Of a stretch of DNA of 64,000 nucleotides, positions 1 to 64,000 are shown one piece after another. The stretch is from Antarcticirhabdus aurantiaca (GTDB lineage: Bacteria; Pseudomonadota; Alphaproteobacteria; Rhizobiales; Rhizobiaceae): the NCBI RefSeq assembly GCF_009765365.1, contig NZ_VTOM01000009.1, positions 62,001 through 126,000 on the forward strand, written 5' to 3'. A model generated the notes under the pieces. The model ran no database searches. It saw only the letters and a list, made by a program, of their open reading frames with translations, and was not told the DNA's origin. The stretch's first letter is position 1. Each line of letters starts with the position of its first letter. The position numbers were made by a program, and so were the translations under genes.

Positions 1-3000
1 GGAACCGTTCGCGCTCGTGTTCGGCGCGAGGGACGGCGTCTGGCTGTTGACGCCGCTGGCGACCAGCGAGCCGAATTCGAAGTGCTCGGAGATGCCGATC
101 TCGTGGGCGGCGACGAAGCCGAGCGGGTTGTCGCAGCCCGCCACGAAGGTCTTCATGTCCGTCCAGAAGGGTTCCGTTTCGTAGCCGCCGAACGACCAGC
201 CCGGGAACTCGCCGGGCCGTCCGCTGCGGGCGAAGGGCGATTCGAGGCAGGCGCTACTGCGCGAGCGCGGGCCGCTCCGCCCCGGCTCGTGGCGCTCCGC
301 CGGGAAGGGCTGGTCGACGTTGCGCCGGATGGTGCGCCCTTCGACCGTGAAGATGTGCTGGACCTCCTGCGCACCCTGGACCAGGCGGACGACGAGGCGC
401 TCGCCGGACAGGGCCTCGAGAACGGGCGTGCAGGGATCGCCGTGCAGGTCCGAGCGGAAGATGTTGGCCATGTCGCCCGCCTCGCCGCCGCGCTGGCGCA
501 CGATGCTGCGGTGGTCGGTCGCGGACAGGCGCGGCGCGCCGGCCGGCGCGCAGGGGCTCGCGGCGAAGGGCGGCGGCAGGCCGTTCCGGTCGCCTCCCAC
601 GCGAAGCGGGATCGGCTCGCCGCGATAATTGACGAGATAGGGATCGTGGTGATCTGCGGAGATCGCCTCGGGGCGGGCCGGCGGCGCGATCGGGCGGCCG
701 TGCTCGCGCCGGATTTCTCGGCGGCGCTCGGCGAGTTCGGCGACGCGGGCCTCGCTCGACGACAGCGGGGTTCCCTGCAGCGCCAGATCGAGGGCCGGCG
801 CCGCCTCGCCGTTGACGACGTCGTCCGGCGAAGGCGAGGTCGCGGGATCGATGGCCTCGGCCACCAGCCGGTCGAGGCCGCGGAGATCGTCGGCTGGCTG
901 CGGCACCGGCAAGGATGCATCGGCCTCGCGCCTGCCGTCGTAGAGAAGCGCGAAGTCGGCGATCGCCAGAGCATATTCGCGGGCATCGACCTGCAGGGGA
1001 TCGCCGGCGACCTGATTGGCCGGGTCGCCGAGCCTCGGCCGGTCCCCAGGCTGCTCCAGCGCGTTGTCCTTGTAGGTGAAGACGTTGGCCCGCGCGCCGA
1101 CGAGGCGTTCGGACGCTTCAGTGCCGAGCGTCGGCACCAAGGGCATCGCGTTCTGGGCCGTCGCCGGACCGGCGACGCAGAGCTCGGGCGACGCGGCATC
1201 CTCGCCCGGTCGCGGCAGGGGGCAGACGACGTGCGTCGACGGCTCGATCAGGAGCGCGGAGTAGAAGCCGTGCTGCTGGATGTTGGAGGGACCGAAGTGG
1301 TCGTGCGTGAAGACGGTGCGCAAGGTGCGGTCGGCGACCTGCGCGCCCTCGCCCGCACGCGCGACGAGCCCCTCGTAGCTGAGGATCGGGTCGGCGAACC
1401 AGCGCTGCACGGTGGTCTGGAAATACTGGATGTTCTCCGGCAGGAGACGGTCCAGGGTGGCGACCGTCTCGATCATCTGGGCGGCGCATTGAGCGTCGGT
1501 GCGCTCGGCGACGTCGTCGATGGAGGACGGGTCCTCCCCGGCCCGCTTCGTCGCCCGGCTGCGCGAGTGGCAGATCCGCGCCAGGACCTCCTGCGGCGAG
1601 AAGGTGCCGTCCTCGTAGTTGTAGCCGTTGCCCGAGCCGTCCGACGAGGTGACGTCGAACTTCACGAGGTGGATGTGCTGGCCGATCGTGTCGGTCGGCA
1701 CCTTCATCTGGAAGTCGTCGAGCTTCAGCGCCTTGGCCGTCTCGTTGGTGTGCTGGAGCTCGATGCACTCGCCGGAAAAGGCGCGGAAGTAGAAGGGCTC
1801 GGCGGTGGCGGTGGCGCGTCCCTTGATGGCGCCCGCTTGCGAGGACAGGACGTTGATCCGGCCCTGCGGATCGTGCCAGCCGGCGCGGTTGACCACGAGA
1901 TCGACGTCCACGGCCGAGACCTGGAAGCGGCGGAATCCCAGAAGACCCGGATCGGGCACCATCCTGATCCCGGCCGCGCGCAGCGGATCGGCGATTTCGG
2001 CGAAGGCTTGCGGATCTCGGGCCCATGACCCCGTCGCCGCGTCGAAGCGGCGGAAGGGATAGCCCGCCATCACGCTCGGCGCGCCGCACGGATCGGCGAA
2101 GGGCGCACCGGGCGCGGGCGGCGCGCCGTTCACCGGAAAGAAGGCGCGGATCGGCGGCACCGCGGCCGGGCTCGGGCTGGGCTGTAGAGGCGGAGGGGCC
2201 GCGGCCGCGACGGGCACGGGCATCGCCGCCAGACGGCCGGCGGCCGGAACCTCGTAGGCGCCGGCGTCGGCACCGGGCGCGGCGACGACCTCGCCGTGCG
2301 CATCGCGCAGTTTCACTCCTGCGCCGTCGTGATGGAAGCGCATGGCGGACTGTTCGAGCCGGGTGCCGTCATGAGGCAGAAGCTCCAGTCGCAGGTCGCC
2401 GAACTCCGAGGTCATGTCGCCCAGCGCCAGCATGCGCTCGATCGGCACCACAGGGTCTTCGCCGGCCTCGAAGCGCTCGCGCTGCTCGTCGGTCGCGGCG
2501 CCCGAGAGGGATCGCCCGGCCGTCACCACGTGGCGCGGAAGCCCGCCGTCGAGGCGCGGTCGGCCGAGCGCCGCGGCGAGGTCCGGCTTCAGCGCGTTCG
2601 CCGCCTCGGCCATGTCGAGTGGCGGCTGCGGCGTGCGATGGCCGGGCACGCCGGGAATATAGAACGGGTAGCCCGGCATGGCCGTGCCGGCGCCCTCGGT
2701 GTCGGCATAGGTCGGCAGGAGCGGCAGGCCGTTCGCGGGCAGCGGCACGAGCCCGGGGATCGGCGTTCCCGAGTCCTGCCGGGCGGCGCCGGGCTCGCGC
2801 CACTCTCCCTGCGGGCCGACGCTGCCCTCCCGCCGCGGCGGCGTCGCGCCCGCCAGGATCTCCGCCTGCGTCTGCTTCCCCCGCGGCTCGACGGAGAGCG
2901 AGGGCTCGACCTGCCCGTCCGGCAGGAGGCGCGTGCCGTCCTCCAGAACGTCGTGGACGCGCCAGAGCGCCCACATGCCTTGCGCGAAATGCGGGTAGAG

Positions 3001-4827
3001 GTGGCAATGGAAGATCGCGTCGCCCGGCGTGCGATTGCGGTTTCCCGTTCCGAGCGAGGCCCAGTAGCCCTTCGGCTCGGGAAGGCTGCCGTCCGGTTGG
3101 CGCGGCGCGAAGCGGTCGAGCCCGCCCTGGTAGATCCGGTAGGTCAGGCCCTGCTGCGGGCCGATGGTCTGGCTGTCGAGATAGGCGCCGCGGCCGGAGT
3201 CGTTGCCCGCGAACCATTGATGGCTGTGCAGGTGGAAGACGTGGGTTTCCTTGCCGGCGTGGAGGTTGCGGAAGACGACCTTGTCGTTGAGGTAGGAGTG
3301 ATGGACGTTCGAGGGATCGTCGGGAAAGACTTCGAGAAGCGCCGGGTCGCCGTTCGCCCAGCTTTCCAGGAAGAACTCCTCGTAGAGGCACTCGGCGCAC
3401 TGCCCGGCGGGGCCGATGCCGAGCCGGTTGGCGAGCACGGCCGCGCCGACCCCGCTCGAGCCGTAGTTGATCGCGAAGCCGTCGCGCACGCCGGCGAGCT
3501 GGCCGTAGCGGCCGAGCGCCTTCAGGTCGTCGGCGTAGAAGGTCTTCAGCTCGTCGTGAAAGATGACGGTGAATTCGCGAAACGGCGCGGCCGCCTCGCG
3601 CGCCAGACGCCGTTCGCGCAGGCTCGCTTCCGTCCTGGCCACGGGCAGCGGCTCGGCCTCCGCCTCCGGGACGACGACGGCGTTGAGGTCGGAATGGACG
3701 ATCTCGAAGACCGGCGCCGCTGCGCCGTCCACGATGCAGGGCCGCAGCATGGCGAGAACCGGAACGTCCCGCACGCCGCAGTCGAAGCCCTGGCCGACGC
3801 GCGCCGCGTCGCCGCCGTCGGGCACCGCCGCGAAGTAGTCGACCGTGCCTTGCCGCGCGTGGCGCACCGGCCCTTCCGATTTCGGCCAGACGCGGTCGAA
3901 GGCGGCGCGCGAAACCTGGCTGCGGAAGGCCTGGCTTCCAGCCGGCTCGATGATGAGCGCGCCGAAGAGGCCGTGGATCAGCGAGCCGCCGTCCGCCTCA
4001 CCGCCGGCCGGCGCGGCATAGCTCGACACGAGATGCGTGCCTTCGGACGGCAGGCGCCAGCGGCAGGTGAAGCTCGCGCCGGGCGCCACCGCACCGGTGC
4101 CGATGCAGGCCGGATGGATCCCGCTTCCGGCAGGCACCGGCTCGAGGCCGGGAATGACGAAGGACAGGGTGCGCGTCAGCGGCCAATCCGTCCCGTAGCC
4201 GTTGGCGGCAACGGCCTCGTCGCCGTCCGCCTCGACCGCCCGGCACTGCTCCGCGAAGGCGGCGCCCACCTCGTCGCGAAGGGCGACGGAGCTTGCGCCC
4301 GCGTCCTCGCAGAAACCGGGCCCGGGCTCGGCGACAGTCGCCGAGGGCGGCAGCGCGGCATTCGACAATCCCGGCTGGTCGGGCCGCAGGAGGTTGGTGA
4401 CCGTCACTTCGAGCGTGTCGCCGACGTTGGCGCGCAGGACCAGCGGCCGCGGCCGCAGGCAGTCGCGAAGCAGGACCTCGCCGGGTTCGAGCGGCCCGGT
4501 ACCGCTTTCGGCGCCGCTCATCTCGCCGCACGCCTCGGCGTTCGGCCCCTCTCCGCTTCCGGCATCGAGGGCCGACACGTCGCGCTCAAGCGCGAAGATC
4601 ATGCCGTAGGGATTGAAGGAGCCGAAGCGGTTGTAGACGATGAGATGGTCGAGGGCGACGACGTCGGCGTGGACGATGCGGCCCGCCTCCTGAGCATTGG
4701 CCTCGCTGGCTGCAAGGCCGCCGCTTGCCGCGAGCAGAAGCGTGGAGAGCGCGACGGCGATCCGCGGCGGATGCGCCGCGCCGGATCGGCGCCGCTGCGA
4801 CAGAGCGAGACGAACAACGTCGAGCAT
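1..4827 (-). CDS. MofA-like giant multicopper oxidase (3' end outside window)
   Basis: Secreted multicopper oxidase, at least 1609 residues with no stop before the window edge. It starts at ATG 4827 and opens with a signal peptide (hydrophobic core about residues 23-40, likely cleavage after ANA at 45). Copper motifs are spread widely: HGLFGALIIEP near residue 285, HLHSHQWF near 532, the type-1 motif HCHLYPHFAQGM at 607-617 (Cys608, His612, Met617 as likely T1 ligands), a second set HDHFGPSNIQQHG from His1175, and a late HEIGISEHFEF. This size and spacing is known for MofA/McoA-type oxidases linked to Mn(II) oxidation; the substrate here is inferred. The ribosome site is weak. It is divergent from the metzincin gene at 5134. 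Other metal or phenol oxidation is possible. Confidence 0.85.
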   Translation of the reverse strand, partial: MLDVVRLALSQRRRSGAAHPPRIAVALSTLLLAASGGLAASEANAQEAGRIVHADVVALDHLIVYNRFGSFNPYGMIFALERDVSALDAGSGEGPNAEACGEMSGAESGTGPLEPGEVLLRDCLRPRPLVLRANVGDTLEVTVTNLLRPDQPGLSNAALPPSATVAEPGPGFCEDAGASSVALRDEVGAAFAEQCRAVEADGDEAVAANGYGTDWPLTRTLSFVIPGLEPVPAGSGIHPACIGTGAVAPGASFTCRWRLPSEGTHLVSSYAAPAGGEADGGSLIHGLFGALIIEPAGSQAFRSQVSRAAFDRVWPKSEGPVRHARQGTVDYFAAVPDGGDAARVGQGFDCGVRDVPVLAMLRPCIVDGAAAPVFEIVHSDLNAVVVPEAEAEPLPVARTEASLRERRLAREAAAPFREFTVIFHDELKTFYADDLKALGRYGQLAGVRDGFAINYGSSGVGAAVLANRLGIGPAGQCAECLYEEFFLESWANGDPALLEVFPDDPSNVHHSYLNDKVVFRNLHAGKETHVFHLHSHQWFAGNDSGRGAYLDSQTIGPQQGLTYRIYQGGLDRFAPRQPDGSLPEPKGYWASLGTGNRNRTPGDAIFHCHLYPHFAQGMWALWRVHDVLEDGTRLLPDGQVEPSLSVEPRGKQTQAEILAGATPPRREGSVGPQGEWREPGAARQDSGTPIPGLVPLPANGLPLLPTYADTEGAGTAMPGYPFYIPGVPGHRTPQPPLDMAEAANALKPDLAAALGRPRLDGGLPRHVVTAGRSLSGAATDEQRERFEAGEDPVVPIERMLALGDMTSEFGDLRLELLPHDGTRLEQSAMRFHHDGAGVKLRDAHGEVVAAPGADAGAYEVPAAGRLAAMPVPVAAAAPPPLQPSPSPAAVPPIRAFFPVNGAPPAPGAPFADPCGAPSVMAGYPFRRFDAATGSWARDPQAFAEIADPLRAAGIRMVPDPGLLGFRRFQVSAVDVDLVVNRAGWHDPQGRINVLSSQAGAIKGRATATAEPFYFRAFSGECIELQHTNETAKALKLDDFQMKVPTDTIGQHIHLVKFDVTSSDGSGNGYNYEDGTFSPQEVLARICHSRSRATKRAGEDPSSIDDVAERTDAQCAAQMIETVATLDRLLPENIQYFQTTVQRWFADPILSYEGLVARAGEGAQVADRTLRTVFTHDHFGPSNIQQHGFYSALLIEPSTHVVCPLPRPGEDAASPELCVAGPATAQNAMPLVPTLGTEASERLVGARANVFTYKDNALEQPGDRPRLGDPANQVAGDPLQVDAREYALAIADFALLYDGRREADASLPVPQPADDLRGLDRLVAEAIDPATSPSPDDVVNGEAAPALDLALQGTPLSSSEARVAELAERRREIRREHGRPIAPPARPEAISADHHDPYLVNYRGEPIPLRVGGDRNGLPPPFAASPCAPAGAPRLSATDHRSIVRQRGGEAGDMANIFRSDLHGDPCTPVLEALSGERLVVRLVQGAQEVQHIFTVEGRTIRRNVDQPFPAERHEPGRSGPRSRSSACLESPFARSGRPGEFPGWSFGGYETEPFWTDMKTFVAGCDNPLGFVAAHEIGISEHFEFGSLVASGVNSQTPSLAPNTSANGS

Positions 4828-5133
4828 GGGCCCACACCCCGGAGATCATGCGTGCCATGCGTTGTCCGCCCTTTGCCGAGGCGGCGCACAAGCTTCACGC
4901 ACTGGACGACGTTAGGGAAGGCAAGTCCTTGATACTCGAGCAGATCGCGGAACATCGACGCGATCCCGATCATGCTCGCAACCGGCACTCAGGCTCTGAC
5001 AGCAATGCCCCGAGACGCGGACACGATACACCCGCTCGGGTACGATCTACCTGCTGCCGATGCATACTATACATAGAACTTATTTGGCATCAACATGCGC
5101 AGCGAGCATCGGCAGTCGATCGGAGGCCGAAGG
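4828..5133. promoter_or_regulatory. Divergent intergenic region between oxidase and metzincin genes
   Basis: About 306 bases separating two divergently transcribed genes, so it must hold at least the promoter of each. The stretch near 5062-5090 is AT-rich for this genome and could carry the rightward -10 region, but I see no convincing -35/-10 pair. No gene or clear operator is visible. Confidence 0.4.
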
Positions 5134-6903
5134 ATGGGCATTCTGGCAAGCGGACGCTATCGAGGTCAGCTCGATGGCGGGCAAACCATGATCCTGCGCT
5201 GCGAGCGAAATGCGGCGGGCGGCGGGCTGATGCGGATCAGCGGCGACGTCGTGGAGCCCGACGGAGCGATCTCCTCCTTCGTTTCGGATCCGCCCGGCAC
5301 GGCCGGCTTTCCCGCCGAGGGAGCCGACGGCTTTCTGCGGTTCTCCGCCGAAACGGTGAGCCGGACCGGCGCGAACGCTTTCCGCGTCACGCTCGATCTG
5401 CTGCCGGGCGAAGCCGGGCGGGTCGACGTCAGGCTGGTCCATCCCTTCGCCGCGCTGAACGGGAGCCTGTCCTTCGTCGACACCCTGTTTCGCAGCCTCG
5501 TCCTGCGCGTCGACGTCTGGCCCGGCGTGGTGCCGCGCGAGCCGGTCGACGACAGTTCCGAGGCCGGGCGCCAGATCGTGTCGGCCCTCGCCGCCGCCGG
5601 CATTGCGGCGGCGATCGAGACCGGGGTCGCGCCCGACCCGACGGCGACGCCGCGACGGATCGAGTTCCGCGACCTTCATGCCTGGCTGCGCGATCTCCAG
5701 CCGCCGCCTCTCGGCGACGGCGACTTTTTCGTCAGCATGCTACTCGGCAGCAGCCTGGCTGGGGGCACCGGCAAGCATACGCAGGGCATGATGTACGAGA
5801 CCTTCGGCGAACGGGCTCGCCAGGGCGTCGCGGTCTTCCTCGACCACGCGGCCTTCGCCACGCCAAACGACGAGGTCTGGCGCCGCGAGCTCGTCTTCTC
5901 CGTGCTGCACGAGATCGGACACGCCCTGAACCTGCCGCATGCCTGGCTCGCCGAGCCGCCGGGGCCGTCCGCCTTGTCCTGGATGACCTATCCCGACCGG
6001 TATCCCGGCGGCACCGATCCCTTCTGGACGGCCTTCGAGCCGGGCTGCTTCGGCGAGACGGAACTGCCCTATCTGCGCCACGCCTATCACTGCGACATCG
6101 CGCCGGGGCAGAGCCACTTCGACGAGCGCGCCTGGCCCAGCTTCGTGCGGGGCGGCGGCAGCGACCGGACAAGCGGGCGTCGGGCATCCGCCGCCGACCT
6201 CGCGATCGCGCCGCTGAAGCCGCATTACGCTCTCGGCGAGCCGATCTTCCTGCGTGCCGAGATCCGGAACACGGGCGCGCGGCGGCTGTCCTTCGTCGAC
6301 GCGCTCGACCCGAGCGACGGGTGGCTCGACGTCGCCGTCACGACGCCGGACGGGAGCCGGCGCAGCTTCGTTCCACCGGCTCGCCTGTGTCAGACGCCCC
6401 GCCGCCGGCGCCTGGAGCCCGATGCCCACAAGGCGTTCGACGGCATCCTCCTCAGCTTCTCGCAGGACGGGCCGCTGTTCGAGGAACCGGGCCTCTATCG
6501 GGTCGAGGCGCGGTTCGAGGGGTTGCAGGCCGGCCCGCTTCTCGCCGCCACCGAGATCCGCATCCTGTATCCGACGCGAGAGGAGGAGCTGTTCGCGCGA
6601 GCGCTGTTCGCCGACGCCGCTCTGTGCCGTGCCATCTGGCTGCGCCATCCCCTGTCCGAGAAGCAGGCCTGGGCCGACATGATGGACAAGCACGCCCATC
6701 TTCTTCCGACGGACGCGGGCAACACCACGAGCGCCTACCTGCACTACGTCGCGGCCCAGGGCTGGCTGAAGCCGCACCGCGACAGCGTCGACGGCCGGGA
6801 TTGCGGCACCAACCGCCGCAAGGCCAAGGCGCACCTGCAGGCTGTCGTGCCGACGCACCTTCCGGCAGGCGTCGGCCGACTGCGAGCGCTGCTCGTGCGG
6901 TGA
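5134..6903 (+). CDS. Metzincin-type zinc metalloprotease-like protein
   Basis: Predicted 589-residue protein of unassigned family. The zinc motif HEIGHALNLPH (His259, Glu260, His263, His269) is followed by a Met-turn candidate (SWMTYP, Met284), the pattern of metzincin proteases, with Asn in place of the usual Gly at the eighth motif position. The N-terminal 130 residues and the region after 350 look beta-rich and may be accessory domains. I see no signal peptide. ATG 5134 is preferred over an in-frame ATG 39 bases upstream because GGAGG at 5122-5126 is ideally spaced for it. It is divergent from the multicopper oxidase. Substrate and localisation are unknown. Confidence 0.75.
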   Translation: MGILASGRYRGQLDGGQTMILRCERNAAGGGLMRISGDVVEPDGAISSFVSDPPGTAGFPAEGADGFLRFSAETVSRTGANAFRVTLDLLPGEAGRVDVRLVHPFAALNGSLSFVDTLFRSLVLRVDVWPGVVPREPVDDSSEAGRQIVSALAAAGIAAAIETGVAPDPTATPRRIEFRDLHAWLRDLQPPPLGDGDFFVSMLLGSSLAGGTGKHTQGMMYETFGERARQGVAVFLDHAAFATPNDEVWRRELVFSVLHEIGHALNLPHAWLAEPPGPSALSWMTYPDRYPGGTDPFWTAFEPGCFGETELPYLRHAYHCDIAPGQSHFDERAWPSFVRGGGSDRTSGRRASAADLAIAPLKPHYALGEPIFLRAEIRNTGARRLSFVDALDPSDGWLDVAVTTPDGSRRSFVPPARLCQTPRRRRLEPDAHKAFDGILLSFSQDGPLFEEPGLYRVEARFEGLQAGPLLAATEIRILYPTREEELFARALFADAALCRAIWLRHPLSEKQAWADMMDKHAHLLPTDAGNTTSAYLHYVAAQGWLKPHRDSVDGRDCGTNRRKAKAHLQAVVPTHLPAGVGRLRALLVR

Positions 6904-7024
6904 ACGGGACGCCTCAACGGCCGAGGTGACAGCAGGCCGGCGCGAGCGCGTTCCGGAGGTCCGGAAGATCGCCGGCTGCCTCTTGAGCCGATCCGCCGCG
7001 ACCAGATCGAGCGCTGCGTCCAGT

Positions 7025-7623
7025 TCAGATCCATCGCCGCACGGCGTGCTTGTAGTCGCGGTAGGCCTGGCCGAAGGCGCCTTCGAGAAACCCCTCCTCG
7101 TCGCGCACCTGCAGCTCGCAGGCGAGCCAGAAGGCGAGCGCGCAGGCGATCATCAGCGGCGACGGGACGGCGACCGCAAGTCCGGCCGCGATCGCCAGCA
7201 TCCCGAGAAAGGTCGGGTTGCGGGAGACCTCGAAGAGCCCCGTCGTCACCAGCCGGTCGGGCGCAATATCCGGCACACCGACGCGCCAGCGGCGCCCCAT
7301 ATGGCCCTGCGCGTAGACCGTCAGCCCCTGCCCCGCCAGCGCCACCACGATGCCGAGGAGCCGGAGACCCGATCCCTGGCCGTCGATCGGACGGAAGAGC
7401 ATCCCCGGCCCGCCCGTTGCGTGGGCCGCCGCAGCCAGGAGGCCGCCGACGACGGCAGTCCGAAACAGCACCTGAGCGAGACGCTGGCGACGCGTGTTGC
7501 CGAAGCTGTAGGCATTCCGGCCGATCGCGGCGGTGATGCGGCGCGTCGCGGCCATGAGCCAGAGACTAGTGGTTGCGAGGATTACCCAGGGCGCGTGGAG
7601 GAGGACGAGGTCGGTCGGGCCGG

Positions 7624-7627
<4 letters not shown>
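7025..7627 (-). CDS. ICMT/PEMT-like integral membrane methyltransferase
   Basis: A 200-residue polytopic membrane protein with four or five hydrophobic segments. The C-terminal half carries the pattern of isoprenylcysteine carboxyl methyltransferase-like enzymes: LVTTGLFEVSRNPTFLGM followed by helices and an E-E-x-F-L...F-G-x-x-Y-x-x-Y-K segment, which in this family binds SAM. Its ATG overlaps the stop of zntA (ATGA), so the two are translationally coupled and probably co-induced by metal. Small methyltransferases of this kind often sit beside metal-efflux genes, but their substrate is generally unknown. Confidence 0.8.
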
Positions 7628-9816
<2,189 letters not shown>

Positions 9817-9847
9817 GGGACAAGTCCTTGTTTGTCCCGTTCTCGCT

Positions 9848-9873
9848 ACATCCTCGAGCGACTAGAGGATCAA
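9848..9873 (-). promoter_or_regulatory. CadR/ZntR-type operator-promoter of zntA
   Basis: Read on the minus strand, a TTGATC -35 is followed by the dyad ATCCTC-N9-GAGGAT and TGT just before a weak -10, giving a spacer of about 19 bases. The layout matches the long-spacer promoters twisted open by MerR-family activators; compared by eye with known CadR/PbrR sites it shares TTGA, CCT, TAGT, GCT, AGG and TGT in register. It ends about 30 bases upstream of the zntA start. Confidence 0.8.
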
Positions 9874-9955
9874 GCGGAGATTTGATCACGGCTCCGTGAC
9901 CAGCTCACCCGGTCAGTTCGCCGCCACCTCGTCGGCGTGAACGAAGCAGCCGGCC

Positions 9956-10555
9956 TTATCGGACGCTGCCGACGAGAAGGTCGCGGACGTCTTCGATCGT
10001 CACCCACCGCCCGGCATGAGCCTCGGACTGGCGCTTCAGGTAGGTGTAGGGCGTCAGCTCCCAGGCGAGGACCCGATCCTCGAGGTTGTCGAGGATGAAG
10101 TCGCCCTGGTCGGTGCGCAGGGTCAGGACCGCGTGGCCGTCGCCGTTGCTCTGCCGAACGACGGTGATCAGGAGCGCCGAGGCCGGCACGCCCTCCGTCT
10201 CCAGGACGTGCTGCTTGAACAGGACGTAGTCCTCGCAGTCTCCCTCGCTCGTCGGATAGGACCAGAGTTCCGACACGCCATGCATCTCCTGATCGGTGCG
10301 CGGCTGGATGCGGACGTTCGCGAGATAGTTCACGCGCTGCACGGTCTGCCAGAGTTCGGGCGTCAGCTTCACGATTGCACGGACGGCATTGGGCGTGCAG
10401 GCAGCCGCTTCGCGGCGGCAGAAGTCGTGGTGGCCGATCGGCTGTGAGGCCGGCCCCGTCGTCGGCATCGGTCGTCCCGCCTGCGCCGAGGTAGCCGAAA
10501 TGACCCCCAGCGCCGTAAAGACCAGCGCAACCAAGGCACGACGAACCGCTCGCAT
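9956..10555 (-). CDS. BTLCP-type transglutaminase-like cysteine protease, secreted
   Basis: A 199-residue protein with an N-terminal signal peptide (ending near SAQA, residue 26). It belongs to the bacterial transglutaminase-like cysteine proteinase family: the catalytic Cys lies in SEGDCEDYVLFK, the His in GDGHAVLTLRT, and an Asp in FILDN. In other bacteria members of this family process large adhesins (LapG type) or have unknown roles; no LapA/LapD partner is visible in this window. It lies between zntA and its likely regulator but has no evident role in metal handling. Confidence 0.88.
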   Translation of the reverse strand: MRAVRRALVALVFTALGVISATSAQAGRPMPTTGPASQPIGHHDFCRREAAACTPNAVRAIVKLTPELWQTVQRVNYLANVRIQPRTDQEMHGVSELWSYPTSEGDCEDYVLFKQHVLETEGVPASALLITVVRQSNGDGHAVLTLRTDQGDFILDNLEDRVLAWELTPYTYLKRQSEAHAGRWVTIEDVRDLLVGSVR

Positions 10556-10834
10556 CCCCTGTCCCCCGCTCCGCCTCGTCCCCGTCCCGCCGCTCGGTGG
10601 CGGTGGTTAATGAAGACTTAACGCTGGTGCGCGGTCTCGGACAGGATGGTCTCGATGGTCGTGGTTAATACCCACAATCTTAGACGTCGCCGCGGCCACT
10701 CCGGCGGAGCGAGCCGCACATGGCCGCGTCGGGCGGCATCGTCGCCCCCGCCGCCAGCGCTTAGCGCATGCGGGTTGACGGGCCCGAGCCGGGTGGCCGA
10801 TGACGATGTCCAATCCAGCCTCGGGAGACGGGCG
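10556..10834. other. Intergenic region between BTLCP gene and merR-type gene
   Basis: About 280 bases between divergent genes. A TTGACG hexamer at 10775-10780 could be the -35 of the downstream regulator, and a short inverted repeat GTTAA-N7-TTAAC lies near 10606-10622. I see no second copy of the zntA operator here and no credible gene. Confidence 0.4.
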
Positions 10835-11257
10835 ATGACCCTCAGCGGCGTTGCGATCGGCGAAGCGTCGAAGGCCACCGGCATTAAGGTGCCGACGATC
10901 CGGTACTACGAGCAGATCGGGCTCCTGCCGGCGCCTCCCCGAACGGGCACGAACAGGCGCCTCTACAACGGCTCGGACCTGCGCCGGCTGCGCTTCATCC
11001 GCCACGCTCGCGAGTTGGGGTTCGAGATCGAGCCGATCCGCGAGCTGCTGGCGCTCGCCGGCGAGCCGGACCATCCCTGCGCCGACGCGGACCGCATCGC
11101 CCGCGCCCACCTCGCCGACATCGACCACAAGATCGCACGCCTGTCCGCGCTTCGAACGGAGGTGGCCAGGATGACGGAATGCCACCACGGCTCCGTCGCC
11201 GATTGCCGGGTCATCGAGGTGCTGGGCGACCATGGGCACTGCCTGACCGATCACTGA
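10835..11257 (+). CDS. MerR-family metal regulator (ZntR/CadR type)
   Basis: A 140-residue transcription activator. Residues 8-40 form the winged helix-turn-helix (ATGIKVPTIRYYEQIGLL), followed by the dimerisation helix and a metal loop. Cys82, Cys116, His117/118, Cys124 and Cys136 match the ligand pattern of zinc/cadmium/lead sensors such as ZntR (Cys79, Cys114/115, His119, Cys124). ATG 10835 is chosen because the HTH begins a few residues later and GGGAG precedes it; a longer frame reaching back to 10646 is Arg/Pro-rich and looks non-coding. The likely target is the operator about 1 kb away at 9848-9873. Confidence 0.9.
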   Translation: MTLSGVAIGEASKATGIKVPTIRYYEQIGLLPAPPRTGTNRRLYNGSDLRRLRFIRHARELGFEIEPIRELLALAGEPDHPCADADRIARAHLADIDHKIARLSALRTEVARMTECHHGSVADCRVIEVLGDHGHCLTDH

Positions 11258-11348
11258 CCGGCCGTCGTCTGGCCGGACGGCCGGTCAGGCGCTCGGCCGG
11301 GACGCGTCTCGGGCGGCTCTGCCCGGCGCGCTGGCGTTTGACGTTGCG

Positions 11349-11513
11349 TCAGCGGTCGACTGAGGCCCTGCGCAGGATCGTCGGCAGAAGGCCGCCCGCT
11401 TTCAGCACCTCGACCTCCAGCGACATTTCGATGGCGGCGGTAATCTCGATGGCTTCGACCGACGCGTCGGTGCGCAGCACGCGAGCGGCAAGCCTGCCGC
11501 GCGGCGTGATCGA
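11349..11513 (-). pseudogene. Aconitase C-terminal remnant
   Basis: The last 54 codons of a minus-strand frame translate to a segment starting SITPRGRLAARVLRTDAS and ending AGGLLPTILRRASVDR. It aligns without gaps over about 48 residues to the extreme C-terminus of AcnA-type aconitase as I recall it (pattern P...R-x-D-x-S...E...GGILxxxxLR). The frame runs upstream to 11681 but no longer resembles aconitase, and none of the Fe-S or catalytic part is present. I read it as a decayed fragment left by a rearrangement. The rest of 11258-11763 holds no other gene I can support. Confidence 0.5.
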
Positions 11514-11763
11514 GCCTGAGCTTCCGCCGACAAGTTCGCCGCCTTGGCGTCGTCCGAGAACGCGCGTGGGCGAGATCCTCGAGTCCATCGGCCTCGCCAA
11601 CTGAACGATCGGCCGCCGGCTCACGCCTGCCGTTCCGATCGTCGGCGGCAGGAAAACTCGACGGGATAGCCATCCCCGCACGATGGATGTTCACCGGCGC
11701 TCGGAGGTGATGTAGGCTCCGGGCACCGCGGCGTCTCCGGCGCGGGGTGGCTGGGAGGGTCTC

Positions 11764-12312
11764 GTGGAAGCGGTCCGCAGCGGCTATCGCACGACGGCGC
11801 GGGTCCTGCACTGGACGGTCGCCGTTCTCGTTCTCGGCATGATACCGGCCGGCCTCGCCATGACGACGGAGAGCCTGCCCCGCGGCGTGCGCGACATGCT
11901 GTTCATCGGGCACAAGAACGCGGGCGTCCTGGTGCTCGCTTTGATGCTGGCGCGGGTCGCCTTTCGCCTGACGCACAAGCCGCCGCCCTTGCCCGCCAGC
12001 CTGCCGCCGATCCAGCGGCACGTCGCGGCGGCGACGCACACCCTTCTCTACGTCGTCGTCCTCGTCATGGCCGTGTCCGGCTTCGTTCGCGTTCAAGCCG
12101 GCGGCTTCCCGATCGAGATGCTCGACGCGCTCGGCCTTCCGCCGCTCGTGCAGCGATCCGATGCCGTGGCCGAGACGGCGAAGCGCGTCCACTTCCTCGC
12201 GCACTACGCCGTCATCGGCCTCGTCGCCCTCCACATCGCGGGCGCGCTCCATCACGCGCTCTGGCGGCGGGACGGCCTGGTGCGGCGCATGTGGCCGCCG
12301 ATCGCGCCGTGA
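11764..12312 (+). CDS. Cytochrome b561-family membrane protein
   Basis: A 182-residue four-helix membrane protein of the prokaryotic cytochrome b561 (CybB) family. Histidines suitable for axial haem ligation lie in ARVLHW, IGHKNAG, RVHFLAHYAV and ALHIAGALHH, each at the edge of a hydrophobic segment. The role would be electron transfer between the quinone pool and another carrier. The GTG start at 11764 has a strong GGGAGGG ribosome site just upstream. It is monocistronic and ends 4 bases before the convergent methyltransferase gene. Confidence 0.9.
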   Translation: MEAVRSGYRTTARVLHWTVAVLVLGMIPAGLAMTTESLPRGVRDMLFIGHKNAGVLVLALMLARVAFRLTHKPPPLPASLPPIQRHVAAATHTLLYVVVLVMAVSGFVRVQAGGFPIEMLDALGLPPLVQRSDAVAETAKRVHFLAHYAVIGLVALHIAGALHHALWRRDGLVRRMWPPIAP

Positions 12313-12316
12313 TGGC

Positions 12317-13105
12317 TCAGCGCGCGGCGGGCACGGCGAGAAGATCGACGTGGCCGACGGTGCAGACCGCGCCGCTCGCGGCTGCCGATCGCCGGAACGC
12401 CGCCCAGTCCGCGAGATCGCCCGGCGAGATCCGACCCGTTTCGCCCACGGCCGCGGCGAAGCCGCCCAGAAAAGCGTCCTGAAGCGCCGCATCGACCGGA
12501 CCGAGGCGCCAGGCGCTGTCGGCGAGCCGGACCGCGAAGCCGCGGCGGCGAAACGCCTCGGCGCAGAGGCGCGGCGCCGCCGGGCCAAGCGCGGCGCCGA
12601 AGCCCTTGTCGCCGCCTTGATGCGCGGCGAAGGCCGACACGACGTCGGCGTCGAGCGGATGCGGCACGCTCCAGCCGACGCGGCCATCGACCGAGAGGGC
12701 GGCGTAGAACGGCAGGCGGCGCTCGGCCAGCGCATCGGCGAGGCGCTCCACGAACGAGGCCGATACGAGATCGAGCAAGGCCGACGCCGTAACGAGACCA
12801 GCTGCGTCGACCAGAGCGGGATCGAAGTCGGCGATGTCGGCGGCGAGCGTCTCGACCGCGTCGCCGCTTCGCCGCCGCGCTTGATCGAGAAGCACGGGAT
12901 CGGCGTCGACGAAGCGCCAGCGCGTGGCCTCCGCGAGCCGCGGCTGCAGAACTCGAAAGGTGGAGCCCGTGCCGGCGCCGAGATCCACCACGAGGCCGCC
13001 GCGCGCCCCGGCGAGCTGCGCCGCTTCAGCGAGAAGGCGCGGGTCGCGGGCGCGGGCGTCCGCGGGCTCGCGCAGGTCCAGCCAACTGCCGTCGAAGCCG
13101 CTCAC
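12317..13105 (-). CDS. Class I SAM-dependent methyltransferase
   Basis: A 262-residue cytosolic Rossmann-fold methyltransferase. Motif I is VVDLGAGTGSTFRVL (about residues 39-53), followed by the acidic end of strand beta-2 (FVDADP) and an ADIADFDP segment. It starts at GTG 13105, overlapping the stop of the glycosyltransferase gene (GTGA), and is the last gene of the minus-strand arm of the pterin-synthase-like locus. The substrate is probably the small molecule or glycan made by that locus; nothing in the sequence identifies it. Confidence 0.85.
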   Translation of the reverse strand: MSGFDGSWLDLREPADARARDPRLLAEAAQLAGARGGLVVDLGAGTGSTFRVLQPRLAEATRWRFVDADPVLLDQARRRSGDAVETLAADIADFDPALVDAAGLVTASALLDLVSASFVERLADALAERRLPFYAALSVDGRVGWSVPHPLDADVVSAFAAHQGGDKGFGAALGPAAPRLCAEAFRRRGFAVRLADSAWRLGPVDAALQDAFLGGFAAAVGETGRISPGDLADWAAFRRSAAASGAVCTVGHVDLLAVPAAR

Positions 13106-14148
13106 CGTGCCGTCTCGTTCAGCGCGCCGGCGACGAGCGACGCCGTGTCCCGCCAGCTCGGCAGCAGCTCGGCGGCCTGGCGCGCGCCGCGCGCGAAGGC
13201 CGCGCGCTCTGCATCGCTGGACAGGAGACGCCGCAGAGCCGCGGCGAGCTGAGTCGGATCGTCCTGCGGCACCAGGATGCCCGCCGTTTCCGGCACGACG
13301 TCGGGAACCGCACCGGCCCGCGCGGCGATGATGGGCAGGCCGTGCGCCATGGCCTCGGCGAAGACCATGCCATAGCCTTCGTAGCGGCTGGGCAGCGCGA
13401 AGACGTGGGCGCCGGCATATTCGGCCGACGGATCGGCCACGCCGCCGACGAACACGACGCGCTCGCCGAGGCCGTGCCGCGCGGCCCGCTCGCGCAGGGC
13501 CGCGCCCCAGGCGGGGTCGATCGAGTCGCCGCCGACGATGCGGCAGCGCCAGTCGAGGTCGGCCAGAAGCGCCAGGGCGTCGATCAGAACGTCGTAGCCC
13601 TTGCGCGGGATCAAGGAGCCGACCGACAGGACGAGCGGCGGGCCTGCCGGCGGCTCGCGCGCCGGCGCACGGTCGGTGCCGGGCGGCGCCACGGTCAGGC
13701 GCGCGCGCGGCACGCCGAAGGCCGCGACCAGCGTTTCAGCCGTGGCGGGGCTCGTCACCACGACGGCCAGGGCCTCCGCCAACGCCTGGACCTCGGAGTC
13801 GCGCAGCTCGGCGGCGAGCGCGGGATCGAGCCCTGTCTCGAGCGCCAGGGGATGGTGGACGAGCGCGACGAGGCGCAGCCGCCGCGCCTCGGCCGCGGCC
13901 GTCTTCGGCATCAGGGCGTAGGCGAGACCGTCGACGAGGACGAGGTCTCCGTCCGGAAGGGCGGCGAGGGCGGAAGCGGCCTCCACTTCCGCGTCGCGCG
14001 CGTTGTCCAGAGCGAGCGACGGCAGGGCAACGTGCCGGACATCCCAACCGAGGAGGCGCAGCTCGGCCATGAGGCGCCGGTCGTAGCCGTAGCCGCCGGT
14101 GCGTGCCTCGATGTCGCCGGGAACGACGACGTGGAGGACGGCGCTCAC
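13102..14148 (-). CDS. GT4-family glycosyltransferase
   Basis: A 348-residue GT-B-fold glycosyltransferase. The N-terminal acceptor domain begins LHVVVPGDIEARTGGYGYDRRL. The donor domain carries LSVGSLIPRKGYDVLIDAL near 190 and the E-x7-E type motif EGYGMVFAEAMAHGLP near 258-273, with the following GAVPDVV. This is typical of retaining GT4 enzymes using nucleotide sugars. It starts at GTG 14148, overlapping the stop of the PTPS-like gene, and overlaps the downstream methyltransferase by 4 bases, so the arm is tightly coupled. Confidence 0.9.
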   Translation of the reverse strand: MSAVLHVVVPGDIEARTGGYGYDRRLMAELRLLGWDVRHVALPSLALDNARDAEVEAASALAALPDGDLVLVDGLAYALMPKTAAAEARRLRLVALVHHPLALETGLDPALAAELRDSEVQALAEALAVVVTSPATAETLVAAFGVPRARLTVAPPGTDRAPAREPPAGPPLVLSVGSLIPRKGYDVLIDALALLADLDWRCRIVGGDSIDPAWGAALRERAARHGLGERVVFVGGVADPSAEYAGAHVFALPSRYEGYGMVFAEAMAHGLPIIAARAGAVPDVVPETAGILVPQDDPTQLAAALRRLLSSDAERAAFARGARQAAELLPSWRDTASLVAGALNETAR

Positions 14149-14543
14149 AGATCGGCCTCGAACCAGGCGCGGGCGACGTTGGACTCGTGGAGCCGCACGC
14201 GCAGACGCACGATCCGCGCGCCGCCGCCGCCCAGGCGCCCGTCCCGGATCAAGCCCGCGATGGCGTCGAAGATGTGCCGCGCCAGCACCTCGGTCGTCGT
14301 GACGCGCCCGGCAAAGACCGGCAGCTCATCGAGATTGGCGTAGTTCAGCGGCGCGAGCACCTCCCGCAGCACCTCGAAGGCGAGGCCGATGTCGACGCCG
14401 AGGCCGTCCTCGTCCAGCTCGCGCGTGAAGAAGGCGGCGTCGACGTGGAAGGTCGCGCCGTGCATGCCCTGCGCCGGTCCGAAGACCGGGCGCGGAAGGC
14501 TGTGGGCGATCATGATGTGATCGCTGACTTCGACGGCGAACAT
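14145..14543 (-). CDS. PTPS/QueD-like protein with degenerate active site
   Basis: A 132-residue protein with the 6-pyruvoyl-tetrahydropterin synthase/QueD fold pattern: HIMIAHSLP (His14), MHGATFHVD (His28), PLNYANLDELPVF, a T-T-T-E-x-L-A stretch and LHESNVA (Glu120). Compared by eye with E. coli QueD, key positions have changed: the catalytic Cys27 is Ala24 here, the second zinc His of HGH is Ala30, and the Asp70-His71 pair (LDH) is Asn67-Tyr68. Ordinary 6-carboxytetrahydropterin synthesis is therefore unlikely, although annotation pipelines would probably assign it. ATG 14543 follows an AAGGAG ribosome site. It lies between the BchC-like dehydrogenase and the glycosyltransferase. Confidence 0.85.
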   Translation of the reverse strand: MFAVEVSDHIMIAHSLPRPVFGPAQGMHGATFHVDAAFFTRELDEDGLGVDIGLAFEVLREVLAPLNYANLDELPVFAGRVTTTEVLARHIFDAIAGLIRDGRLGGGGARIVRLRVRLHESNVARAWFEADL

Positions 14544-14553
14544 GGCGGCTCCT

Positions 14554-15540
14554 TCAATAACGGATGCGATGGCAGAGAGTGTCTGGCGCGTCGAGCACCG
14601 CGGCGTAGTCGTGAGCAAGCGAGGCGAAGTCGCTCTCGCCCGACACGAGCGCGTCGAGTTCCGGCCGGTCGCGAAGAAGGCGCAAGGCGAGGTCGAGACG
14701 GCGGGCCGTGCTCCAGCGCGCCCGCCGCGCCGGGGGAACGGCGCCGACCTGCGAGCCAAGGATCGACAGGCGCTTCGAGTGAAACGCGCCGCCGAGCCGC
14801 AGCTCGACGGGCGCGGTGCCGTACCAGCTCGCCTCGACGGCCCGACCCTCGAAGCCGAGGCAGGCGATCGCGGTGTCGAGGCCCCCGGCGCTGCCGCTGA
14901 CATGGACGGCGACGTCGCAATCCGTCGGCGCTTCGCCGGGCGCCGCGAAGCCAATCCCGAGCGCGGCCGCGAGGCGCTCGCGCCCCGAGGCGACGTCGAC
15001 CAGCGTCACCTCCGTTCCGGGAATGCCAGCGGCGAGAGCGGCGACGAGCGCGCCGACCATCCCGGCTCCGATCACGGCAAGCCGGTCGCCGAGCTGGAGG
15101 CCGGCGTCCCAGACGATCGTCAGCGCCGTTTCCATGTTCGCGGCGAGCACCGCGCGCTCCGCCGGCAGTCCCTCCGGCACGAGGTGCAGAGCCTCGGACG
15201 GCACGACGAAGCGATCCTGGTGAGGGTGGAGGCAGAAGACGGTGCGGCCGATAAGAGCCGCGGGGCCCGCCTCGACGAGCCCGACCGAGGCGTAGCCGTA
15301 CTTCAGCGGAAAGTCGAAGCCGCCGGCCTGAAAGGGCGCGCGCATCGCTTCGTGCTGGTCCGCCGGCACGCGGCCTTGGAAGACCAGCCGCTCCGTTCCG
15401 CGGCTGATCGCGCCGAAGCGGGTCGCGACGCGGCACTCTCCGTCTTTCGGCTCCCGCAGCCGTTCGCGGCGCAGCGCCGCCCGCCCCGCAGCCTCGATCC
15501 ACAGCGCCGTCGCCTCATGCCGCCGCGGCTCGTCGCTCAT
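14554..15540 (-). CDS. BchC-like medium-chain dehydrogenase/reductase
   Basis: A 328-residue medium-chain dehydrogenase. The cofactor motif is LAVIGAGMVGALVAAL, the N-terminal half has SRGTERLVFQGRVP and FPLKYGYASVGLVEAG, and it ends with LCHRIRY. The SxGTERL...P...YxSVG pattern resembles the chlorophyllide dehydrogenase BchC group. The zinc-ADH signature GHE is replaced by GYA and the structural-zinc Cys cluster is missing, so a zinc-independent mechanism is likely. It is the first gene of the minus arm, with GAGG upstream of ATG 15540, and 10 bases separate it from the PTPS-like gene. Confidence 0.85.
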   Translation of the reverse strand: MSDEPRRHEATALWIEAAGRAALRRERLREPKDGECRVATRFGAISRGTERLVFQGRVPADQHEAMRAPFQAGGFDFPLKYGYASVGLVEAGPAALIGRTVFCLHPHQDRFVVPSEALHLVPEGLPAERAVLAANMETALTIVWDAGLQLGDRLAVIGAGMVGALVAALAAGIPGTEVTLVDVASGRERLAAALGIGFAAPGEAPTDCDVAVHVSGSAGGLDTAIACLGFEGRAVEASWYGTAPVELRLGGAFHSKRLSILGSQVGAVPPARRARWSTARRLDLALRLLRDRPELDALVSGESDFASLAHDYAAVLDAPDTLCHRIRY

Positions 15541-15655
15541 CGGTCCTCGTCGGTGGTCACAAATCGATCAACGCTCATTGTCGCATTCCTGAATCAGCGG
15601 CACTGCCGCTCTAGGTTTCATTGTCATCCGCATCCGCAAGGCCGCAACCCCCATC
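15541..15655. promoter_or_regulatory. Divergent promoter region of the PTPS-like/glycolipid locus
   Basis: 115 bases between the two arms of the locus, each starting here in opposite directions. It is AT-richer than its surroundings (15555-15635), as expected of promoters. A small inverted repeat, AGCGGCAC followed by TGCCGCT, lies near 15596-15611. I cannot assign -35/-10 elements with confidence. The shared region suggests the two arms are expressed together. Confidence 0.5.
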
Positions 15656-16423
15656 ATGACCCTCCACAACCCTCGCATCGTGCCGCAGGCCTCCGCCGTC
15701 CGCCTCGCCCGATGGGGAGTCGCGGGGGCCTTCGCCGCTTCGACGCTCCTGCTTCTCGGCGTCGGTGTCCTGGCGATCGGTACATTCGAGCTGGGCTGGG
15801 AGCTGCTGCCGCTCTCGACCGCCCTGTTCGCGGCGATCGGCGTCATCGTCCTGACCAGCCTGCCGAACGGCCACCCGCATGCCCGGTTCGGACCGGCCAA
15901 CACCATCACCACGCTCCGGGCCGCCATGACGGTGCTTCTTGCTGGTCTGCTGCCGGAAGCGGATCGGATCGCCGATCCGGCGCAGGCGGGCCTTGCCTGG
16001 ACGCTGACCGGCTTCGCCGCGCTCGCGCTCGCCCTCGACGGCTTCGATGGGCAGGCCGCGCGGCGCAGCGGGCTCGCTTCGCGCTTCGGCGCGCGCTACG
16101 ACATGGAGGTGGATGCCCTCCTCATCCTCGTGCTCTCGGTATTCGCGCTCGCCTCCGGCAAGGCGGGCGTTTTCGTTCTCGCGATCGGGCTGATGCGCTA
16201 CCTCTTCGTCGCCCTCCTCGCCCTCGTGCCCAGCCTGGACGGCGAGCTCGCGCCCTCGCTGCGCCGGAAGGTCGTCTGCGTGGTCCAGGTCGGAGTGCTC
16301 TGCGCCCTCCTCGCGCCGCCGCTCGAGCCGCCGCTCTCGGGCTGGCTGGCGGCCGCGGCTCTCGCCCTGCTCACGGCTTCCTTTGCCGCCGACATCCTCG
16401 CTTTGGCGCGTCGTCGCGGATGA
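15656..16423 (+). CDS. CDP-alcohol phosphatidyltransferase family enzyme
   Basis: A 255-residue polytopic membrane enzyme. The CDP-alcohol phosphotransferase signature is complete: DGFDGQAAR, then eight residues, GARYD and D three residues later, all in about 122-147, and it binds two metals and the CDP moiety. The family joins a CDP-activated lipid or polyol to an alcohol; the substrate here is unknown. About six hydrophobic helices are visible. The ribosome site before ATG 15656 is poor. It is the first gene of the plus arm, and its stop overlaps the start of the FkbM gene (ATGA). Confidence 0.9.
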   Translation: MTLHNPRIVPQASAVRLARWGVAGAFAASTLLLLGVGVLAIGTFELGWELLPLSTALFAAIGVIVLTSLPNGHPHARFGPANTITTLRAAMTVLLAGLLPEADRIADPAQAGLAWTLTGFAALALALDGFDGQAARRSGLASRFGARYDMEVDALLILVLSVFALASGKAGVFVLAIGLMRYLFVALLALVPSLDGELAPSLRRKVVCVVQVGVLCALLAPPLEPPLSGWLAAAALALLTASFAADILALARRRG

Positions 16424-17160
16424 AGGCCGACGTCGCGTCCACGCTCGGCCTCTGGCGCTCGCTTCTCATCTATCGCGGCCAGCCCTGGCGCACCCTGGCG
16501 CTGCGCCGCTTCTGCCGGACGCTCGTTCGACCCGGCGACCTCGCCTTCGACGTCGGGGCTCATGTCGGCAGCCGGGCTCGGGCCCTGGCTGCCGCGGGCG
16601 CCAGGGTCGTCGCGATCGAGCCCCAGCCGCTCTTCGCCGACTACCTCGCGCGGCGCGTCGCCGGTCCGCGCATCGCCGTGCTGCCGGTGGCGCTCGGCCG
16701 AACGCCGGGGCGCGCGACGCTGAACGTGTCGCGCCGGCACCCGACCGTGTCCACGCTGTCGGCGGACTGGATCGGCAAGGTGCGGGAGGCGCCGGGCTTT
16801 TCGGGCGTGCGCTGGGAGGGCCGCACCGAGGTTCCCGTGACGACGCTCGACGCGCTCATCGCCGAGCACGGCCGCCCGGCATTCTGCAAGATCGACGTGG
16901 AGGGGCTGGAGGCGGAGATCCTCGGCGGCCTCAGCCAGCCGATCCCGCTGCTTTGCTTCGAGATCCTGCCGGCAGCAGCCGACATCGCGGAAGCCTGCAT
17001 CCGACGGCTCGCGGGGCTCGGACCCTACCGCTTCGGCTTCGTGCCGGGCGAGCGGCACCGGTTGGGAGACGAATGGCTGAGCGCGGACAGGATGGTGGCG
17101 CGGCTTCCCGACATCGCGGCGGCCGGCCGCTCCGGCGACATCTATGCCCGCCTCCAGTGA
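16420..17160 (+). CDS. FkbM-family methyltransferase
   Basis: A 246-residue methyltransferase of the FkbM type. Motif I is AFDVGAHVGSRARALAAAGARVVAIEPQP (start near residue 43), and the family hallmark FCKIDVEGLEAEILGGL appears near 158-174. FkbM enzymes usually O-methylate sugars or polyketides. The start at ATG 16420 overlaps the preceding stop and the 3' end overlaps the sulfatase-like gene by 17 bases, so the arm is translationally coupled. An O-methylation of the locus product is inferred. Confidence 0.9.
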   Translation: MKADVASTLGLWRSLLIYRGQPWRTLALRRFCRTLVRPGDLAFDVGAHVGSRARALAAAGARVVAIEPQPLFADYLARRVAGPRIAVLPVALGRTPGRATLNVSRRHPTVSTLSADWIGKVREAPGFSGVRWEGRTEVPVTTLDALIAEHGRPAFCKIDVEGLEAEILGGLSQPIPLLCFEILPAAADIAEACIRRLAGLGPYRFGFVPGERHRLGDEWLSADRMVARLPDIAAAGRSGDIYARLQ

Positions 17161-18769
17161 CGGCCGGCGCCTGACGCCGCTGCGCGCGACCTTCGGCGCC
17201 GCGCTCCTCGCGGCCGGATCGACGCTTCCGGCGCCGGGCGGCGGGCTGCCGTCCAGCCTTCCGCTGGAATGGCCGGTCGCGATTCTGCTCCTGGTCACCG
17301 CTGCCCCGTCGCGCCTGTTGTTCACCGCCCTCCGGCTGCTCGTGACGGTCGCCGTGGCGCTGACCGTCTTCTTGAAGCTCGCCGACCTCGGCACCGGGCT
17401 CGCCTTCTCGCGTCCCTTCAATCCGCTCCTCGACGCATCGCTCCTCGTGTCCGGCTGGCACCTCCTGTCCGGCACGATCGGGCGCGGCGAGGCGCTGGCC
17501 GTCGTAGTTCTCGCGCTTGCAGCCTGGGGCGCGGCGACGGCGCTCCTGTTCTGGTGCTTCGGCGGCTTCCGCCGCCTGCCGAGGGGGCCGCGCCGGCTCG
17601 TCGGCGGCCTCGCCGCCGCAGTCGTGGCGCTGTGGCTCGTGCCATCCGGTCCGGTGAAGCCGGAGGCGACGCGCTATCTCGAAGCCCGCCTCGATCTCGT
17701 CGCGCAGTCCGTCGCGAGCCTCGCGCGCTTCGAGGATTCGCTCGCGACCGATCCACTGGCCGGCCATCCGCCGGAGACCCTCTTCTCGGCGCTGTCCGGC
17801 AAGGACGTGATGGTGCTCTTCGTCGAATCCTACGGGCGAAGCGCCGTGGAGGATCCCGCCTATGCTGGCACGACGCTGAGCCGCCTTCGCGCGGCGGAAA
17901 GCTATCTGTCGGCGGCAGGCATCGGGGCCGTCAGCGGCTGGCTGACGTCGCCGACCCTCGGCGGGCAGAGCTGGCTCGCGCACGGCGCCCTTCTGTCCGG
18001 TCTCTGGACGAGCGACCAGAGCCTTTACGACCGGATGATCGCGAGCGATCGGGCAAGTCTCAACGCCCTGTTCCGCGACGCCGGCTGGCGGACGATCGCG
18101 GCCATGCCGGCGATCACCATGGATTGGCCGGAAGCCGGCTGGTTCGGCTACGACGCCGTGTTCGACGCGCACAATCTGGGCTATCGCGGCAAGCCGTTCG
18201 ACTGGGTGACGATGCCCGATCAGTTCACGCTCGCCGCGATCCGGCGGATCGTCGAGGCGGAGCATCCGCGCCCCGTGATGGTGGAGGCAGCGCTGATCTC
18301 CAGTCACGCCCCCTGGACGCCGCTGCCGCGGATGGTGCCCTGGGAAGACGTCGGCGACGGTCGCATCTTCGATGGTCAGGCCGCGTCCGGCGAGAAGCCC
18401 GAGGTGTTGTGGCGCGACCCGGCGCGAGTCCGCGCCGCCTATGGCCGTTCGATCGACTACGCGCTGGAGGCGGTCTTCTCCTATGCCGCGACCTTCGGCC
18501 GGAACACCGTCTTCGTGATCCTCGGCGACCATCAGCCCGCGCCGCTGATCACCGGCGAAGGCGCCGCGCGCGACGTGCCCGTCCACATCCTCTCGGACGA
18601 CCCGGCGATCCTGCGCCGCTTCGCCGGCTGGAACTGGACGCCGGGCCTCGTTCCGGCGGCCGATCTGCCCCCTTGGCGGATGGATGCGTTCCGCGAGCGC
18701 TTTGCGCACACGACGAGCGATTCGCCGCTTCCCTCGCCCGAGCATGCGGGCCATAGCTCGACGCCATGA
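17144..18769 (+). CDS. Membrane sulfatase/LTA-synthase-like enzyme
   Basis: A 541-residue protein with about five N-terminal membrane helices (to roughly residue 175) and a periplasmic alkaline-phosphatase-superfamily domain. VMVLFVESYGRSAVED (about 220-235) carries the first metal-binding Glu and the likely nucleophile region, SPTLGGQSWLAHGALLSG follows, and VFVILGDHQPAPLI near 460 is the C-terminal Asp-His metal site. The layout resembles LTA synthase and phosphoglycerol/phosphoethanolamine transferases more than true sulfatases, suggesting transfer of a phospho-alcohol head group onto a glycan or lipid outside the membrane. It pairs logically with the CDP-alcohol enzyme upstream. Confidence 0.85.
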   Translation: MPASSDGRRLTPLRATFGAALLAAGSTLPAPGGGLPSSLPLEWPVAILLLVTAAPSRLLFTALRLLVTVAVALTVFLKLADLGTGLAFSRPFNPLLDASLLVSGWHLLSGTIGRGEALAVVVLALAAWGAATALLFWCFGGFRRLPRGPRRLVGGLAAAVVALWLVPSGPVKPEATRYLEARLDLVAQSVASLARFEDSLATDPLAGHPPETLFSALSGKDVMVLFVESYGRSAVEDPAYAGTTLSRLRAAESYLSAAGIGAVSGWLTSPTLGGQSWLAHGALLSGLWTSDQSLYDRMIASDRASLNALFRDAGWRTIAAMPAITMDWPEAGWFGYDAVFDAHNLGYRGKPFDWVTMPDQFTLAAIRRIVEAEHPRPVMVEAALISSHAPWTPLPRMVPWEDVGDGRIFDGQAASGEKPEVLWRDPARVRAAYGRSIDYALEAVFSYAATFGRNTVFVILGDHQPAPLITGEGAARDVPVHILSDDPAILRRFAGWNWTPGLVPAADLPPWRMDAFRERFAHTTSDSPLPSPEHAGHSSTP

Positions 18770-19587
18770 CGCCCGATCCCATCCTCATCGCCGAAACCGT
18801 GGTCCTGCTCCTGGGCGCCAGCGCCTTTGCCGGCGTTCTCGCCGGCCTGTTCGGCATCGGCGGCGGCGCCGTCTTCGTGCCGGTGCTCTACCAGACCTTC
18901 GGCCTGTTCGGCGTCGATCCCGACGTGTCGATGCAGCTCGCCATCGGCTCCTCGCTCGCGATCGTCGTGCCGACCTCGATCCGCTCGGTGATGAGCCACC
19001 GCGCGCATGGCGCGGTCGATTTCGAGCTGCTTCGAAGCTGGATCGTCATCGTGCCGCTCGGCGCCGTCGCCGGCGCCGCGATCGCCGCCGCGATCTCGTC
19101 GGAAGCCCTGCGCTCGATCTTCGCGGTGATCGCCTTCGTGATCGGCGTGCAGCTCTTGATCGGCAAGCTGCCCTTCACCCTCGGAACCGACCTGCCCGGC
19201 CGTCTCGGCCGCTGGATCGCCGGCATCTTCATCGGCATGGTCGCCGCGCTGATGGGCATCGGCGGCGGCGTTCTCAACAACACCTTCATGACGCTGTACG
19301 GGCGCTCGATCCACCAGGCCGTGGCGACCTCGGCGGGGGTCGGCGTGCTCGTCTCGATCCCGGGCCTCGTCGCCTTCGTGATCGGCGGCTGGGGCCATCC
19401 GGACCTGCCGGCCTGGAGCCTCGGCTACATCAGCCTGCCGGTGATCCTGATCGTCGCGCCGCTGGCGACGCTGTTCACCCCGCTCGGCGCGCGCCTCGCC
19501 CACCGGCTGACCAAGCGGCAGCTGCAGGTCGGCTTCGGCGTCTACCTCCTGACCGTGGCGCTGCGCTTCTTCATCAGCCTGATCTAG
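18766..19587 (+). CDS. TauE/SafE (TSUP) family permease
   Basis: A 273-residue membrane protein with eight or so helices and the duplicated glycine-rich motif of the family: GLFGIGGGAVFVPVL near residue 27 and ALMGIGGGVLNN near 161. TSUP members export or import sulfur-containing anions and organic acids. Its ATG overlaps the stop of the sulfatase-like gene (ATGA), so it is transcribed with the plus arm. Whether it belongs functionally, for instance as exporter of an anionic precursor or of sulfite, is inference. Confidence 0.9.
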   Translation: MTPDPILIAETVVLLLGASAFAGVLAGLFGIGGGAVFVPVLYQTFGLFGVDPDVSMQLAIGSSLAIVVPTSIRSVMSHRAHGAVDFELLRSWIVIVPLGAVAGAAIAAAISSEALRSIFAVIAFVIGVQLLIGKLPFTLGTDLPGRLGRWIAGIFIGMVAALMGIGGGVLNNTFMTLYGRSIHQAVATSAGVGVLVSIPGLVAFVIGGWGHPDLPAWSLGYISLPVILIVAPLATLFTPLGARLAHRLTKRQLQVGFGVYLLTVALRFFISLI

Positions 19588-19624
19588 AGCCCATCCCTTC
19601 GACTGAAATTCGAGAGATGGGCTC
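19587..19624. terminator. Bidirectional hairpin between convergent genes
   Basis: A strong inverted repeat, GAGCCCATC at 19587-19595 pairing with GATGGGCTC at 19616-19624, extended inside by CTTCGA/TCGAG. It begins at the stop of the TSUP permease and lies just beyond the stop of the convergent tspO. There is no clear T-run on either side, so termination is inferred from position and stem strength. Confidence 0.6.
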
Positions 19625-19645
19625 CAGCTTGTTGACGCTGCGATC

Positions 19646-20125
19646 TTATCCGGCGGCAAAGGCGCCCGGATTGCGGCGCCAGACCGAGCGGTTGAGGCCG
19701 GCCGCCAGACAGACCCAGGCGAGATAAGGCACGAGCAGCCAGGCGGCGACGGCGTCGATGGGCGCGAACACCGCGATGTTGGCGAGGATCGCGGCGCCGA
19801 GCGCCAGGATGTCGGCGAAGGCGAGATCGGCCCGGCGCAGGCCGAAGAACAGCCAGGACCAGGCGGCGTTCAGGGCGAGCTGGAGCGCGAAGATCGCGAA
19901 GGGAAGCGGCGCCAGCCCGACCGCCTCGTAGATCCGCCAGCCGCTCACGGCGATCAGCACGTAGAGGATCGTCCAGACGATCGGAAAGGCCAGGTTCGGC
20001 GGCGTCCAGGACGGCTTGGCGAGCCCGTTGTACCAGGTGCCCGGCTTGAACAGGATGCCGGTCGAGGCCACCGCGAGGACGATGGCGAGAAAGGCGCCGA
20101 GGCTCAGGATGGAGGACAGGGTCAT
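19646..20125 (-). CDS. tspO: TspO/MBR family tryptophan-rich sensory protein
   Basis: A 159-residue five-helix membrane protein. Family hallmarks are the aromatic-rich segments WYNGLAKPSWTPPNLAFPIVWTILY (about 32-56) and the later LNAAWSWLFFGLRR and WLLVPYLAWVCLAAGLN. TspO binds porphyrins and in alphaproteobacteria modulates tetrapyrrole and stress responses. ATG 20125 is chosen because the family begins at this point; an in-frame extension to 20281 is not hydrophobic and looks non-coding. It is monocistronic and convergent with the TSUP gene. Confidence 0.93.
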   Translation of the reverse strand: MTLSSILSLGAFLAIVLAVASTGILFKPGTWYNGLAKPSWTPPNLAFPIVWTILYVLIAVSGWRIYEAVGLAPLPFAIFALQLALNAAWSWLFFGLRRADLAFADILALGAAILANIAVFAPIDAVAAWLLVPYLAWVCLAAGLNRSVWRRNPGAFAAG

Positions 20126-20308
20126 GGCATGCAGCTTCTTCAAACGGTTGCGGCCGGTTGCTAAGCTAGAACGTTCGAGAGGTCGCGGCCAGTCCTGCAC
20201 GCCGCGCTGCGGCGATGGTCGCGCTCTCTGTGCAGTTCGTGACACGATCGAAAGCATGTCGCGTGCATGCTTCCCCGACACGATGCGCCCAACCGGAGGA
20301 ACTCGCCC

Positions 20309-20818
20309 GTGAATGCTCGACTCTGCCGCCTCGCCGCCGCCCTCGCCCTAGCGACCGTCGCCTTCGCGCCGCTCGCACAGGCCGACGAGAAGCAGGACTT
20401 GAAGACCCTGCGCGCCTGCCTCGGCGAGAAGTCGGAGGACGAGAACGCCTGCATCGACGTCGTCGCGAACCCGTGCGTGGAGGAGCCGGACGGCTCCACC
20501 ACGGTCGGCATCACCGAGTGCCTGTCGCGCGAGGAGGCGGCGTGGGACGTGCTTCTCAACGAGCGCTACGAGGCGCAGGTCAAGAGTGCCAAGGCGATGG
20601 ACGCCGAGCTGAAGGGCAATGCGGCCACCGAAAACGCGACCTCCGTGCTGAAGAGCCTGAAGACGGCTCAGCGCGCCTGGATCGCCTATCGCGACGCCGA
20701 GTGCGAGAGGCGCTGGGCGAACTATCAGGGCGGCACCATCGCGTCGAACATCGCCGCCGCCTGCACCCGCGACATGACCGCGAACCGCGCCATCGACTTC
20801 GCGCCCGACGCGGGCTGA
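20309..20818 (+). CDS. LprI-like (DUF1311) secreted protein
   Basis: A 169-residue protein with a signal peptide (hydrophobic core LAAALALATVAFAPLAQA, cleaved before DEKQ). The mature part contains Cys pairs (CLGE, ENACIDVV, NPCVEE, ITECLSRE, AECERRW, AACTRD) and the LSREEAAWDVLLNERYEA and AQRAWIAYRDAECERRW segments typical of DUF1311, the family of the lysozyme inhibitor LprI. A periplasmic role is likely. GTG 20309 is preferred to an upstream ATG at 20267 because GGAGGA lies at 20295-20300 and the signal peptide begins right after it. Confidence 0.85.
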   Translation: MNARLCRLAAALALATVAFAPLAQADEKQDLKTLRACLGEKSEDENACIDVVANPCVEEPDGSTTVGITECLSREEAAWDVLLNERYEAQVKSAKAMDAELKGNAATENATSVLKSLKTAQRAWIAYRDAECERRWANYQGGTIASNIAAACTRDMTANRAIDFAPDAG

Positions 20819-20824
20819 AATCGT

Positions 20825-21331
20825 TCACAGCGAGGCGTGCTGCCAGGCATAGACCGCGACGACGGCCAGGAGCGCGGTCGCCAGCCCCATCTGCAGCGGG
20901 CGCAGGCGGGCGAAGAACAACGGCGCCTCGCCCCTTCGGGCGGCGCGCGGATCGAGCACGGCGAGGCTCGCGAAACCGGCGAGCTCGATCACCGAAGCCG
21001 GAAAGGGAAAGCCCCAGGCGACGGCGAAGAGCGCCGCGATGCCGGCCAGAAACAGCCAGAGCATCGTGGCGACCTGCGCCGTGGTCGGCCCGCCCGGCTG
21101 GCGGAAGGACACGCCGCGGCGCACGCCCGCGAAGAAGGTGAGGAGCGCCGCCCCGAAGATCAGGACGGCGTTGAGGATCAGGAAGGACAGGCCGCGCGGC
21201 GCCAGCCACACAGACAAAGCGCCGACCACGAGCGGCACGAGCGCCGCATAGGCGAACAGGAAGCCTTCGGTCGGCGTGTCCGCCGGCTCGCTCGCCTCGA
21301 TGCGTCGTGATCCCCCGGTGTCGGCCATCAT
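20825..21331 (-). CDS. DUF3429 membrane protein
   Basis: A 168-residue protein with five hydrophobic segments (FLFAYAALVPLVVGALSVW, LSFLILNAVLIFGAALLTFFAG, AQVATMLWLFLAGIAALFAV, a short one, and MGLATALLAVVAVYAW). The G-V-R-R-G and R-P-L-Q-M-G-L segments fit DUF3429. Function is unknown. ATG 21331 has an AAAGGGGA ribosome site; a second ATG follows immediately at 21328. It is convergent with the LprI-like gene with only 6 bases between the stops. Confidence 0.8.
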   Translation of the reverse strand: MMADTGGSRRIEASEPADTPTEGFLFAYAALVPLVVGALSVWLAPRGLSFLILNAVLIFGAALLTFFAGVRRGVSFRQPGGPTTAQVATMLWLFLAGIAALFAVAWGFPFPASVIELAGFASLAVLDPRAARRGEAPLFFARLRPLQMGLATALLAVVAVYAWQHASL

Positions 21332-21536
21332 CCGTCCCCTTTCGGCACTTCCGCTCCTCAACAGGGGCGGCAGGCGCCCGTTCCACGCGCGATGGCGCCC
21401 ATGCGGTCACGCGGCGCGCGCGATCTGCCACAAATCTTGAATCCGCCAGCGGGGGTAAGGCTTTGCACCGGCCGGCCAAACCGGATAGCGGTCGGCGACG
21501 TTTTTCCCGCCGAGCCGCAACACCGAGGCCGCATCG

Positions 21537-22667
21537 ATGCAGAGCGCCATCCAGTTCATCGATCTCAACACGCAGCGCGATCGCATCCGCGCCCGCGTCG
21601 ATGCCCGCCTCGCCGCCGTTCTCGACAGCGGCGCCTACATCATGGGGCCGGAGATCGCCGAATTGGAGGACGGCCTGTCGCGCTTCGGCGGCATGGAGCG
21701 CACCATCGCCTGCGGCTCGGGCACCGACGCCCTCGCCCTGCCGCTGATGGCCTGGGGCCTCAAGCCGAACGACGCGGTCTTCGTGCCGAGCTTCACCTTC
21801 GCCGCCACCGCCGAGGTCGTCGCATGGTTCGGCGCCGTGCCGGTCTTCGTCGACGTCTTCGAGGACAGCTATAACATGGACCCGGCGAGCCTTCGCCGGG
21901 CGATCGAGGAAGCCCGCGCCGGTGGCCGGCTGAACCCGCACAGCGTCATCGCCGTCGATCTCTTCGGCCAGATTGCCGACTATGCCGAGATCCGCGCGAT
22001 CTGCGATGAGTTCGGCTTGAAGCTGATCTCGGACGCGGCGCAGGGCTTCGGCTCGACCCGCGACGGCAAGCCCGCCGCGTACTGGGCGGACGTCGTCGCG
22101 ACGAGCTTCTATCCGGCCAAGCCCCTCGGCTGCTACGGCGACGGCGGCGCGGTCCAGACCAACGACGCGGAACTCGACGCCGTGATGCGCTCGCTTCGCG
22201 TCCACGGCTCGGGCACCGATCGCTACGACAACGTGCGCATCGGCATGAATGCGCGCATGGACACGCTGCAGGCCGCGATCCTCCTGGAGAAGCTCGCGAT
22301 CTTCCCCGAGGAGATCGAGGCCCGCATGCGGGCCGCTGCGCGCTACGCCGAGGCGCTCGGCGACGTCGTCGCCGTGCCGCGGCTGCCGGACGGCGTCGTC
22401 TCGACCTGGGCGCAGTACACGATCCGGCTGAAACCGGGCACGCGCGACGCCTTCGCGGCCACGATGCGCGAAGCCGGCGTTCCCACCGTCGTCTACTATG
22501 CCCGCCCGCTCCACCGGCAGACGGCCTATTCGCACTACCCGCTCGCCGGAAACGGCCTGCCGGTGACGGATTCGCTGGCCGAGACGGTGATCAGCCTGCC
22601 GATGCACGCCTATCTCGACGAGGCAACCCAGGATCGCGTCATCGCGGCGGTGCGCTCCGCCGTGTGA
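21537..22667 (+). CDS. DegT/DnrJ/EryC1/StrS family aminotransferase
   Basis: A 376-residue PLP enzyme of the sugar aminotransferase family. Visible are the phosphate-binding CGSGTDALALPL (about 59-70), PSFTFAATAEVV, the cofactor Asp in LISDAAQGFGS, and the Schiff-base Lys in TSFYPAKPLGCYGDGG. Members transaminate nucleotide-linked keto-sugars for LPS or glycan synthesis. No sugar-nucleotide dehydratase or glycosyltransferase lies next to it, so it acts as a stand-alone gene. The 205-base upstream region shows no clear promoter. Confidence 0.93.
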   Translation: MQSAIQFIDLNTQRDRIRARVDARLAAVLDSGAYIMGPEIAELEDGLSRFGGMERTIACGSGTDALALPLMAWGLKPNDAVFVPSFTFAATAEVVAWFGAVPVFVDVFEDSYNMDPASLRRAIEEARAGGRLNPHSVIAVDLFGQIADYAEIRAICDEFGLKLISDAAQGFGSTRDGKPAAYWADVVATSFYPAKPLGCYGDGGAVQTNDAELDAVMRSLRVHGSGTDRYDNVRIGMNARMDTLQAAILLEKLAIFPEEIEARMRAAARYAEALGDVVAVPRLPDGVVSTWAQYTIRLKPGTRDAFAATMREAGVPTVVYYARPLHRQTAYSHYPLAGNGLPVTDSLAETVISLPMHAYLDEATQDRVIAAVRSAV

Positions 22668-22828
22668 GGCGGTGGCGCGTCAGCGCCTGCCGTTCGGTGC
22701 AGCAAGTTCTGCACAGCGGGTGGGCAAGCCGCCCAAAGGTCACGCAGGACGCGAATCCTCGCGCAGTTCAGGCTTGATTTTCGCGTCGGCGCCTATCTCT
22801 TAGAAGAAGGTCCGAAGCGGAGTTGCCT

Positions 22829-24241
22829 GTGAAGCCTTTCGACGAAATGCTCCTCGATGGCGGCGGCGTCCGCCCGGCCTATCAGAGGTTCGAGGACTGG
22901 TTCGACCGACAGGATCACGCGGCCCTGATCGAAAAGAGCACGGAGGCCGAGAACGTCTTCCGTCGCACCGGCATCACCTTCAACGTCTACGGACAGGAAG
23001 AGGCGGCCGAGCGCCTGATCCCCTTCGACCTCGTGCCGCGGATCATCTCCAAGGGCGAGTGGGATCGGCTCGCCGTCGGCATCGAGCAGCGCGTCTGGGC
23101 GCTCAACGCCTTTCTCGCCGACATCTACAACGAGAAGGAGATCATCAAAGCGGGCATCGTTCCCGAGCGGCTGATCTCCGGAAACGAGGCCTACCTGCCG
23201 CAGATGGAAGGCTTCAGGCCTCCGGCCGGCGTCTACACCCACATCATCGGCACCGACATCGTGCGGACCGCCGAGGACCAGTTCTACGTCCTGGAGGACA
23301 ACGCCCGCACGCCGTCCGGCGTCTCCTACATGCTGGAGAACCGGGAAACGATGATGCAGATGTTTCCCGAGCTCTTCGCGCAGAACCGCGTGCAGCCGGT
23401 CGAGACCTACCCGCACGACCTGCGCCGCTCCCTGGCGGCGGTCGCTCCGCCGGCCTGCGAAGGCGTGCCGACGGTCGCGATCCTGACGCCGGGCATCCAC
23501 AACTCGGCCTATTACGAGCACGCCTTCCTCGCCGACAACATGGGCGTCGAGCTGATCGAGGGCTCCGACGTCGTAACGATGGACGGGCGCGTGAAGATGC
23601 GCACCACGGCCGGCTACAGGACGATCGACGTCCTCTACCGCCGCGTCGACGACGCCTTCCTCGACCCTCTCGCCTTCCGGCCCGAATCGGTGCTCGGCAT
23701 TCCCGGCATCATGGACGTCTACAAGCGGGGCGGCGTCACCATCGCCAACGCGCCGGGCACCGGCATCTCCGACGACAAGGCGATCTATTCCTACATGCCC
23801 GACATCGTCGAGTTCTACACGGGCAAGCCGGCCATCCTCCAGAACGTGCCGACCTGGCGCTGCGCCGAGGCCGACAGCCTCGCCTATGTCCTGGAGCACC
23901 TCGCCGAACTCGTCGTGAAGGAGGTCCACGGCTCCGGCGGATACGGCATGCTGGTCGGCCCCGCCGCGTCCAAGGCCGAGCGGGAGGTCTTCGCGGCCAA
24001 GCTGCGCGAGAAGCCCGGCAACTACATCGCCCAGCCGACGCTGTCTCTGTCCACGGTTCCGATCCTCGTGGACAAGGGCCTCGCGCCGCGGCACGTCGAC
24101 CTTCGGCCCTTCGTGCTCGTGTCCGACAAGATCCGGATCATCCCCGGCGGGCTGACCCGCGTCGCTCTGAAGGAGGGCTCGCTCGTCGTGAACTCCAGCC
24201 AGGGCGGCGGGACCAAGGACACCTGGGTGCTGAAGGACTGA
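22829..24241 (+). CDS. Circularly permuted ATP-grasp protein of the Anbu locus
   Basis: A 470-residue protein of the DUF404/DUF407 circularly permuted ATP-grasp type. Recognisable are FNVYG, PFDLVPRII, ISGNEAYLPQM, DIVRTAEDQFYVLEDNARTPSG, the late acidic/arginine cluster (LLVKEVHGSGGYGMLVGP type) and VLKD at the end. ATP-grasp enzymes form amide or ester bonds, so a peptide-like ligation is expected. GTG 22829 is chosen because GGAG at 22819-22822 is well spaced for it, whereas an upstream TTG directly abuts that site. It is followed after 3 bases by the alpha-E gene, the usual partner. Confidence 0.9.
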   Translation: MKPFDEMLLDGGGVRPAYQRFEDWFDRQDHAALIEKSTEAENVFRRTGITFNVYGQEEAAERLIPFDLVPRIISKGEWDRLAVGIEQRVWALNAFLADIYNEKEIIKAGIVPERLISGNEAYLPQMEGFRPPAGVYTHIIGTDIVRTAEDQFYVLEDNARTPSGVSYMLENRETMMQMFPELFAQNRVQPVETYPHDLRRSLAAVAPPACEGVPTVAILTPGIHNSAYYEHAFLADNMGVELIEGSDVVTMDGRVKMRTTAGYRTIDVLYRRVDDAFLDPLAFRPESVLGIPGIMDVYKRGGVTIANAPGTGISDDKAIYSYMPDIVEFYTGKPAILQNVPTWRCAEADSLAYVLEHLAELVVKEVHGSGGYGMLVGPAASKAEREVFAAKLREKPGNYIAQPTLSLSTVPILVDKGLAPRHVDLRPFVLVSDKIRIIPGGLTRVALKEGSLVVNSSQGGGTKDTWVLKD

Positions 24242-24244
24242 TCG

Positions 24245-25192
24245 ATGGCACTTCTCGGACGCACCGCCGCCGGCCTGTTCTGGATGTTCCGCTACATCGA
24301 GCGCGCCGAAAACATGGCGCGCATCGTGGATGCGGGTCTCAGGCTCTCGCTCACCAACCTGACCAGCGGCCCGGAGGAGTGGCAGTCGGTTCTCGTCTCG
24401 GCGGGCGCGGAAGCCGCCTACCGCCAGAAGCACGCCGAATTCGACCCGCAAAGCGTGATCGACTTCCTGATCCGCGACCGCGACAACCCGTCGAGCATCC
24501 GCTCCTCGATCGACACGGCGCGCTCCAACGGGCGCATGGTCCGCACCGCCCTCACCCGCGAGGTCTGGGAAACGCTCAACGAGGCCTATCTCACGCTCAA
24601 GGCCCGGCTGGAGCGCCCCGTCGAAGAGCACGAGCTGCCGCAGGTGATCGACCTCGTGAAGCGGCAGACCGCCCTCATCCGCGGCGCCTTCTACGGCACG
24701 ATGCTGCGCAACGAGATCTTCGACTTCTGCAATCTCGGCGCCTTCGTCGAGCGCGCGGACAACACGGCACGCATCCTCGACGTCAAGTACTGGGTGCTGC
24801 TGCCGACGCACTCCTCGGTCGGCTCGCCGCTCGATTCGCTGCAATGGGCGTCGATCCTGCGCTCCGTCTCGGCGCAGCGCTCCTATATCTGGGAGTACGA
24901 CGCCGAGTACCGGCCGATCGAGGTCATCGACTTCCTGATCCTCAACCGGCGCATGCCGCGATCCCTGGCCTATTCCTGCGCCTGCATCCTGGAAAGCCTC
25001 GACTTCCTGGCGCGCAGCCACGGCTTCGACGCGGACTGCCATCGCACGGCGCAGGCGCTGAACGAACGGATGACGCAGCGCAGCGTGACCGAGATCATCG
25101 ACGCGGGACTGCACGAATTCCTGGGGCAGTTCATCGTCGACAACAATCGCCTCGCCAGCGAGATCGCCGAGAGCTTCAACTTCTACAAGTGA
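24245..25192 (+). CDS. Alpha-E (DUF403) domain protein of the Anbu locus
   Basis: A 315-residue, largely helical protein of the DUF403/alpha-E family. It opens MALLGRTAAGLFWMFRYIERAENMARIVDAG and carries the repeated ERADNTARILDVKYWVLL segment near 172-190. Its biochemical role is unknown, but it is almost always encoded beside a permuted ATP-grasp gene, as here (3-base gap), and the two are thought to act together on a peptide product. Only 149 bases separate it from the Anbu gene. Confidence 0.92.
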   Translation: MALLGRTAAGLFWMFRYIERAENMARIVDAGLRLSLTNLTSGPEEWQSVLVSAGAEAAYRQKHAEFDPQSVIDFLIRDRDNPSSIRSSIDTARSNGRMVRTALTREVWETLNEAYLTLKARLERPVEEHELPQVIDLVKRQTALIRGAFYGTMLRNEIFDFCNLGAFVERADNTARILDVKYWVLLPTHSSVGSPLDSLQWASILRSVSAQRSYIWEYDAEYRPIEVIDFLILNRRMPRSLAYSCACILESLDFLARSHGFDADCHRTAQALNERMTQRSVTEIIDAGLHEFLGQFIVDNNRLASEIAESFNFYK

Positions 25193-25341
25193 AGCGCGCC
25201 GCTCCGCACCGTTGCAGGCGGGTGACGGCGCAAGCTTGAGGCAGCCTGGACGAGCCTATCGTCTTCCGGCTCGCTCGAAGGAGCGCTAACGAGCGGTAGC
25301 CGTCCGGCGAAAACGGGCGGGCACGTCGGAAGAGGGCTCCC

Positions 25342-26079
25342 ATGACCTATTGCGTCGGTCTCGCGGTCGATCGGGGCCTCGTCTTCATGTCGGACACCCG
25401 CACCAATGCGGGCGTCGACAACATCTCGACGGTCGGCAAGATGAAGACCTGGGAGGTGCCGGGCGAGCGGTTCCTGTGCCTGCTCAGCGCCGGCAACCTC
25501 GCGACGACGCAGGCGACCGTGTCGCTCCTCGAGGAGCGGCGCGTGGCGCCGGCCGAGCGCAACCCGGCGATCCTCACCATGCCCTCGATGTTCCAGACCG
25601 CGAGGCTCGTCGGCGACACGCTGAAGGAGGTCATCGCCGAATCGACCCCGGCCGGCCCCAATGCCGACGGCCGCTTCACCGCGAGCTTCATTCTCGGCGG
25701 CCAGATCAAGGGCGGGCGTCCGCGCGTCTTCATGATCTATCCCGAAGGCAACTTCATCGAGACGACGCCGGACAACCCCTTCTTCCAGATCGGCGAGCAC
25801 AAGTACGGACGGCCGATCATCGTGCGCGCATACGAACCCGGCATGTCGCTGGAGGAGTGTGCCAAGCTGCTCCTCGTGTCCTTCGATTCGACCATTCGCT
25901 CGAACCTGTCGGTCGGTCTGCCGATCGACATGCAGTTCTACGAGACCGATTCGCTGAAGGCCGGCTACCGCCGCCGCTTCGACCGCCGCGACCCCTACTA
26001 CGTCCGCATCTCCGAAGGCTGGTCCGATTCGCTGAAGAAGGCCTTCGACGACCTGCCGCCCTTCACGACGGAAGGCTGA
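25342..26079 (+). CDS. Anbu-type (ancestral beta-subunit) proteasome-like peptidase
   Basis: A 245-residue Ntn-hydrolase of the Anbu/bacterial proteasome homologue family. After loss of Met1, Thr2 would be the N-terminal nucleophile (MTYCVGLAVDRGLVFMSDTR), with Asp17 and a downstream Lys in the usual places. The end SDSLKKAFDDLPPF is typical. Anbu rings are described in other bacteria, often with an ATP-grasp, an alpha-E and a transglutaminase-like gene; here the first two precede it and the transglutaminase is missing. RBS AGAGGG precedes ATG 25342. Confidence 0.92.
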   Translation: MTYCVGLAVDRGLVFMSDTRTNAGVDNISTVGKMKTWEVPGERFLCLLSAGNLATTQATVSLLEERRVAPAERNPAILTMPSMFQTARLVGDTLKEVIAESTPAGPNADGRFTASFILGGQIKGGRPRVFMIYPEGNFIETTPDNPFFQIGEHKYGRPIIVRAYEPGMSLEECAKLLLVSFDSTIRSNLSVGLPIDMQFYETDSLKAGYRRRFDRRDPYYVRISEGWSDSLKKAFDDLPPFTTEG

Positions 26080-26091
26080 CGCGGCGCCGCG

Positions 26092-26679
26092 TCAGTAGAT
26101 GCCGGGGATGATCCGGGCGGTGCGCGCGCGATAGGCGCGGAACTCGTCGCCGAACGCTTCCTCCATCATCCGCTCCTCCGGGCCGATGCGCAGGAAGAAC
26201 AGCGTGCCGAAGCCGACGAGCCCGGACAGGCCTGCCAGCCAGTTCGGCAGGAGCAGCGCTTGCGCCACGGCCATCGCCCAGAAGGCGAGGTACATGGGGT
26301 GGCGCAGCCGCGAATAGATGCCGCTCGTCACCAGCTTGTGGTCCTCGCGGATGTCGAGCGAGACCGACCACATCTTGCCGAGCGCCTTGTGCGTCAGCCG
26401 GAACAGGACGAGCGCGAAGGCGGCGGCGATGCAGCCGAGGACGATCTGCAGGGCCGAGGGCTCGTAGGACAGGGAGCGCGGCCAGCGTGTCGCGGCGAAG
26501 ATGCCGGGCAGGATGCCGAGGCCGGTCAGGGAGACCGCCATGCGCACCGTCTCGGCGGTGCCGCGCGCGGAGGCCGCGACGCGGGCGCGCTTGGCTCGCC
26601 GCGCGAAGGAGAAGCGGATCACGTACCAGCCGACGGCGAGGACGACCCAGGCGGCGACGCCGATGCTCGTCCAGCTCAT
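26092..26679 (-). CDS. ICMT-like integral membrane methyltransferase
   Basis: A 195-residue membrane protein with four to five helices. The C-terminal half has LVTSGIYSRLRHPMYLAFW and FFLRIGPEERMMEEAFGDEFRAYRART, the SAM-binding pattern of isoprenylcysteine methyltransferase-like proteins. It is related in pattern to the gene at 7025-7627, but the two differ throughout. Its ATG overlaps the stop of the alpha/beta hydrolase gene (ATGA), so it is coupled to that gene. Substrate unknown. Confidence 0.85.
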   Translation of the reverse strand: MSWTSIGVAAWVVLAVGWYVIRFSFARRAKRARVAASARGTAETVRMAVSLTGLGILPGIFAATRWPRSLSYEPSALQIVLGCIAAAFALVLFRLTHKALGKMWSVSLDIREDHKLVTSGIYSRLRHPMYLAFWAMAVAQALLLPNWLAGLSGLVGFGTLFFLRIGPEERMMEEAFGDEFRAYRARTARIIPGIY

Positions 26680-27863
26680 CGCGGCGCGGCCTCGGCCGCG
26701 GGACCCAGCGGCGGCAGATCGACGGAGCGCGCCTCGACGAAGCGCGGGAAGGACACGGGACCGAACAGGATCATGTGGAACGCATAAGGGCGCCGGCGCT
26801 CGTTGCCCAGCACGAACTGCCGATGCAGCCGGAAGAAGTTGAGCCGGATGCGGCGGAAGGTCTCCGGCGTCAGGAGCTTGGACAAGGAGATCCGCATCGT
26901 TTCGGGCATCCGCCCCGTCTCGATCCCGAGCGAGCGGGCGGGCTGCGAGCGATAGAAGTTGATCGGATCGGTGATGGCCTGAACGTCGAGCCAAAGGAGG
27001 CGATCGCGCGAGACGAGCGCCTCGACCGCCGCCCGCTGTTCGCGGCTCGCCGGGTGCAGCGCCGTCTTCATGAGGCTCGATCCCACGGTGAGGAGGCCGA
27101 GTTGCGGCGGCACCGCGCCGATGCGCTCCAGCGCCCGAGCGAGAGCCGGCACGGCGAAGCTCGCCCCGAGGCTGTGCGCGGCGACGATGATCTCGTCGGC
27201 GTCGGCGTTCGCCAGACGTTCGGTGAGGAGGTCCGCGAAGGCCGCGAGGCGCGCCTCGATCGCCGGCGAGCGGCCGCGGCAGAGATCCGCCGCCAGAGCC
27301 CAGTCGTCGAGCGCGACGAGGAGGTGAAAGCGCTTGTCCGCACGCTCGAACAGAAGGGCGCAGGCGGCAAGGCCGAGCGGCACGCTCCACACGGCATGCC
27401 AGGCGGACAGGCCGGCCCAGGCCGGCAGCGCGGCGAGAACGCCGCCGACCAAGGCGACGAGCGCGAGGAGGATCAGCGGGAACAGGAAGAACAGCGCGTA
27501 GCGCCAGCTCGTGCGGCAGTAGCGAAAGAAGGTGCCGCTGACGAGGAAGTCGCCCATGGCGGCGAGGCCCGCGAGGATTCGGCGCCGCTTGGGCCGCGCC
27601 GCATAATCGAGGACGAAGTCGCCCCAGCCGCACAGGACGAGCTCGGTCTGGCTGCGCCAGCCCGCGCCCTCCCCGGTCCAGCGGGTTTCGGACAGAAAGG
27701 CGTCCGGCCCGACCGTTTCGGCCCGGTCGAGCGTCAGGGATACGTCGAAGGCGGCAGCGGTCTTCTCGGCGCCATGACGAAGGCGGCCGACATGATCGGC
27801 CGCCTGCATGGGTTCGAAGCCTGGAAACAGGAACACCAGCCGCCGCGAAACCGGGTCGATCAT
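26676..27863 (-). CDS. Membrane-associated alpha/beta-hydrolase-like protein
   Basis: A 395-residue protein with a pair of membrane helices around 120-165 (ALFFLFPLILLALVALVGGVLAAL and WSVPLGLAACALLF). A nucleophile elbow IIVAAHSLGASFAV lies near residue 225-238 (AHSLG fits G/A-x-S-x-G), and the opening LVFLFPGFEP resembles the first strand of a hydrolase fold. An esterase or lipase acting at the membrane is the best guess. I cannot place the Asp and His of the triad with certainty. Coupled to the downstream ICMT-like gene. Confidence 0.7.
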   Translation of the reverse strand: MIDPVSRRLVFLFPGFEPMQAADHVGRLRHGAEKTAAAFDVSLTLDRAETVGPDAFLSETRWTGEGAGWRSQTELVLCGWGDFVLDYAARPKRRRILAGLAAMGDFLVSGTFFRYCRTSWRYALFFLFPLILLALVALVGGVLAALPAWAGLSAWHAVWSVPLGLAACALLFERADKRFHLLVALDDWALAADLCRGRSPAIEARLAAFADLLTERLANADADEIIVAAHSLGASFAVPALARALERIGAVPPQLGLLTVGSSLMKTALHPASREQRAAVEALVSRDRLLWLDVQAITDPINFYRSQPARSLGIETGRMPETMRISLSKLLTPETFRRIRLNFFRLHRQFVLGNERRRPYAFHMILFGPVSFPRFVEARSVDLPPLGPAAEAAPR

Positions 27864-27915
27864 CGGGCCAGTCTGCGCGGGATGCGGGCGGAGCGCCGAA
27901 GCGCCCCGTACGGCA

Positions 27916-28497
27916 TCAGGTGTTCATCGCCTTCAGCGTCTCGATGTAGTTCTTCGGGAAGAGCATCGGGTTGGGAGCCCGGTAGCCCATGTGGTTGGCG
28001 ATCTTGCCGACGAAGCCCGAGCAGTTGGCGAGCACCGCGTGCCAGACCGGCGAATTGGCCTGGAGGTGGCGGATGTAGGCGAGCACGTCGTTGTACTGCG
28101 CCCGGTTCAGGTTGATCCGCCAGTTGGCGGTCATGTACTCGTCCTCGAGGTCGCCGTCGCTCGCGCCGGTCTCGGAGGGCACGGGCACCATGTGACCGAG
28201 GACGTAGGGCACGTCGCTGGTCGATGCCGGGTGCAGGCCGGCAACCTCGCGCGTGAGGATGTTGCCCGCGCGGTCGCGCTTGCCGAACATCACGAAGGTA
28301 TGGCCGTAGCTTTCCGCCGAGCGGGCGCGAAACTCGATGTAGTAGAGACCGTCATCGACGGGCGCGTAGGCGTTGGCGGCGTAGTCGGCCGACGACGTCG
28401 AAGCCATCGCCATCGAGGCGTTCTCGTTCGTGGAGGCGCAACCCGCCATTCCGAGGCAGACAAGGCCGAGGAAAGCTGTCCGGATCATCATCTTCAT
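27916..28497 (-). CDS. Lipoprotein, possible permuted papain-like (NlpC/P60-type) domain
   Basis: A 193-residue lipoprotein: signal with lipobox LGMAGC (Cys about 19). The mature part has a conserved-looking His in ESYGHTFVMFG and a Cys in VLANCSGFVGKIANHMGYRAPN. A His-before-Cys order with this motif style recalls circularly permuted NlpC/P60 peptidases, but I do not recognise the family, so enzymatic function is tentative. ATG 28497 is chosen because the lipoprotein signal starts there and AAGGA precedes it; an in-frame start at 28557 adds non-hydrophobic residues. Confidence 0.75.
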   Translation of the reverse strand: MKMMIRTAFLGLVCLGMAGCASTNENASMAMASTSSADYAANAYAPVDDGLYYIEFRARSAESYGHTFVMFGKRDRAGNILTREVAGLHPASTSDVPYVLGHMVPVPSETGASDGDLEDEYMTANWRINLNRAQYNDVLAYIRHLQANSPVWHAVLANCSGFVGKIANHMGYRAPNPMLFPKNYIETLKAMNT

Positions 28498-28633
28498 ACG
28501 TTTCGTTCCTTCGGGCCGGCAGGCGCTCGCGGGGGCGCTCGTCCCGGCTTCTGACACGATGCTTAAGGCGTTGATTTGCGAGGCACCATCACGGAGTGAA
28601 TGGCGCTCTCAGCCACCTGTGCTACCTTTTGGT

Positions 28634-28659
28634 CGCCTGTTGCCTCAACGCAACAGGCG
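28634..28659. repeat. Perfect inverted repeat downstream of the L,D-transpeptidase gene
   Basis: CGCCTGTTGC at 28634-28643 and GCAACAGGCG at 28650-28659 form a perfect 10-bp stem with a 6-base loop. It starts 6 bases beyond the stop of the minus-strand L,D-transpeptidase gene, where a terminator would be expected, but no T-run follows on that strand. Confidence 0.6.
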
Positions 28660-28665
28660 CCGGGA

Positions 28666-29790
28666 TCAGTACTGCTGCGCCACGGCCGGGAAGTAGGGAT
28701 CCAGCGGATCGGCTTCGCGCGTCGGGTAGGCGTCCGCGGCCGGCATGGTCGATCCGGTTTCAGAGGGATCGACGTAGGACTGCGCGCCGTATGCGCCTCG
28801 AGCCGAACCGTAGCCGCCCTGCGCGGCGGGGTAACCGCCGGACGCACCGCCACCCTGGGCGGGATAAAGCTGCTGCGGATAGCCTGCCTGACCATTGCCG
28901 TAGGGCTGCTGCTGCTGGGTCGGATAGGCCTGCGACTGCGCCGGGTAGGACTGGCTCGGCATGCCGCCGACGCCGCCGCCTTCCATCGGCGCGCCCATGC
29001 CGGTCGCGCCCGTGTTGCTGGCGACGTATTGCGGCAGGTCGTCGTCGTTCTCGCCGACGAGGGCCTCGTTGCCCTGCAGCACCACCACCTTCGCGCCGAC
29101 CGGGATGCGATTGTAGAGGTCGATGGCGTCCTGGTTCATCAGGCGGATGCAGCCGGATGAGGCGGCGGTGCCGATCGTCCACCACTCGGCCGTGCCGTGC
29201 AGGCGGTACAGCGTGTCCTTGCCGTCGGCGTAGAGATAAAGCGCGCGCGCGCCCAGCGGATTGGTCAGGCCCGGGGGCATACCGTTCTTGTAGGGCTCCA
29301 GCTCGGGCTTGCGCTTGATCATCTCCGCCGGCGGATGCCAGCTCGGCCATTCGCGCTTGGTGCCGACCTTCGCCTCGCCCTTCCAGGACAGGCCGGAGCC
29401 GCCCACGGCCACGCCGTAGCGCATCGCCATGCCGTTGGCCTCGACCACGTAGAGAAAGCGGTTCGGCGTGTCGACGATCACGGTGCCGACCTCGTAGCCC
29501 TGCGCGTTGTAGGGCACGCGCTGGCGCAGGAAGCGCGGATCGACCTTGTCGACCGGGATCTCGACGAGATGGTGGCCGTTATCGTCCACGGCCGCGTAGT
29601 TCATCACCGAGTCCGGCGGGGTCGGCGCGCCGAAGGCGGATTCGGCGGCGAGCTGGGTCTCGGGCGGCATCTGAGTCGCTTCGGGCGCGAAGGCGTCCTC
29701 GGTGAGAGAGTCGTGCGTCAGGCAGCCCGACAGCGACATCGTCGCCGCGGCCATCAACGCGATCCGGCTCGTTTTCGACAGCATTCTCAT
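28666..29790 (-). CDS. L,D-transpeptidase (YkuD family) lipoprotein
   Basis: A 374-residue lipoprotein with lipobox LSGC after a short signal (Cys about 23). The YkuD catalytic motif is HGTAEWWTIGTAASSGCIRL, with catalytic Cys followed by Arg, and GTVIVDTPNRFLYVVEANG marks the domain start. It would form 3-3 peptidoglycan crosslinks or attach proteins to peptidoglycan in the periplasm. The last 110 residues are a low-complexity tail rich in Gly, Gln, Tyr, Pro and Ser (QSYPAQSQAYPTQQQQPYGN), probably disordered. ATG 29790 is preferred because the signal begins there and GGAAGG lies upstream. Confidence 0.93.
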   Translation of the reverse strand: MRMLSKTSRIALMAAATMSLSGCLTHDSLTEDAFAPEATQMPPETQLAAESAFGAPTPPDSVMNYAAVDDNGHHLVEIPVDKVDPRFLRQRVPYNAQGYEVGTVIVDTPNRFLYVVEANGMAMRYGVAVGGSGLSWKGEAKVGTKREWPSWHPPAEMIKRKPELEPYKNGMPPGLTNPLGARALYLYADGKDTLYRLHGTAEWWTIGTAASSGCIRLMNQDAIDLYNRIPVGAKVVVLQGNEALVGENDDDLPQYVASNTGATGMGAPMEGGGVGGMPSQSYPAQSQAYPTQQQQPYGNGQAGYPQQLYPAQGGGASGGYPAAQGGYGSARGAYGAQSYVDPSETGSTMPAADAYPTREADPLDPYFPAVAQQY

Positions 29791-30174
29791 GCGAGACCTT
29801 CCTCGACCTGCGGAACCTGGTGCCGCCCGGGCGCAACGCGTGCCCCCAACGGGCGCCCGCGACGCTGCACCGCGATTCCCCGGTTTCGTCCGCAGCAAAC
29901 CTGCAACAGTGTCAACCGTGTGGCACGGACAGGGTTTCTACTATGCTATTGGAGAACAATGTCCTAAGCAGGCTGGCCTCGAAAACGGACCGCGGTTGCA
30001 GCGCGAAAGGCCCAGGAAGGGCCGGAGTGGCAGGAATCCTGCCGATGGCGCAAGCCTTTGCGGCGTCCTGAAGGGCGGCGCGCGTCGCCCGTCCGAGCAG
30101 GCAGAACTGTTGCAGGACAGACACAGAGATCGACCGCGGAACGAGGACGCCGCGGCTCGGGATGAGGACCGGAC
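29791..30174. other. Divergent intergenic region with a 15-base palindrome
   Basis: 384 bases between the L,D-transpeptidase and a plus-strand lipoprotein gene. It contains the perfect dyad GGCAGGA-A-TCCTGCC at 30029-30043, a candidate protein-binding site, and a TTGACA on the minus strand near 29905-29910 that could be the -35 of the transpeptidase gene. No gene is supported. Confidence 0.45.
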
Positions 30175-30816
30175 ATGAAGAATCTGATCGCGGCGGCCCT
30201 TTTTTGCGCGTCGCTTTCCGCCTGCGTCACGGCGCAGCCGGACGTGGCCCTGCAGCCGGTGGCCCGGGGGCCCTCGCCGGAGGAGGTGCGCAACGACAAT
30301 CATTGCCGCGGCCTGCTGATGCAGCCCGGGACCTTCGTCTACGTGCAGTGCCGGCTTGCCATGGACGGGACCCAGCTCAAGCAGGAGCGCCAGTTCCGCG
30401 CCCGGCTGGAGTCGGTCGGCGGCCCGCTCACGCCCGACGTCGAGAACGCGATGCGCGCCGACGTCATCTGCAACTTCAACGAAGCGTCCAAGCTCTCGCA
30501 GCAGGTCGGCGACGCCCAGGCCCTCGCCTATCAGGCGCTCGGCAAGTGCCGCCGCCAGCGCGGCGTGCTCGAGCGCACGGTCGCCACCTGGCTGCCGGGC
30601 CGTTTCGACGCTCTGGCCACCTACGAACAGGATGCCGTCGGGCGGAACGTGACGACGATCAACGAGGCCCGCGCATTCCCGACGACGCCGCCCCCCGGCG
30701 CCATGGCCGCGGCAGGCGCACCCGGCCCGGGTGGCATGCCGGGAGCCGGCGCGCCCCAGCCGGTCGGCGGCCCGGCGGTGCCGGTGGGCCAGCTCGCGCC
30801 GATGCGGGCATACTGA
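30175..30816 (+). CDS. Uncharacterised lipoprotein
   Basis: A 213-residue protein with a lipoprotein signal (LFCASLSACVTAQ; lipobox LSAC, Cys 17). The folded part (about 35-165) includes four more cysteines (NHCRGL, YVQCRLA, VICNFN, LGKCRRQ), perhaps two disulfides. The C-terminal 45 residues are a Gly/Pro/Ala-rich tail. I do not recognise the family. GAGGA precedes ATG 30175. It is probably anchored in the outer or inner membrane facing the periplasm. Confidence 0.8.
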   Translation: MKNLIAAALFCASLSACVTAQPDVALQPVARGPSPEEVRNDNHCRGLLMQPGTFVYVQCRLAMDGTQLKQERQFRARLESVGGPLTPDVENAMRADVICNFNEASKLSQQVGDAQALAYQALGKCRRQRGVLERTVATWLPGRFDALATYEQDAVGRNVTTINEARAFPTTPPPGAMAAAGAPGPGGMPGAGAPQPVGGPAVPVGQLAPMRAY

Positions 30817-31003
30817 GCTGCGGCGCGGCACGATCGCGTCGCAACCCATTGTTCACCACGCACGAAACGTTGGGGAGTTCGGGCAACGCGTGTTGCGCTG
30901 TTGCACTAGCGAGATGGCCTGGCTTGCCCCAATTTGCGCTGCATGCGTATTTCCTGAGGTGGCTTGGGCGCATTCAACGTTTGACAGTAGAGGATCCCTC
31001 TCA

Positions 31004-31174
31004 ATGAAGAACATCATGGTTATCGCCGCTGTGTCGTTCGCGATGGCTACCCTCGCCGGCTGCGCCGGTGACGGCATCGGCAAGGGCGTCGGCAAGGGCA
31101 AGGGCAAGGGCCCGGTTGTCGTTGAAGAGCCGGCGCCGGTCGTGACGCAGGACACCTACGTCTCGAAGGGCTGA
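31004..31174 (+). CDS. Small lipoprotein with Gly-Lys repeat
   Basis: A 56-residue peptide with a clear lipoprotein signal, MATLAGCAGDG (Cys20), followed by a short IGKGVGKGKGKGKGP-like basic glycine-lysine stretch and an acidic/Pro end (VVVEEPAPVV). Small entericidin-like or structural envelope lipoproteins look like this, but I cannot assign a family. GAGG about 10 bases upstream serves ATG 31004. A strong terminator follows 60 bases after the stop, supporting a real, separately transcribed gene. Confidence 0.75.
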   Translation: MKNIMVIAAVSFAMATLAGCAGDGIGKGVGKGKGKGPVVVEEPAPVVTQDTYVSKG

Positions 31175-31233
31175 GCCCCGCCAAGACCAGCGGCGAGCGG
31201 GCAGCTTCCTCGAAGCGCCCCTCGCCTGTCTTC

Positions 31234-31270
31234 AGGCTCGTCGGTTCATCAGAACCGGCGAGCCTTTTTC
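31234..31270 (+). terminator. Rho-independent terminator
   Basis: Stem AGGCTCGTCGGTTC pairs with GAACCGGCGAGCCT (one G:U-type mismatch) around a 4-base ATCA loop and is followed directly by TTTTTC at 31265-31270. It terminates the small lipoprotein gene and lies between convergent genes. Confidence 0.9.
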
Positions 31271-31328
31271 ATTTGAAGCACTTGAAAGCAGTCGACATCG
31301 AGCGCCAGCCCGGTGCGGCGGCCGAATC

Positions 31329-31694
31329 TCAGGGATCGCGGCGCAGGCCCTTGGCGGCGAGTTCGTCGAGATAGGTCTGCCAGCGCGCATCGCGATTCGC
31401 GCCGAGCTCGGACAGGTAGCTCCAGGTGAAGAGGCCGCTGTCGTGCCCGTCATCGAAGACGATTCGCACGGCGTAATGGCCGATCGGCAAAACGTCGCGA
31501 ATCGCCACGGCGCGCTTGCCGCCCACCGTCACGCGCTGGTCCGGAGCATGGCCCTGAACCTCGGCCGAGGGCGACATGACGCGGAGCATCTCGGCGGGAA
31601 GCTCGTCCCGCGAGCCGCCCCTCCAGGCGATGAACAGGGTTCGACGGTTGGGCGAGACGCGCAGCTCTTCGGGAACTTGCGTGGGTGACGACAT
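31329..31694 (-). CDS. DUF971 (GBBH-like N-terminal domain) protein
   Basis: A 121-residue cytosolic protein. The sequence [33 protein letters not shown] followed by [27 protein letters not shown] is the DUF971 pattern, a small domain also found at the N-terminus of gamma-butyrobetaine hydroxylase. Stand-alone members often neighbour Mrp/ApbC or molybdenum-cofactor genes and may bind zinc or help Fe-S proteins; here it is divergent from moaA, 126 bases away. Confidence 0.88.
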
Positions 31695-31820
31695 GATTCG
31701 TGGCCTCTGAGCTCAAGGGAGGACGGCCCGCGGAGGGTCGCTCCGCTTGACCGCGCCCACCCCCGCTTCCACATTCGGGGGATCAGCACGGGAGAATGCG
31801 CCCTCCGGGGCGGTTATGTC

Positions 31821-32867
31821 ATGGATCAAGCCGAGAACATCAAGCTGGACAAGGCCGTGGCCGCGGCTCGTCCGCGGATGATCGATCCGTTCAAGCGACC
31901 GATCACCTACCTCCGGGTCTCCGTGACCGACCGTTGCGACTTCCGCTGCGTGTACTGCATGGCGGAGGACATGACGTTCCTCCCCAAGCGGGACCTCCTG
32001 ACCCTCGAAGAGCTCGACCGCCTGTCGAGCGCCTTCATCGCCAAGGGCGTGCGCAAGCTGCGGCTCACCGGCGGCGAACCCCTGGTGCGGCGCGGCATCA
32101 TGCAGCTCATCCGCTCCTTGTCCCGGCACCTGGACAGCGGCGCCCTGGAAGAGCTGACGCTGACCACCAACGGCTCGCAGCTCGCGCGCTTCGCCTCCGA
32201 ACTCGCCGATTGCGGCGTCAAGCGCATCAACGTGTCCCTCGACACGCTGGATGCCGGCAAGTTCAAGGCGATCACGCGCTGGGGCGACTTCGACAAGGTG
32301 ATGGGCGGCCTCATGGCCGCGCGAAGCGCCGGTCTCAAGGTGAAGCTCAACGCCGTCGCGCTGAAAGGATTCAACGACGACGAGATCCCGTCGATGATCG
32401 AGTGGGCGCATGGCGAGGGAATGGAGCTGACCCTCATCGAGACCATGCCGATGGGTGAGATCGACGAGGATCGCACCGACCGCTACCTGCCGCTCAGCGC
32501 CGTGCGCGCGAGCCTCGCGGAGCGCTGGACGCTGAAGGACATCCCGTTCCGGACGGGCGGGCCTGCCCGCTACGTCGAGGTGGCCGAAACCGGCGGCCGG
32601 CTCGGCTTCATCACGCCGATGACCCACAACTTCTGCGAAAGCTGCAATCGCGTTCGCGTCACATGCACCGGCACACTCTTCATGTGCCTCGGCCAGGAGG
32701 ACGCCGCGGACCTGCGCGGGCCGATGCGTGCCTCCGAGGGCGACGAACTCCTGAACCAGGCGATCGACGCCGCCATCAGCCGCAAGCCGAAGGGCCATGA
32801 CTTCGTGATCGATCGCCTCACCAAGGCGCCCTCGGTCTCGCGCCACATGAGCGTCACGGGGGGCTGA
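31821..32867 (+). CDS. moaA: GTP 3',8-cyclase (molybdenum cofactor step 1)
   Basis: Radical-SAM enzyme of 348 residues that, with MoaC, turns GTP into cyclic pyranopterin monophosphate. The N-terminal cluster is CDFRCVYC (Cys39, Cys43, Cys46), the SAM motif is LTGGEPLVR, and the second Fe-S cluster uses [13 protein letters not shown] near 270-284. The C-terminus ends in Gly-Gly (SVTGG), as required for activity. No other moa gene lies beside it. The following secreted protein gene starts 4 bases after its stop. I found no convincing Moco riboswitch upstream. Confidence 0.96.
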
Positions 32868-32871
32868 TCCG

Positions 32872-33372
32872 ATGCGGACGAGACTGCGCGCCCTCGCTTT
32901 GGCGACATGGTTCGGCTTGACCATCGCACCGGTCGCGGCGGTGGCCGATCAGGTGAGCCGCGACGGCGGCGACGTCACCTACGTCAACAGCCGCTACGGA
33001 ACGTCGGCGCGCTTCCCGGCCGCCGCCTTTCCCGAAGAGCTTCCGGCACCGAGCAACGGAGACGGGCTGGCCTGGAGTTCGCCGAGCGGCGCGCAGCTCG
33101 CCATCTACGGCCGCCCCAACGACGGGGGCGAGACGCCGAAGTCCGTGATCGCCCTTCGCGCCGCCGACGATTCGGTCACCTACAAGGCATCCGGCGACCG
33201 TTGGGCCGTGGTGTCCGGCTTTCGCGACGGACTGATCTTCTACGAGCGCTATATCTTCCGGGGCGACCTCATCCATTCCGTCTCGATCCGGTACCCCGAC
33301 TCCGAGCGGGGGACCTACGACCGGCTGGTGGGCCCGATCACCAACTCGCTGCGCGGCGCGAACGCGTCCTGA
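32872..33372 (+). CDS. Secreted protein of unknown function
   Basis: A 166-residue protein with a signal peptide (LRALALATWFGLTIAPVAAVA, cleaved before DQVS). The mature part has short beta-strand-like repeats (YVNSRYGTSARFPAAAFP, VSGFRDGLIFYERYIFRGDLIHSVSIRYP) and looks like a single periplasmic domain. I do not recognise a family. It begins 4 bases after moaA and is probably transcribed with it; nothing indicates a role in cofactor synthesis. Confidence 0.75.
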   Translation: MRTRLRALALATWFGLTIAPVAAVADQVSRDGGDVTYVNSRYGTSARFPAAAFPEELPAPSNGDGLAWSSPSGAQLAIYGRPNDGGETPKSVIALRAADDSVTYKASGDRWAVVSGFRDGLIFYERYIFRGDLIHSVSIRYPDSERGTYDRLVGPITNSLRGANAS

Positions 33373-33474
33373 TGCGACCATCCGGCGACCGAGTTTTTCG
33401 CCGGACGGGCTTTCACCGCAAGGGCAGAGGCGTATAACCCACGCTTCCCTGTCTAATCCGGACGTGCATCCCCC

Positions 33475-34386
33475 GTGCTTTCCCGATCGCCGTCCCGCCT
33501 GAGCGACAATGTCCGCGCGGCGCTGTTCATGCTGGCGGCCATGGGCGGCTTCGTGATCAACGACGCCTGCACGAAATATGCCACGCGCGACATCGATATC
33601 GCGCAGATCATGGCCGTTCGCGGCGTGATGGCGACAGCGTTCCTGGCATTTCTGGCCTGGCGGGCCGGAGCCTTCGTCGGTATCGACCGCGTCCTCTCGC
33701 CGCGGCTCGGGGCCCGCACGCTGGCCGACATCGGCGCGACGATCTCCTATCTCACCGCCCTCGCCCACATGCCGATGGCGAACGCGTCAGCCATCTTCCA
33801 GGCGACGCCGCTCGCGGTGACGCTCGGGGCGGCCCTGTTTCTCGGCGAAAAGGTCGGCTGGCGGCGCTGGTGCGCGATCGGGACCGGCTTTCTCGGCGTC
33901 CTCGTCATCGTCCAGCCCGGCTCGGATGGCTTCAACGCGTATTCGCTGGCGGTTCTCGTGTCGGTCGCCTGCTCATCGATGCGCGACCTCGTGACCCGCC
34001 GCATGGACGCGCGCCTGCCCTCGATCACGATCTCGCTCGTCACGGCGGCGGCGGTCTGCATCGTCGGCTGGGCCTGGCTGCCCTTCGTCGGATGGAACCC
34101 GATCGCTCCCGACATCCTCCTCGCCCTGATGATCGGCGCCGTGTCGATCGGCGTCGGCTATATCTTCATCGTGAAGGCCATGCGGCTGGGCGACATGGGC
34201 TTCGTCGCCCCCTTCCGCTATTCGATCCTTCTCTACGCCCTTCTTCTCGGCTTCGTCCTCTTCGGGGATCGACCGACCGTTCCGGTCGTCGTCGGCTCGT
34301 CCATCGTCGTGGCGAGCGGCCTCTACACGCTGCTGCGCGAGCGGCGGCTCGGCCGCCTCAAGGTGGCCCGCGCGCAGGTGCATTGA
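33475..34386 (+). CDS. EamA-family (DMT) transporter
   Basis: A 303-residue ten-helix membrane protein of the drug/metabolite transporter superfamily with two EamA repeats. Typical features are the early MLAAMGGFVINDACTKYA, the end of repeat one GWRRWCAIGTGFLGVLVIVQPG, and the matching FGDRPTVPVVVGSSIVVASGLYTLLRERR. Substrate unknown. It starts at GTG 33475. Its stop overlaps the start of the next gene by one base (TGATG), so the two exporters form an operon. Confidence 0.88.
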   Translation: MLSRSPSRLSDNVRAALFMLAAMGGFVINDACTKYATRDIDIAQIMAVRGVMATAFLAFLAWRAGAFVGIDRVLSPRLGARTLADIGATISYLTALAHMPMANASAIFQATPLAVTLGAALFLGEKVGWRRWCAIGTGFLGVLVIVQPGSDGFNAYSLAVLVSVACSSMRDLVTRRMDARLPSITISLVTAAAVCIVGWAWLPFVGWNPIAPDILLALMIGAVSIGVGYIFIVKAMRLGDMGFVAPFRYSILLYALLLGFVLFGDRPTVPVVVGSSIVVASGLYTLLRERRLGRLKVARAQVH

Positions 34387-35609
34387 TGCTGAAACGAACC
34401 GACGAAACCGGCCTGACAACTGGTGCCGCGCCGATCCGGGCGCCGATGCTGGCGACGCTGATGATCGCCTCGGCCCTGTCGCCGCTGGCAATCAACATCT
34501 TCATCCCGTCGGTGACCTCGATCGCCGGCGACTTCGACGTTCCCCCGTCGACCATCGGCCTCGGCCTTTCGCTCTATCTCGCGGCCACGGCCGCGATCCA
34601 GCTCCTCGCCGGACCCCTATCGGACCGCTACGGGCGCCGACCGGTGATGATCGCCGGCTCCGTCCTGTTCCTTGTCGGCACGCTCCTGTGCATCTTCGCC
34701 GCCTCCGCGACGATGTTTCTCGTCGGTCGCATCATCCAGGCGGCGAGCGCCACGGGCATCGCGCTCTCGCGCGCCATCGTACGCGACGTGTTCGACCGCG
34801 CCCGATCGGCCTCGATGATCGGCTACGTCACCATGGGCTTCGCGGTGGCGCCGATGCTCGGGCCCGCGATCGGCGGGCACATGGACGGCGCCTTCGGCTG
34901 GCGGTCGGTCTTCTGGCTGCTGCTGGTTCTCGGCGTCCTGACCCTCGGCCTCCTCGTCTTCGACCTGTCCGAGACCAACCGCGACAAGGGCAAGCCGGTC
35001 TTCGCCCAGGCGGCGAGCTACGGCATTCTCGCCCGCTCGCCGGCGTTCTGGCGCTATGTCGGCGTCTCGGCCCTCACCTCCGCGGTCTTCTTCTCCTTCC
35101 TCGGCGGCGGGCCGATCATCGCCGGCCATGTCCTCGGCATGACGCCGGCCGGCTACGGCATGTGGTTCATGCTCTGCGCCTTCGGCTACATCGTCGGCAA
35201 CTTCGTCGCGGGGCGCTACTCGCAGCGCTTCGGCGTGAAGCCGATGATGGTCGCGGGGAGCCTTCTCAGCTTCAGCGCCCCGCTGCTCACGCTCGGCCTC
35301 TTCGTCGCCGGGCTCGTCACGCCCGCGACGCTCTTCGCGCCCATGCTCATCGTCGGGATCGGCAACGGCCTCGCCCTGCCCTCGTCGACGGCCGGCGGCG
35401 TCAGCGTCCGGCCGGAGGCGGCGGGGGCCGCGGCCGGTCTCCTCGGCGCCTTTCAGATCGGCGCCGGCGCGGCCTGCTCGACGATCGCCGCTCATCTGGC
35501 CGAACGCTCGGACGGGCCGGTCGCGGTGGCGCTCCTGATGGCCGCCTGCGGCTTCCTCGGCCTCCTGTGCGCGGTGACCGCCCGCCGCGAGGCGGCGCAT
35601 GCGCCTTGA
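34386..35609 (+). CDS. Bcr/CflA-type MFS efflux transporter
   Basis: A 407-residue, twelve-helix major facilitator. The Bcr/CflA pattern is clear: LAINIFIPSVTSIAGDFDVPPSTIGLGLSLYL, the loop motif GPLSDRYGRRPVMIAG (about 74-89), and RIIQAASATGIALSRAIVRDVFDRARSAS. Members export drugs or dipeptides by proton antiport. It is coupled to the EamA gene by a one-base overlap. Substrate cannot be read from sequence. Confidence 0.92.
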   Translation: MLKRTDETGLTTGAAPIRAPMLATLMIASALSPLAINIFIPSVTSIAGDFDVPPSTIGLGLSLYLAATAAIQLLAGPLSDRYGRRPVMIAGSVLFLVGTLLCIFAASATMFLVGRIIQAASATGIALSRAIVRDVFDRARSASMIGYVTMGFAVAPMLGPAIGGHMDGAFGWRSVFWLLLVLGVLTLGLLVFDLSETNRDKGKPVFAQAASYGILARSPAFWRYVGVSALTSAVFFSFLGGGPIIAGHVLGMTPAGYGMWFMLCAFGYIVGNFVAGRYSQRFGVKPMMVAGSLLSFSAPLLTLGLFVAGLVTPATLFAPMLIVGIGNGLALPSSTAGGVSVRPEAAGAAAGLLGAFQIGAGAACSTIAAHLAERSDGPVAVALLMAACGFLGLLCAVTARREAAHAP

Positions 35610-35742
35610 GGGCAAAAAAGATGAGGAACGGCCGGGGCGGCGGGCCTTCGCTTGGTTGCACGGCGACCGGCTTCCGTGCAGCATCGACGCCGCTTCGCGC
35701 CCTCCCGACGATCATTCACATTCAGACACCGGAAAGCATTTC

Positions 35743-36540
35743 ATGACGCTTCTCAAGACACTCGTTCTCGCCGGCACCGCGCTGGCCTTCGCCGCGGGCG
35801 CGGCGAGCGCGCAGGACACCGACGCCGGCAAGGACTGGTCGACCGTCGTGATCGGGACGGAGGGCGCCTATCCGCCCTTCAACTTCCTCGACGCCTCGGG
35901 CCAGCTTCAGGGTTTCGACGTCGACGTCGCCAAGGCCCTCTGCGAGCAGATGAAGGTGACCTGCACCTTCGTCACGCAGGATTGGGACGGGATGATCCCG
36001 GCGCTCCAGAACGGCAACTTCGACGCTCTCATCGCCTCCATGTCGATCACGCCCGAGCGCGAGGAGCAGATCGCCTTCACCGACAAGTACTACCAGACGC
36101 CTCCGGCCATCGCCGTGCCGAAGGATTCCGACATCGCCGAGCCGACGGCCGCCGCGCTGGACGGCAAGGTGATCGGCGCCCAGACCGCCACGACCCATCT
36201 TCAGGCGGCCGAGTCCCTCTTCCCCGACGCCGAAGTCCGGCCCTACCCGACCGCCGAGGAATACAAGCTCGACATCGACAGCGGCCGCGTCGATGCCGTG
36301 GTCGACGACGTCGTGGTGCTGTCCGAATGGCTGAAGAGCGATGCCGGCGCCTGCTGCAAGCTCCTCGGGACACTGCCGGCCGATTCCGCCATCTACGGCA
36401 AGGGCATCGGCATCGGCCTGCGCAAGGGCGACGAAAAGCTGCGGACCATGTTCAACGAGGCCATCCAGGCCATCCGCGCCAACGGCAAGTACAAGGAAGT
36501 CCAGGACAAGTACTTCGACTTCGACGTGTACGGCTCCTGA
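35743..36540 (+). CDS. Polar amino-acid ABC transporter, periplasmic binding protein
   Basis: A 265-residue periplasmic solute-binding protein (SBP family 3). Signal peptide ends near GAASAQ (residue 23). The sequence VVIGTEGAYPPFNFLDASGQLQGFDVDVAKALCEQM and DWDGMIPALQNGNFDALIASMSITPEREEQIAFTDKYY is characteristic of lysine/arginine/ornithine/octopine-type binders. Cys in ALCEQMKVTC and AGACCKLLG may form disulfides. ATG 35743 begins the signal peptide; a longer in-frame extension upstream is rejected. It heads an operon with two permease genes. Confidence 0.93.
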   Translation: MTLLKTLVLAGTALAFAAGAASAQDTDAGKDWSTVVIGTEGAYPPFNFLDASGQLQGFDVDVAKALCEQMKVTCTFVTQDWDGMIPALQNGNFDALIASMSITPEREEQIAFTDKYYQTPPAIAVPKDSDIAEPTAAALDGKVIGAQTATTHLQAAESLFPDAEVRPYPTAEEYKLDIDSGRVDAVVDDVVVLSEWLKSDAGACCKLLGTLPADSAIYGKGIGIGLRKGDEKLRTMFNEAIQAIRANGKYKEVQDKYFDFDVYGS

Positions 36541-36598
36541 TGCCTTCGGGCGCGCCGAGCCCATCGGGGCCGGCGCGCCGCTCCGGCGGACTGCCTGA

Positions 36599-37309
36599 AT
36601 GACTTCAATCACGAGCCTCCTCGGCTTCGGCGCGGAAGGCTGGGGCGACGACCTCGCCTCGGGCGCCCTCGTCACCATCGCGCTCGCACTCGCCACGCTC
36701 CCCTTCGGCCTCGTGCTCGGCTTCCTCCTGTCGCTCGCCAAGCAGTCCGAGGACTGGGCGCTGCGCCTGTCCGCCGACATCTACACGACGATCTTCCGCG
36801 GCCTGCCCGAGCTTCTCACCCTCTTCATCGTTTATTTCGGTATCAACGGCCTTCTCAAGGCGGCGAGCGACGGGGCCGGGCTGCCGGCGCTGGCGCTGTC
36901 GAGCTTCGCGTCCGGCATGGTCGCGCTCGGGGTCGTCTTCTCCGCCTTCGCGAGCGAGGTCTTTCTGTCCGCCTTTCGCGCGATCCCCAAGGGCCAGCGC
37001 GAGGGCGCGGCGGCGCTCGGCCTGCGCCCGCGACATGTCATGGTGCTCGTCATCCTGCCGCAGGTGCTGCGCGTGGCCCTGCCCGGCCTGTCGAACCTTT
37101 GGATGAACCTCCTCAAGGACACGGCGCTCGTGTCCGTCGTCGGGCTCGCGGATCTCTTGCGCCAGACGCAGATCGCCGCCCGCGTGACGCGCGAGCCGTT
37201 CCTGTTCTTCGGCACGGCCATCGTCCTCTACCTCGTCATGACGGCGGTGTCGTCGGTCGTCATCGCCTGGATCGAGCGATGGACGCGGCGCGGGGAGCCG
37301 GCGCGATGA
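36599..37309 (+). CDS. Polar amino-acid ABC transporter permease (HisQ type)
   Basis: A 236-residue inner-membrane permease with about five helices. The EAA-type loop for ATPase contact is AFRAIPKGQREGAAALGLRPRHVMVLVILPQ, and YTTIFRGLPELLTLFIVYF is the usual second-helix motif. It pairs with the next gene as a heterodimer. The 3' end overlaps the following start (ATGA). No ATPase gene lies in this operon. Confidence 0.93.
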   Translation: MTSITSLLGFGAEGWGDDLASGALVTIALALATLPFGLVLGFLLSLAKQSEDWALRLSADIYTTIFRGLPELLTLFIVYFGINGLLKAASDGAGLPALALSSFASGMVALGVVFSAFASEVFLSAFRAIPKGQREGAAALGLRPRHVMVLVILPQVLRVALPGLSNLWMNLLKDTALVSVVGLADLLRQTQIAARVTREPFLFFGTAIVLYLVMTAVSSVVIAWIERWTRRGEPAR

Positions 37310-38130
37310 AGAACGCCCTCGATCCGCCGCTCGCCGCGACGCCGCCCGACGTCCTGCCCCGGCGGCGGCCGGGCTTCGCCGGCGTGCTGGCGCTCGGCGC
37401 CTGGCTTCTGGCGGGGCTGAGCCTCGTCGCCTACCTCGCCGCAGCGTGGAATCCCGACCTCTTGGCGCGCTACGCCCCGATCTACCTGTCGGGCCTTTGG
37501 ACCACGATCCAGCTCGTCGCGATCTCCTTCGTCGCCGGCGCCCTGATCTCGGTGCCGGTCGCGCTCGGACGCGGGTCGAAAGGCTTCGTTCAGCGCGACC
37601 TGTCGACGGCCTACGTCGTCCTGTTCCGCGGCACGCCGTTCATCGCCCAGCTCTTCCTGATCTATTACGGCTTCGGCCAGTTCCGCGACTTCTTCGAAAC
37701 GATCGGTCTCTGGGGGTTCTTCCGTGAGCCCTGGTACTGCGCGATCTTCGCGCTTGCGCTGAACACGGCCGCCTATCAGGCCGAGATCCTGCGCGGCGCC
37801 GTCGCGAGCGTGCCGAAGGGCCAATGGGAGGGCGCGAAGTCGCTCGGGCTGTCCCGCCTGACGACGCTGCGCAAGGTGATCCTGCCGCAGGCGGCGATCG
37901 TGGCGCTCCGGCCCTACACGAACGAAGTGATCCTGATGGTGAAGGCCTCGGCCATCGTCGCCATCATCACGGTCTACGACCTCCTCGGCGAAACGCGGCG
38001 GGCCTATTCCCGCACCTTCGATTTCCAGACCTACATTTGGGCGGCGATCCTCTATCTCCTGATCGTAGAACTGCTGCGCCACGCGACGAACTTCGCGGAG
38101 CGGCGGCTGACCCGTCATCTGCGTCGCTGA
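37306..38130 (+). CDS. Polar amino-acid ABC transporter permease (HisM type)
   Basis: A 274-residue permease. An N-terminal helix is followed by LSGLWTTIQLVAISFVAGALISVPVAL, AYVVLFRGTPFIAQLFLIYYG and the EAA loop ILRGAVASVPKGQWEGAKSLGLSRLTTLRKVILPQA. It starts at ATG 37306, overlapping the previous stop. The next gene is a dehydrogenase with its own start 39 bases on, so the operon ends without the expected ATP-binding subunit. Confidence 0.93.
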   Translation: MKNALDPPLAATPPDVLPRRRPGFAGVLALGAWLLAGLSLVAYLAAAWNPDLLARYAPIYLSGLWTTIQLVAISFVAGALISVPVALGRGSKGFVQRDLSTAYVVLFRGTPFIAQLFLIYYGFGQFRDFFETIGLWGFFREPWYCAIFALALNTAAYQAEILRGAVASVPKGQWEGAKSLGLSRLTTLRKVILPQAAIVALRPYTNEVILMVKASAIVAIITVYDLLGETRRAYSRTFDFQTYIWAAILYLLIVELLRHATNFAERRLTRHLRR

Positions 38131-38169
38131 AGCGGCGCTCCTCATCGGCACTCAGGACAAGGATCAACG

Positions 38170-39039
38170 ATGGCCAAGGTCGCGTTCATCGGGCTCGGCG
38201 TGATGGGCTACCCCATGGCGGGTCATCTCCGGGCGAAAGGCGGCCACGAGGTCGCCGTCTTCAATCGTTCCGGCGAGAAGGCGCGGAAATGGGCGTCCGA
38301 GCACGGCGGCCGCGCCGCCGCGACGCCTCGGGAAGCGGCCGAAGGGGCCGACTTCGTCTTCACCTGCGTCGGCAACGACGACGACGTGCGTTCCGTGGTG
38401 CTGGGCGAATGCGGCGCCTTCGCCGGCATGAAACCGGGCGCGACGCTCATTGACAACACGACGGCCTCCGCGGAGCTCGCCCGAGAACTCGACGCGGCGG
38501 CCAAGGACAAGGGCCTGCGCTTCGTCGACGCGCCCGTCTCCGGCGGCCAGGCCGGCGCCGAGAACGGCGTCCTGACCGTGATGTGCGGCGGCGACGAGGA
38601 CAGCTTCCAGGCGGCGCGTCCGGTGATCGACGCCTATGCCCGCATGGTCGGTCACATGGGGCCGGCGGGTGCCGGCCAGCTCGCCAAGATGATGAACCAG
38701 ATCTGCATCGCAGGGCTTGTCCAGGGCCTTTCGGAAGCCATCGCCTTCGGCCAGCGGGCCGGGCTCGACATCGAGACGGTGATCTCCGTCATCTCCAAGG
38801 GCGCGGCCGGCTCCTGGCAGATGGAGAATCGGCACAAGACCATGATCGATGGCCGCTACGACTTCGGCTTCGCGGTCGAGTGGATGCGCAAGGATCTCGG
38901 CATCTGCCTTTCGGAAGCGCGCCGCAATGGTGCGTCCCTGCCCGTCACGTCGCTCGTCGACCAGTTCTACGCCGAGGTGGAGGCAATGGGCGGGAAGCGT
39001 TGGGACACGTCTTCGCTGCTGGCCCGGCTCAACCGCTGA
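38170..39039 (+). CDS. Beta-hydroxyacid dehydrogenase (3-hydroxyisobutyrate dehydrogenase/GarR family)
   Basis: A 289-residue NAD(P)-dependent oxidoreductase. It opens with the nucleotide-binding VAFIGLGVMGYPMAGHL, has the substrate motif DAPVSGGQAGAENGVLTVMCGG and the catalytic Lys in GAGQLAKMMNQ (about 171-177). Family members oxidise 3-hydroxyisobutyrate, tartronate semialdehyde or similar acids. It follows the ABC permease by 39 bases and may be co-transcribed, but a link to the imported solute is only positional. Confidence 0.92.
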   Translation: MAKVAFIGLGVMGYPMAGHLRAKGGHEVAVFNRSGEKARKWASEHGGRAAATPREAAEGADFVFTCVGNDDDVRSVVLGECGAFAGMKPGATLIDNTTASAELARELDAAAKDKGLRFVDAPVSGGQAGAENGVLTVMCGGDEDSFQAARPVIDAYARMVGHMGPAGAGQLAKMMNQICIAGLVQGLSEAIAFGQRAGLDIETVISVISKGAAGSWQMENRHKTMIDGRYDFGFAVEWMRKDLGICLSEARRNGASLPVTSLVDQFYAEVEAMGGKRWDTSSLLARLNR

Positions 39040-39139
39040 GAACGGACGCCTCGCCGGTCCATCGTCGAGCTGGCCGGCCTCGTCTCCCGGCCTGACGAGA
39101 TGCAGCGGCGCTCGCCCGTGGCACAGGGATTGCTTAACC

Positions 39140-39475
39140 ATGTCCGACGGCGGCAGGAGTCGTGGCATGGACCGAAGACGAGACGACGAGGGCGGACGAT
39201 CGCCCCAACCTGGCACAGTGAGGATCGACCGGTCCTCGGTTCTGTTCCAGGATTGGCTCTACCCGCAGCCACCGCAGCAGCGCGCGATCGAACGGGCGAT
39301 GGTGGACGTCTATCTCGTCGGCCTGATCGCGGCTGTGGTTATCGTCGCAGCGGTTGGCGTCTGGTTCGGTCTCCAGGCTCTCGGCATCGGGGTTCTCGAC
39401 GCGATGATGCTCGAATTCGCGCTCGCCGTTCTCGGAAGCATCGTGGCGATCGCCTCCTTTCTTCTCGCGAGATGA
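39140..39475 (+). CDS. Small two-helix membrane protein
   Basis: A 111-residue protein with a charged, disordered N-terminus (about 35 residues), the stretch VLFQDWLYPQPPQQRAIERAMVDVY, and two hydrophobic segments (LVGLIAAVVIVAAVGVWFGL and MLEFALAVLGSIVAIASFLLAR). No recognised family. ATG 39140 is preferred although an ATG at 39167 is also possible. It ends 42 bases before the convergent GGDEF-EAL gene. Confidence 0.6.
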   Translation: MSDGGRSRGMDRRRDDEGGRSPQPGTVRIDRSSVLFQDWLYPQPPQQRAIERAMVDVYLVGLIAAVVIVAAVGVWFGLQALGIGVLDAMMLEFALAVLGSIVAIASFLLAR

Positions 39476-39517
39476 CGGGCACGCGCCGCTACGGCCGACC
39501 GGACGCGTCGCGGAGGA

Positions 39518-41899
39518 TCAGGCCGCCTCGATGACGCTCGCGCCGACGCGCACGAACCGGGCGGCGAAATCGCCCGCGGGCATGGGCTTGCCGAACAGGT
39601 AGCCCTGCCCTTCCGCCACCCGCTCGCGCAGGTGGCGCATCTGCCCCGCCGTTTCGATGCCCTCCGCGATCACCGACAGATCCGCGCCCTCGGCCATCCG
39701 CACCACGGCATCGACGATCGCCCGGTCCATGCGGTTCGTCTCGATGTCGCGGACGAACGACCTGTCGATCTTCAGGCGCGTGATGTCGAGCTGCTTCAGC
39801 ATCGTCAGCGACGCGTAGCCGGTGCCGAAATCGTCGAAGGCGATGCCGACGCCCATGGCGCGCAGGCGCCGCAAGTGTTCCGACACGATCCGCTCGTTCT
39901 GCAGGACGATGTTCTCGGTGATCTCGAGCTCGAGCCCGTCGGACGGAAGACCGCTCGACAGGAGGGCGGACTCGACGCGCTCCACGAAGTCGGGCGAGCG
40001 AAGCTGAACGGCGAAGAGGTTCACGCCCAGCCGGAAGTCGGCAAGCCCCTGGCGCCGCCACGCCACGGCCTGGCGGCAGGCCTCCCGCAGGATCCAATCA
40101 CCGACCGGCACGGCGAGGTGACTGCCTTCCAGCACCGACAGGAAGGACGCGGGCGCCCGCACGCCGAAGTAGGGATAGTTCCAGCGGATGAGCGCTTCGG
40201 CGCCGGTGATCGCGCCGGTGCGCAGGTCGACCTGCGGCTGGTAGTACAATTCGAAGTGCCGCTCGTCCCAGGCTTCCTGAAGCTCCATCGCCGTGCCGCT
40301 CCGCTCCATGGCGATGCGCCGCAGCTCGGGAGTGAACAAGCGGATCCTCGCCCGGCCGTTCGCCTTCGCATCGTAGAGGGCGAGGTCCGCGGCGGTGAGC
40401 ATCTCGACGGTTCCGGTAAACGCCGAGCCGGACGTCATGACGCCGATGCTGGCGGAGATGTGGACCGTCTGGTTCTCGACCGCGATGGGTTCTTCGATCG
40501 CGGCGATGATCGCGCGGCCGACATGGTCGGCCTGCAGGGGATCGGCGCTGTCGTCGATCAGGACGGCGAACTCGTCGCCCCCGAGCCGGGCCACCATGTG
40601 CCGCTCGTCCACGGCCGACCGCAATCGCTCGGCGACGATGCGCAAGACTTCGTCGCCGCCGCCGTGACCGAAGGCGTCGTTGACCGCCTTGAACCCGTCG
40701 AGGTCGATCATCATCAGCGTGAAGGAAGCCGCCACGCCGTCCGACGGCCCGGCCAGCTCGGCGAGGCGATCGTGGAAGCGGGTGCGATTGGCGAGGCCGG
40801 TCAGGTGATCCGTGAAGGCGAGAATCCGGATCCGCTCCTCGCTGCGCAAGCGCTCCCGCTGATCGCGGAAGGCGAAGACGATCTGCGGACGACCGCCGAG
40901 GTTCACGTCGCTTCGCAGGAGGCGGACCGGCACCAGCCTGCCGGAGGCCGCGACGATGTTCGCGTCGGCCTCCTGATGCTCCGGCAAATCACTCAGGTTC
41001 GCTTCGAGGAGCAGATCGCCGAGCGAACAGCCGGTCAGATCGGCCCGGCTCCGCTCGCACAGGCGGGCCAGGCTTTCGTTCGCCGTGACGACGACGTCGC
41101 CTTCGCAGATCGCCAGGCCTTCCAAGGCGAGGTTCGCGAGTTCGCCGAGCCTCAGCCGCTCCTTGCGCAGCATGGCCTTCGCGTGGAGGGTCATGCGCAG
41201 GCCGAGCAGCGCGAGAAGACCGAGACCGATGCTGACGGCCGCGACGATCGGAGCCAGGACGTCCGGAGGCACGGCATAGGTCGGCAGCCGGATCGCCGGA
41301 TCGTATTCCAGGCGCAGCGCCATCATGCCGCCGATGTGCAGCACGGCGATCGCCAGGATCAGCAGCGGCGCGGCTGCGGGCCGGACCGATTTCATCCGCT
41401 CGCCAGCGACCACCGTGGAGAAACCGAAGAGCGCAAGTCCCGCGGCGAGCGACACCGCCACCAGGGTCGGCTCCCACCAGATCTCTCCGGTGACGAGGTA
41501 GGCTGCCTGACCGACGTAGTGGAGGAGCGCCACGCCGATCCCGATCACGAGCCCGCCCCAGAACCGGCGAAGCCGCTCGTGCCGCCCCAGCGTGAGCATG
41601 ATCCCCGCGCCGATGCCGGCCGTGGCGAGAAGCAGGGAGAAGGCGGTCAGGGCCGGCTCGAACGCGGACAACATGCCCGGGCGATAGGCCAGGAGCGCGA
41701 TCATGTGCGTCGCCCAGGCCGTGCAGCCCGCCGCCCCGACGGCGACGAGGGCCCAGTTCCGACGCGCGTCCCCGGTGCTGTGCCCGGCATGCCGGGCGAT
41801 CGAGAAGGCGCCGTAGACGCCGATCCCGCAGACCGCTGCGGCCAGCAGCAGCAGGACCGCGTCGTGATCGACCTGTAGACAGGAAAGGACTTGCTGCAT
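39518..41899 (-). CDS. MHYT-PAS-GGDEF-EAL cyclic-di-GMP protein
   Basis: A 793-residue membrane protein that both makes and breaks cyclic-di-GMP. The first about 250 residues are an MHYT-type seven-helix sensor with paired Met/His sites (WATHMIALLAY, VALLHYVGQAAY, AVLHIGGMMAL), likely binding copper or haem. A PAS-like domain follows (about 265-360). The cyclase domain has an intact LGGDEF, but the RxxD inhibitory site upstream is absent (DERH). The phosphodiesterase domain has EALIRW, DDFGTGYASL and AEGIET, so it should be active. Transcribed alone. Confidence 0.93.
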   Translation of the reverse strand: MQQVLSCLQVDHDAVLLLLAAAVCGIGVYGAFSIARHAGHSTGDARRNWALVAVGAAGCTAWATHMIALLAYRPGMLSAFEPALTAFSLLLATAGIGAGIMLTLGRHERLRRFWGGLVIGIGVALLHYVGQAAYLVTGEIWWEPTLVAVSLAAGLALFGFSTVVAGERMKSVRPAAAPLLILAIAVLHIGGMMALRLEYDPAIRLPTYAVPPDVLAPIVAAVSIGLGLLALLGLRMTLHAKAMLRKERLRLGELANLALEGLAICEGDVVVTANESLARLCERSRADLTGCSLGDLLLEANLSDLPEHQEADANIVAASGRLVPVRLLRSDVNLGGRPQIVFAFRDQRERLRSEERIRILAFTDHLTGLANRTRFHDRLAELAGPSDGVAASFTLMMIDLDGFKAVNDAFGHGGGDEVLRIVAERLRSAVDERHMVARLGGDEFAVLIDDSADPLQADHVGRAIIAAIEEPIAVENQTVHISASIGVMTSGSAFTGTVEMLTAADLALYDAKANGRARIRLFTPELRRIAMERSGTAMELQEAWDERHFELYYQPQVDLRTGAITGAEALIRWNYPYFGVRAPASFLSVLEGSHLAVPVGDWILREACRQAVAWRRQGLADFRLGVNLFAVQLRSPDFVERVESALLSSGLPSDGLELEITENIVLQNERIVSEHLRRLRAMGVGIAFDDFGTGYASLTMLKQLDITRLKIDRSFVRDIETNRMDRAIVDAVVRMAEGADLSVIAEGIETAGQMRHLRERVAEGQGYLFGKPMPAGDFAARFVRVGASVIEAA

Positions 41900-42021
41900 C
41901 GGTGAGTCTCCGCCGCAAGATCCTAAGGGACAGCGCTTAAAAACTTCCGCGTGCAGACCATCGATGCTGGCCGGCGCGGCGAAATGTCGTCGGGCGATCT
42001 CTCAACCTGAACCCGGCGGTT

Positions 42022-43383
42022 CTACTGCGTCAGCATCGGCTCGGCGCGGGTTTGGGCGAACATCCGCTGCAGGGCCGCGTCGATCGCGTCCGCCTGGCTC
42101 GCCTCGTAGTACCACCCGAGCGACGCGCAGCTCTTGAGTGCCGGCGCGACCTTCGCGGCCACGCCCGTGTTGACCACTTGGACCGCGTACCAGTCGGTCT
42201 CAATGAAGGGTCGCGGCGGCAGGTAAGTCGTATAGAGCACGCCGACCGTGATGCCCTTGGCCTTCATCGCCGAACAGGATGCCTGCTCCAGAGCGCTGAC
42301 GCAGCGGTTGCCCGTCTGCACGCATCCGCTTCCCTTCTGAACGTCCCGCACGCCGTCGGTGATGATGATGACGTACTTCTTGGGCTGCTCGGGCGAAGTC
42401 CCGTCCCCCGCGGCCGTCAGGCGCTGGTTGAGCTGGGCGACGGTCTCGTTCTGGTAGCTGTCGGAATAGGGATTGCCCTTGCTCGGACCGAGCGTGATCT
42501 TTCTGGCGGCGGCCGCGAGGGAGTCGAAATCGCCCGAAAGATCGTGAAGCGTGATCAGGGCGCCGGTCGAATAGTTGGCCGACATCCCCATCGCGAAGAG
42601 CCCGATCCGGTAAAGCGGATCCGAGTGGGATTCGCGCCGCGCCGTTTCCACGAGATCCACCGTCGCGTCCCGCAGCACGTCGATCCGCAGCCGGATGCCC
42701 TCGCGCGCCGCGACGTCCGAGTAGGTTTCCGTGTGGTCCGAGTTTTCCTTGGCATGGCAGCCGAAGACGCAGGATGTCTGCTCCGACTTGCCGTTCTTCA
42801 GCTTGACCCTGGCGTAGAAGAGACGGTTCATCTCGTCCGTCGTCGCGGCGATGCCCATCGATTGCGACACGTCGACGGCGACGTAGACTTCGGAATAGGT
42901 GGGAAGAACGACGCTCGATATCGACGCGTCGCTGGCCTCGAAGCTGTCCATTCCGAAGAGCGGGGCGAGGTAGGTTGCCCGGTGCACCTTGAAGCTGGCG
43001 CGGCTCGACAAGGTCTGTCCCGAGCGCGTCACTTTCACCGTCGCCTCGTAGTCGGTGAGCCCGAGCTGCGCGGCGTTCGCGTCGAACAAGAGCCGCCCGC
43101 GGCGCTCGCCTTCCGCGATCGCGGCCGCCACCGATGCCGCGCTGCCGTCGCCCGAGCGGATCAGGTCGCGCGCGACACCGCCGGCCTGGAGCGCCGCGGC
43201 ATCGGCCGCGACCTGGGCCTTGTTTCGCGCGGAAAGAATGTTGCCGAAGTCGACGGCCAAGCCGACCCCTCCGAGCATCGGCAGCGCCATGACGGCGAAG
43301 ATCATCGCCACGTTGCCGTCCTTTCGCCGCCAGATCTGGGCGGCCGACCGCAAGCTCAGGAAACCGGAAAGCGAGAAGTTCAT
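42022..43383 (-). CDS. TadG-like protein with von Willebrand A domain
   Basis: A 453-residue protein with an N-terminal TadG-like helix (RRKDGNVAMIFAVMALPMLGGVGLAVDFG) and an extracytoplasmic VWA domain. The metal-binding MIDAS motif is VAVDVSQSMG (about 168-177), with a later IITDGVRDVQKGSG. Several Cys pairs (SCVFGCH, GCVQTGNRC, ASCSAM) suggest disulfides. TadG proteins belong to Flp/Tad pilus machines or act as surface adhesins. It overlaps the TadE-like gene upstream (ATGA), and AGGA precedes its start. No pilin or ATPase gene is in the window. Confidence 0.88.
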   Translation of the reverse strand: MNFSLSGFLSLRSAAQIWRRKDGNVAMIFAVMALPMLGGVGLAVDFGNILSARNKAQVAADAAALQAGGVARDLIRSGDGSAASVAAAIAEGERRGRLLFDANAAQLGLTDYEATVKVTRSGQTLSSRASFKVHRATYLAPLFGMDSFEASDASISSVVLPTYSEVYVAVDVSQSMGIAATTDEMNRLFYARVKLKNGKSEQTSCVFGCHAKENSDHTETYSDVAAREGIRLRIDVLRDATVDLVETARRESHSDPLYRIGLFAMGMSANYSTGALITLHDLSGDFDSLAAAARKITLGPSKGNPYSDSYQNETVAQLNQRLTAAGDGTSPEQPKKYVIIITDGVRDVQKGSGCVQTGNRCVSALEQASCSAMKAKGITVGVLYTTYLPPRPFIETDWYAVQVVNTGVAAKVAPALKSCASLGWYYEASQADAIDAALQRMFAQTRAEPMLTQ

Positions 43384-44012
43384 GACCGTCCTGGGCAACT
43401 GACCGCATATTCGACCGCGGCGACGTGCCTCGGCCGGAAGAAGGTGGAGCGATGGAAGGAGATCGTTTCCGAAAGGACGGAGACGATAACGGGCTCGTAG
43501 CTGGCCACGACGTCGACGACGACGATCGAGCCGGGCCCGAAGACTTCGGGCGGCAGGGTCGAAAGCGAGCTTCCGGAGCCGGCCGGAAGGGCGCCGCAGG
43601 GCCGCGTCCTGCCCGTCAGCGAGGTGCTGAACTCGACGTCCGCCTTGTAGGTGCAATCCCGCTTGCAGGCCGCGTCGGCCAGGCTGAATTCGACGCTCGA
43701 AACCGTCACGTCGACGGCCGCTTCCAGCGTCTTGCCCGTGTTGGCGGCGTGCCGGATCACGTTGGGATCGATGAGGGCCGCCATCTTGATGAAGCCCGCC
43801 ATCTCCGATTCGCCGATCGGCCCCTTGGTGCGCGAAACGAGTTCGCCGATCGTCTCCGCGATGAAGGTGGCGCGATTGGCCGCCGTGATGGCCGAACTGA
43901 CTTCGACGCCGCCGACCAGCATGACGATCATCGCCGGGGCGATCAGTGCGAATTCGAGCGCCGCGACGCCCGAACGCGAGCGGCCGAACCGAGCGAGCAG
44001 TTGCTTCAACAC
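43380..44012 (-). CDS. TadE-like pseudopilin-family protein
   Basis: A 210-residue protein with the TadE signature near the N-terminus: RSRSGVAALEFALIAPAMIVMLVGGVEV, a prepilin-like helix with Glu at the fifth position after the Gly. The remainder is extracytoplasmic with Cys pairs (ACKRDC). It is the middle gene of a three-gene, fully overlapping TadE-TadE-TadG set. Its function in this set is likely minor-pilin or surface assembly, but the rest of a Tad system is absent here. Confidence 0.87.
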   Translation of the reverse strand: MLKQLLARFGRSRSGVAALEFALIAPAMIVMLVGGVEVSSAITAANRATFIAETIGELVSRTKGPIGESEMAGFIKMAALIDPNVIRHAANTGKTLEAAVDVTVSSVEFSLADAACKRDCTYKADVEFSTSLTGRTRPCGALPAGSGSSLSTLPPEVFGPGSIVVVDVVASYEPVIVSVLSETISFHRSTFFRPRHVAAVEYAVSCPGRS

Positions 44013-44599
44013 GATGGGTGCGCGCCCTTGTGCGGCTCCGCGCGCACGAGCGTCGTCGATCGCATCAGGATGGGACTGCTTTCCCAGTCGTCGGCGCCGA
44101 TGAGGCTGCTGACGATGTTCGGCAGCTTGTAGGCGGCGTCGATGAACACGAAGTCGTCGGGACCGCCCAGGCAGAAGCTGCCCTTGGACGGGTCGCTCTC
44201 AACGGCCGCGAGGCTTCGGGTCTGCCCGTCGACGAAGCGGTAGATGCCGGTCTTCTTGTCGGCGTCGGAGGTCGCCTCGATGCGGTAGACGTTGAGGATG
44301 ATGTTGTCGCACGACAAGGCCATCATCAGGTGCGGGCAGATCATCTGGTTCAGGAACGCGGCACGGTTCTGAGCGGAGGCGGGAACGTCGCCGACCATGA
44401 CGGCGCGCGCGGCCAGACGTGTGGCGTGATCCAGCGATTGAACGCCGAAGTGGTAGAGCGCCAGCTGAAACACCATCAGCACCAGCGCGAAGAACGGCGC
44501 GGCCACGAAGGCGAACTCGACAGCAGCAACACCGCCTTTGTTGCTGCTTACGCGGGTCGTCAGTTCGATAAGTTGTCGGATGACGCGTCCCGGTTGCAT
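44006..44599 (-). CDS. TadE-like protein
   Basis: A 197-residue protein with the TadE helix NKGGVAAVEFAFVAAPFFALVLMVFQLALYHFG near residue 20-53 and an extracytoplasmic domain with Cys in MICPHLMMALSCDN and GSFCLGG. It is the first gene of the TadE-TadE-TadG set and overlaps the next by 7 bases. The 266 bases upstream separate it from the divergent SDR gene. Confidence 0.87.
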   Translation of the reverse strand: MQPGRVIRQLIELTTRVSSNKGGVAAVEFAFVAAPFFALVLMVFQLALYHFGVQSLDHATRLAARAVMVGDVPASAQNRAAFLNQMICPHLMMALSCDNIILNVYRIEATSDADKKTGIYRFVDGQTRSLAAVESDPSKGSFCLGGPDDFVFIDAAYKLPNIVSSLIGADDWESSPILMRSTTLVRAEPHKGAHPSC

Positions 44600-44865
44600 G
44601 CCGCTACCGCCTGTCGGTTTTCCGACGAGCTATGCCGGCAGCTCCTTAAGCTATTCCTAGCGCATGCTTTCAAACTGTTGCTTGTAAGACGGAACCTCTG
44701 AAGCTGGGACGCGAATTTGGGCGGCCCCTGAAGATGATTCTCCCCGTGCGGCCGACCGCGCGCTTCCGTGCATGGGAAATCCGCAAGCCTCCGGCGCGTC
44801 GCGATGACGCTGCAGGAACCATCGCGGTCCGCGCACGCTTCGTGAAGCAGCACGGAGAGACCTTC
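44600..44865. promoter_or_regulatory. Divergent region between TadE set and SDR gene
   Basis: 266 bases holding the promoters of two divergent units. The part at 44640-44690 is AT-richer. A GGAAC at 44815-44819 upstream of the SDR gene recalls the -35 of EcfG-type general-stress promoters, but no matching -10 (CGTT) lies at the right distance. No gene is supported. Confidence 0.35.
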
Positions 44866-45864
44866 ATGACAGACACCAGCCGCCGCACCTTCCTGGCCGG
44901 CGCCGCCCTGACCGCGGGCGTGGCCGTCACGCTCGCTTCGAATACCCCTGCCTCGGCGCAGGCCGGATCCGGCGCCGGCTCGGCCACGGCCCCGACCGCC
45001 GCCGACTATCCCAAGCCGCCCTACCCCGTGGAGATGCAGCCCTGGCCGGGCCTCGCTTCGCGCATGAACCCGCGCCCGGACCACGGCGAGACGAGCTACA
45101 AGGGCTCCGGCAAGCTGGCGGGCAAGAAGGCCCTCATCACCGGCGGCGACAGCGGCATCGGCCGCGCGGCCGCCATCGCCTACGCTCGCGAGGGCGCGGA
45201 TGTCGCCATCAACTACCTGCCCGCCGAGGAACCCGACGCGAAGGAAGTCGTCGCCCTGATCGAGGCGGAAGGCCGCAAGGCCGTGGCCATCCCGGGCGAC
45301 CTGCGCACCGAAGAGTTCTGCCGCCGCCTCGTCGCCGAGGCCGCCGACCAGCTCGGTGGCCTCGACATCCTCGTCAACAACGCCGCGCTTCAGCAGACCC
45401 GTCCGTCGATCGCCGAGATTTCGTCCGAACTCTTCGACGACACCATGAAGACGAACGTCTACGCACCGTTCTGGCTGACCAAGGCGGCGCTCGAGCGGAT
45501 GGGGTCGGGCGCCGTGATCGTGAACACCTCGTCGGAGCAGGCCGGCAATCCCTCGCCCGAGATCATGCACTACGCGATGACGCGCGCCGCCGTCCTCAAC
45601 TTCACCAAGGGCCTGGCCAAGGAGCTGGCGCCCCGCGGCATCCGCGTCAACGCGGTCGCGCCGGGTCCGTTCTGGACGCCGCTGCAGGTTTCGGGCGGTG
45701 CGACCGAGGAGAAGCTGCGGACCTTCGGCAGCGACTCGCCCATGGGCCGCGCGGGCCAGCCGGCCGAGATCGCGGGGCTCTACGTCGCGGCCGCCGATCC
45801 GCTTCTCAGCTTCTCCACCGGCCAGATCTTCGGCTCCACCGGAGGCAACGGCCAGCCGGCATGA
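44866..45864 (+). CDS. Tat-exported SDR oxidoreductase with YxxxR motif
   Basis: A 332-residue short-chain dehydrogenase of the YghA/YdaD type. It begins with a Tat signal (SRRTFLAGAALTAGVAVTL), so it should be folded in the cytosol and exported. The cofactor motif is TGGDSGIGRAAA, the structural NNAA is present, and the catalytic Ser lies in VNTSSEQAG. The catalytic Tyr-x3-Lys reads YAMTR: Lys is replaced by Arg (codon CGC), which normally harms activity. Monocistronic. The substrate and the effect of the change are unknown. Confidence 0.9.
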   Translation: MTDTSRRTFLAGAALTAGVAVTLASNTPASAQAGSGAGSATAPTAADYPKPPYPVEMQPWPGLASRMNPRPDHGETSYKGSGKLAGKKALITGGDSGIGRAAAIAYAREGADVAINYLPAEEPDAKEVVALIEAEGRKAVAIPGDLRTEEFCRRLVAEAADQLGGLDILVNNAALQQTRPSIAEISSELFDDTMKTNVYAPFWLTKAALERMGSGAVIVNTSSEQAGNPSPEIMHYAMTRAAVLNFTKGLAKELAPRGIRVNAVAPGPFWTPLQVSGGATEEKLRTFGSDSPMGRAGQPAEIAGLYVAAADPLLSFSTGQIFGSTGGNGQPA

Positions 45865-46304
45865 CGAAGCCGGACGCGGCGCAGCGCGGACGATCGCCGC
45901 GGCGCCGCTTGGCATGAGGGCTGAGGGCTAGGCCCGGGTCGCTCCTCTCCGGCACGCGGCATTCGTCGCGTGCCGGGGGGCCTGCAACTCGATGGCGGAC
46001 TGCATCGGATCGAAAAGGGATGCGGCGGGTCGCGCGAGCCACCAACCGAACGGATTCACGGCGGCGTCGAGAGGCTGCTCAACCGGCTGGTCCGGCGATA
46101 CGGAAAGTCGCGGGTCTCACAGTGACCTGTCGTTGACAGGGACGCGTTCCCGGGCTTGACCATCCGTCGCCGGCCTCGCACCCCACGGATCCTCGCTGGA
46201 ATGATCACGTCGACCAGGATCCTCGGGCATCCGTCATCCCGAACCGACCAGACTGCGCGCGCGGGCTCGATGATCGCTCGTCAATTTCCGGGTCGGCGGC
46301 GGAC
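45865..46304. other. 440-base intergenic region before the adenylate cyclase
   Basis: Apart from the hairpin at 45949-45976 I see nothing that looks coding. A TTGACA at about 46133-46138 and a TTGACC near 46157 could serve as -35 elements for the cyclase gene, but neither has a good -10 partner. It most likely holds a 5' untranslated leader. Confidence 0.35.
45949..45976. repeat. Perfect hairpin downstream of the SDR gene
   Basis: CCGGCACGCG at 45949-45958 pairs perfectly with CGCGTGCCGG at 45967-45976 around an 8-base loop, 85 bases after the SDR stop. G-rich rather than T-rich sequence follows, so it may stop transcription with Rho or act as an mRNA 3' stabiliser. Confidence 0.55.
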
Positions 46305-48005
46305 ATGGAACGCGTCCCGCCGCGGCGGCCGTTCAGCGGCAAGGTCGTTCTCTTCGTGAGGATTGTCGCCCGCCGTCGCGTCACCGCGCGAGAGCTGCGC
46401 CTGGCTTCCGGCCTCGCGCTCGGGGCCTTCATCCTCTGCCACTTCCTCAACCACGCCCTCGGTCTCGTCTCGGTGCGGGCCATGGAGGCGGCCCGACCCT
46501 TTCTGTCCGCGCCCTGGCGGACGCTTCCCGGCACAGTGCTTCTTTACGGATCGCTTGCCGTCCACTTCGCGCTGACCCTCGCCAGCCTCTACGAGCGGCG
46601 CACGCTCCGCATGTCCGTCAAGGAAGCGGGTCAGACCGCGCTCGGGTTGGCCCTGCCCTTTCTTCTCATCGGCCACGTCGTCGGTACGCGCATCGACTTC
46701 GCCCTGACCGGCACAGAGGCGACCTACCCCGCCATCGTCGAGAGCCTCTGGGTTCGGAATCCGCTGAACGGGGTGCGGCAGGTTGTGGCTCTCGTCGTAG
46801 CGTGGCTCCACTTTTGCCTCGGCCTGTTCTTCTGGCTGAGGGTCAAGCCCGTCTTTGCCCTGTGGCAGCCCTACCTCCTCGCCGCTGGCATCCTCGTTCC
46901 CGTGCTGTCCGCGCTCGGCTTCGTATCGGCCGGCAAGGAGATCGCGGCGGGCGGAGCTGCCGTCATCCAGCGCGTCGGCGAGACGCCCGACTGGATCGCT
47001 CCGGCCATCGGCACGGCCCTCGCCGTTCCGATCATGCTCGTCCTCGTCGCGCGAAGCGTGCGTGCCGCCCGCCGCCGGCGCGATCGCATCCGCATCGGCT
47101 ACCCCGATGGACGCTCGGTGGACGTGCCGCGAGGCTACAGCATTCTGGAAGCCAGCCGCAGCGCCAGGATCCCGCATCAATCGGTCTGCGGCGGGCGGGC
47201 ACGCTGCTCCACCTGCCGCGTCGAGATCCTGCACGGCGCGAACGGTCAGCCCGCCCCGGACGCCGCGGAGCGGGCGACGCTCCAGCGCATCGGCGCCGGG
47301 CCGCGGGTCCGCTTGGCCTGCCAGTTCCGGCCCACACGCGACGTGGAGGTCATCCCGCTCGTCGACGCGAGCACCCCGCCGGGCATTCGGCTGGGGGCGA
47401 CCATGCTCGACGTCCACCCCGCCGCCTTCGGCGAGGAGCGGGAGATCGTGGTGATGTTCTGCGACATCCGCGGCTTCACGCGCCTTTCCGAGCACCGCCT
47501 GCCGTTCGACGTCGTGTTCATCCTGAACCGCTACTTCGAACTGGTCGGCCGAGCCGTGACCGACAATGGCGGGGTGGTGGACAAGTTCGTCGGCGACGGC
47601 GCGATGGCGCTGTTCGGCCTTTCGGTGCCTCCGGCGACAGCCGCCGCCCAGGCGCTCGCCGCCGCCGAGCGGATCATCGCCGACCTGCGCGATCTGAACG
47701 AGACCCTGAAGCGCGAGTTGATCGAGCCGCTGCGGGTCGCCGTCGCGCTTCACCAGGGTCCCGCCATCATCGGCGAGATCGGTTACGGCGCGACGGCCAG
47801 CCTGACGGCGGTGGGCGATACGATCAATGTCGCCAGCCGGCTGGAAGCGGCGGCCAAGGCGGCCGACGCGGAGCTGCTGGTGTCCGACGAGGTCATGCGC
47901 CGCTCGGACATCTCCATCGACGGCTTCGAACTGAAGATTCTCGACGTGCGCGGCCGGTCCCGTCCGCTCGAGGTCTGGGTGCGGAGTGCCACCCGTCCAA
48001 ACTGA
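46305..48005 (+). CDS. Membrane-anchored redox-type class III adenylate cyclase with [2Fe-2S] domain
   Basis: A 566-residue three-part fusion. Residues about 30-250 form six membrane helices with histidines suited to haem ligation (LCHFLNH at 45-50, His87, His124, His169), like a succinate-dehydrogenase anchor. Residues 262-355 are a plant-type ferredoxin with Cys295, Cys301, Cys304 and Cys339. Residues 378-560 are a class III cyclase with metal Asp387 (MFCDIRGFT), DKFVGDGAMALFG and catalytic NVASRLE. Related redox-linked cyclases (S. meliloti CyaC type) are described as haem-containing. Electron flow in the membrane probably sets cAMP output. Monocistronic. Confidence 0.93.
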   Translation: MERVPPRRPFSGKVVLFVRIVARRRVTARELRLASGLALGAFILCHFLNHALGLVSVRAMEAARPFLSAPWRTLPGTVLLYGSLAVHFALTLASLYERRTLRMSVKEAGQTALGLALPFLLIGHVVGTRIDFALTGTEATYPAIVESLWVRNPLNGVRQVVALVVAWLHFCLGLFFWLRVKPVFALWQPYLLAAGILVPVLSALGFVSAGKEIAAGGAAVIQRVGETPDWIAPAIGTALAVPIMLVLVARSVRAARRRRDRIRIGYPDGRSVDVPRGYSILEASRSARIPHQSVCGGRARCSTCRVEILHGANGQPAPDAAERATLQRIGAGPRVRLACQFRPTRDVEVIPLVDASTPPGIRLGATMLDVHPAAFGEEREIVVMFCDIRGFTRLSEHRLPFDVVFILNRYFELVGRAVTDNGGVVDKFVGDGAMALFGLSVPPATAAAQALAAAERIIADLRDLNETLKRELIEPLRVAVALHQGPAIIGEIGYGATASLTAVGDTINVASRLEAAAKAADAELLVSDEVMRRSDISIDGFELKILDVRGRSRPLEVWVRSATRPN

Positions 48006-48081
48006 CCGGGCGAAGCGCTTGTCGACCTGCGACCCACCTCGATCCTCGCGTCGAACGCTTTTCCCAGGCGAGCGGATCACC

Positions 48082-51000
48082 TCACCGCAGCGGAAGATCG
48101 ATCGTGCAACGCACGCCGTTTCGTCCCAGCTCGTAGGAGGTCTCGGCCTGAAGCTGATAGGGCAAGGCTTTCTCGATCAGCATGCGCCCGTAGCCGCCTC
48201 CCCGCGGCGCGGCTCCCTCGTCGGGCATGTCGGACACACCGCTCTCGATCCATTCGACCTGCAGACGGTCGAGGAGCGCCTCGTCCTTGTGCAGGCGCCA
48301 CACGACGCGAAGCTGCCCTTCGTCCGTCGACAAAGCACCGTACTTCACCGCGTTGGTCGCGAGTTCGTGGATCGCCAGCGCGAAGGTCTGGATCGTCGCC
48401 GATCGCAGGCGCACGCCCGCCGGTCCGTCGAGCATCACGCGCTCGCTCCTGCCGTCGTCGGGGAAACCGCGGGCGCCGAGTTCGGTTCGGATCAGCTGAT
48501 CGAAGGTGACGCGGTCGCCGCTTTCCAGCTTCGACAGGAGACCGTTGATCCGCGACAGAGCGCCCAAGCGCTCGCGAAATGTCGGCAGGAACATCTCGAG
48601 GCTGCCCGCACCGTCGGCCGTTCGGTCGGCCATGGATCGAATGACGCCGAGGAGGTTGCGCGTCCTGTGCTGGAGCTCGGCGACGAGGACGTTCTGGCGC
48701 TCCTGAAGCTGGCGCAGGTCGTCGATGTCCGTCGATGTGCCGAGCCATTCCGTAATCCGGCCGTCCTCGTCGCGCACAGGCAGGGCGCGGTTCTGGAACC
48801 AACGATGCCGCCCTTCGCCGGCGTGGAAGAGCCGCGTTTCCATCGCGAGGGCGGACGAGCCGTTCGCCTCCCGCCAGCCTGCCAGCGCCCTGTCCCGGTC
48901 ATCGGGATGCAGCGCCTTCAGCCACCCGTGGCCGCGGCTTTCCTCGAGCGTCTGGCCGGTGAAGCTGCTCCATTGCGGGCTTGCCCAGGTCCACTCGCCT
49001 CCGTCGACGGCGCGCCAGACGAGCTGCGGGATGCCTTGGATCACCGTCCAGAGCCGACGCTGGTTCTCGCGCAGCCGCTCGCCCATTTCCTTCTGCTCGG
49101 TGACGTCCTGGGTGATGCCGCCGACATGGGTGATCTGACCACCGGCATCGCGGATCGGGAAGCCGGAGTCCTGGATCCAGCGCACCCGTCCGTCATCCGC
49201 ACGCCGGATGCGGTAGGCGATCTGGATGTTCTCACCCTCCAGGACACGCCAAAGATCCGTGAGGGCCTGCTCCCGATCGTCGGGATGCATCAGCTCGCGC
49301 CAGCGCGCCAGATCGCGGAGGACCGCGTCGCGACCCTCGCCCCAGATCCTCTCGAAGGCCGGACTGAGATAGGTGAGCTGGCGCGTGCGCGCGTCCACGA
49401 TCCACAGGACGTCCGTCGAGTTCTCGGCAAAGGAGCGGAATCGCTCCTCGCTTTCCCTCAGCCTGGCCGCAGCCGCCGCCTCTCTCAGACGCAGCACCTC
49501 GGCCTGATCGCGCTTCCAGTCGCTGATCTCCTTGGTGGTGGTGGCGACGCCGTCGTTGAGCTTGACGACCGACTGGTAGTACCAGCCGTCGAACTGCTCG
49601 TGCACGTAATGATGCTCGGCCTGTTCGGGCACCCCGGTCTGCGTCACACGCTTGAAGGCGTCGAAGATGCCCTCGGCGACGACCCCCGGATTGTGCTCCA
49701 GCAAGCTTTTTCCGCGCATCTCGCCGAGCTGGCATTCGGAGGCGTGGTTGTTGAGGATCCAGTTGAAGTCGACGATTTCGCCTGCGTTGTTCCAGACCGC
49801 CTCGAAGACCTGGATCATGTCGGTGGAGGAGTCCATCGTCGCGCGCAGGAGGTCCCGCCCCGCCTTCAGCTCGGCCGTTGCGTCCTCGACGCGCCGTTCC
49901 AGTTCGATGCGGTGCTTTTCTTCGGCCGCTCTCAGCGTCTCGGCGGCCACGCGTCGCTCGGTGATGTCGCTGGCGGCGCCGAACCATTCGGCGATCTCGC
50001 CATCCGGCCCGATCAGCGGAACGGCACGCGAAAGAACCCAGCCGATGCGGCCGTCGGCAAACCGGACGCGGTGCTCCAGGTCGAAGAGCGACTTGGTCTG
50101 GATGGCCTCCTCGATCCCGGCGACCACCCGCGGGCGATCCTCGTCCAAGATGTACCGGTCGATCCAGCTCTCGACGGGCCCGGCGTCGCCGGAAAGGGTG
50201 TCGTTGTCGAGCTGGTACATCATCTGCCAGTCGGGGCTCATGCGGTAGATCGAATAGGTGCCCGCGGTCACCAGCGCTCGGAAGCGCTCCTCGCTCTTCC
50301 TGAGCGCGCTTTCGGCACGGCGACGAGCGCTGAGGTCGACGGTGACGGCGATGATGGTCGACGGTCCGTCCGAAGCCAGAAGCGGCGTCAGAATGCTGTT
50401 GGCCGGGATAAGCTCGCCATTCGGGCGCCGGTAATGCTTGTCCAGCGACGTGGCTTCGCCGGTCGCGAGGCTCTGGCGCAGGGCCGACACGGATGGGAGC
50501 ACATCCAGCTCGTGCGTCACGTCGCCAACCGACATGCCGACGAGCTCGTCCGGCGTGCGGCCGAGGATATGGCAGAGCTCCCTGTTGACGCGCAGGAAGT
50601 GGCCCTCCGCACTGATGACGGACAAGCCCACCGGCGCCGTGTCGAAGACGGCGCGGAAGCGGACGTCCCGCCGACGTTCGCGCTCCTCGACGTCGCGCAG
50701 GCGCTGAATCTTGTGGAGGCGGTCGACGACCGGGCCGATGATGGTGGCGTAGGTCCGCAGGACGTCGATGTCCGCGTCGGAGAAGTCGCGAGGCTCGTTC
50801 GCGTCCACCTGAAGGATTCCGTAGGCGCGCCGGCCGGACATGAAGATCGGCACATTGGCGACCGCGCGAACGCCTTCGTCCGTCAGAAAGCCGGCGAAGG
50901 TGAAGCGGTTCTCGTCCCGGATGTCGCGCGTGATCACGGGTCGGCCCGTCTGAATGGCGACGCGTTCCGAAGAGGTCGCGTCCACCGCAAACCTCAGGCG

Positions 51001-51219
51001 GCCGATGGTCTCGGGCTTCCAGCCAAGACCGGCTCGAACAAGCAGCTCCGTCTCACCGTCCTGGATCTCCAGGACCACAGCGCGGTGGGTGCCCAGCGCA
51101 TTCCTCACGAGGCGGCAGGCTTGTGTCAGCACCTCGTCGAGATCGTCCGAGGCGAGGGCGAACTCACCGAAGTCGGCGAGTCCCTGCTGTCGCTCGCCTC
51201 GATGCCCACGGTTGTCCAT
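48082..51219 (-). CDS. GAF/multi-PAS HWE-family sensor histidine kinase
   Basis: A 1045-residue soluble kinase. A GAF domain (about 15-180) is followed by five PAS domains starting near FRAVFDTAPVGLSVI, FRALVTAGTYSIYRM, LRATMDSSTDMIQVF, FRSFAENSTDVLWIV and LWTVIQGIPQLVWRA. The transmitter has the HWE-type phospho-acceptor LQHRTRNLLGVIRSMADRT, then HELATNAVKYGALST and GGGYGRMLIEKALPYQL. HWE kinases often feed the general stress response or light and redox signalling. No response regulator or PhyR/EcfG gene is adjacent. ATG 51219 is chosen because AGGGGA precedes it, over an upstream ATG at 51273. Confidence 0.93.
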   Translation of the reverse strand: MDNRGHRGERQQGLADFGEFALASDDLDEVLTQACRLVRNALGTHRAVVLEIQDGETELLVRAGLGWKPETIGRLRFAVDATSSERVAIQTGRPVITRDIRDENRFTFAGFLTDEGVRAVANVPIFMSGRRAYGILQVDANEPRDFSDADIDVLRTYATIIGPVVDRLHKIQRLRDVEERERRRDVRFRAVFDTAPVGLSVISAEGHFLRVNRELCHILGRTPDELVGMSVGDVTHELDVLPSVSALRQSLATGEATSLDKHYRRPNGELIPANSILTPLLASDGPSTIIAVTVDLSARRRAESALRKSEERFRALVTAGTYSIYRMSPDWQMMYQLDNDTLSGDAGPVESWIDRYILDEDRPRVVAGIEEAIQTKSLFDLEHRVRFADGRIGWVLSRAVPLIGPDGEIAEWFGAASDITERRVAAETLRAAEEKHRIELERRVEDATAELKAGRDLLRATMDSSTDMIQVFEAVWNNAGEIVDFNWILNNHASECQLGEMRGKSLLEHNPGVVAEGIFDAFKRVTQTGVPEQAEHHYVHEQFDGWYYQSVVKLNDGVATTTKEISDWKRDQAEVLRLREAAAAARLRESEERFRSFAENSTDVLWIVDARTRQLTYLSPAFERIWGEGRDAVLRDLARWRELMHPDDREQALTDLWRVLEGENIQIAYRIRRADDGRVRWIQDSGFPIRDAGGQITHVGGITQDVTEQKEMGERLRENQRRLWTVIQGIPQLVWRAVDGGEWTWASPQWSSFTGQTLEESRGHGWLKALHPDDRDRALAGWREANGSSALAMETRLFHAGEGRHRWFQNRALPVRDEDGRITEWLGTSTDIDDLRQLQERQNVLVAELQHRTRNLLGVIRSMADRTADGAGSLEMFLPTFRERLGALSRINGLLSKLESGDRVTFDQLIRTELGARGFPDDGRSERVMLDGPAGVRLRSATIQTFALAIHELATNAVKYGALSTDEGQLRVVWRLHKDEALLDRLQVEWIESGVSDMPDEGAAPRGGGYGRMLIEKALPYQLQAETSYELGRNGVRCTIDLPLR

Positions 51220-51462
51220 ACTCGATCCCCTGCGCTGGGTTGAAGCTACCGCAAGCTCAAGGACAACGCGCAACAGGAGGATGCTTTGCTCTGCGTTAAC
51301 TAGCCGGCTACAGACGGTTGAGTTTTACGCTCCTTGTTCAACCGAACGTATGCCGCCGAATTCGCCGGCGCTTTGCATGAGGGTCCACGGTTCCGACCCT
51401 GCCCCGTGAAACGGATCTCGACGAAGTGAGAAGCCTCAAGGGTCGAGCCCGCCGACCGCCTG

Positions 51463-51936
51463 TCAGAACCCGCTCAACACGCGTAGATGCCGGTGCTCGT
51501 GGTTCGTGCCGGTCGGATGGGCATGCGAATGCCGCTCTTCGGCGACCGGGATCAGGCAGAGAGACCCATGGAGGACGCCGCGCTCGGCGAACAGCGCCTC
51601 GGCATAGGCCGATACGTCGCCCACCCGTCCCCGCATCAGCATCACGTCGATCGACGTGGTGTGGTCGAGCGGGGCCGACAGAACAGCGACCGTCTCATCG
51701 TGCCGGTCCAGGCGGCCTTGGGGCACCCGCGTCGCGAGGCTGCGGACCGACTGGTCGATCGCGCAGCTGACGACGCCGAAGCAGTGCGCCCCGGCCGGCG
51801 CCTCGGGGCGCGCCGACAGTCCGCGTCGCACGAGATCGCGGATCGCCTCGGACCGGTTGGCCGCGCCGACGCTCTCCATATAGGCGTCGAGCGCGACTGC
51901 GAGATCGTCGTCGATCGCGATGGTTGTCCGACGCAT
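51463..51936 (-). CDS. nikR: NikR-family nickel-responsive repressor lacking canonical nickel ligands
   Basis: A 157-residue ribbon-helix-helix regulator. MRRTTIAIDDDLAVALDAYM and NRSEAIRDLVRRGL match NikR, and the C-terminal ACT-like domain is recognisable (MLMRGRVGDVSAYAEALFAERGVLHGSLCLIP). Numbering runs in step with E. coli NikR, yet the four high-affinity ligands are replaced: His76 to Leu, His87 to Ser, His89 to Pro, Cys95 to Ser. His92 remains. The C-terminus is His-rich (six His in the last 25 residues), and Cys52, Cys58 and Cys127 are extra candidates. It is divergent from nikK, whose promoter carries a perfect NikR site. Confidence 0.9.
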   Translation of the reverse strand: MRRTTIAIDDDLAVALDAYMESVGAANRSEAIRDLVRRGLSARPEAPAGAHCFGVVSCAIDQSVRSLATRVPQGRLDRHDETVAVLSAPLDHTTSIDVMLMRGRVGDVSAYAEALFAERGVLHGSLCLIPVAEERHSHAHPTGTNHEHRHLRVLSGF

Positions 51937-52014
51937 GGCCAATGGCTCTCCGATGATCCTCGCAGAATAAGCCGATGTAGAAGGCCGCACAACGAACCTC
52001 CGCGTCAGGAACCC

Positions 52015-52044
52015 TTGCCGGTGGTCGCGCTCCGGACGTATGAT
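52015..52044 (+). promoter_or_regulatory. Candidate sigma-70-type promoter of nikK
   Basis: TTGCCG at 52015-52020 and TATGAT at 52039-52044 are separated by 18 bases. The -10 differs from TATAAT at one base and overlaps the left NikR half-site, so bound NikR would block polymerase. The transcript would start near 52051, leaving a leader of about 27 bases. Confidence 0.55.
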
Positions 52045-52065
52045 CCGTCGATAAGAATTTCATAC
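52038..52065. promoter_or_regulatory. Perfect NikR operator upstream of nikK
   Basis: GTATGA at 52038-52043 and TCATAC at 52060-52065 with exactly 16 bases between: the full E. coli NikR operator consensus (GTATGA-N16-TCATAC). It ends 12 bases before the GTG start of nikK and overlaps the likely -10. Confidence 0.93.
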
Positions 52066-52077
52066 TCGGAGTGCGCC

Positions 52078-52860
52078 GTGACCTGTCTTCCTGGCACTCT
52101 CGGGCGGTCCGCCGCCCTATGCCTGATGCTCGCCTCGACGCCGGCGCTCGCCCATTTCCAGGAGATCATCCCGTCGGCCGACGTCGTGCCGGAGGGGGGC
52201 AGCGTGACCGTCGACATGATCTTCACTCATCCCTTCGACGGCGGTCCCGCGATGGACATGAAGCGCCCCGTGCAGGTGGGCGTCCTCAAGAACGGGACGA
52301 AGAGCGACCTGTCCGGCTCGATCGCGGAAAAGCCGGCGGGCGACGCCACCGGCTGGACGCTGGCGCACGAGGTGAGCGAGCCGGGCGCCGCGATCTTCTA
52401 TGTCGAGCCCCAGCCCTATTTCGAGCCGGCCGAGAACAAGCAGATCATCCATTATGCCAAGGTGGTGGTGGACGGCTTCGCGTCCGGCGAGGGCTGGGAC
52501 GCGCTCGTGGGCCTCCCGGTCGAGATCCGTCCGCTGACCCGGCCGACCGGACTTTGGACCGGCAACCAGTTCTCCGGCGTCGTACTGAAGAACGGCGCGC
52601 CCGTGCCCTTCGCCGAGATCGAGGTCGAGTTCATCAACGACGGCACGGTGAAGGCTCCGAACGACGCTTTCGTCACCCAGGTGATCAAGGCCGACGCCAA
52701 CGGCACCTTCTCCTACACCATGCCGCGCGGCGGCTGGTGGGGCTTCGCGGCGCTGGTGGAAGGCGACCAGCCCGGCAAGTCTCCGGACGGTCAGGACGTC
52801 GCCATCGAGGAGGGCGGCCTCATCTGGGTGAGGACGACCGATATGTCCGGCTCGAATTAG
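52078..52860 (+). CDS. nikK: NikK, periplasmic nickel-binding component (DUF4198)
   Basis: A 260-residue secreted protein that feeds nickel to the ECF-type transporter encoded next to it. Signal peptide: LGRSAALCLMLASTPALA, cleaved before HFQEIIPSADVVPEGG, leaving a His at the mature N-terminus that can bind metal. The DUF4198 pattern includes FTHPFDGGPAMDMKRPVQVGV and FEPAENKQIIHYAKVVVDGF. GTG 52078 is chosen because GGAG lies at 52068-52071 and the signal begins here. First gene of nikKMLQO, behind the NikR operator. Confidence 0.9.
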   Translation: MTCLPGTLGRSAALCLMLASTPALAHFQEIIPSADVVPEGGSVTVDMIFTHPFDGGPAMDMKRPVQVGVLKNGTKSDLSGSIAEKPAGDATGWTLAHEVSEPGAAIFYVEPQPYFEPAENKQIIHYAKVVVDGFASGEGWDALVGLPVEIRPLTRPTGLWTGNQFSGVVLKNGAPVPFAEIEVEFINDGTVKAPNDAFVTQVIKADANGTFSYTMPRGGWWGFAALVEGDQPGKSPDGQDVAIEEGGLIWVRTTDMSGSN

Positions 52861-52870
52861 GCACGCCCCG

Positions 52871-53485
52871 ATGGCCCACATCGCCGACGGTCTCCTTTCC
52901 GTGCCGGTGCTGCTCTGCGGTGCCGGCATGGCGGCCGCCGGCGTCGGGCTCGGGCTGCGGCGGCTCGACGACCGCCTGATCCCGCGGGCCGGTATTCTCG
53001 CCGCAGCGGTGTTCGTCGGCTCGCTGGTGTCGATCCCCGTCGGCCCGTCCAGCGTGCACGTCCTGATGAGCGGGGCGATGGGTCTCATGCTCGGCATCGC
53101 CACCTTTCCGGCAGTGCTGGTCATCCTGTCGCTGCAGGCGCTGCTGTTCGGCTTCGGCGGACTGACGACGCTGGGCGTCAACACGGTCAACATCGCGCTG
53201 CCGGGCGTCGTCTTCGCCATGCTCCTCGGCCCCGCGATACGGCGCGCCGGCCACGCGACGACGCGCGCGGCGCTCGCCGGCCTCGTCGGCGCCCTCTCGG
53301 TCGCGGGCACCGGGGGTCTCGTCGCCCTGTCGCTCGCTCTCTCGTCCTCGGACTACGCGCCGGTCGCCAGCGTGATCATCGCCACCTACGTGCCGCTGAT
53401 GATCGGCGAGGCGTTCGTGACCGCGACGATCGTGTCCTTCCTCGCCCGCGTGCATCCGGACGCGCTGCGGCCGGTCACCTCATGA
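52871..53485 (+). CDS. nikM: NikM, substrate-specificity subunit of nickel ECF transporter
   Basis: A 204-residue membrane protein of the CbiM/NikM family with six or seven helices. It begins MAHIADGLLS; the N-terminal His is the family's metal entry ligand. IPVGPSSVHVLMSGAMGLMLGIATFPAVLVILSLQALLFGFGGLTTLGVNTVNIALPG contains the His and Asn sites expected for nickel coordination. Starts 10 bases after nikK. It is followed, with a 4-base overlap, by nikL. Confidence 0.93.
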   Translation: MAHIADGLLSVPVLLCGAGMAAAGVGLGLRRLDDRLIPRAGILAAAVFVGSLVSIPVGPSSVHVLMSGAMGLMLGIATFPAVLVILSLQALLFGFGGLTTLGVNTVNIALPGVVFAMLLGPAIRRAGHATTRAALAGLVGALSVAGTGGLVALSLALSSSDYAPVASVIIATYVPLMIGEAFVTATIVSFLARVHPDALRPVTS

Positions 53486-54039
53486 AGCGCGTCGCCGCCG
53501 CGCTGCTGATCGCGCTCGCCCTCGCCTCCCCGGCCGCGGCTCACAAGCTCAAGGTGTTTGCTACCGTCGAGGGACAGGCCGTCCGGGGCTACGCCTTCTT
53601 CATCGGAGGAGGCCGACCGAACGGCAGCCCCTGGATCGCGAAGGACGCCGCCGGCAAGGTCGTCGCTTCCGGCACCACGGACGCCGAGGGCCGCTTCGCC
53701 TTCGCGCTTCCTGCCGCGGCGACCACGGATCTGACCGTGACGGTCGACACGCAGGAGGCCCATGTCGCCTCGGCGACCTTGGCGGCAAGCCGGCTGGCCG
53801 GAGCATCCTCGACCGCGCCGCCCGCCCCCGCACCCGCCGACGGCGCAGCGGATGCGGGGGGCGACGAGGCGAGGCTCGCCGCGCTGATCGGCGCCGCTGT
53901 GCAGAAGGAGATCGAGCCGCTGATGGAGCGGCTGGAAGCGATGGATGCGCGGCTGCGTTTCACCGACATGCTCTCCGGCGTGTTCCTGATCATCGGCCTT
54001 GCCGGCATCGGGCTCTGGGCGCGGGGGCTACGACGCTGA
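53482..54039 (+). CDS. nikL: NikL, auxiliary membrane component of nickel transporter
   Basis: A 185-residue protein with a signal peptide ending PAAAHKLKVFA, a small beta domain (VEGQAVRGYAFFIGGG...DAEGRFAFALP), a Pro/Ala-rich spacer, a helical region and one C-terminal membrane helix (MLSGVFLIIGLAGIGLWARGL). The same layout is seen in NikL of nikKMLQO systems, where it complements NikM. His21 at the mature N-terminus may bind nickel. Overlaps both neighbours, so translation is coupled. Confidence 0.88.
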   Translation: MKRVAAALLIALALASPAAAHKLKVFATVEGQAVRGYAFFIGGGRPNGSPWIAKDAAGKVVASGTTDAEGRFAFALPAAATTDLTVTVDTQEAHVASATLAASRLAGASSTAPPAPAPADGAADAGGDEARLAALIGAAVQKEIEPLMERLEAMDARLRFTDMLSGVFLIIGLAGIGLWARGLRR

Positions 54040-54749
54040 TCGCCCTGAGCGACCCGCGTCTGCGCCTCGTCGCCGCGCTTGTCGCGGTTTGCGCGATCTC
54101 GCTCCTCCAGACGCTGCCGGTCGCCGCGGTCGTGTTCTCGGTCGCCGTTCTCGTCGCGGCGCTGCATCGCACGGAGCGTCGGCTCTGGTCTCGATTGCTG
54201 CACGTCGAGATGTTCGCTCTCCTGCTCTTCGTGACGCTCCCCTTCACCATGCCCGGTCCGACCCTCGCCACGCTCGGGCCTCTCCACGTCAGCAGCACCG
54301 GCCTTTGGCGCGCGTCGCTCGTCGCGCTCAAGGTTTCGGCCTGCGTTCTGGTTCTCCTCGTCCTCCTGAACGGCCTAGAGCCGGAACGGCTCGGCGCGAC
54401 GCTGCGGGCGCTGCACGTGCCGGAGAAGCTCACCCGCCTCTTCGTGATGACGGCCCGCTATGTCGCGCTGATCCGCGAGGAAGCGCGGCGGCTGAGCGAG
54501 GCCATGCGCGCGCGCGGTTTCACACCCCGCTCGAACCGCCATACCTGGCGCAGCTACGGCAATCTTCTCGGCATGATCCTGGTGCGCGCGCTGGACCGGG
54601 CCGAGCGCGTGCAGGAAGCCATGCTCTGCCGCGGCTTCGCCGGACACTACCCCGATGTGCCGCTGCCCCTGCCGCGCTCCCGCGATTGGGCGCTCTTCGC
54701 GCTGCTCCTCGGCGCCGCCGTTCTCGCCGTGACGACCGATCGCCTATGA
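54036..54749 (+). CDS. nikQ: NikQ, transmembrane coupling subunit of nickel ECF transporter
   Basis: A CbiQ/EcfT-type membrane protein. The conserved coupling motifs for the ATPase are visible: LSEAMRARGF near residue 155 and ERVQEAMLCRGF near 190, the A-R-G pair that contacts NikO. Five helices. The start is uncertain: full family length (237 residues) requires a CTG at 54036 overlapping the nikL stop; the first ATG/GTG/TTG in frame is GTG 54132, which would delete part of the first helix. A GGGGG stretch lies before the CTG. Confidence 0.85.
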   Translation: MIALSDPRLRLVAALVAVCAISLLQTLPVAAVVFSVAVLVAALHRTERRLWSRLLHVEMFALLLFVTLPFTMPGPTLATLGPLHVSSTGLWRASLVALKVSACVLVLLVLLNGLEPERLGATLRALHVPEKLTRLFVMTARYVALIREEARRLSEAMRARGFTPRSNRHTWRSYGNLLGMILVRALDRAERVQEAMLCRGFAGHYPDVPLPLPRSRDWALFALLLGAAVLAVTTDRL

Positions 54750-55459
54750 GCGCGCTTCTCGAACTCTCCGGTCTCACCGTCATGCGCGGCGGCACGACCG
54801 TTCTGACCGGCGTCGATCTCACGCTGTCGCGCGGCGAGCGCGTCGCGCTGGTCGGTGCCAACGGCGCCGGCAAGACAAGCCTTCTGCGCAGCATCGTCGG
54901 GCTGGAACCCACCGGAGGCGGCAGGATCCGCCTGTTCGGCGAGGACTGCACGACGGAGCGGCAGTTCCGCACCGTCCGCCCGCGCATCGGCTTCCTGTTT
55001 CAGGACAGCGACGACCAGCTCTTCTGCCCCACAGTCCTCGAAGACGTCGCCTTCGGCCCGCTCAATCTCGGGCTCGGCGCGGCGGACGCGCGGGCCCGAG
55101 CGATGGCCGCGCTGGAGGGCCTCGGCATCGGCCATCTCGCCGATCGCATCAACCACCGGCTGTCCGGCGGCGAGAAACGGCTCGTATGCCTTGCAGGGCT
55201 GCTCGCGATGAAGCCGGACGTCATGATGCTCGACGAGCCCACCAACGGCGTCGACGAGGCGCATGGCCGCCGATTACGTCAGGCGCTGCTCGCCTATCCC
55301 GGCGCCCTGCTCCTCGTCTCGCACGACTCACATTTCGTCGCCGAGCTGGCGACACGGGAGATGGTGATCCGGCAGGGTCGACTCGTGCCGGCGGACATCC
55401 ATGACCACGCCCATGTTCACCGGCATCCCCACATCCATCCAGACCACGACCGGACATAA
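54746..55459 (+). CDS. nikO: NikO, ATPase of nickel ECF transporter
   Basis: A 237-residue ABC ATPase. Walker A GANGAGKTS (about 38-46), Q-loop FLFQDSDDQLF, signature LSGGEKR, Walker B VMMLDEPTNGVD and switch His in VSHDSHF are all intact. The DSDDQLF box is typical of ECF-type metal transporters. The C-terminus is a His-rich tail (eight His in the last 21 residues), which could store or sense nickel. It starts at ATG 54746, overlapping nikQ. 222 bases separate it from ureA. Confidence 0.95.
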   Translation: MSALLELSGLTVMRGGTTVLTGVDLTLSRGERVALVGANGAGKTSLLRSIVGLEPTGGGRIRLFGEDCTTERQFRTVRPRIGFLFQDSDDQLFCPTVLEDVAFGPLNLGLGAADARARAMAALEGLGIGHLADRINHRLSGGEKRLVCLAGLLAMKPDVMMLDEPTNGVDEAHGRRLRQALLAYPGALLLVSHDSHFVAELATREMVIRQGRLVPADIHDHAHVHRHPHIHPDHDRT

Positions 55460-55521
55460 CCGGACCGATTGCCCCAAGACGAAACGGCGCGAAGCGCGAT
55501 ACTTTCATGAATTGTCCCTGA

Positions 55522-55541
55522 GGTGGCTAATTAGAGCCACC
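55522..55541. repeat. Inverted repeat between nikO and ureA
   Basis: GGTGGCT at 55522-55528 and AGCCACC at 55535-55541 form a perfect 7-bp stem with a 6-base AT-rich loop. It lies in the 222-base gap before ureA. No T-run follows, so it could be an operator or a weak hairpin dividing the nik and ure halves of the module. Confidence 0.5.
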
Positions 55542-55681
55542 CAAAACAACTTCACGATGAAACTATTTATCGCTGGTACCTTCGCAGGCTCTGCTGTTAT
55601 CAAAGCATAACGACCCCGCAGACTGAACCAACATGCCGCTTTGGCATGGCCGGGGTGCCGCGCTCGTCGAGGAATTGGCTC

Positions 55682-55984
55682 ATGCACTTCACGCCGAGAG
55701 AAATCGATAAGCTCCTGATCTACTCGCTCGCTCAGGTCGCGCAGAAGCGTCAGGATCAGGGACTGAAGCTCAACCATCCCGAGGCGGTCTCGCTGATCTC
55801 CGTCGCCGCGCTGGACGGGGCGCGCGCCGGCAAGACCGTCGAAGAGGTCATGGAGCTGGCCGGCCGGGCGATCACCCGCGACGACGTCATGGAAGGCGTC
55901 GTGGACATGATCCCCTACGTGCAAGTCGAGGCCGTGTTCGCCGACGGCAGCCGCCTCGTCACCGTGCACAATCCCATCAAGTAG
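55682..55984 (+). CDS. ureA: Urease gamma subunit
   Basis: A 100-residue subunit of the (alpha-beta-gamma)3 urease. The sequence [36 protein letters not shown] and [34 protein letters not shown] is the UreA signature at full length. ATG 55682 is preceded by GAGGAA; an in-frame ATG at 55646 adds unrelated residues. Followed by ureB after 20 bases. Confidence 0.97.
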
Positions 55985-56004
55985 CGCGCTCGAGGGGCCT
56001 CATC

Positions 56005-56418
56005 ATGAGCAACGACCAGAAGAAGGCCCCGGTTGGCGGCCTCGTCCTCGGCAAGGGCGACATCGAGATCAATGCCGGCTACCCGACCACGGCGCTGAAG
56101 GTGCGCAATACCGGCGATCGTCCCATTCAGGTCGGGTCGCATTTCCATTTCTTCGAGGTGAATGCTTCGCTGGAGTTCGATCGCGAGCAGGCTTTCGGCA
56201 AGCGGCTCAACATTCCGGCCACGACCGCGCTGCGCTTCGAGCCGGGCGACGAAAAGGACGTCGTTCTGGTTCCCTTTCAGGGCAAGCAGCGCGTGCTGGG
56301 CTTCAACGGCCTCGTCAACGGCTGGGTCGGCGACGAGAACTACAACGACTACCGCCCGCGTCTTGCCGACGCTCTGGAGCGCGCGCAGCGCTACGGCTTC
56401 AAGAGCAAGTCGTCATGA
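56005..56418 (+). CDS. ureB: Urease beta subunit
   Basis: A 137-residue subunit. [45 protein letters not shown] and [25 protein letters not shown] are the UreB core, and [11 protein letters not shown] follows. It is about 35 residues longer than the shortest UreB proteins, with the extra length at the C-terminus ([22 protein letters not shown]), as in other separately encoded subunits of this urease type. ureC begins 30 bases on. Confidence 0.97.
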
Positions 56419-56448
56419 GCCGCAACAATCAGGCAATGGAGCTCTGAG

Positions 56449-58167
56449 ATGGCGAAGATCTCGAGGCGGCAATATTCGGACCTCTACGGTCCCACGACCG
56501 GCGACAAGATCCGGCTGAGCGACACGGATCTCTACATCGAGATCGAGAAGGATCTGCGCGTCTACGGCGAGGAGGCCGTCTACGGCGGCGGCAAGACGCT
56601 GCGCGACGGCATGGGCTACGACAACGAGCTCACCAGCGCGGCGGGCGCTCCCGATCTCGTCATCACCAACGTCACCATCCTCGACGCCGTGCAGGGCGTC
56701 ATCAAGGCGGATGTCGGCATCAAGAACGGGTTGATCTGCGGCATCGGCAAGGCCGGCAACCCGTCCACCATGTCGGGCGTCACCCCCGGCCTCGCGCTCG
56801 GGCCGGGCACGGACGCGATCTCGGGCGAGCATCTCATCCTGACGGCGGGCGGCATCGACGCGCACGTCCATTACATCTCGCCCCAGCAGGCCCAGGCTGC
56901 CCTGTCCAACGGCGTCACCACCCTGTTCGGGGGCGGCATCGGACCGAGCGACGGCACCAACGGCACCACGATCACCCCCGGCACCTGGAACATCGAGATG
57001 ATGCTCCGGTCGTTCGACGGCTGGCCGGTGAATGCCGGCGTGCTCGGCAAGGGCAACGGCTCGGCACCGATCCCGATCGAGGAGCAGATCCGCGCCGGCG
57101 CGGCGGGCCTCAAGATCCACGAGGACTGGGGATCGACGCCGGCCGCGATCCGCAACGCCCTGACCGTCGCCGACAGTCACGACGTCCAGGTCTGCATCCA
57201 CACCGATACGCTGAACGAGGCCGGCTTCGTCGAGAACACGATCGCCGCCTTCGAGGGCCGCACCATCCATACCTACCACACGGAAGGTGCCGGCGGCGGC
57301 CATGCGCCGGACATCATCCGCGTGGCGGGCCTCCCGAACGTCATTCCCAGCTCGACCAATCCGACGCTGCCCTACGGGATCAACTCCCAGGCCGAGCTGT
57401 TCGACATGACGATGATCTGTCACAATCTCAGCCCGAAGATCCCCACCGACGTGGCCTTCGCCGAGAGCCGGGTTCGCGCCGAGACCATCGCGGCCGAGAA
57501 CGTGCTGCACGATCTCGGGGCGATCTCGATCCTGTCCAGCGACAGTCAGGCGATGGGCCGCATCGGCGAGAACTGGACGCGCACCATCCAGACCGCCGAT
57601 CTGATGAAGCTGCGGCGCGGCGCCTACACCGGCGACACCTCGGGCAACGACAACGAACGCGTGCTGCGCTTCGTCGCGAAGGTCACGATCAACCCCGCCA
57701 TCGCGCAGGGTGTCGCCCGCGTCGTCGGCTCGATCGAGGTCGGCAAGATGGCCGACCTCGTGCTCTGGGAGCCGGCCTTCTTCGGCGCCAAGCCGAAGAT
57801 GGTCATCAAGGGCGGCATGATCTCCTGGGCGCTGATGGGCGATCCCAACGCCTCGCTGCCGACGCCCCAGCCGGTGATCTACCGGCCGATGTTCGGCGCG
57901 ATGGGATCGGCCCTGCCCCGCACCCGCGTGACGTTCACCTCGCACGCCGCCGTCGAGGACGGGATCGTCGACCGCTACGAGCTGAAGTCCCAGGTCCTGC
58001 CCGTCTACGGGACGCGGACCATCACCAAGAACTCGATGGTGCGCAACAGCACCCTGCCGGTGATCGAGGTCAATCCGGAGACCTTCGCCGTCACGGTCGA
58101 CGGCACCCATGCCACGATCGAGCCGGCGACGCGTCTCCCGCTCACCCAGCTCCACTTCTTCAGCTGA
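56449..58167 (+). CDS. ureC: Urease alpha (catalytic) subunit
   Basis: A 572-residue catalytic subunit hydrolysing urea to ammonia and CO2. All active-site residues are present with a constant offset of 5 from Klebsiella UreC: His139, His141, carbamylated Lys222, His251, His277 and Asp365 for the two nickel ions, with flap Cys324 and general-acid His325. The flap reads CHNLSP where most ureases have CHHLDP. This fits the second-type urease seen in Brucella ure2. AATGGAGCTCTGAG upstream supplies the ribosome site. Confidence 0.98.
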
Positions 58168-58228
58168 GCCTCACCTCGCATCGTGGAGGGGCACGGCCCC
58201 TTCACAACACCCCGATGGGACGCAACCG

Positions 58229-58612
58229 ATGGTCGCAATCGATGTACTGTGGGTGGGGTTGGGAGGCGGTGTCGGCTCCCTGCTGCGCTGGCAGGTCGGT
58301 CGGCTCGTCGAGCAGCGCAACGGCACGCCGTTCAAGTTCGGCACGCTGTTCGTCAACGTCTCCGGCGCCTTCGTCATCGCCTATATCTCGGCTTCGCTGG
58401 CGCTGGGCTGGGAGCATCGCTACGGCGACGTCATCTCGTCGCTGGTGCTGACCGGACTGCTCGGCGGCTACACCACCTTCAGCACCATGCAGCTCGATGC
58501 GGTCCAGATGACCGCGGCCCGGCACCACGCGCTGGCGCTCGTTTATCTCGTCGCGTCGGTGGGCACCGGCCTTCTCGCCGCCGCGGCCGGTGTCGCGCTG
58601 GCACGGGTCTAG
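58229..58612 (+). CDS. crcB: CrcB/Fluc fluoride channel subunit 1
   Basis: A 127-residue four-helix membrane protein of the Fluc fluoride channel family. FKFGTLFVNVSGAFVIAY contains the fluoride-path Asn in the usual GTLxVNxxG motif, and LLGGYTTFSTMQLDA is the helix-break motif. The initiator is ATG 58229. It is followed after 3 bases by a second crcB, and the pair lies inside the urease operon between ureC and ureE. Paired crcB genes can form hetero-dimeric channels. Confidence 0.92.
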   Translation: MVAIDVLWVGLGGGVGSLLRWQVGRLVEQRNGTPFKFGTLFVNVSGAFVIAYISASLALGWEHRYGDVISSLVLTGLLGGYTTFSTMQLDAVQMTAARHHALALVYLVASVGTGLLAAAAGVALARV

Positions 58613-58615
58613 GGG

Positions 58616-59005
58616 ATGGCGATGGGCGGGCCGGCAGTCATCGTCTTCGTCGGCGGAGGTCTCGGGGCGATCGTTCGCGAGCTGTTCATGCTCGCGCTTG
58701 GCCGCCACAGCGCGGCATTCCCCCTCGACATCTTCGCGGCCAACATCGTCGCCTCGTTCCTGCTGGGGCTCGTCGTCGGCCTTCATCAGGCACACCGCGC
58801 CTCGGACAACGCCAAGCTTCTGGTCTCGACCGGCTTTTGCGGCGGCCTGTCGACCTTCTCGAGCTTCATCTACGGCGCCTATTCGGAGATGACGACGCGC
58901 GGTCAGCTGAAGCTTTCGCTCGTCTACATCTTCTCCAGCCTTGTCATCGGCTACAGCGTTACTTGGCTCGGTCTTCGAACGACGATGCAGCTGCGTCGCG
59001 CCTGA
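58616..59005 (+). CDS. crcB: CrcB/Fluc fluoride channel subunit 2
   Basis: A 129-residue four-helix protein. FCGGLSTFSSFIYG gives the Fluc helix-break motif, and VFVGGGLGAIVRELFM is the usual N-terminus. The first pore motif reads DIFAANIVASFLLG, keeping the Asn but departing from GTLxVNxxG, as often seen in the second member of a two-gene pair. It starts 3 bases after the first crcB and ends 24 bases before ureE. Confidence 0.92.
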   Translation: MAMGGPAVIVFVGGGLGAIVRELFMLALGRHSAAFPLDIFAANIVASFLLGLVVGLHQAHRASDNAKLLVSTGFCGGLSTFSSFIYGAYSEMTTRGQLKLSLVYIFSSLVIGYSVTWLGLRTTMQLRRA

Positions 59006-59029
59006 AGCCGGGTCTGTTGGGAGGCGTCC

Positions 59030-59716
59030 ATGATTCTCGTCGAGAGCACGCTCGGCAACATCAGCCATCCGATCTGGCAGGAGCGCGCCGCCACCGGCAC
59101 GGTCGATCTTCTGGTGCTGGAACAATGGGAAGCGCCGAAGAGCCGGCTGCGGAAGGCGACGGGCGGCGGGATCGAGCTCGCGATCTCGCTTCCGCGCTCC
59201 GAGCACCTGCATGACGGCGACGTGCTGCACTACGACGAGGCCGCCGACGTCATCGTCGTCGCCCGGATCGCGCTCAAGGACGTTCTCGTCATCGAGCTCG
59301 AGGGCATCGAGACGCTGTCGCCGTCCGAGATCCTGCGCACCTGCTTCGAGCTGGGTCATGGTCTGGGCAATCAGCACTGGCCGGCGGTGATCAAGGGTAC
59401 CACCGTCTACGTGCCCTTGTCGGTCGACCAGAAGGTCATGGCATCGGTCATGCGCACCCATGCCTTCGAGCACGTGAAGACGCATTTCGCCCCCGGCGCG
59501 GAGATCGCGGCCAAGCTGGATGCCCGCGAGGTGCGCCTGCTCTTCGCCGGTGCCGACGCGACGCCGCATCATCATCACGCAGAGCACGACCGAGCCCACT
59601 CACACGACCATGATCACGGCCACCACCTAGGGAATGGGCATCATCATGATCACGATCATCAGCATGACCATGACCATTCGCACCGTCACGGCCGCGCGCA
59701 CTCGCAGGTGACCTGA
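59030..59716 (+). CDS. ureE: Urease accessory protein UreE (nickel metallochaperone)
   Basis: A 228-residue cytosolic nickel chaperone that passes nickel to UreG. The peptide-binding N-domain (STLGNISHPIWQERAATGTVDLLVLEQWEAPKSRLRKATGGG) and metal domain (CFELGHGLGNQHWPAVIKG, VMRTHAFEHVKTHF) are typical. The last about 50 residues hold about 22 His alternating with Asp and Ser, an unusually rich nickel-binding tail. The stop overlaps ureF by one base. Confidence 0.96.
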   Translation: MILVESTLGNISHPIWQERAATGTVDLLVLEQWEAPKSRLRKATGGGIELAISLPRSEHLHDGDVLHYDEAADVIVVARIALKDVLVIELEGIETLSPSEILRTCFELGHGLGNQHWPAVIKGTTVYVPLSVDQKVMASVMRTHAFEHVKTHFAPGAEIAAKLDAREVRLLFAGADATPHHHHAEHDRAHSHDHDHGHHLGNGHHHDHDHQHDHDHSHRHGRAHSQVT

Positions 59717-60438
59717 TGATGGACGGCGGCATGGGCAAGCGTGGCAGTGCCGTCGGCATGGTGCATCTGGCGCGCCTGCTGCAGTTCTCGGATTCCACGC
59801 TGCCGATCGGCTCCTTCGCCTTCTCGAACGGGCTGGAATCGGCTCTGCAGACCGGCATCGTCTCCGATCCGGCAAGCCTTCTGAGCTATGTCGACCTCAT
59901 CCTGCGGCAGAGCGCGCGCATGGACGGGATCGCCCTGCTCCACGCCCACCGCGCGGCGCTGGCGGGCGACGACGAGGCGATCCGTCTGGCGGACAGCGAA
60001 CTGTTCTGCCGGCGCGTCGGCGAGGAGCAGCAGCTGATGCTGACGCGCGTCGGCAAGAAGTTCGCCGAGCTGGTGCTGACGATCATGACGGCGCCGACGC
60101 TCGAGCGCTGGCTGGGCGACATCAAGGCGAACGCGACCCCGGGTTGCCTGCCCGTCGGCCAGGCGATCGCGCTCGCTCACATGGGTGCCGACGAGGTCGA
60201 AGCCTTCGCCATGCATCAATACGCCATCGGCTCGATGATCCTCAGCGCCGCCCTGAGGCTCATGCGCATCGACCACCTCGACACGCAGCGCATCCTGTTC
60301 ACGGCCCAGGGACGCGTCGAAGGCGACTATCTGGCCGTTCGCGACTTCTCGCTCGACGAGATGGCCTCCTTCGCCCCCGTCTTCGACGTCCTCGTCGCCC
60401 ATCACACGACCACCCATCTCCGCCTGTTCATGAACTGA
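59716..60438 (+). CDS. ureF: Urease accessory protein UreF
   Basis: A 240-residue, mostly helical assembly factor that bridges UreD and UreG on apo-urease and acts as a GTPase regulator. LLQFSDSTLPIGSFAFSNGLESALQTGIV and GCLPVGQAIALAHMGADEVEAFAMHQYAIGSMILSAALRLM are UreF hallmarks. Two adjacent ATGs (59716 and 59719) are possible; the first overlaps the ureE stop. Confidence 0.96.
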   Translation: MMDGGMGKRGSAVGMVHLARLLQFSDSTLPIGSFAFSNGLESALQTGIVSDPASLLSYVDLILRQSARMDGIALLHAHRAALAGDDEAIRLADSELFCRRVGEEQQLMLTRVGKKFAELVLTIMTAPTLERWLGDIKANATPGCLPVGQAIALAHMGADEVEAFAMHQYAIGSMILSAALRLMRIDHLDTQRILFTAQGRVEGDYLAVRDFSLDEMASFAPVFDVLVAHHTTTHLRLFMN

Positions 60439-60465
60439 ACGCGGGATCGGCAAGGAAATCGGTTC

Positions 60466-61113
60466 ATGAAGAAGATCACGCGCATCGGCATCGGCGGACC
60501 GGTCGGCTCGGGCAAGACCGCCGTCATCGAGACCATCACCCCTCGCCTCATCGACCTCGGCATCAAGCCGCTGATCATCACCAACGACGTGGTGACGACC
60601 GAGGACGCCAAGCAGGTGCGCCGCACGCTGAACGGCATCCTCGTCGAGGAGAAGATCGTCGGCGTCGAGACCGGCGCCTGCCCGCACACCGCGGTGCGCG
60701 AAGACCCGTCAATGAACATCGCGGCCGTCGAGAAGCTGGAAGAAGACTATCCCAACAGCGACGTGATCCTGATCGAGTCCGGCGGCGACAACCTCACTTT
60801 GACCTTCAGCCCGGCGCTCGCGGACTTCTACATCTACGTCATCGACGTCGCCGCCGGCGACAAGATCCCGCGCAAGAATGGCGCCGGCGTCTGCCAGTCC
60901 GACATCCTCGTGATCAACAAGAAGGACCTCGCCCCCTACGTCGGCGCGAGCCTGGAGGTGATGGAGCGCGACTCCAAGCTGATGCGCGGCAAGAAGCCGT
61001 TCATCTTCACCAACTGCAAGACCGAAGAGGGGATCGACGATCTGATCCGCCTCATCCTCGACATGGCGCTCTTCGACGTGAAGGTCGCCGAGCCCGCGAG
61101 AATGGACGCCTGA
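60466..61113 (+). CDS. ureG: Urease accessory GTPase UreG
   Basis: A 215-residue SIMIBI-class GTPase that delivers nickel to urease on GTP hydrolysis. P-loop GGPVGSGKT (about 8-16), nickel-site motif Cys-Pro-His in [23 protein letters not shown] switch region and [10 protein letters not shown] guanine motif are intact. The N-terminus lacks the His-rich extension found in some UreG proteins; that role falls to UreE. ureD starts 3 bases after its stop. Confidence 0.98.
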
Positions 61114-61116
61114 GGC

Positions 61117-62052
61117 ATGGCGCTCCACGAGCAACTCGGTCGCCTGGACGACGCGCGCGAGCTGCGCGACTTCAAGGCCGAGCCCGCTCAGATGCGGGCG
61201 GCAGGGCCGGGAAAGGTCGGCGAGCTGCGCCTCGGCTTCTCGCTGTGCGGCGGCCGCTCGATCCTGCACGACCTTTACCGCGTGGCGCCGCTGCTTGTTC
61301 AGCAAGCGCTCTACTGGGACGAGGCGATGCCGGAACTGCCGATCTGCTCGATCATCTCGATCGGCGGCGGCATCCTGCAGGGGGATCGATACAAGATCGA
61401 CATCTCCGTGGGCGAGGATGCGTGCGCGCACGTCACCTCGCAGAGCGCCAATCGCGTCCATCGCATGGACGCGAACTACGCCTCCCAACATCAGACGGTG
61501 ACGCTGGAGCGCGGCTCCTACCTGGAATACCTGCCGGATTTCACCATTCCCTACCGCGACTCCCGCTTCATCAATCACACCGACATCGTGATCAGCGAGG
61601 ACGCCACGCTGCTCTACGGCGAGATGATGCTGGTCGGCCGCAAGCATCATCGTGCCGAGGAGCGCTTCGGGCTCGATCTCCTCTCGAACGCGGTGGCGGT
61701 GCGCCGGCCCGGCGGGCGCAAGCTCTTCGCCGAGAAGATCCTGATCGAGAAGGGCGATCCGTCCGTCGATTATCCCGCCGTGATGCGGGGCTTCGACGCC
61801 TTCGCCAACATCATGTGCCTGACGCCTCCGCCGGTCGCCGCCCGCATCCAGGAGCGCTTCGAAACTCAGTTCCCGAGCGAAGGGCCGCGGGCGATCTCCG
61901 GCGTCTGCCGCCTGCCCAACGCTGCCGGCCTGATGCTGCGCGCGGTCGGCATGGAAACCTACGACGTGCGCCGCGAGGTGCGCCGGTTCTGGCGCATCGT
62001 CCGCGAGGAAGCGCGCGGTCGGACGCTTCCGCAGGAATTCCTCTGGCGCTGA
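61117..62052 (+). CDS. ureD: Urease accessory protein UreD
   Basis: A 311-residue scaffold (UreD/UreH) that binds apo-urease and recruits UreF and UreG, possibly channelling nickel. GKVGELRLGFSLCGGRSILHDLYRVAPLLVQQALYWD, ACAHVTSQSANRVHRMDANYASQHQTVTLERGSYLEYLPDFTIPYRDSRF and the C-terminal block fit the family. It ends the accessory block and is followed by the urea transporter after 16 bases. Confidence 0.95.
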   Translation: MALHEQLGRLDDARELRDFKAEPAQMRAAGPGKVGELRLGFSLCGGRSILHDLYRVAPLLVQQALYWDEAMPELPICSIISIGGGILQGDRYKIDISVGEDACAHVTSQSANRVHRMDANYASQHQTVTLERGSYLEYLPDFTIPYRDSRFINHTDIVISEDATLLYGEMMLVGRKHHRAEERFGLDLLSNAVAVRRPGGRKLFAEKILIEKGDPSVDYPAVMRGFDAFANIMCLTPPPVAARIQERFETQFPSEGPRAISGVCRLPNAAGLMLRAVGMETYDVRREVRRFWRIVREEARGRTLPQEFLWR

Positions 62053-62068
62053 CTGAAAGATCCCAGCC

Positions 62069-63088
62069 GTGGCCGAGCAGAAAAGCAACCTCGTCACCGA
62101 AGTCCTGAAGGGAACGAGTCAGGTTTTCTTCATGGAGAACGCCGTCACCGGCATCCTGTTCTTCGCCGCCATCGCCTACGCATCCTACGCGTCCGACGCC
62201 TGGGCGACGACGATCGGCGCCGTCGTCGGCGTCGTCGTCGCGACCCTCACGGCGCGTCTGCTGGATTGCGACGAGGCGTCGACCGCCTCGGGCCTCTTCG
62301 GCTTCAACGGCGTTCTCGTCGGCGTCGCCCTGCCGACCTTCATCGCCGACTCGCCGCAGCTCTGGGTCTACGTGGTGATCGGTGCCGCCGTGAGCACAGT
62401 CATTACCGCAGCCTTCAGCGCGACGCTGACCGGCCGATGGGGCATTCCCGGCTCGACCGGACCCTTCGTACTCACCGGCTGGCTGATGGTCGCCGGCGCC
62501 TACTCCTTCGGCGGCCTGCACGTCACCGGCAGCGCCCCGAAGCTTCCCACGGACTACCTGCAGGGCCTCGCATCGATCCCGCGGCCCGCGGAACTCGTGC
62601 AGATCTTCTTCCGCAACATCGGGCAGGTCTTCCTGCTCGGCAGCGAGATCTCCGGCGCGATCATCCTTCTCGGCATCTTCATCGCGTCGGTCCGCGCCGG
62701 CCTGGCGACCGTTGCCGGCTCGCTGATCGCCATGGTGGTCGCAATTGGGATGGGTGCGGATCCCACCGCGGTCAGCCAGGGGCTCTACGGCTTCAGTCCC
62801 GTTCTGACCGCGCTCGCCGTCGGCGTCATCTTCCTGAAGACGTCACCGAAGGTGATCGCCTACGCGGCGCTCGCCACCGTCGCCACGGTCTTCGTGCAGG
62901 CCGCGCTCGACGTGATGGTAGCGCCCGTCGGGATCCCCTCGTTCACGGCCCCCTACGTGCTGACGATGTACCTCTTCATCGCGCCCAAGAAGCTGATGGC
63001 TCCGCACCCGCACAAGCCGGTCGCGGACCACATGGTCGGCAACGCGCATGCCGAGCCCGCCTCGTCCCCGTCGACGGCCGCGTCGTGA
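62069..63088 (+). CDS. ureT: Urea transporter (Yut/UT family)
   Basis: A 339-residue membrane protein of the urea transporter family that brings urea to the cytosolic urease. Two homologous halves are visible: STASGLFGFNGVLVGVALPTF (about 69-89) and TAVSQGLYGFSPVLTALAVGVIFLK (about 228-252), each carrying the L-x-G-F/Y-N/S-x-V-L urea-selectivity signature. About ten helices; the C-terminal 35 residues are hydrophilic. It starts at GTG 62069. Same position as ureT in Brucella ure2. Confidence 0.92.
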   Translation: MAEQKSNLVTEVLKGTSQVFFMENAVTGILFFAAIAYASYASDAWATTIGAVVGVVVATLTARLLDCDEASTASGLFGFNGVLVGVALPTFIADSPQLWVYVVIGAAVSTVITAAFSATLTGRWGIPGSTGPFVLTGWLMVAGAYSFGGLHVTGSAPKLPTDYLQGLASIPRPAELVQIFFRNIGQVFLLGSEISGAIILLGIFIASVRAGLATVAGSLIAMVVAIGMGADPTAVSQGLYGFSPVLTALAVGVIFLKTSPKVIAYAALATVATVFVQAALDVMVAPVGIPSFTAPYVLTMYLFIAPKKLMAPHPHKPVADHMVGNAHAEPASSPSTAAS

Positions 63089-63124
63089 GAGCGACGAGGA
63101 CTCGCAACGACCACAGGAACCGGC

Positions 63125-63163
63125 ACGGCGGCTCGCCAGCCGCCGTTTCAAGCTGAAGCGGCG
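63125..63163. promoter_or_regulatory. Two overlapping hairpins upstream of amtB
   Basis: Stem A (63125-63146): ACGGCGGCT pairs perfectly with AGCCGCCGT and is followed by TT. Stem B (63141-63163): CGCCGTTTCA pairs with TGAAGCGGCG with one G:U-type pair. They share 63141-63146, so only one can form at a time. It may be an ureT terminator or an attenuator-like switch before amtB. Confidence 0.45.
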
Positions 63164-63213
63164 CGCGGTCGGGTCGCACGATCCAGGCGCGCATTGTCGA
63201 AAAGGGTGATGGT

Positions 63214-64000
63214 ATGCAAGCAATCAACGCGGGCGACACGGCCTTCATCCTCCTGTGCACCGCTCTGGTGTGCATGATGACCCCGGCCCTGGCGCTGTTC
63301 TACGGCGGCCTCGTCAAGCAGCGCGACATGCTGTCGATCATGATCCAGAACTTCGTCTGCATGGGCGTGGTCGGGCTGATCTGGGTCTTCGGCGGCTTCA
63401 GCCTCGTTTTCGGACCCGACATCGGCGGCGTGATCGGCAGCATCGTGCCCTATTTCGGCATGTACAATGTCGGCATCACGCCCAATCCGAGTTACGGGCC
63501 GAACATCCCCTTCATCATGGTGTTCGCCTATCAGATGATGTTCGCCATCATCACGCCGGCGCTGATGACCGGCGCCTTTGTCGGCCGGTTCCGCTTCGGC
63601 GCCTATCTCTTGTTCATCACCTTCTGGACCATCCTGGTCTACCTGCCTGCGGCCCACTGGGTCTGGGGTGGAGGCTTCCTCGCGAAGCTCGGCGTGGTGG
63701 ATTTTGCCGGCGGCATCGTCATCCACACCTCGGCGGGCTTCTCGGCGCTGCTGACTGCGGCCTACCTCGGCAAGCGCAAGCTGGCCCCGGGCGAGAGCGA
63801 GTCCGAGCCGGCTGCCCTGCCGCTGGTGGCGCTGGGCGCCGGCCTGTTGTGGTTCGGCTGGTTCGGCTTCAATGCGGGCGGCGCCTATGCCGCCGACGCG
63901 CTCGCGGCCTACGCCTTCCTCAGCACCATGCTGGCAGGCTCCATCGCCATGCTCGTCTGGATGTTCTGGGAGTGGCGGGAAAAGGGTCGCCCCTCGTTCT
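63214..64000 (+). CDS. amtB: Ammonium transporter (3' end outside window)
   Basis: The first 262 residues of an Amt/Rh-family ammonium channel. The sequence MTPALALFYGGLVKQRDMLSIMIQNFVCMG, FAYQMMFAIITPALMTGAFVGRF, and VDFAGGIVIHTSAGFSALLTA with the pore Asp and twin-His helix are typical, as is FGWFGFNAGGAYA. ATG 63214 has AAGGGTG upstream. No glnK/glnB gene precedes it, unlike the common glnK-amtB pair; placement behind urease suggests recovery of leaked ammonium. Confidence 0.95.
   Translation, partial: MQAINAGDTAFILLCTALVCMMTPALALFYGGLVKQRDMLSIMIQNFVCMGVVGLIWVFGGFSLVFGPDIGGVIGSIVPYFGMYNVGITPNPSYGPNIPFIMVFAYQMMFAIITPALMTGAFVGRFRFGAYLLFITFWTILVYLPAAHWVWGGGFLAKLGVVDFAGGIVIHTSAGFSALLTAAYLGKRKLAPGESESEPAALPLVALGAGLLWFGWFGFNAGGAYAADALAAYAFLSTMLAGSIAMLVWMFWEWREKGRPSF

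Follow-up and report, generated by a model that had tools for sequence, protein, structure and literature searches.

We lean towards reading the gene cluster at positions 12317–19587 of the window, the 64,000-nucleotide stretch of Antarcticirhabdus aurantiaca DNA that was analysed as a whole, as a reduced member of a widespread cluster based on a PTPS-IV-type protein, which would make a GTP-derived, glycosylated and methylated pyrimidine or pteridine. The ring compound is probably vitamin-like, probably bears a sugar and is probably destined for the membrane or the cell surface. In this arrangement, the lipid and envelope genes that had seemed central are the variable part of the loci found across the class.

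Layout and membership of the locus

All eight reading frames were confirmed, and profile searches gave the family matches expected from a sequence-only reading of this DNA, which had described eight genes of these families in two arms. The minus strand carries a class I SAM-dependent methyltransferase of the small-molecule type (12317–13105; PF13649, 4.9e-6), a GT4 glycosyltransferase (13102–14148; PF00534, 5.4e-35), the PTPS-IV-type T-fold protein with its FGPAQ sequence (14145–14543, ATG at 14543; PF01242, 2.1e-19) and a BchC-like dehydrogenase of the MDR superfamily (14554–15540; BchC model 1.1e-17, below its cut-off). The plus strand carries a membrane CDP-alcohol phosphotransferase (CAP, 15656–16423; PF01066, 3.7e-16), an accessory FkbM-family methyltransferase (16420–17160; TIGR01444, 3.4e-24, above its cut-off), an accessory membrane-anchored enzyme resembling phospho-alcohol transferases of the LtaS/EptA fold (17144–18769; PF00884, 7.8e-8) and a TauE/SafE (TSUP) permease (18766–19587; PF01925, 6.2e-43). 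Four-base ATGA/GTGA overlaps, which had been claimed for most junctions, are indeed present at four of the six same-strand ones (13102–13105, 14145–14148, 16420–16423 and 18766–18769); the FkbM/LtaS-like junction is a 17-base overlap, provided that the start is correctly placed, and the PTPS/dehydrogenase junction is a 10-base gap.

The two arms are separated by a divergent, strandless intergenic region of 115 bases (15541–15655), previously taken for one divergent promoter region. The divergence is real and a single promoter region for both arms is plausible, but no sigma-70-like site was found in these bases, a result that says little for a high-GC alphaproteobacterium. No riboswitch reached the gathering score in the window or in the related loci L091, L052, L113 and L130.

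Neighbourhoods were counted in 80 scan loci, mostly Rhizobiaceae (the relatives kept by the scan out of 233 found), in 44 class loci from across Alphaproteobacteria and in 23 phylum loci from the same phylum outside the class. Here "near" refers to the fetched stretch of about 9–10 kb on each side, less at contig ends, and the counts are lower bounds on presence where a gene appears absent. By these counts the gene set had been drawn correctly as a coordinated, recurrent one, with two amendments. The TSUP permease, despite its overlap with the LtaS-like gene, is rejected as a pathway member by its distribution, since it lies in the neighbourhood only in A. aurantiaca and its nearest relative, L002 (1/80 scan loci, 0/44 class loci). 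The omitted member is a membrane haem protein of the cytochrome b561 family (11764–12312, plus strand; PF01292, Pfam 5.9e-29), convergent with the methyltransferase gene. This family is found in 60/80 scan loci, 10/44 class loci (one of them a weak match of 49 bits) and 6/23 phylum loci, and the gene belongs to the recurrent set.

Distribution of the core and its variable partners

The PTPS-like protein was found in 45 of 385 alphaproteobacterial genomes, spread across 24 family labels, and the BchC-like dehydrogenase in exactly those 45. The dehydrogenase, PTPS and GT4 genes occur together in all 80 scan loci; in the class loci the dehydrogenase is present in 43/44 and GT4 in 42/44, and the methyltransferase accompanies them in 79/80 scan and 38/44 class loci. 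Pairwise distances between the cluster genes correlate at 0.76–0.96, uncorrected for species relatedness. The neighbourhood is neither specific to this strain nor random, and its genes do not scatter independently in relatives; two outcomes named beforehand as refuting the earlier reading were looked for in this way and did not occur.

The dehydrogenase-PTPS-GT4-methyltransferase core recurs in Pseudomonadota and Actinomycetota. Together with CAP and either GTP cyclohydrolase II (GCHII) or RibD, it is found on plasmids of Streptomyces, Microbacterium and Thiodictyon, as well as in phylum members outside Alphaproteobacteria. Exceptions exist: one of the seven plasmid records opened, that of Streptomyces anthocyanicus (L086), has PTPS without its partners, and locus L136 (genome G233) has, of the core genes, the dehydrogenase and PTPS only.

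The lipid- and envelope-type genes behave differently from the core. CAP is found in 69/80 scan loci and 13/44 class loci, the LtaS-like gene in 68/80 and 5/44, FkbM in 50/80 and 6/44, and a flippase-like gene in 66/80 scan loci; four loci (L115, L116, which is cut by a contig end, L118 and L126) have the core without a CAP, FkbM, LtaS-like or flippase-like match. The gene set behind the earlier suggestion of a methylated glycoside placed on a lipid or polyol is coordinated and recurrent, but its envelope genes are variable and not central.

Two of these envelope proteins could be characterized further. The CAP protein scores 60.3 bits against PF01066 (cut-off 22). D..DG..AR(8)G(3)D(3)D is the motif of the CAP family, and it is complete in 101 of the 102 homologues scored. 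Sequence searches for solved relatives of CAP and of the LtaS-like protein returned none at E 0.1. The model of the LtaS-like protein (pLDDT 84.5) predicts helices at residues 42–201 followed by a catalytic domain, which VIA-align superimposes on LtaP 4uop (Z 22.1, 270 residues, rmsd 3.7), GacH 5u9z (Z 21.2) and EptA 4kay (Z 20.0). The earlier LTA-synthase-like label holds at this level of fold; sulfatases also align to the model with Z of 18–19, and fold alone cannot separate transferases from sulfatases.

The T-fold protein, its core partners and the supply enzymes

FGPAQ, the PTPS-IV signature, occupies residues 21–25 of the A. aurantiaca PTPS and is exact in 151 of 155 PTPS sequences scored. 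All 155 have HGA and none has HGH. Residue alignment with Escherichia coli QueD indicates that H14, H28, E85 and E120 are kept, with Ala at the positions of the QueD Cys and the third zinc His, and Asn-Tyr at the Asp-His pair. Judged from this alignment, the protein is missing a zinc ligand as well as the catalytic Cys, Asp and His, and has retained the pterin-anchoring Glu. It shares with QueD/PTPS-I the T-fold family PF01242, the anchor Glu, the first His and the His of the HG pair; it differs in that CxxxHGH is replaced (Cys by Ala, last His by Ala) and Asp-His has become Asn-Tyr. A queuosine role of the QueD/PTPS-I type, which goes with CxxxHGH, three zinc His and the Asp-His pair, is accordingly rejected. 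The closest solved structure is 3d7j, SCO6650 of Streptomyces coelicolor, matched over the full length at 6.3e-35; SCO6650 reportedly contains no zinc, is missing the catalytic triad, does not carry out the PTPS reaction and keeps its pterin-binding residues.

Among the core partners, the dehydrogenase has BchC as its best NCBIfam match, scoring 64.1 bits where the cut-off is 291.25, and identity with the bacteriochlorophyllide dehydrogenase is not supported by that score. GHE..G is the zinc signature of zinc-dependent alcohol dehydrogenases. It is found in 0/154 cluster dehydrogenases, which show S.GTE (150/154) and YGY columns in its place; the annotation as a zinc-dependent alcohol dehydrogenase in the records is not supported either. 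Solved relatives of GT4 by sequence include D-inositol 3-phosphate glycosyltransferase (7qsg). For the methyltransferase (model pLDDT 95.6), the best Foldseek matches were 3mgg and trans-aconitate methyltransferase 2p35, generic small-molecule matches that gave no hint of its substrate.

Full-size relatives carry additional genes, namely GCHII, a RibD-type reductase and the flippase-like gene, all three of which are absent from the A. aurantiaca cluster. GCHII above 150 bits lies near PTPS in 59/80 scan loci and 17/44 class loci (looser RibA2 counts of 60/80 and 18/44 each include one weak match, which in the class loci is a zinc-less RibBA of 68 bits in L119), and in many relatives a GCHII gene takes the place of the divergent intergenic region, as in L052, L074 and L091, where the GCHII-like gene sits between CAP and the dehydrogenase. 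Of the 89 cluster GCHII proteins above 150 bits, all have the zinc Cys motif and 88 have the RAY-motif Tyr, which is Met in the remaining one, from Streptomyces. RibD_C (PF01872) is present in 70/80 scan loci. The cluster reductase is found in 38 of 45 PTPS-positive versus 1 of 340 PTPS-negative alphaproteobacterial genomes, and is kept even where it is distant from PTPS, by about 62 kb (G028), by 950 kb (G380) or on another contig (G035). Its profile is closest to the solved structures 6p8c (2,5-diamino-6-ribosylamino-4(3H)-pyrimidinone 5'-phosphate reductase) and 2azn, and the one cluster protein scanned, from L091, has the PF01872 reductase domain alone, without a pyrimidine deaminase domain.

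In relatives, GCHII and a ribosylaminopyrimidine-type reductase share the cluster, and this strengthens the earlier suggestion of a PTPS-like protein that supplies or binds an unusual heterocycle. Neither a cluster-type GCHII nor a cluster-type reductase was found in the A. aurantiaca genome, and the first steps are therefore not locally encoded; the reductase is also absent from six other PTPS-positive genomes. One creatininase-family match was found in the A. aurantiaca genome.

Candidate pathway, alternatives and known systems

From the gene content, the co-occurrence, the active-site residues lost and kept, and the folds, all of which are observed, we infer the chemical steps, their order and the lipid attachment as follows. 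A dedicated GCHII would open GTP to 2,5-diamino-6-ribosylamino-pyrimidinone phosphate; in Streptomyces the cyclohydrolase is probably of the formyl-retaining type and would act with a creatininase-family deformylase. A stand-alone RibD-type reductase would convert the ribosyl into a ribityl chain and leave the 2-amino group on. With its conserved Glu, the PTPS-fold protein could hold the 2-amino-4-oxo ring, which it would either close or reshape, giving a pteridine, or pass on. The BchC-like dehydrogenase may oxidise or reduce a side chain. GT4 would add the sugar, which the methyltransferase would then cap. Where present, CAP may attach a phosphatidyl group to the product (or to its polyol), and the flippase-like protein may move the product outward; on the outer face it may be acted on by the LtaS-fold enzyme and by cytochrome b561. 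With cyclohydrolase, reductase and flippase-like gene absent, the A. aurantiaca copy would have to draw its pyrimidine from the riboflavin route, or else the pathway is being lost.

A more specific version, which we consider doubtful, is that the product is a lipid-anchored glycosylated pteridine (or ribityl-diaminopyrimidine) that carries electrons in the membrane or serves as a cofactor outside the cytoplasm. Here CAP would phosphatidylate the product, a protein of the LPG-synthase-TM type would flip it outward, and cytochrome b561, and in other loci also a YceI protein of the lipid-binding type, would exchange electrons with it or carry it. The PTPS-IV protein would form or handle the ring in a new branch that starts from GTP.

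A point against the pathway proposed above is that neither GCHII nor CAP is obligatory near the core (17/44 and 13/44 class loci). The cluster might instead supply and decorate a riboflavin precursor or a flavin, for example an exported glycosylated flavin or lumazine, its cyclohydrolase and reductase feeding riboflavin synthesis. We regard this as unlikely, although GCHII and RibD_C are riboflavin enzyme families and an excerpt on Sinorhizobium meliloti describes secreted and internal flavin synthesis as separate (PMC9478397). Of 20 low-scoring RibBA copies checked in these alphaproteobacteria, 19 have a GCHII half without the zinc Cys motif. In 10 of the 17 class genomes with a cluster GCHII (G131, G355, G277, G162, G060, G348, G316, G337, G189 and G326), no other zinc-bearing GCHII was seen among the copies checked, so that the cluster one may have a housekeeping riboflavin role there. 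However, four genomes (G161, G216, G382 and G015) have another zinc-bearing GCHII in addition to the cluster one, which is thus not simply the housekeeping copy in them; the L091 reductase is without a deaminase domain and its profile is closest to the pre-deamination type; a complete RibD is encoded elsewhere in the A. aurantiaca genome; the retained Glu of PTPS-IV fits a 2-amino ring; and no riboflavin-committed gene, RibB, RibH and RibE included, was recognised by eye among the recurrent neighbours listed. A deazaflavin or F420-related pathway, for which the precursor would be shared, is very improbable: PTPS-IV is said, in an unpublished remark excerpted from PMC5041015, to act in archaeal F420 synthesis, but CofH exceeds its cut-off in 8/45 PTPS-positive versus 51/340 PTPS-negative genomes (Fisher p 0.66, a test that ignores species relatedness) and nowhere in the A. 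aurantiaca genome. By these counts the F420 connection is rejected in alphaproteobacteria.

That the locus is an envelope pathway proper, the main line of the earlier reading, producing either a methylated glycolipid or a periplasmic glucan with substituents and with the PTPS-like protein as an incidental sensor or structural protein, also appears unlikely. It would account for the frequency of CAP, LtaS-like, flippase-like and FkbM genes in the mostly rhizobiaceal scan loci, for the resemblance in fold to transferases of phosphoglycerol and phosphoethanolamine, and for the MdoH-type glucan glucosyltransferase that adjoins the dehydrogenase in 8/44 class loci, 7/23 phylum loci and L089. It is opposed by the class-wide variability of the envelope genes, which some core loci lack in the fetched stretch, whereas PTPS and dehydrogenase share the same 45 genomes, with a distribution of the reductase that is nearly the same. 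Simple decay, in which three supply or export genes have gone and the remainder is functionless, is slightly less probable still. The absence of cluster-type GCHII and reductase from the genome and the equally reduced set of L002 agree with it; yet dN/dS between A. aurantiaca and L002 is 0.08–0.22 for the eight genes, all of which are therefore under purifying selection, the frames are intact and the two PTPS proteins are 97% identical. Five other PTPS-positive genomes (G064, G096, G184, G205 and G229) likewise show one PF00925 match only, a zinc-less one, and retain the dehydrogenase, PTPS, GT4 and methyltransferase.

If the reading of a GTP-derived, glycosylated and methylated product is right, 45 of the 385 alphaproteobacterial genomes sampled (about 12%), including genomes of 1.4–1.6 Mb, carry a small-molecule pathway without an assigned product. 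The PTPS-IV subfamily, and with it 3d7j, an uncharacterised structure, would gain a concrete biochemical context, with ribosyl- and ribityl-diaminopyrimidinone as testable substrates for a catalytically stripped T-fold protein. In plasmid records the PTPS appears as "6-carboxytetrahydropterin synthase" and the dehydrogenase as "zinc-binding alcohol dehydrogenase", labels that the present findings correct. Pteridine-type chemistry would also be tied to phospholipid and cell-surface enzymes, a connection that would be new to biology should the lipid link hold; a lipid-anchored pteridine, if true, would be a class of cofactor-lipid that is new as far as we know.

Several known systems invite comparison. 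The modelled extracytoplasmic domain of the LtaS-like protein resembles those of LtaS, LtaP, GacH and EptA (Z about 20–22), although identity in the structural alignments is 8–16%. Biopterin is made by the GCHI route, from which the GCHII plus ribosyl reductase route of the PTPS-IV cluster would differ. The PTPS-IV subfamily itself (COG0720/IPR007115; AGeNNT cluster 62) has been described with the FGPAQ signature and with PF00925 and PF01872 as neighbours (PMC5445326), both absent from the A. aurantiaca locus and present in relatives; the excerpts of that paper label PF00925 as GTP cyclohydrolase I, although in Pfam, as used here, the model is that of GTP cyclohydrolase II, and they mention neither the dehydrogenase, GT4, methyltransferase or CAP for PTPS-IV nor a product. 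Among the matches listed from the open-licence literature, none described the full gene set or the product of the cluster, and the earlier statement that no pathway of this composition is described stands to that extent, with the reservation that part of the neighbourhood was already in print. Cyanobacterial pterin glycosides, according to an excerpt of a review (PMC13259868), are sugar-bearing pterins and so resemble the proposed product, a comparison of compound type alone and not of genes. The BrbF formamidase route to a riboflavin precursor in Sinorhizobium and Brucella, as excerpted from PMC9478397, likewise combines a creatininase-family deformylase with a GTP-derived diaminopyrimidine; that route makes riboflavin, whereas the PTPS-IV cluster adds PTPS, a dehydrogenase, and sugar, methyl and CDP-alcohol chemistry.

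A PTPS-IV protein and its recurrent partners

The PTPS-like protein (14145-14543, minus) is the only member of its family in the window genome, and its closest solved structure is 3d7j, SCO6650. Aligned with Escherichia coli QueD, it still has the first of the zinc His residues, the His of HG and the C-terminal Glu, and carries Ala for the Cys, Ala for the last His of HGH and Asn-Tyr for the Asp-His pair, the Cys and the Asp-His pair being catalytic in QueD. SCO6650 reportedly lacks zinc and activity and retains the pterin-binding residues. All 155 PTPS proteins scored have HGA and none has HGH, and 151/155 have exact FGPAQ, which is given as the PTPS-IV signature, with PF00925 and PF01872 as known genome neighbours of the group, in PMC5445326.

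The sequence-only reading had seen a coordinated gene set here, and across alphaproteobacteria the set is indeed recurrent. The PTPS profile (15 sequences; threshold E 1e-25, weakest accepted match E 3.8e-44) and the dehydrogenase profile (16 sequences, E 1e-30) each matched 45 of 385 genomes, and the two sets are identical (45/45), spanning 24 family labels. A cluster-type RibD-type reductase, whose matches score at least 239 bits against 165 bits for the one ranked just below, occurs in 38/45 PTPS-positive versus 1/340 other genomes (Fisher p 3e-44, uncorrected for phylogeny), the sole exception being a 74%-complete assembly. The reductase is retained ~62 kb from the PTPS gene in genome G028 and ~950 kb away in G380; in G035, a draft assembly, the genes for PTPS, dehydrogenase and reductase are split over three contigs.

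A PTPS-based scan of genome contigs, of which the best 80 of 233 relatives were kept (mostly Rhizobiales, by title), was scored by profile searches over all frames. The dehydrogenase, PTPS and GT4 glycosyltransferase are in 80/80 loci and the methyltransferase in 79, followed by the reductase (70), CDP-alcohol phosphotransferase (CAP, 69), LtaS-like protein (68), flippase-like protein (66), the GTP cyclohydrolase II-like RibA2 (60, of which 59 above 150 bits), cytochrome b561 (60) and FkbM (50); TSUP is in one and creatininase in none. In the commonest order (26/80), LtaS-like, flippase-like, FkbM, CAP and RibA2 genes come first, then, divergently, dehydrogenase, PTPS, GT4 and methyltransferase, and after these RibD-type reductase and cytochrome b561.

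The class sample without the window comprises 44 loci, with 44 PTPS, 43 dehydrogenase, 42 GT4, 38 methyltransferase and 35 reductase genes, with RibA2 in 17 (above 150 bits), CAP in 13, cytochrome b561 in 10, creatininase in 8, FkbM in 6, LtaS-like in 5, and flippase-like and TSUP in 0/44. A phylum-wide sample gave 27/398 positive genomes, 11 of the 27 in the same phylum outside the class; among the genomes listed in it, 3/17 of the window's own family are positive. The 23 newly fetched phylum loci hold dehydrogenase (23), GT4 (22), reductase (20), methyltransferase (15), CAP (12), flippase-like (11), RibA2 (10), FkbM (7), cytochrome b561 (6), creatininase (5), LtaS-like (4) and YceI (4) genes. 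Twenty plasmid records had a match, and seven were inspected. Six of these have the dehydrogenase and PTPS genes along with GT4 and the methyltransferase, GT4 lying ~3 kb upstream of the dehydrogenase gene on the Palleronia plasmid; the six include records from Streptomyces fungicidicus, from Microbacterium and from Thiodictyon, a gammaproteobacterium. The seventh, from Streptomyces anthocyanicus, has PTPS without partner genes. The neighbourhood is therefore old or mobile and crosses phyla, and its core is dehydrogenase-PTPS-GT4-methyltransferase-reductase.

Three loci from genomes of 1.4-1.6 Mb (L130, L131, L132) keep creatininase, dehydrogenase, PTPS, GT4, methyltransferase, reductase and GCHII (the RibA2-type enzyme) together, a retention that argues for a valuable product.

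The locus in the window

Frames and family searches bore out all eight genes and families of the sequence-only reading. The minus arm holds the BchC-like dehydrogenase (14554-15540), PTPS, GT4 (13102-14148) and methyltransferase (12317-13105), and the plus arm CAP (15656-16423), FkbM (16420-17160), LtaS-like (17144-18769) and TSUP (18766-19587) genes. The ATGA/GTGA-type overlaps claimed for most junctions are likewise there, with four bases shared at 4/6 same-strand junctions; no sigma-70 site was recognisable in the 115-base divergent gap. The locus is the common cluster minus RibA2, the RibD-type reductase and the flippase-like gene. Compared with its nearest relative (L002), protein identity is 90-97% across the eight genes, and these genes and the adjoining cytochrome b gene are maintained, since dN/dS is 0.08-0.22 and 0.30, respectively.

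Nearby, a heavy-metal P-type ATPase with an HMA domain (7624-9816, minus) and a MerR-family regulator (10646-11257, plus) are likely a metal-efflux pair. A transglutaminase-like cysteine peptidase (BTLCP, PF06035; 9956-10555, minus) has tblastn matches 3′ of the cluster in 16/81 loci. The 5′ ureB small RNA family matches 56599-56899, minus (Rfam, 60 bits; gathering score 40).

Supply enzymes and the riboflavin route

The cluster RibD-type protein of locus L091 has the reductase domain only. The closest solved structures found with the reductase profile (13 sequences) are 6p8c, a 2,5-diamino-6-ribosylamino-4(3H)-pyrimidinone 5′-phosphate reductase (1.4e-43), and 2azn; judged by name, this type would work before the 2-amino group is lost. 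Among cluster GCHII copies above 150 bits, the zinc Cys motif is in 89/89, and 88/89 have the conserved RAY-motif Tyr (RTY in L114, RSY in L095). The S. fungicidicus copy (L087 14479-15138, plus) reads RAM, Met replacing the Tyr, and adjoins a creatininase-family gene (13645-14436, minus). Met at this position is said, from work on SCO6655, to cause formyl retention, and the pair suggests a two-enzyme deformylation route with a formyl-retaining GCHII and a creatininase-family deformylase.

The cluster GCHII could instead serve riboflavin. This is possible in ten genomes (G131, G355, G277, G162, G060, G348, G316, G337, G189 and G326), since it is the sole zinc-bearing copy among those checked, the other PF00925 copies being zinc-less or altered; in G161, G216, G382 and G015 a second zinc-bearing GCHII lies outside the cluster, which makes the cluster copy additional there. 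G189 (L206) also has a second PF00925 paralogue, which is divergent, scores weakly (57 bits) and has its Cys pattern altered. An F420 link is disfavoured, CofH being found in 8/45 PTPS-positive versus 51/340 other genomes; the available text of PMC5041015 ties PTPS-IV to archaeal F420 through unpublished work and mentions the group nowhere else.

RibA2 was not found in the window genome, whose only PF00925 match is RibBA (L085 769-1956, plus), with a GCHII half that lacks the zinc Cys motif; canonical RibD and one creatininase-family gene are present. Other genomes share this state with the window's, since at least 6/45 PTPS-positive genomes (G000, G064, G096, G184, G205, G229) have a single, zinc-less PF00925 match, and 19/20 low-scoring RibBA-like copies checked in PTPS-positive alphaproteobacteria (L196-L215) lack the motif in the GCHII half. 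According to PMC9478397, Sinorhizobium meliloti makes riboflavin without RibBA, by a route that uses the formamidase BrbF together with a postulated, still missing cyclohydrolase, 'BrbG', on which the zinc-less GCHII half of RibBA bears. The window organism may use such a route and tap its precursor.

Proposed pathway and relation to known systems

The signature GHE..G of zinc alcohol dehydrogenases is in 0/154 cluster dehydrogenases, and S.GTE in 150/154. Solved relatives of the GT4 include MshA-type enzymes, the methyltransferase has a generic class I fold (structure model and fold search), and 101/102 CAP copies have the full family motif. The LtaS-like model combines a helical membrane part with a domain aligning with LtaP, LtaS, GacH and EptA (Z 20-22) and with sulfatases (Z 18-19).

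An MdoH-type glucan glucosyltransferase gene directly adjoins the dehydrogenase in 8/44 class loci, 7/23 phylum loci and L089, mostly divergently (L141, L143, L144, L145, L149, L151, L158 with overlapping frames, L089, L094-L096, L098, L101, L103, L109, L110). YceI genes lie within the stretch in 12/44 class and 4/23 phylum loci, including L102 (12551-13201, minus), L157, L159, L161 and L162, with CAP or reductase close by where inspected. In E. coli, the YceI gene neighbours a cytochrome b561 gene. The MdoH-type and YceI neighbours hint at the periplasm.

From the constant genes, we infer a pathway in which a GTP-derived 2-amino-4-oxopyrimidine would be made and its ribosyl chain reduced, a pterin-type pocket would handle the ring, and a redox step, glycosylation and methylation would follow; the order of steps, the substrates and the product belong to that same deduction. 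By the variable genes, the product would be lipid-attached in many carriers and processed outside. We judge this GTP-derived glycoside reading, taken whole, slightly better than an even bet, and a lipid-anchored redox cofactor, specifically, an improbable product.

Within the open-licence literature searched, the PTPS-IV signature and two neighbour families are all that is already in print, and no description of the full gene set or product was found; we therefore place the cluster with a known kind of system, as a pathway branching off GTP/riboflavin-precursor chemistry.
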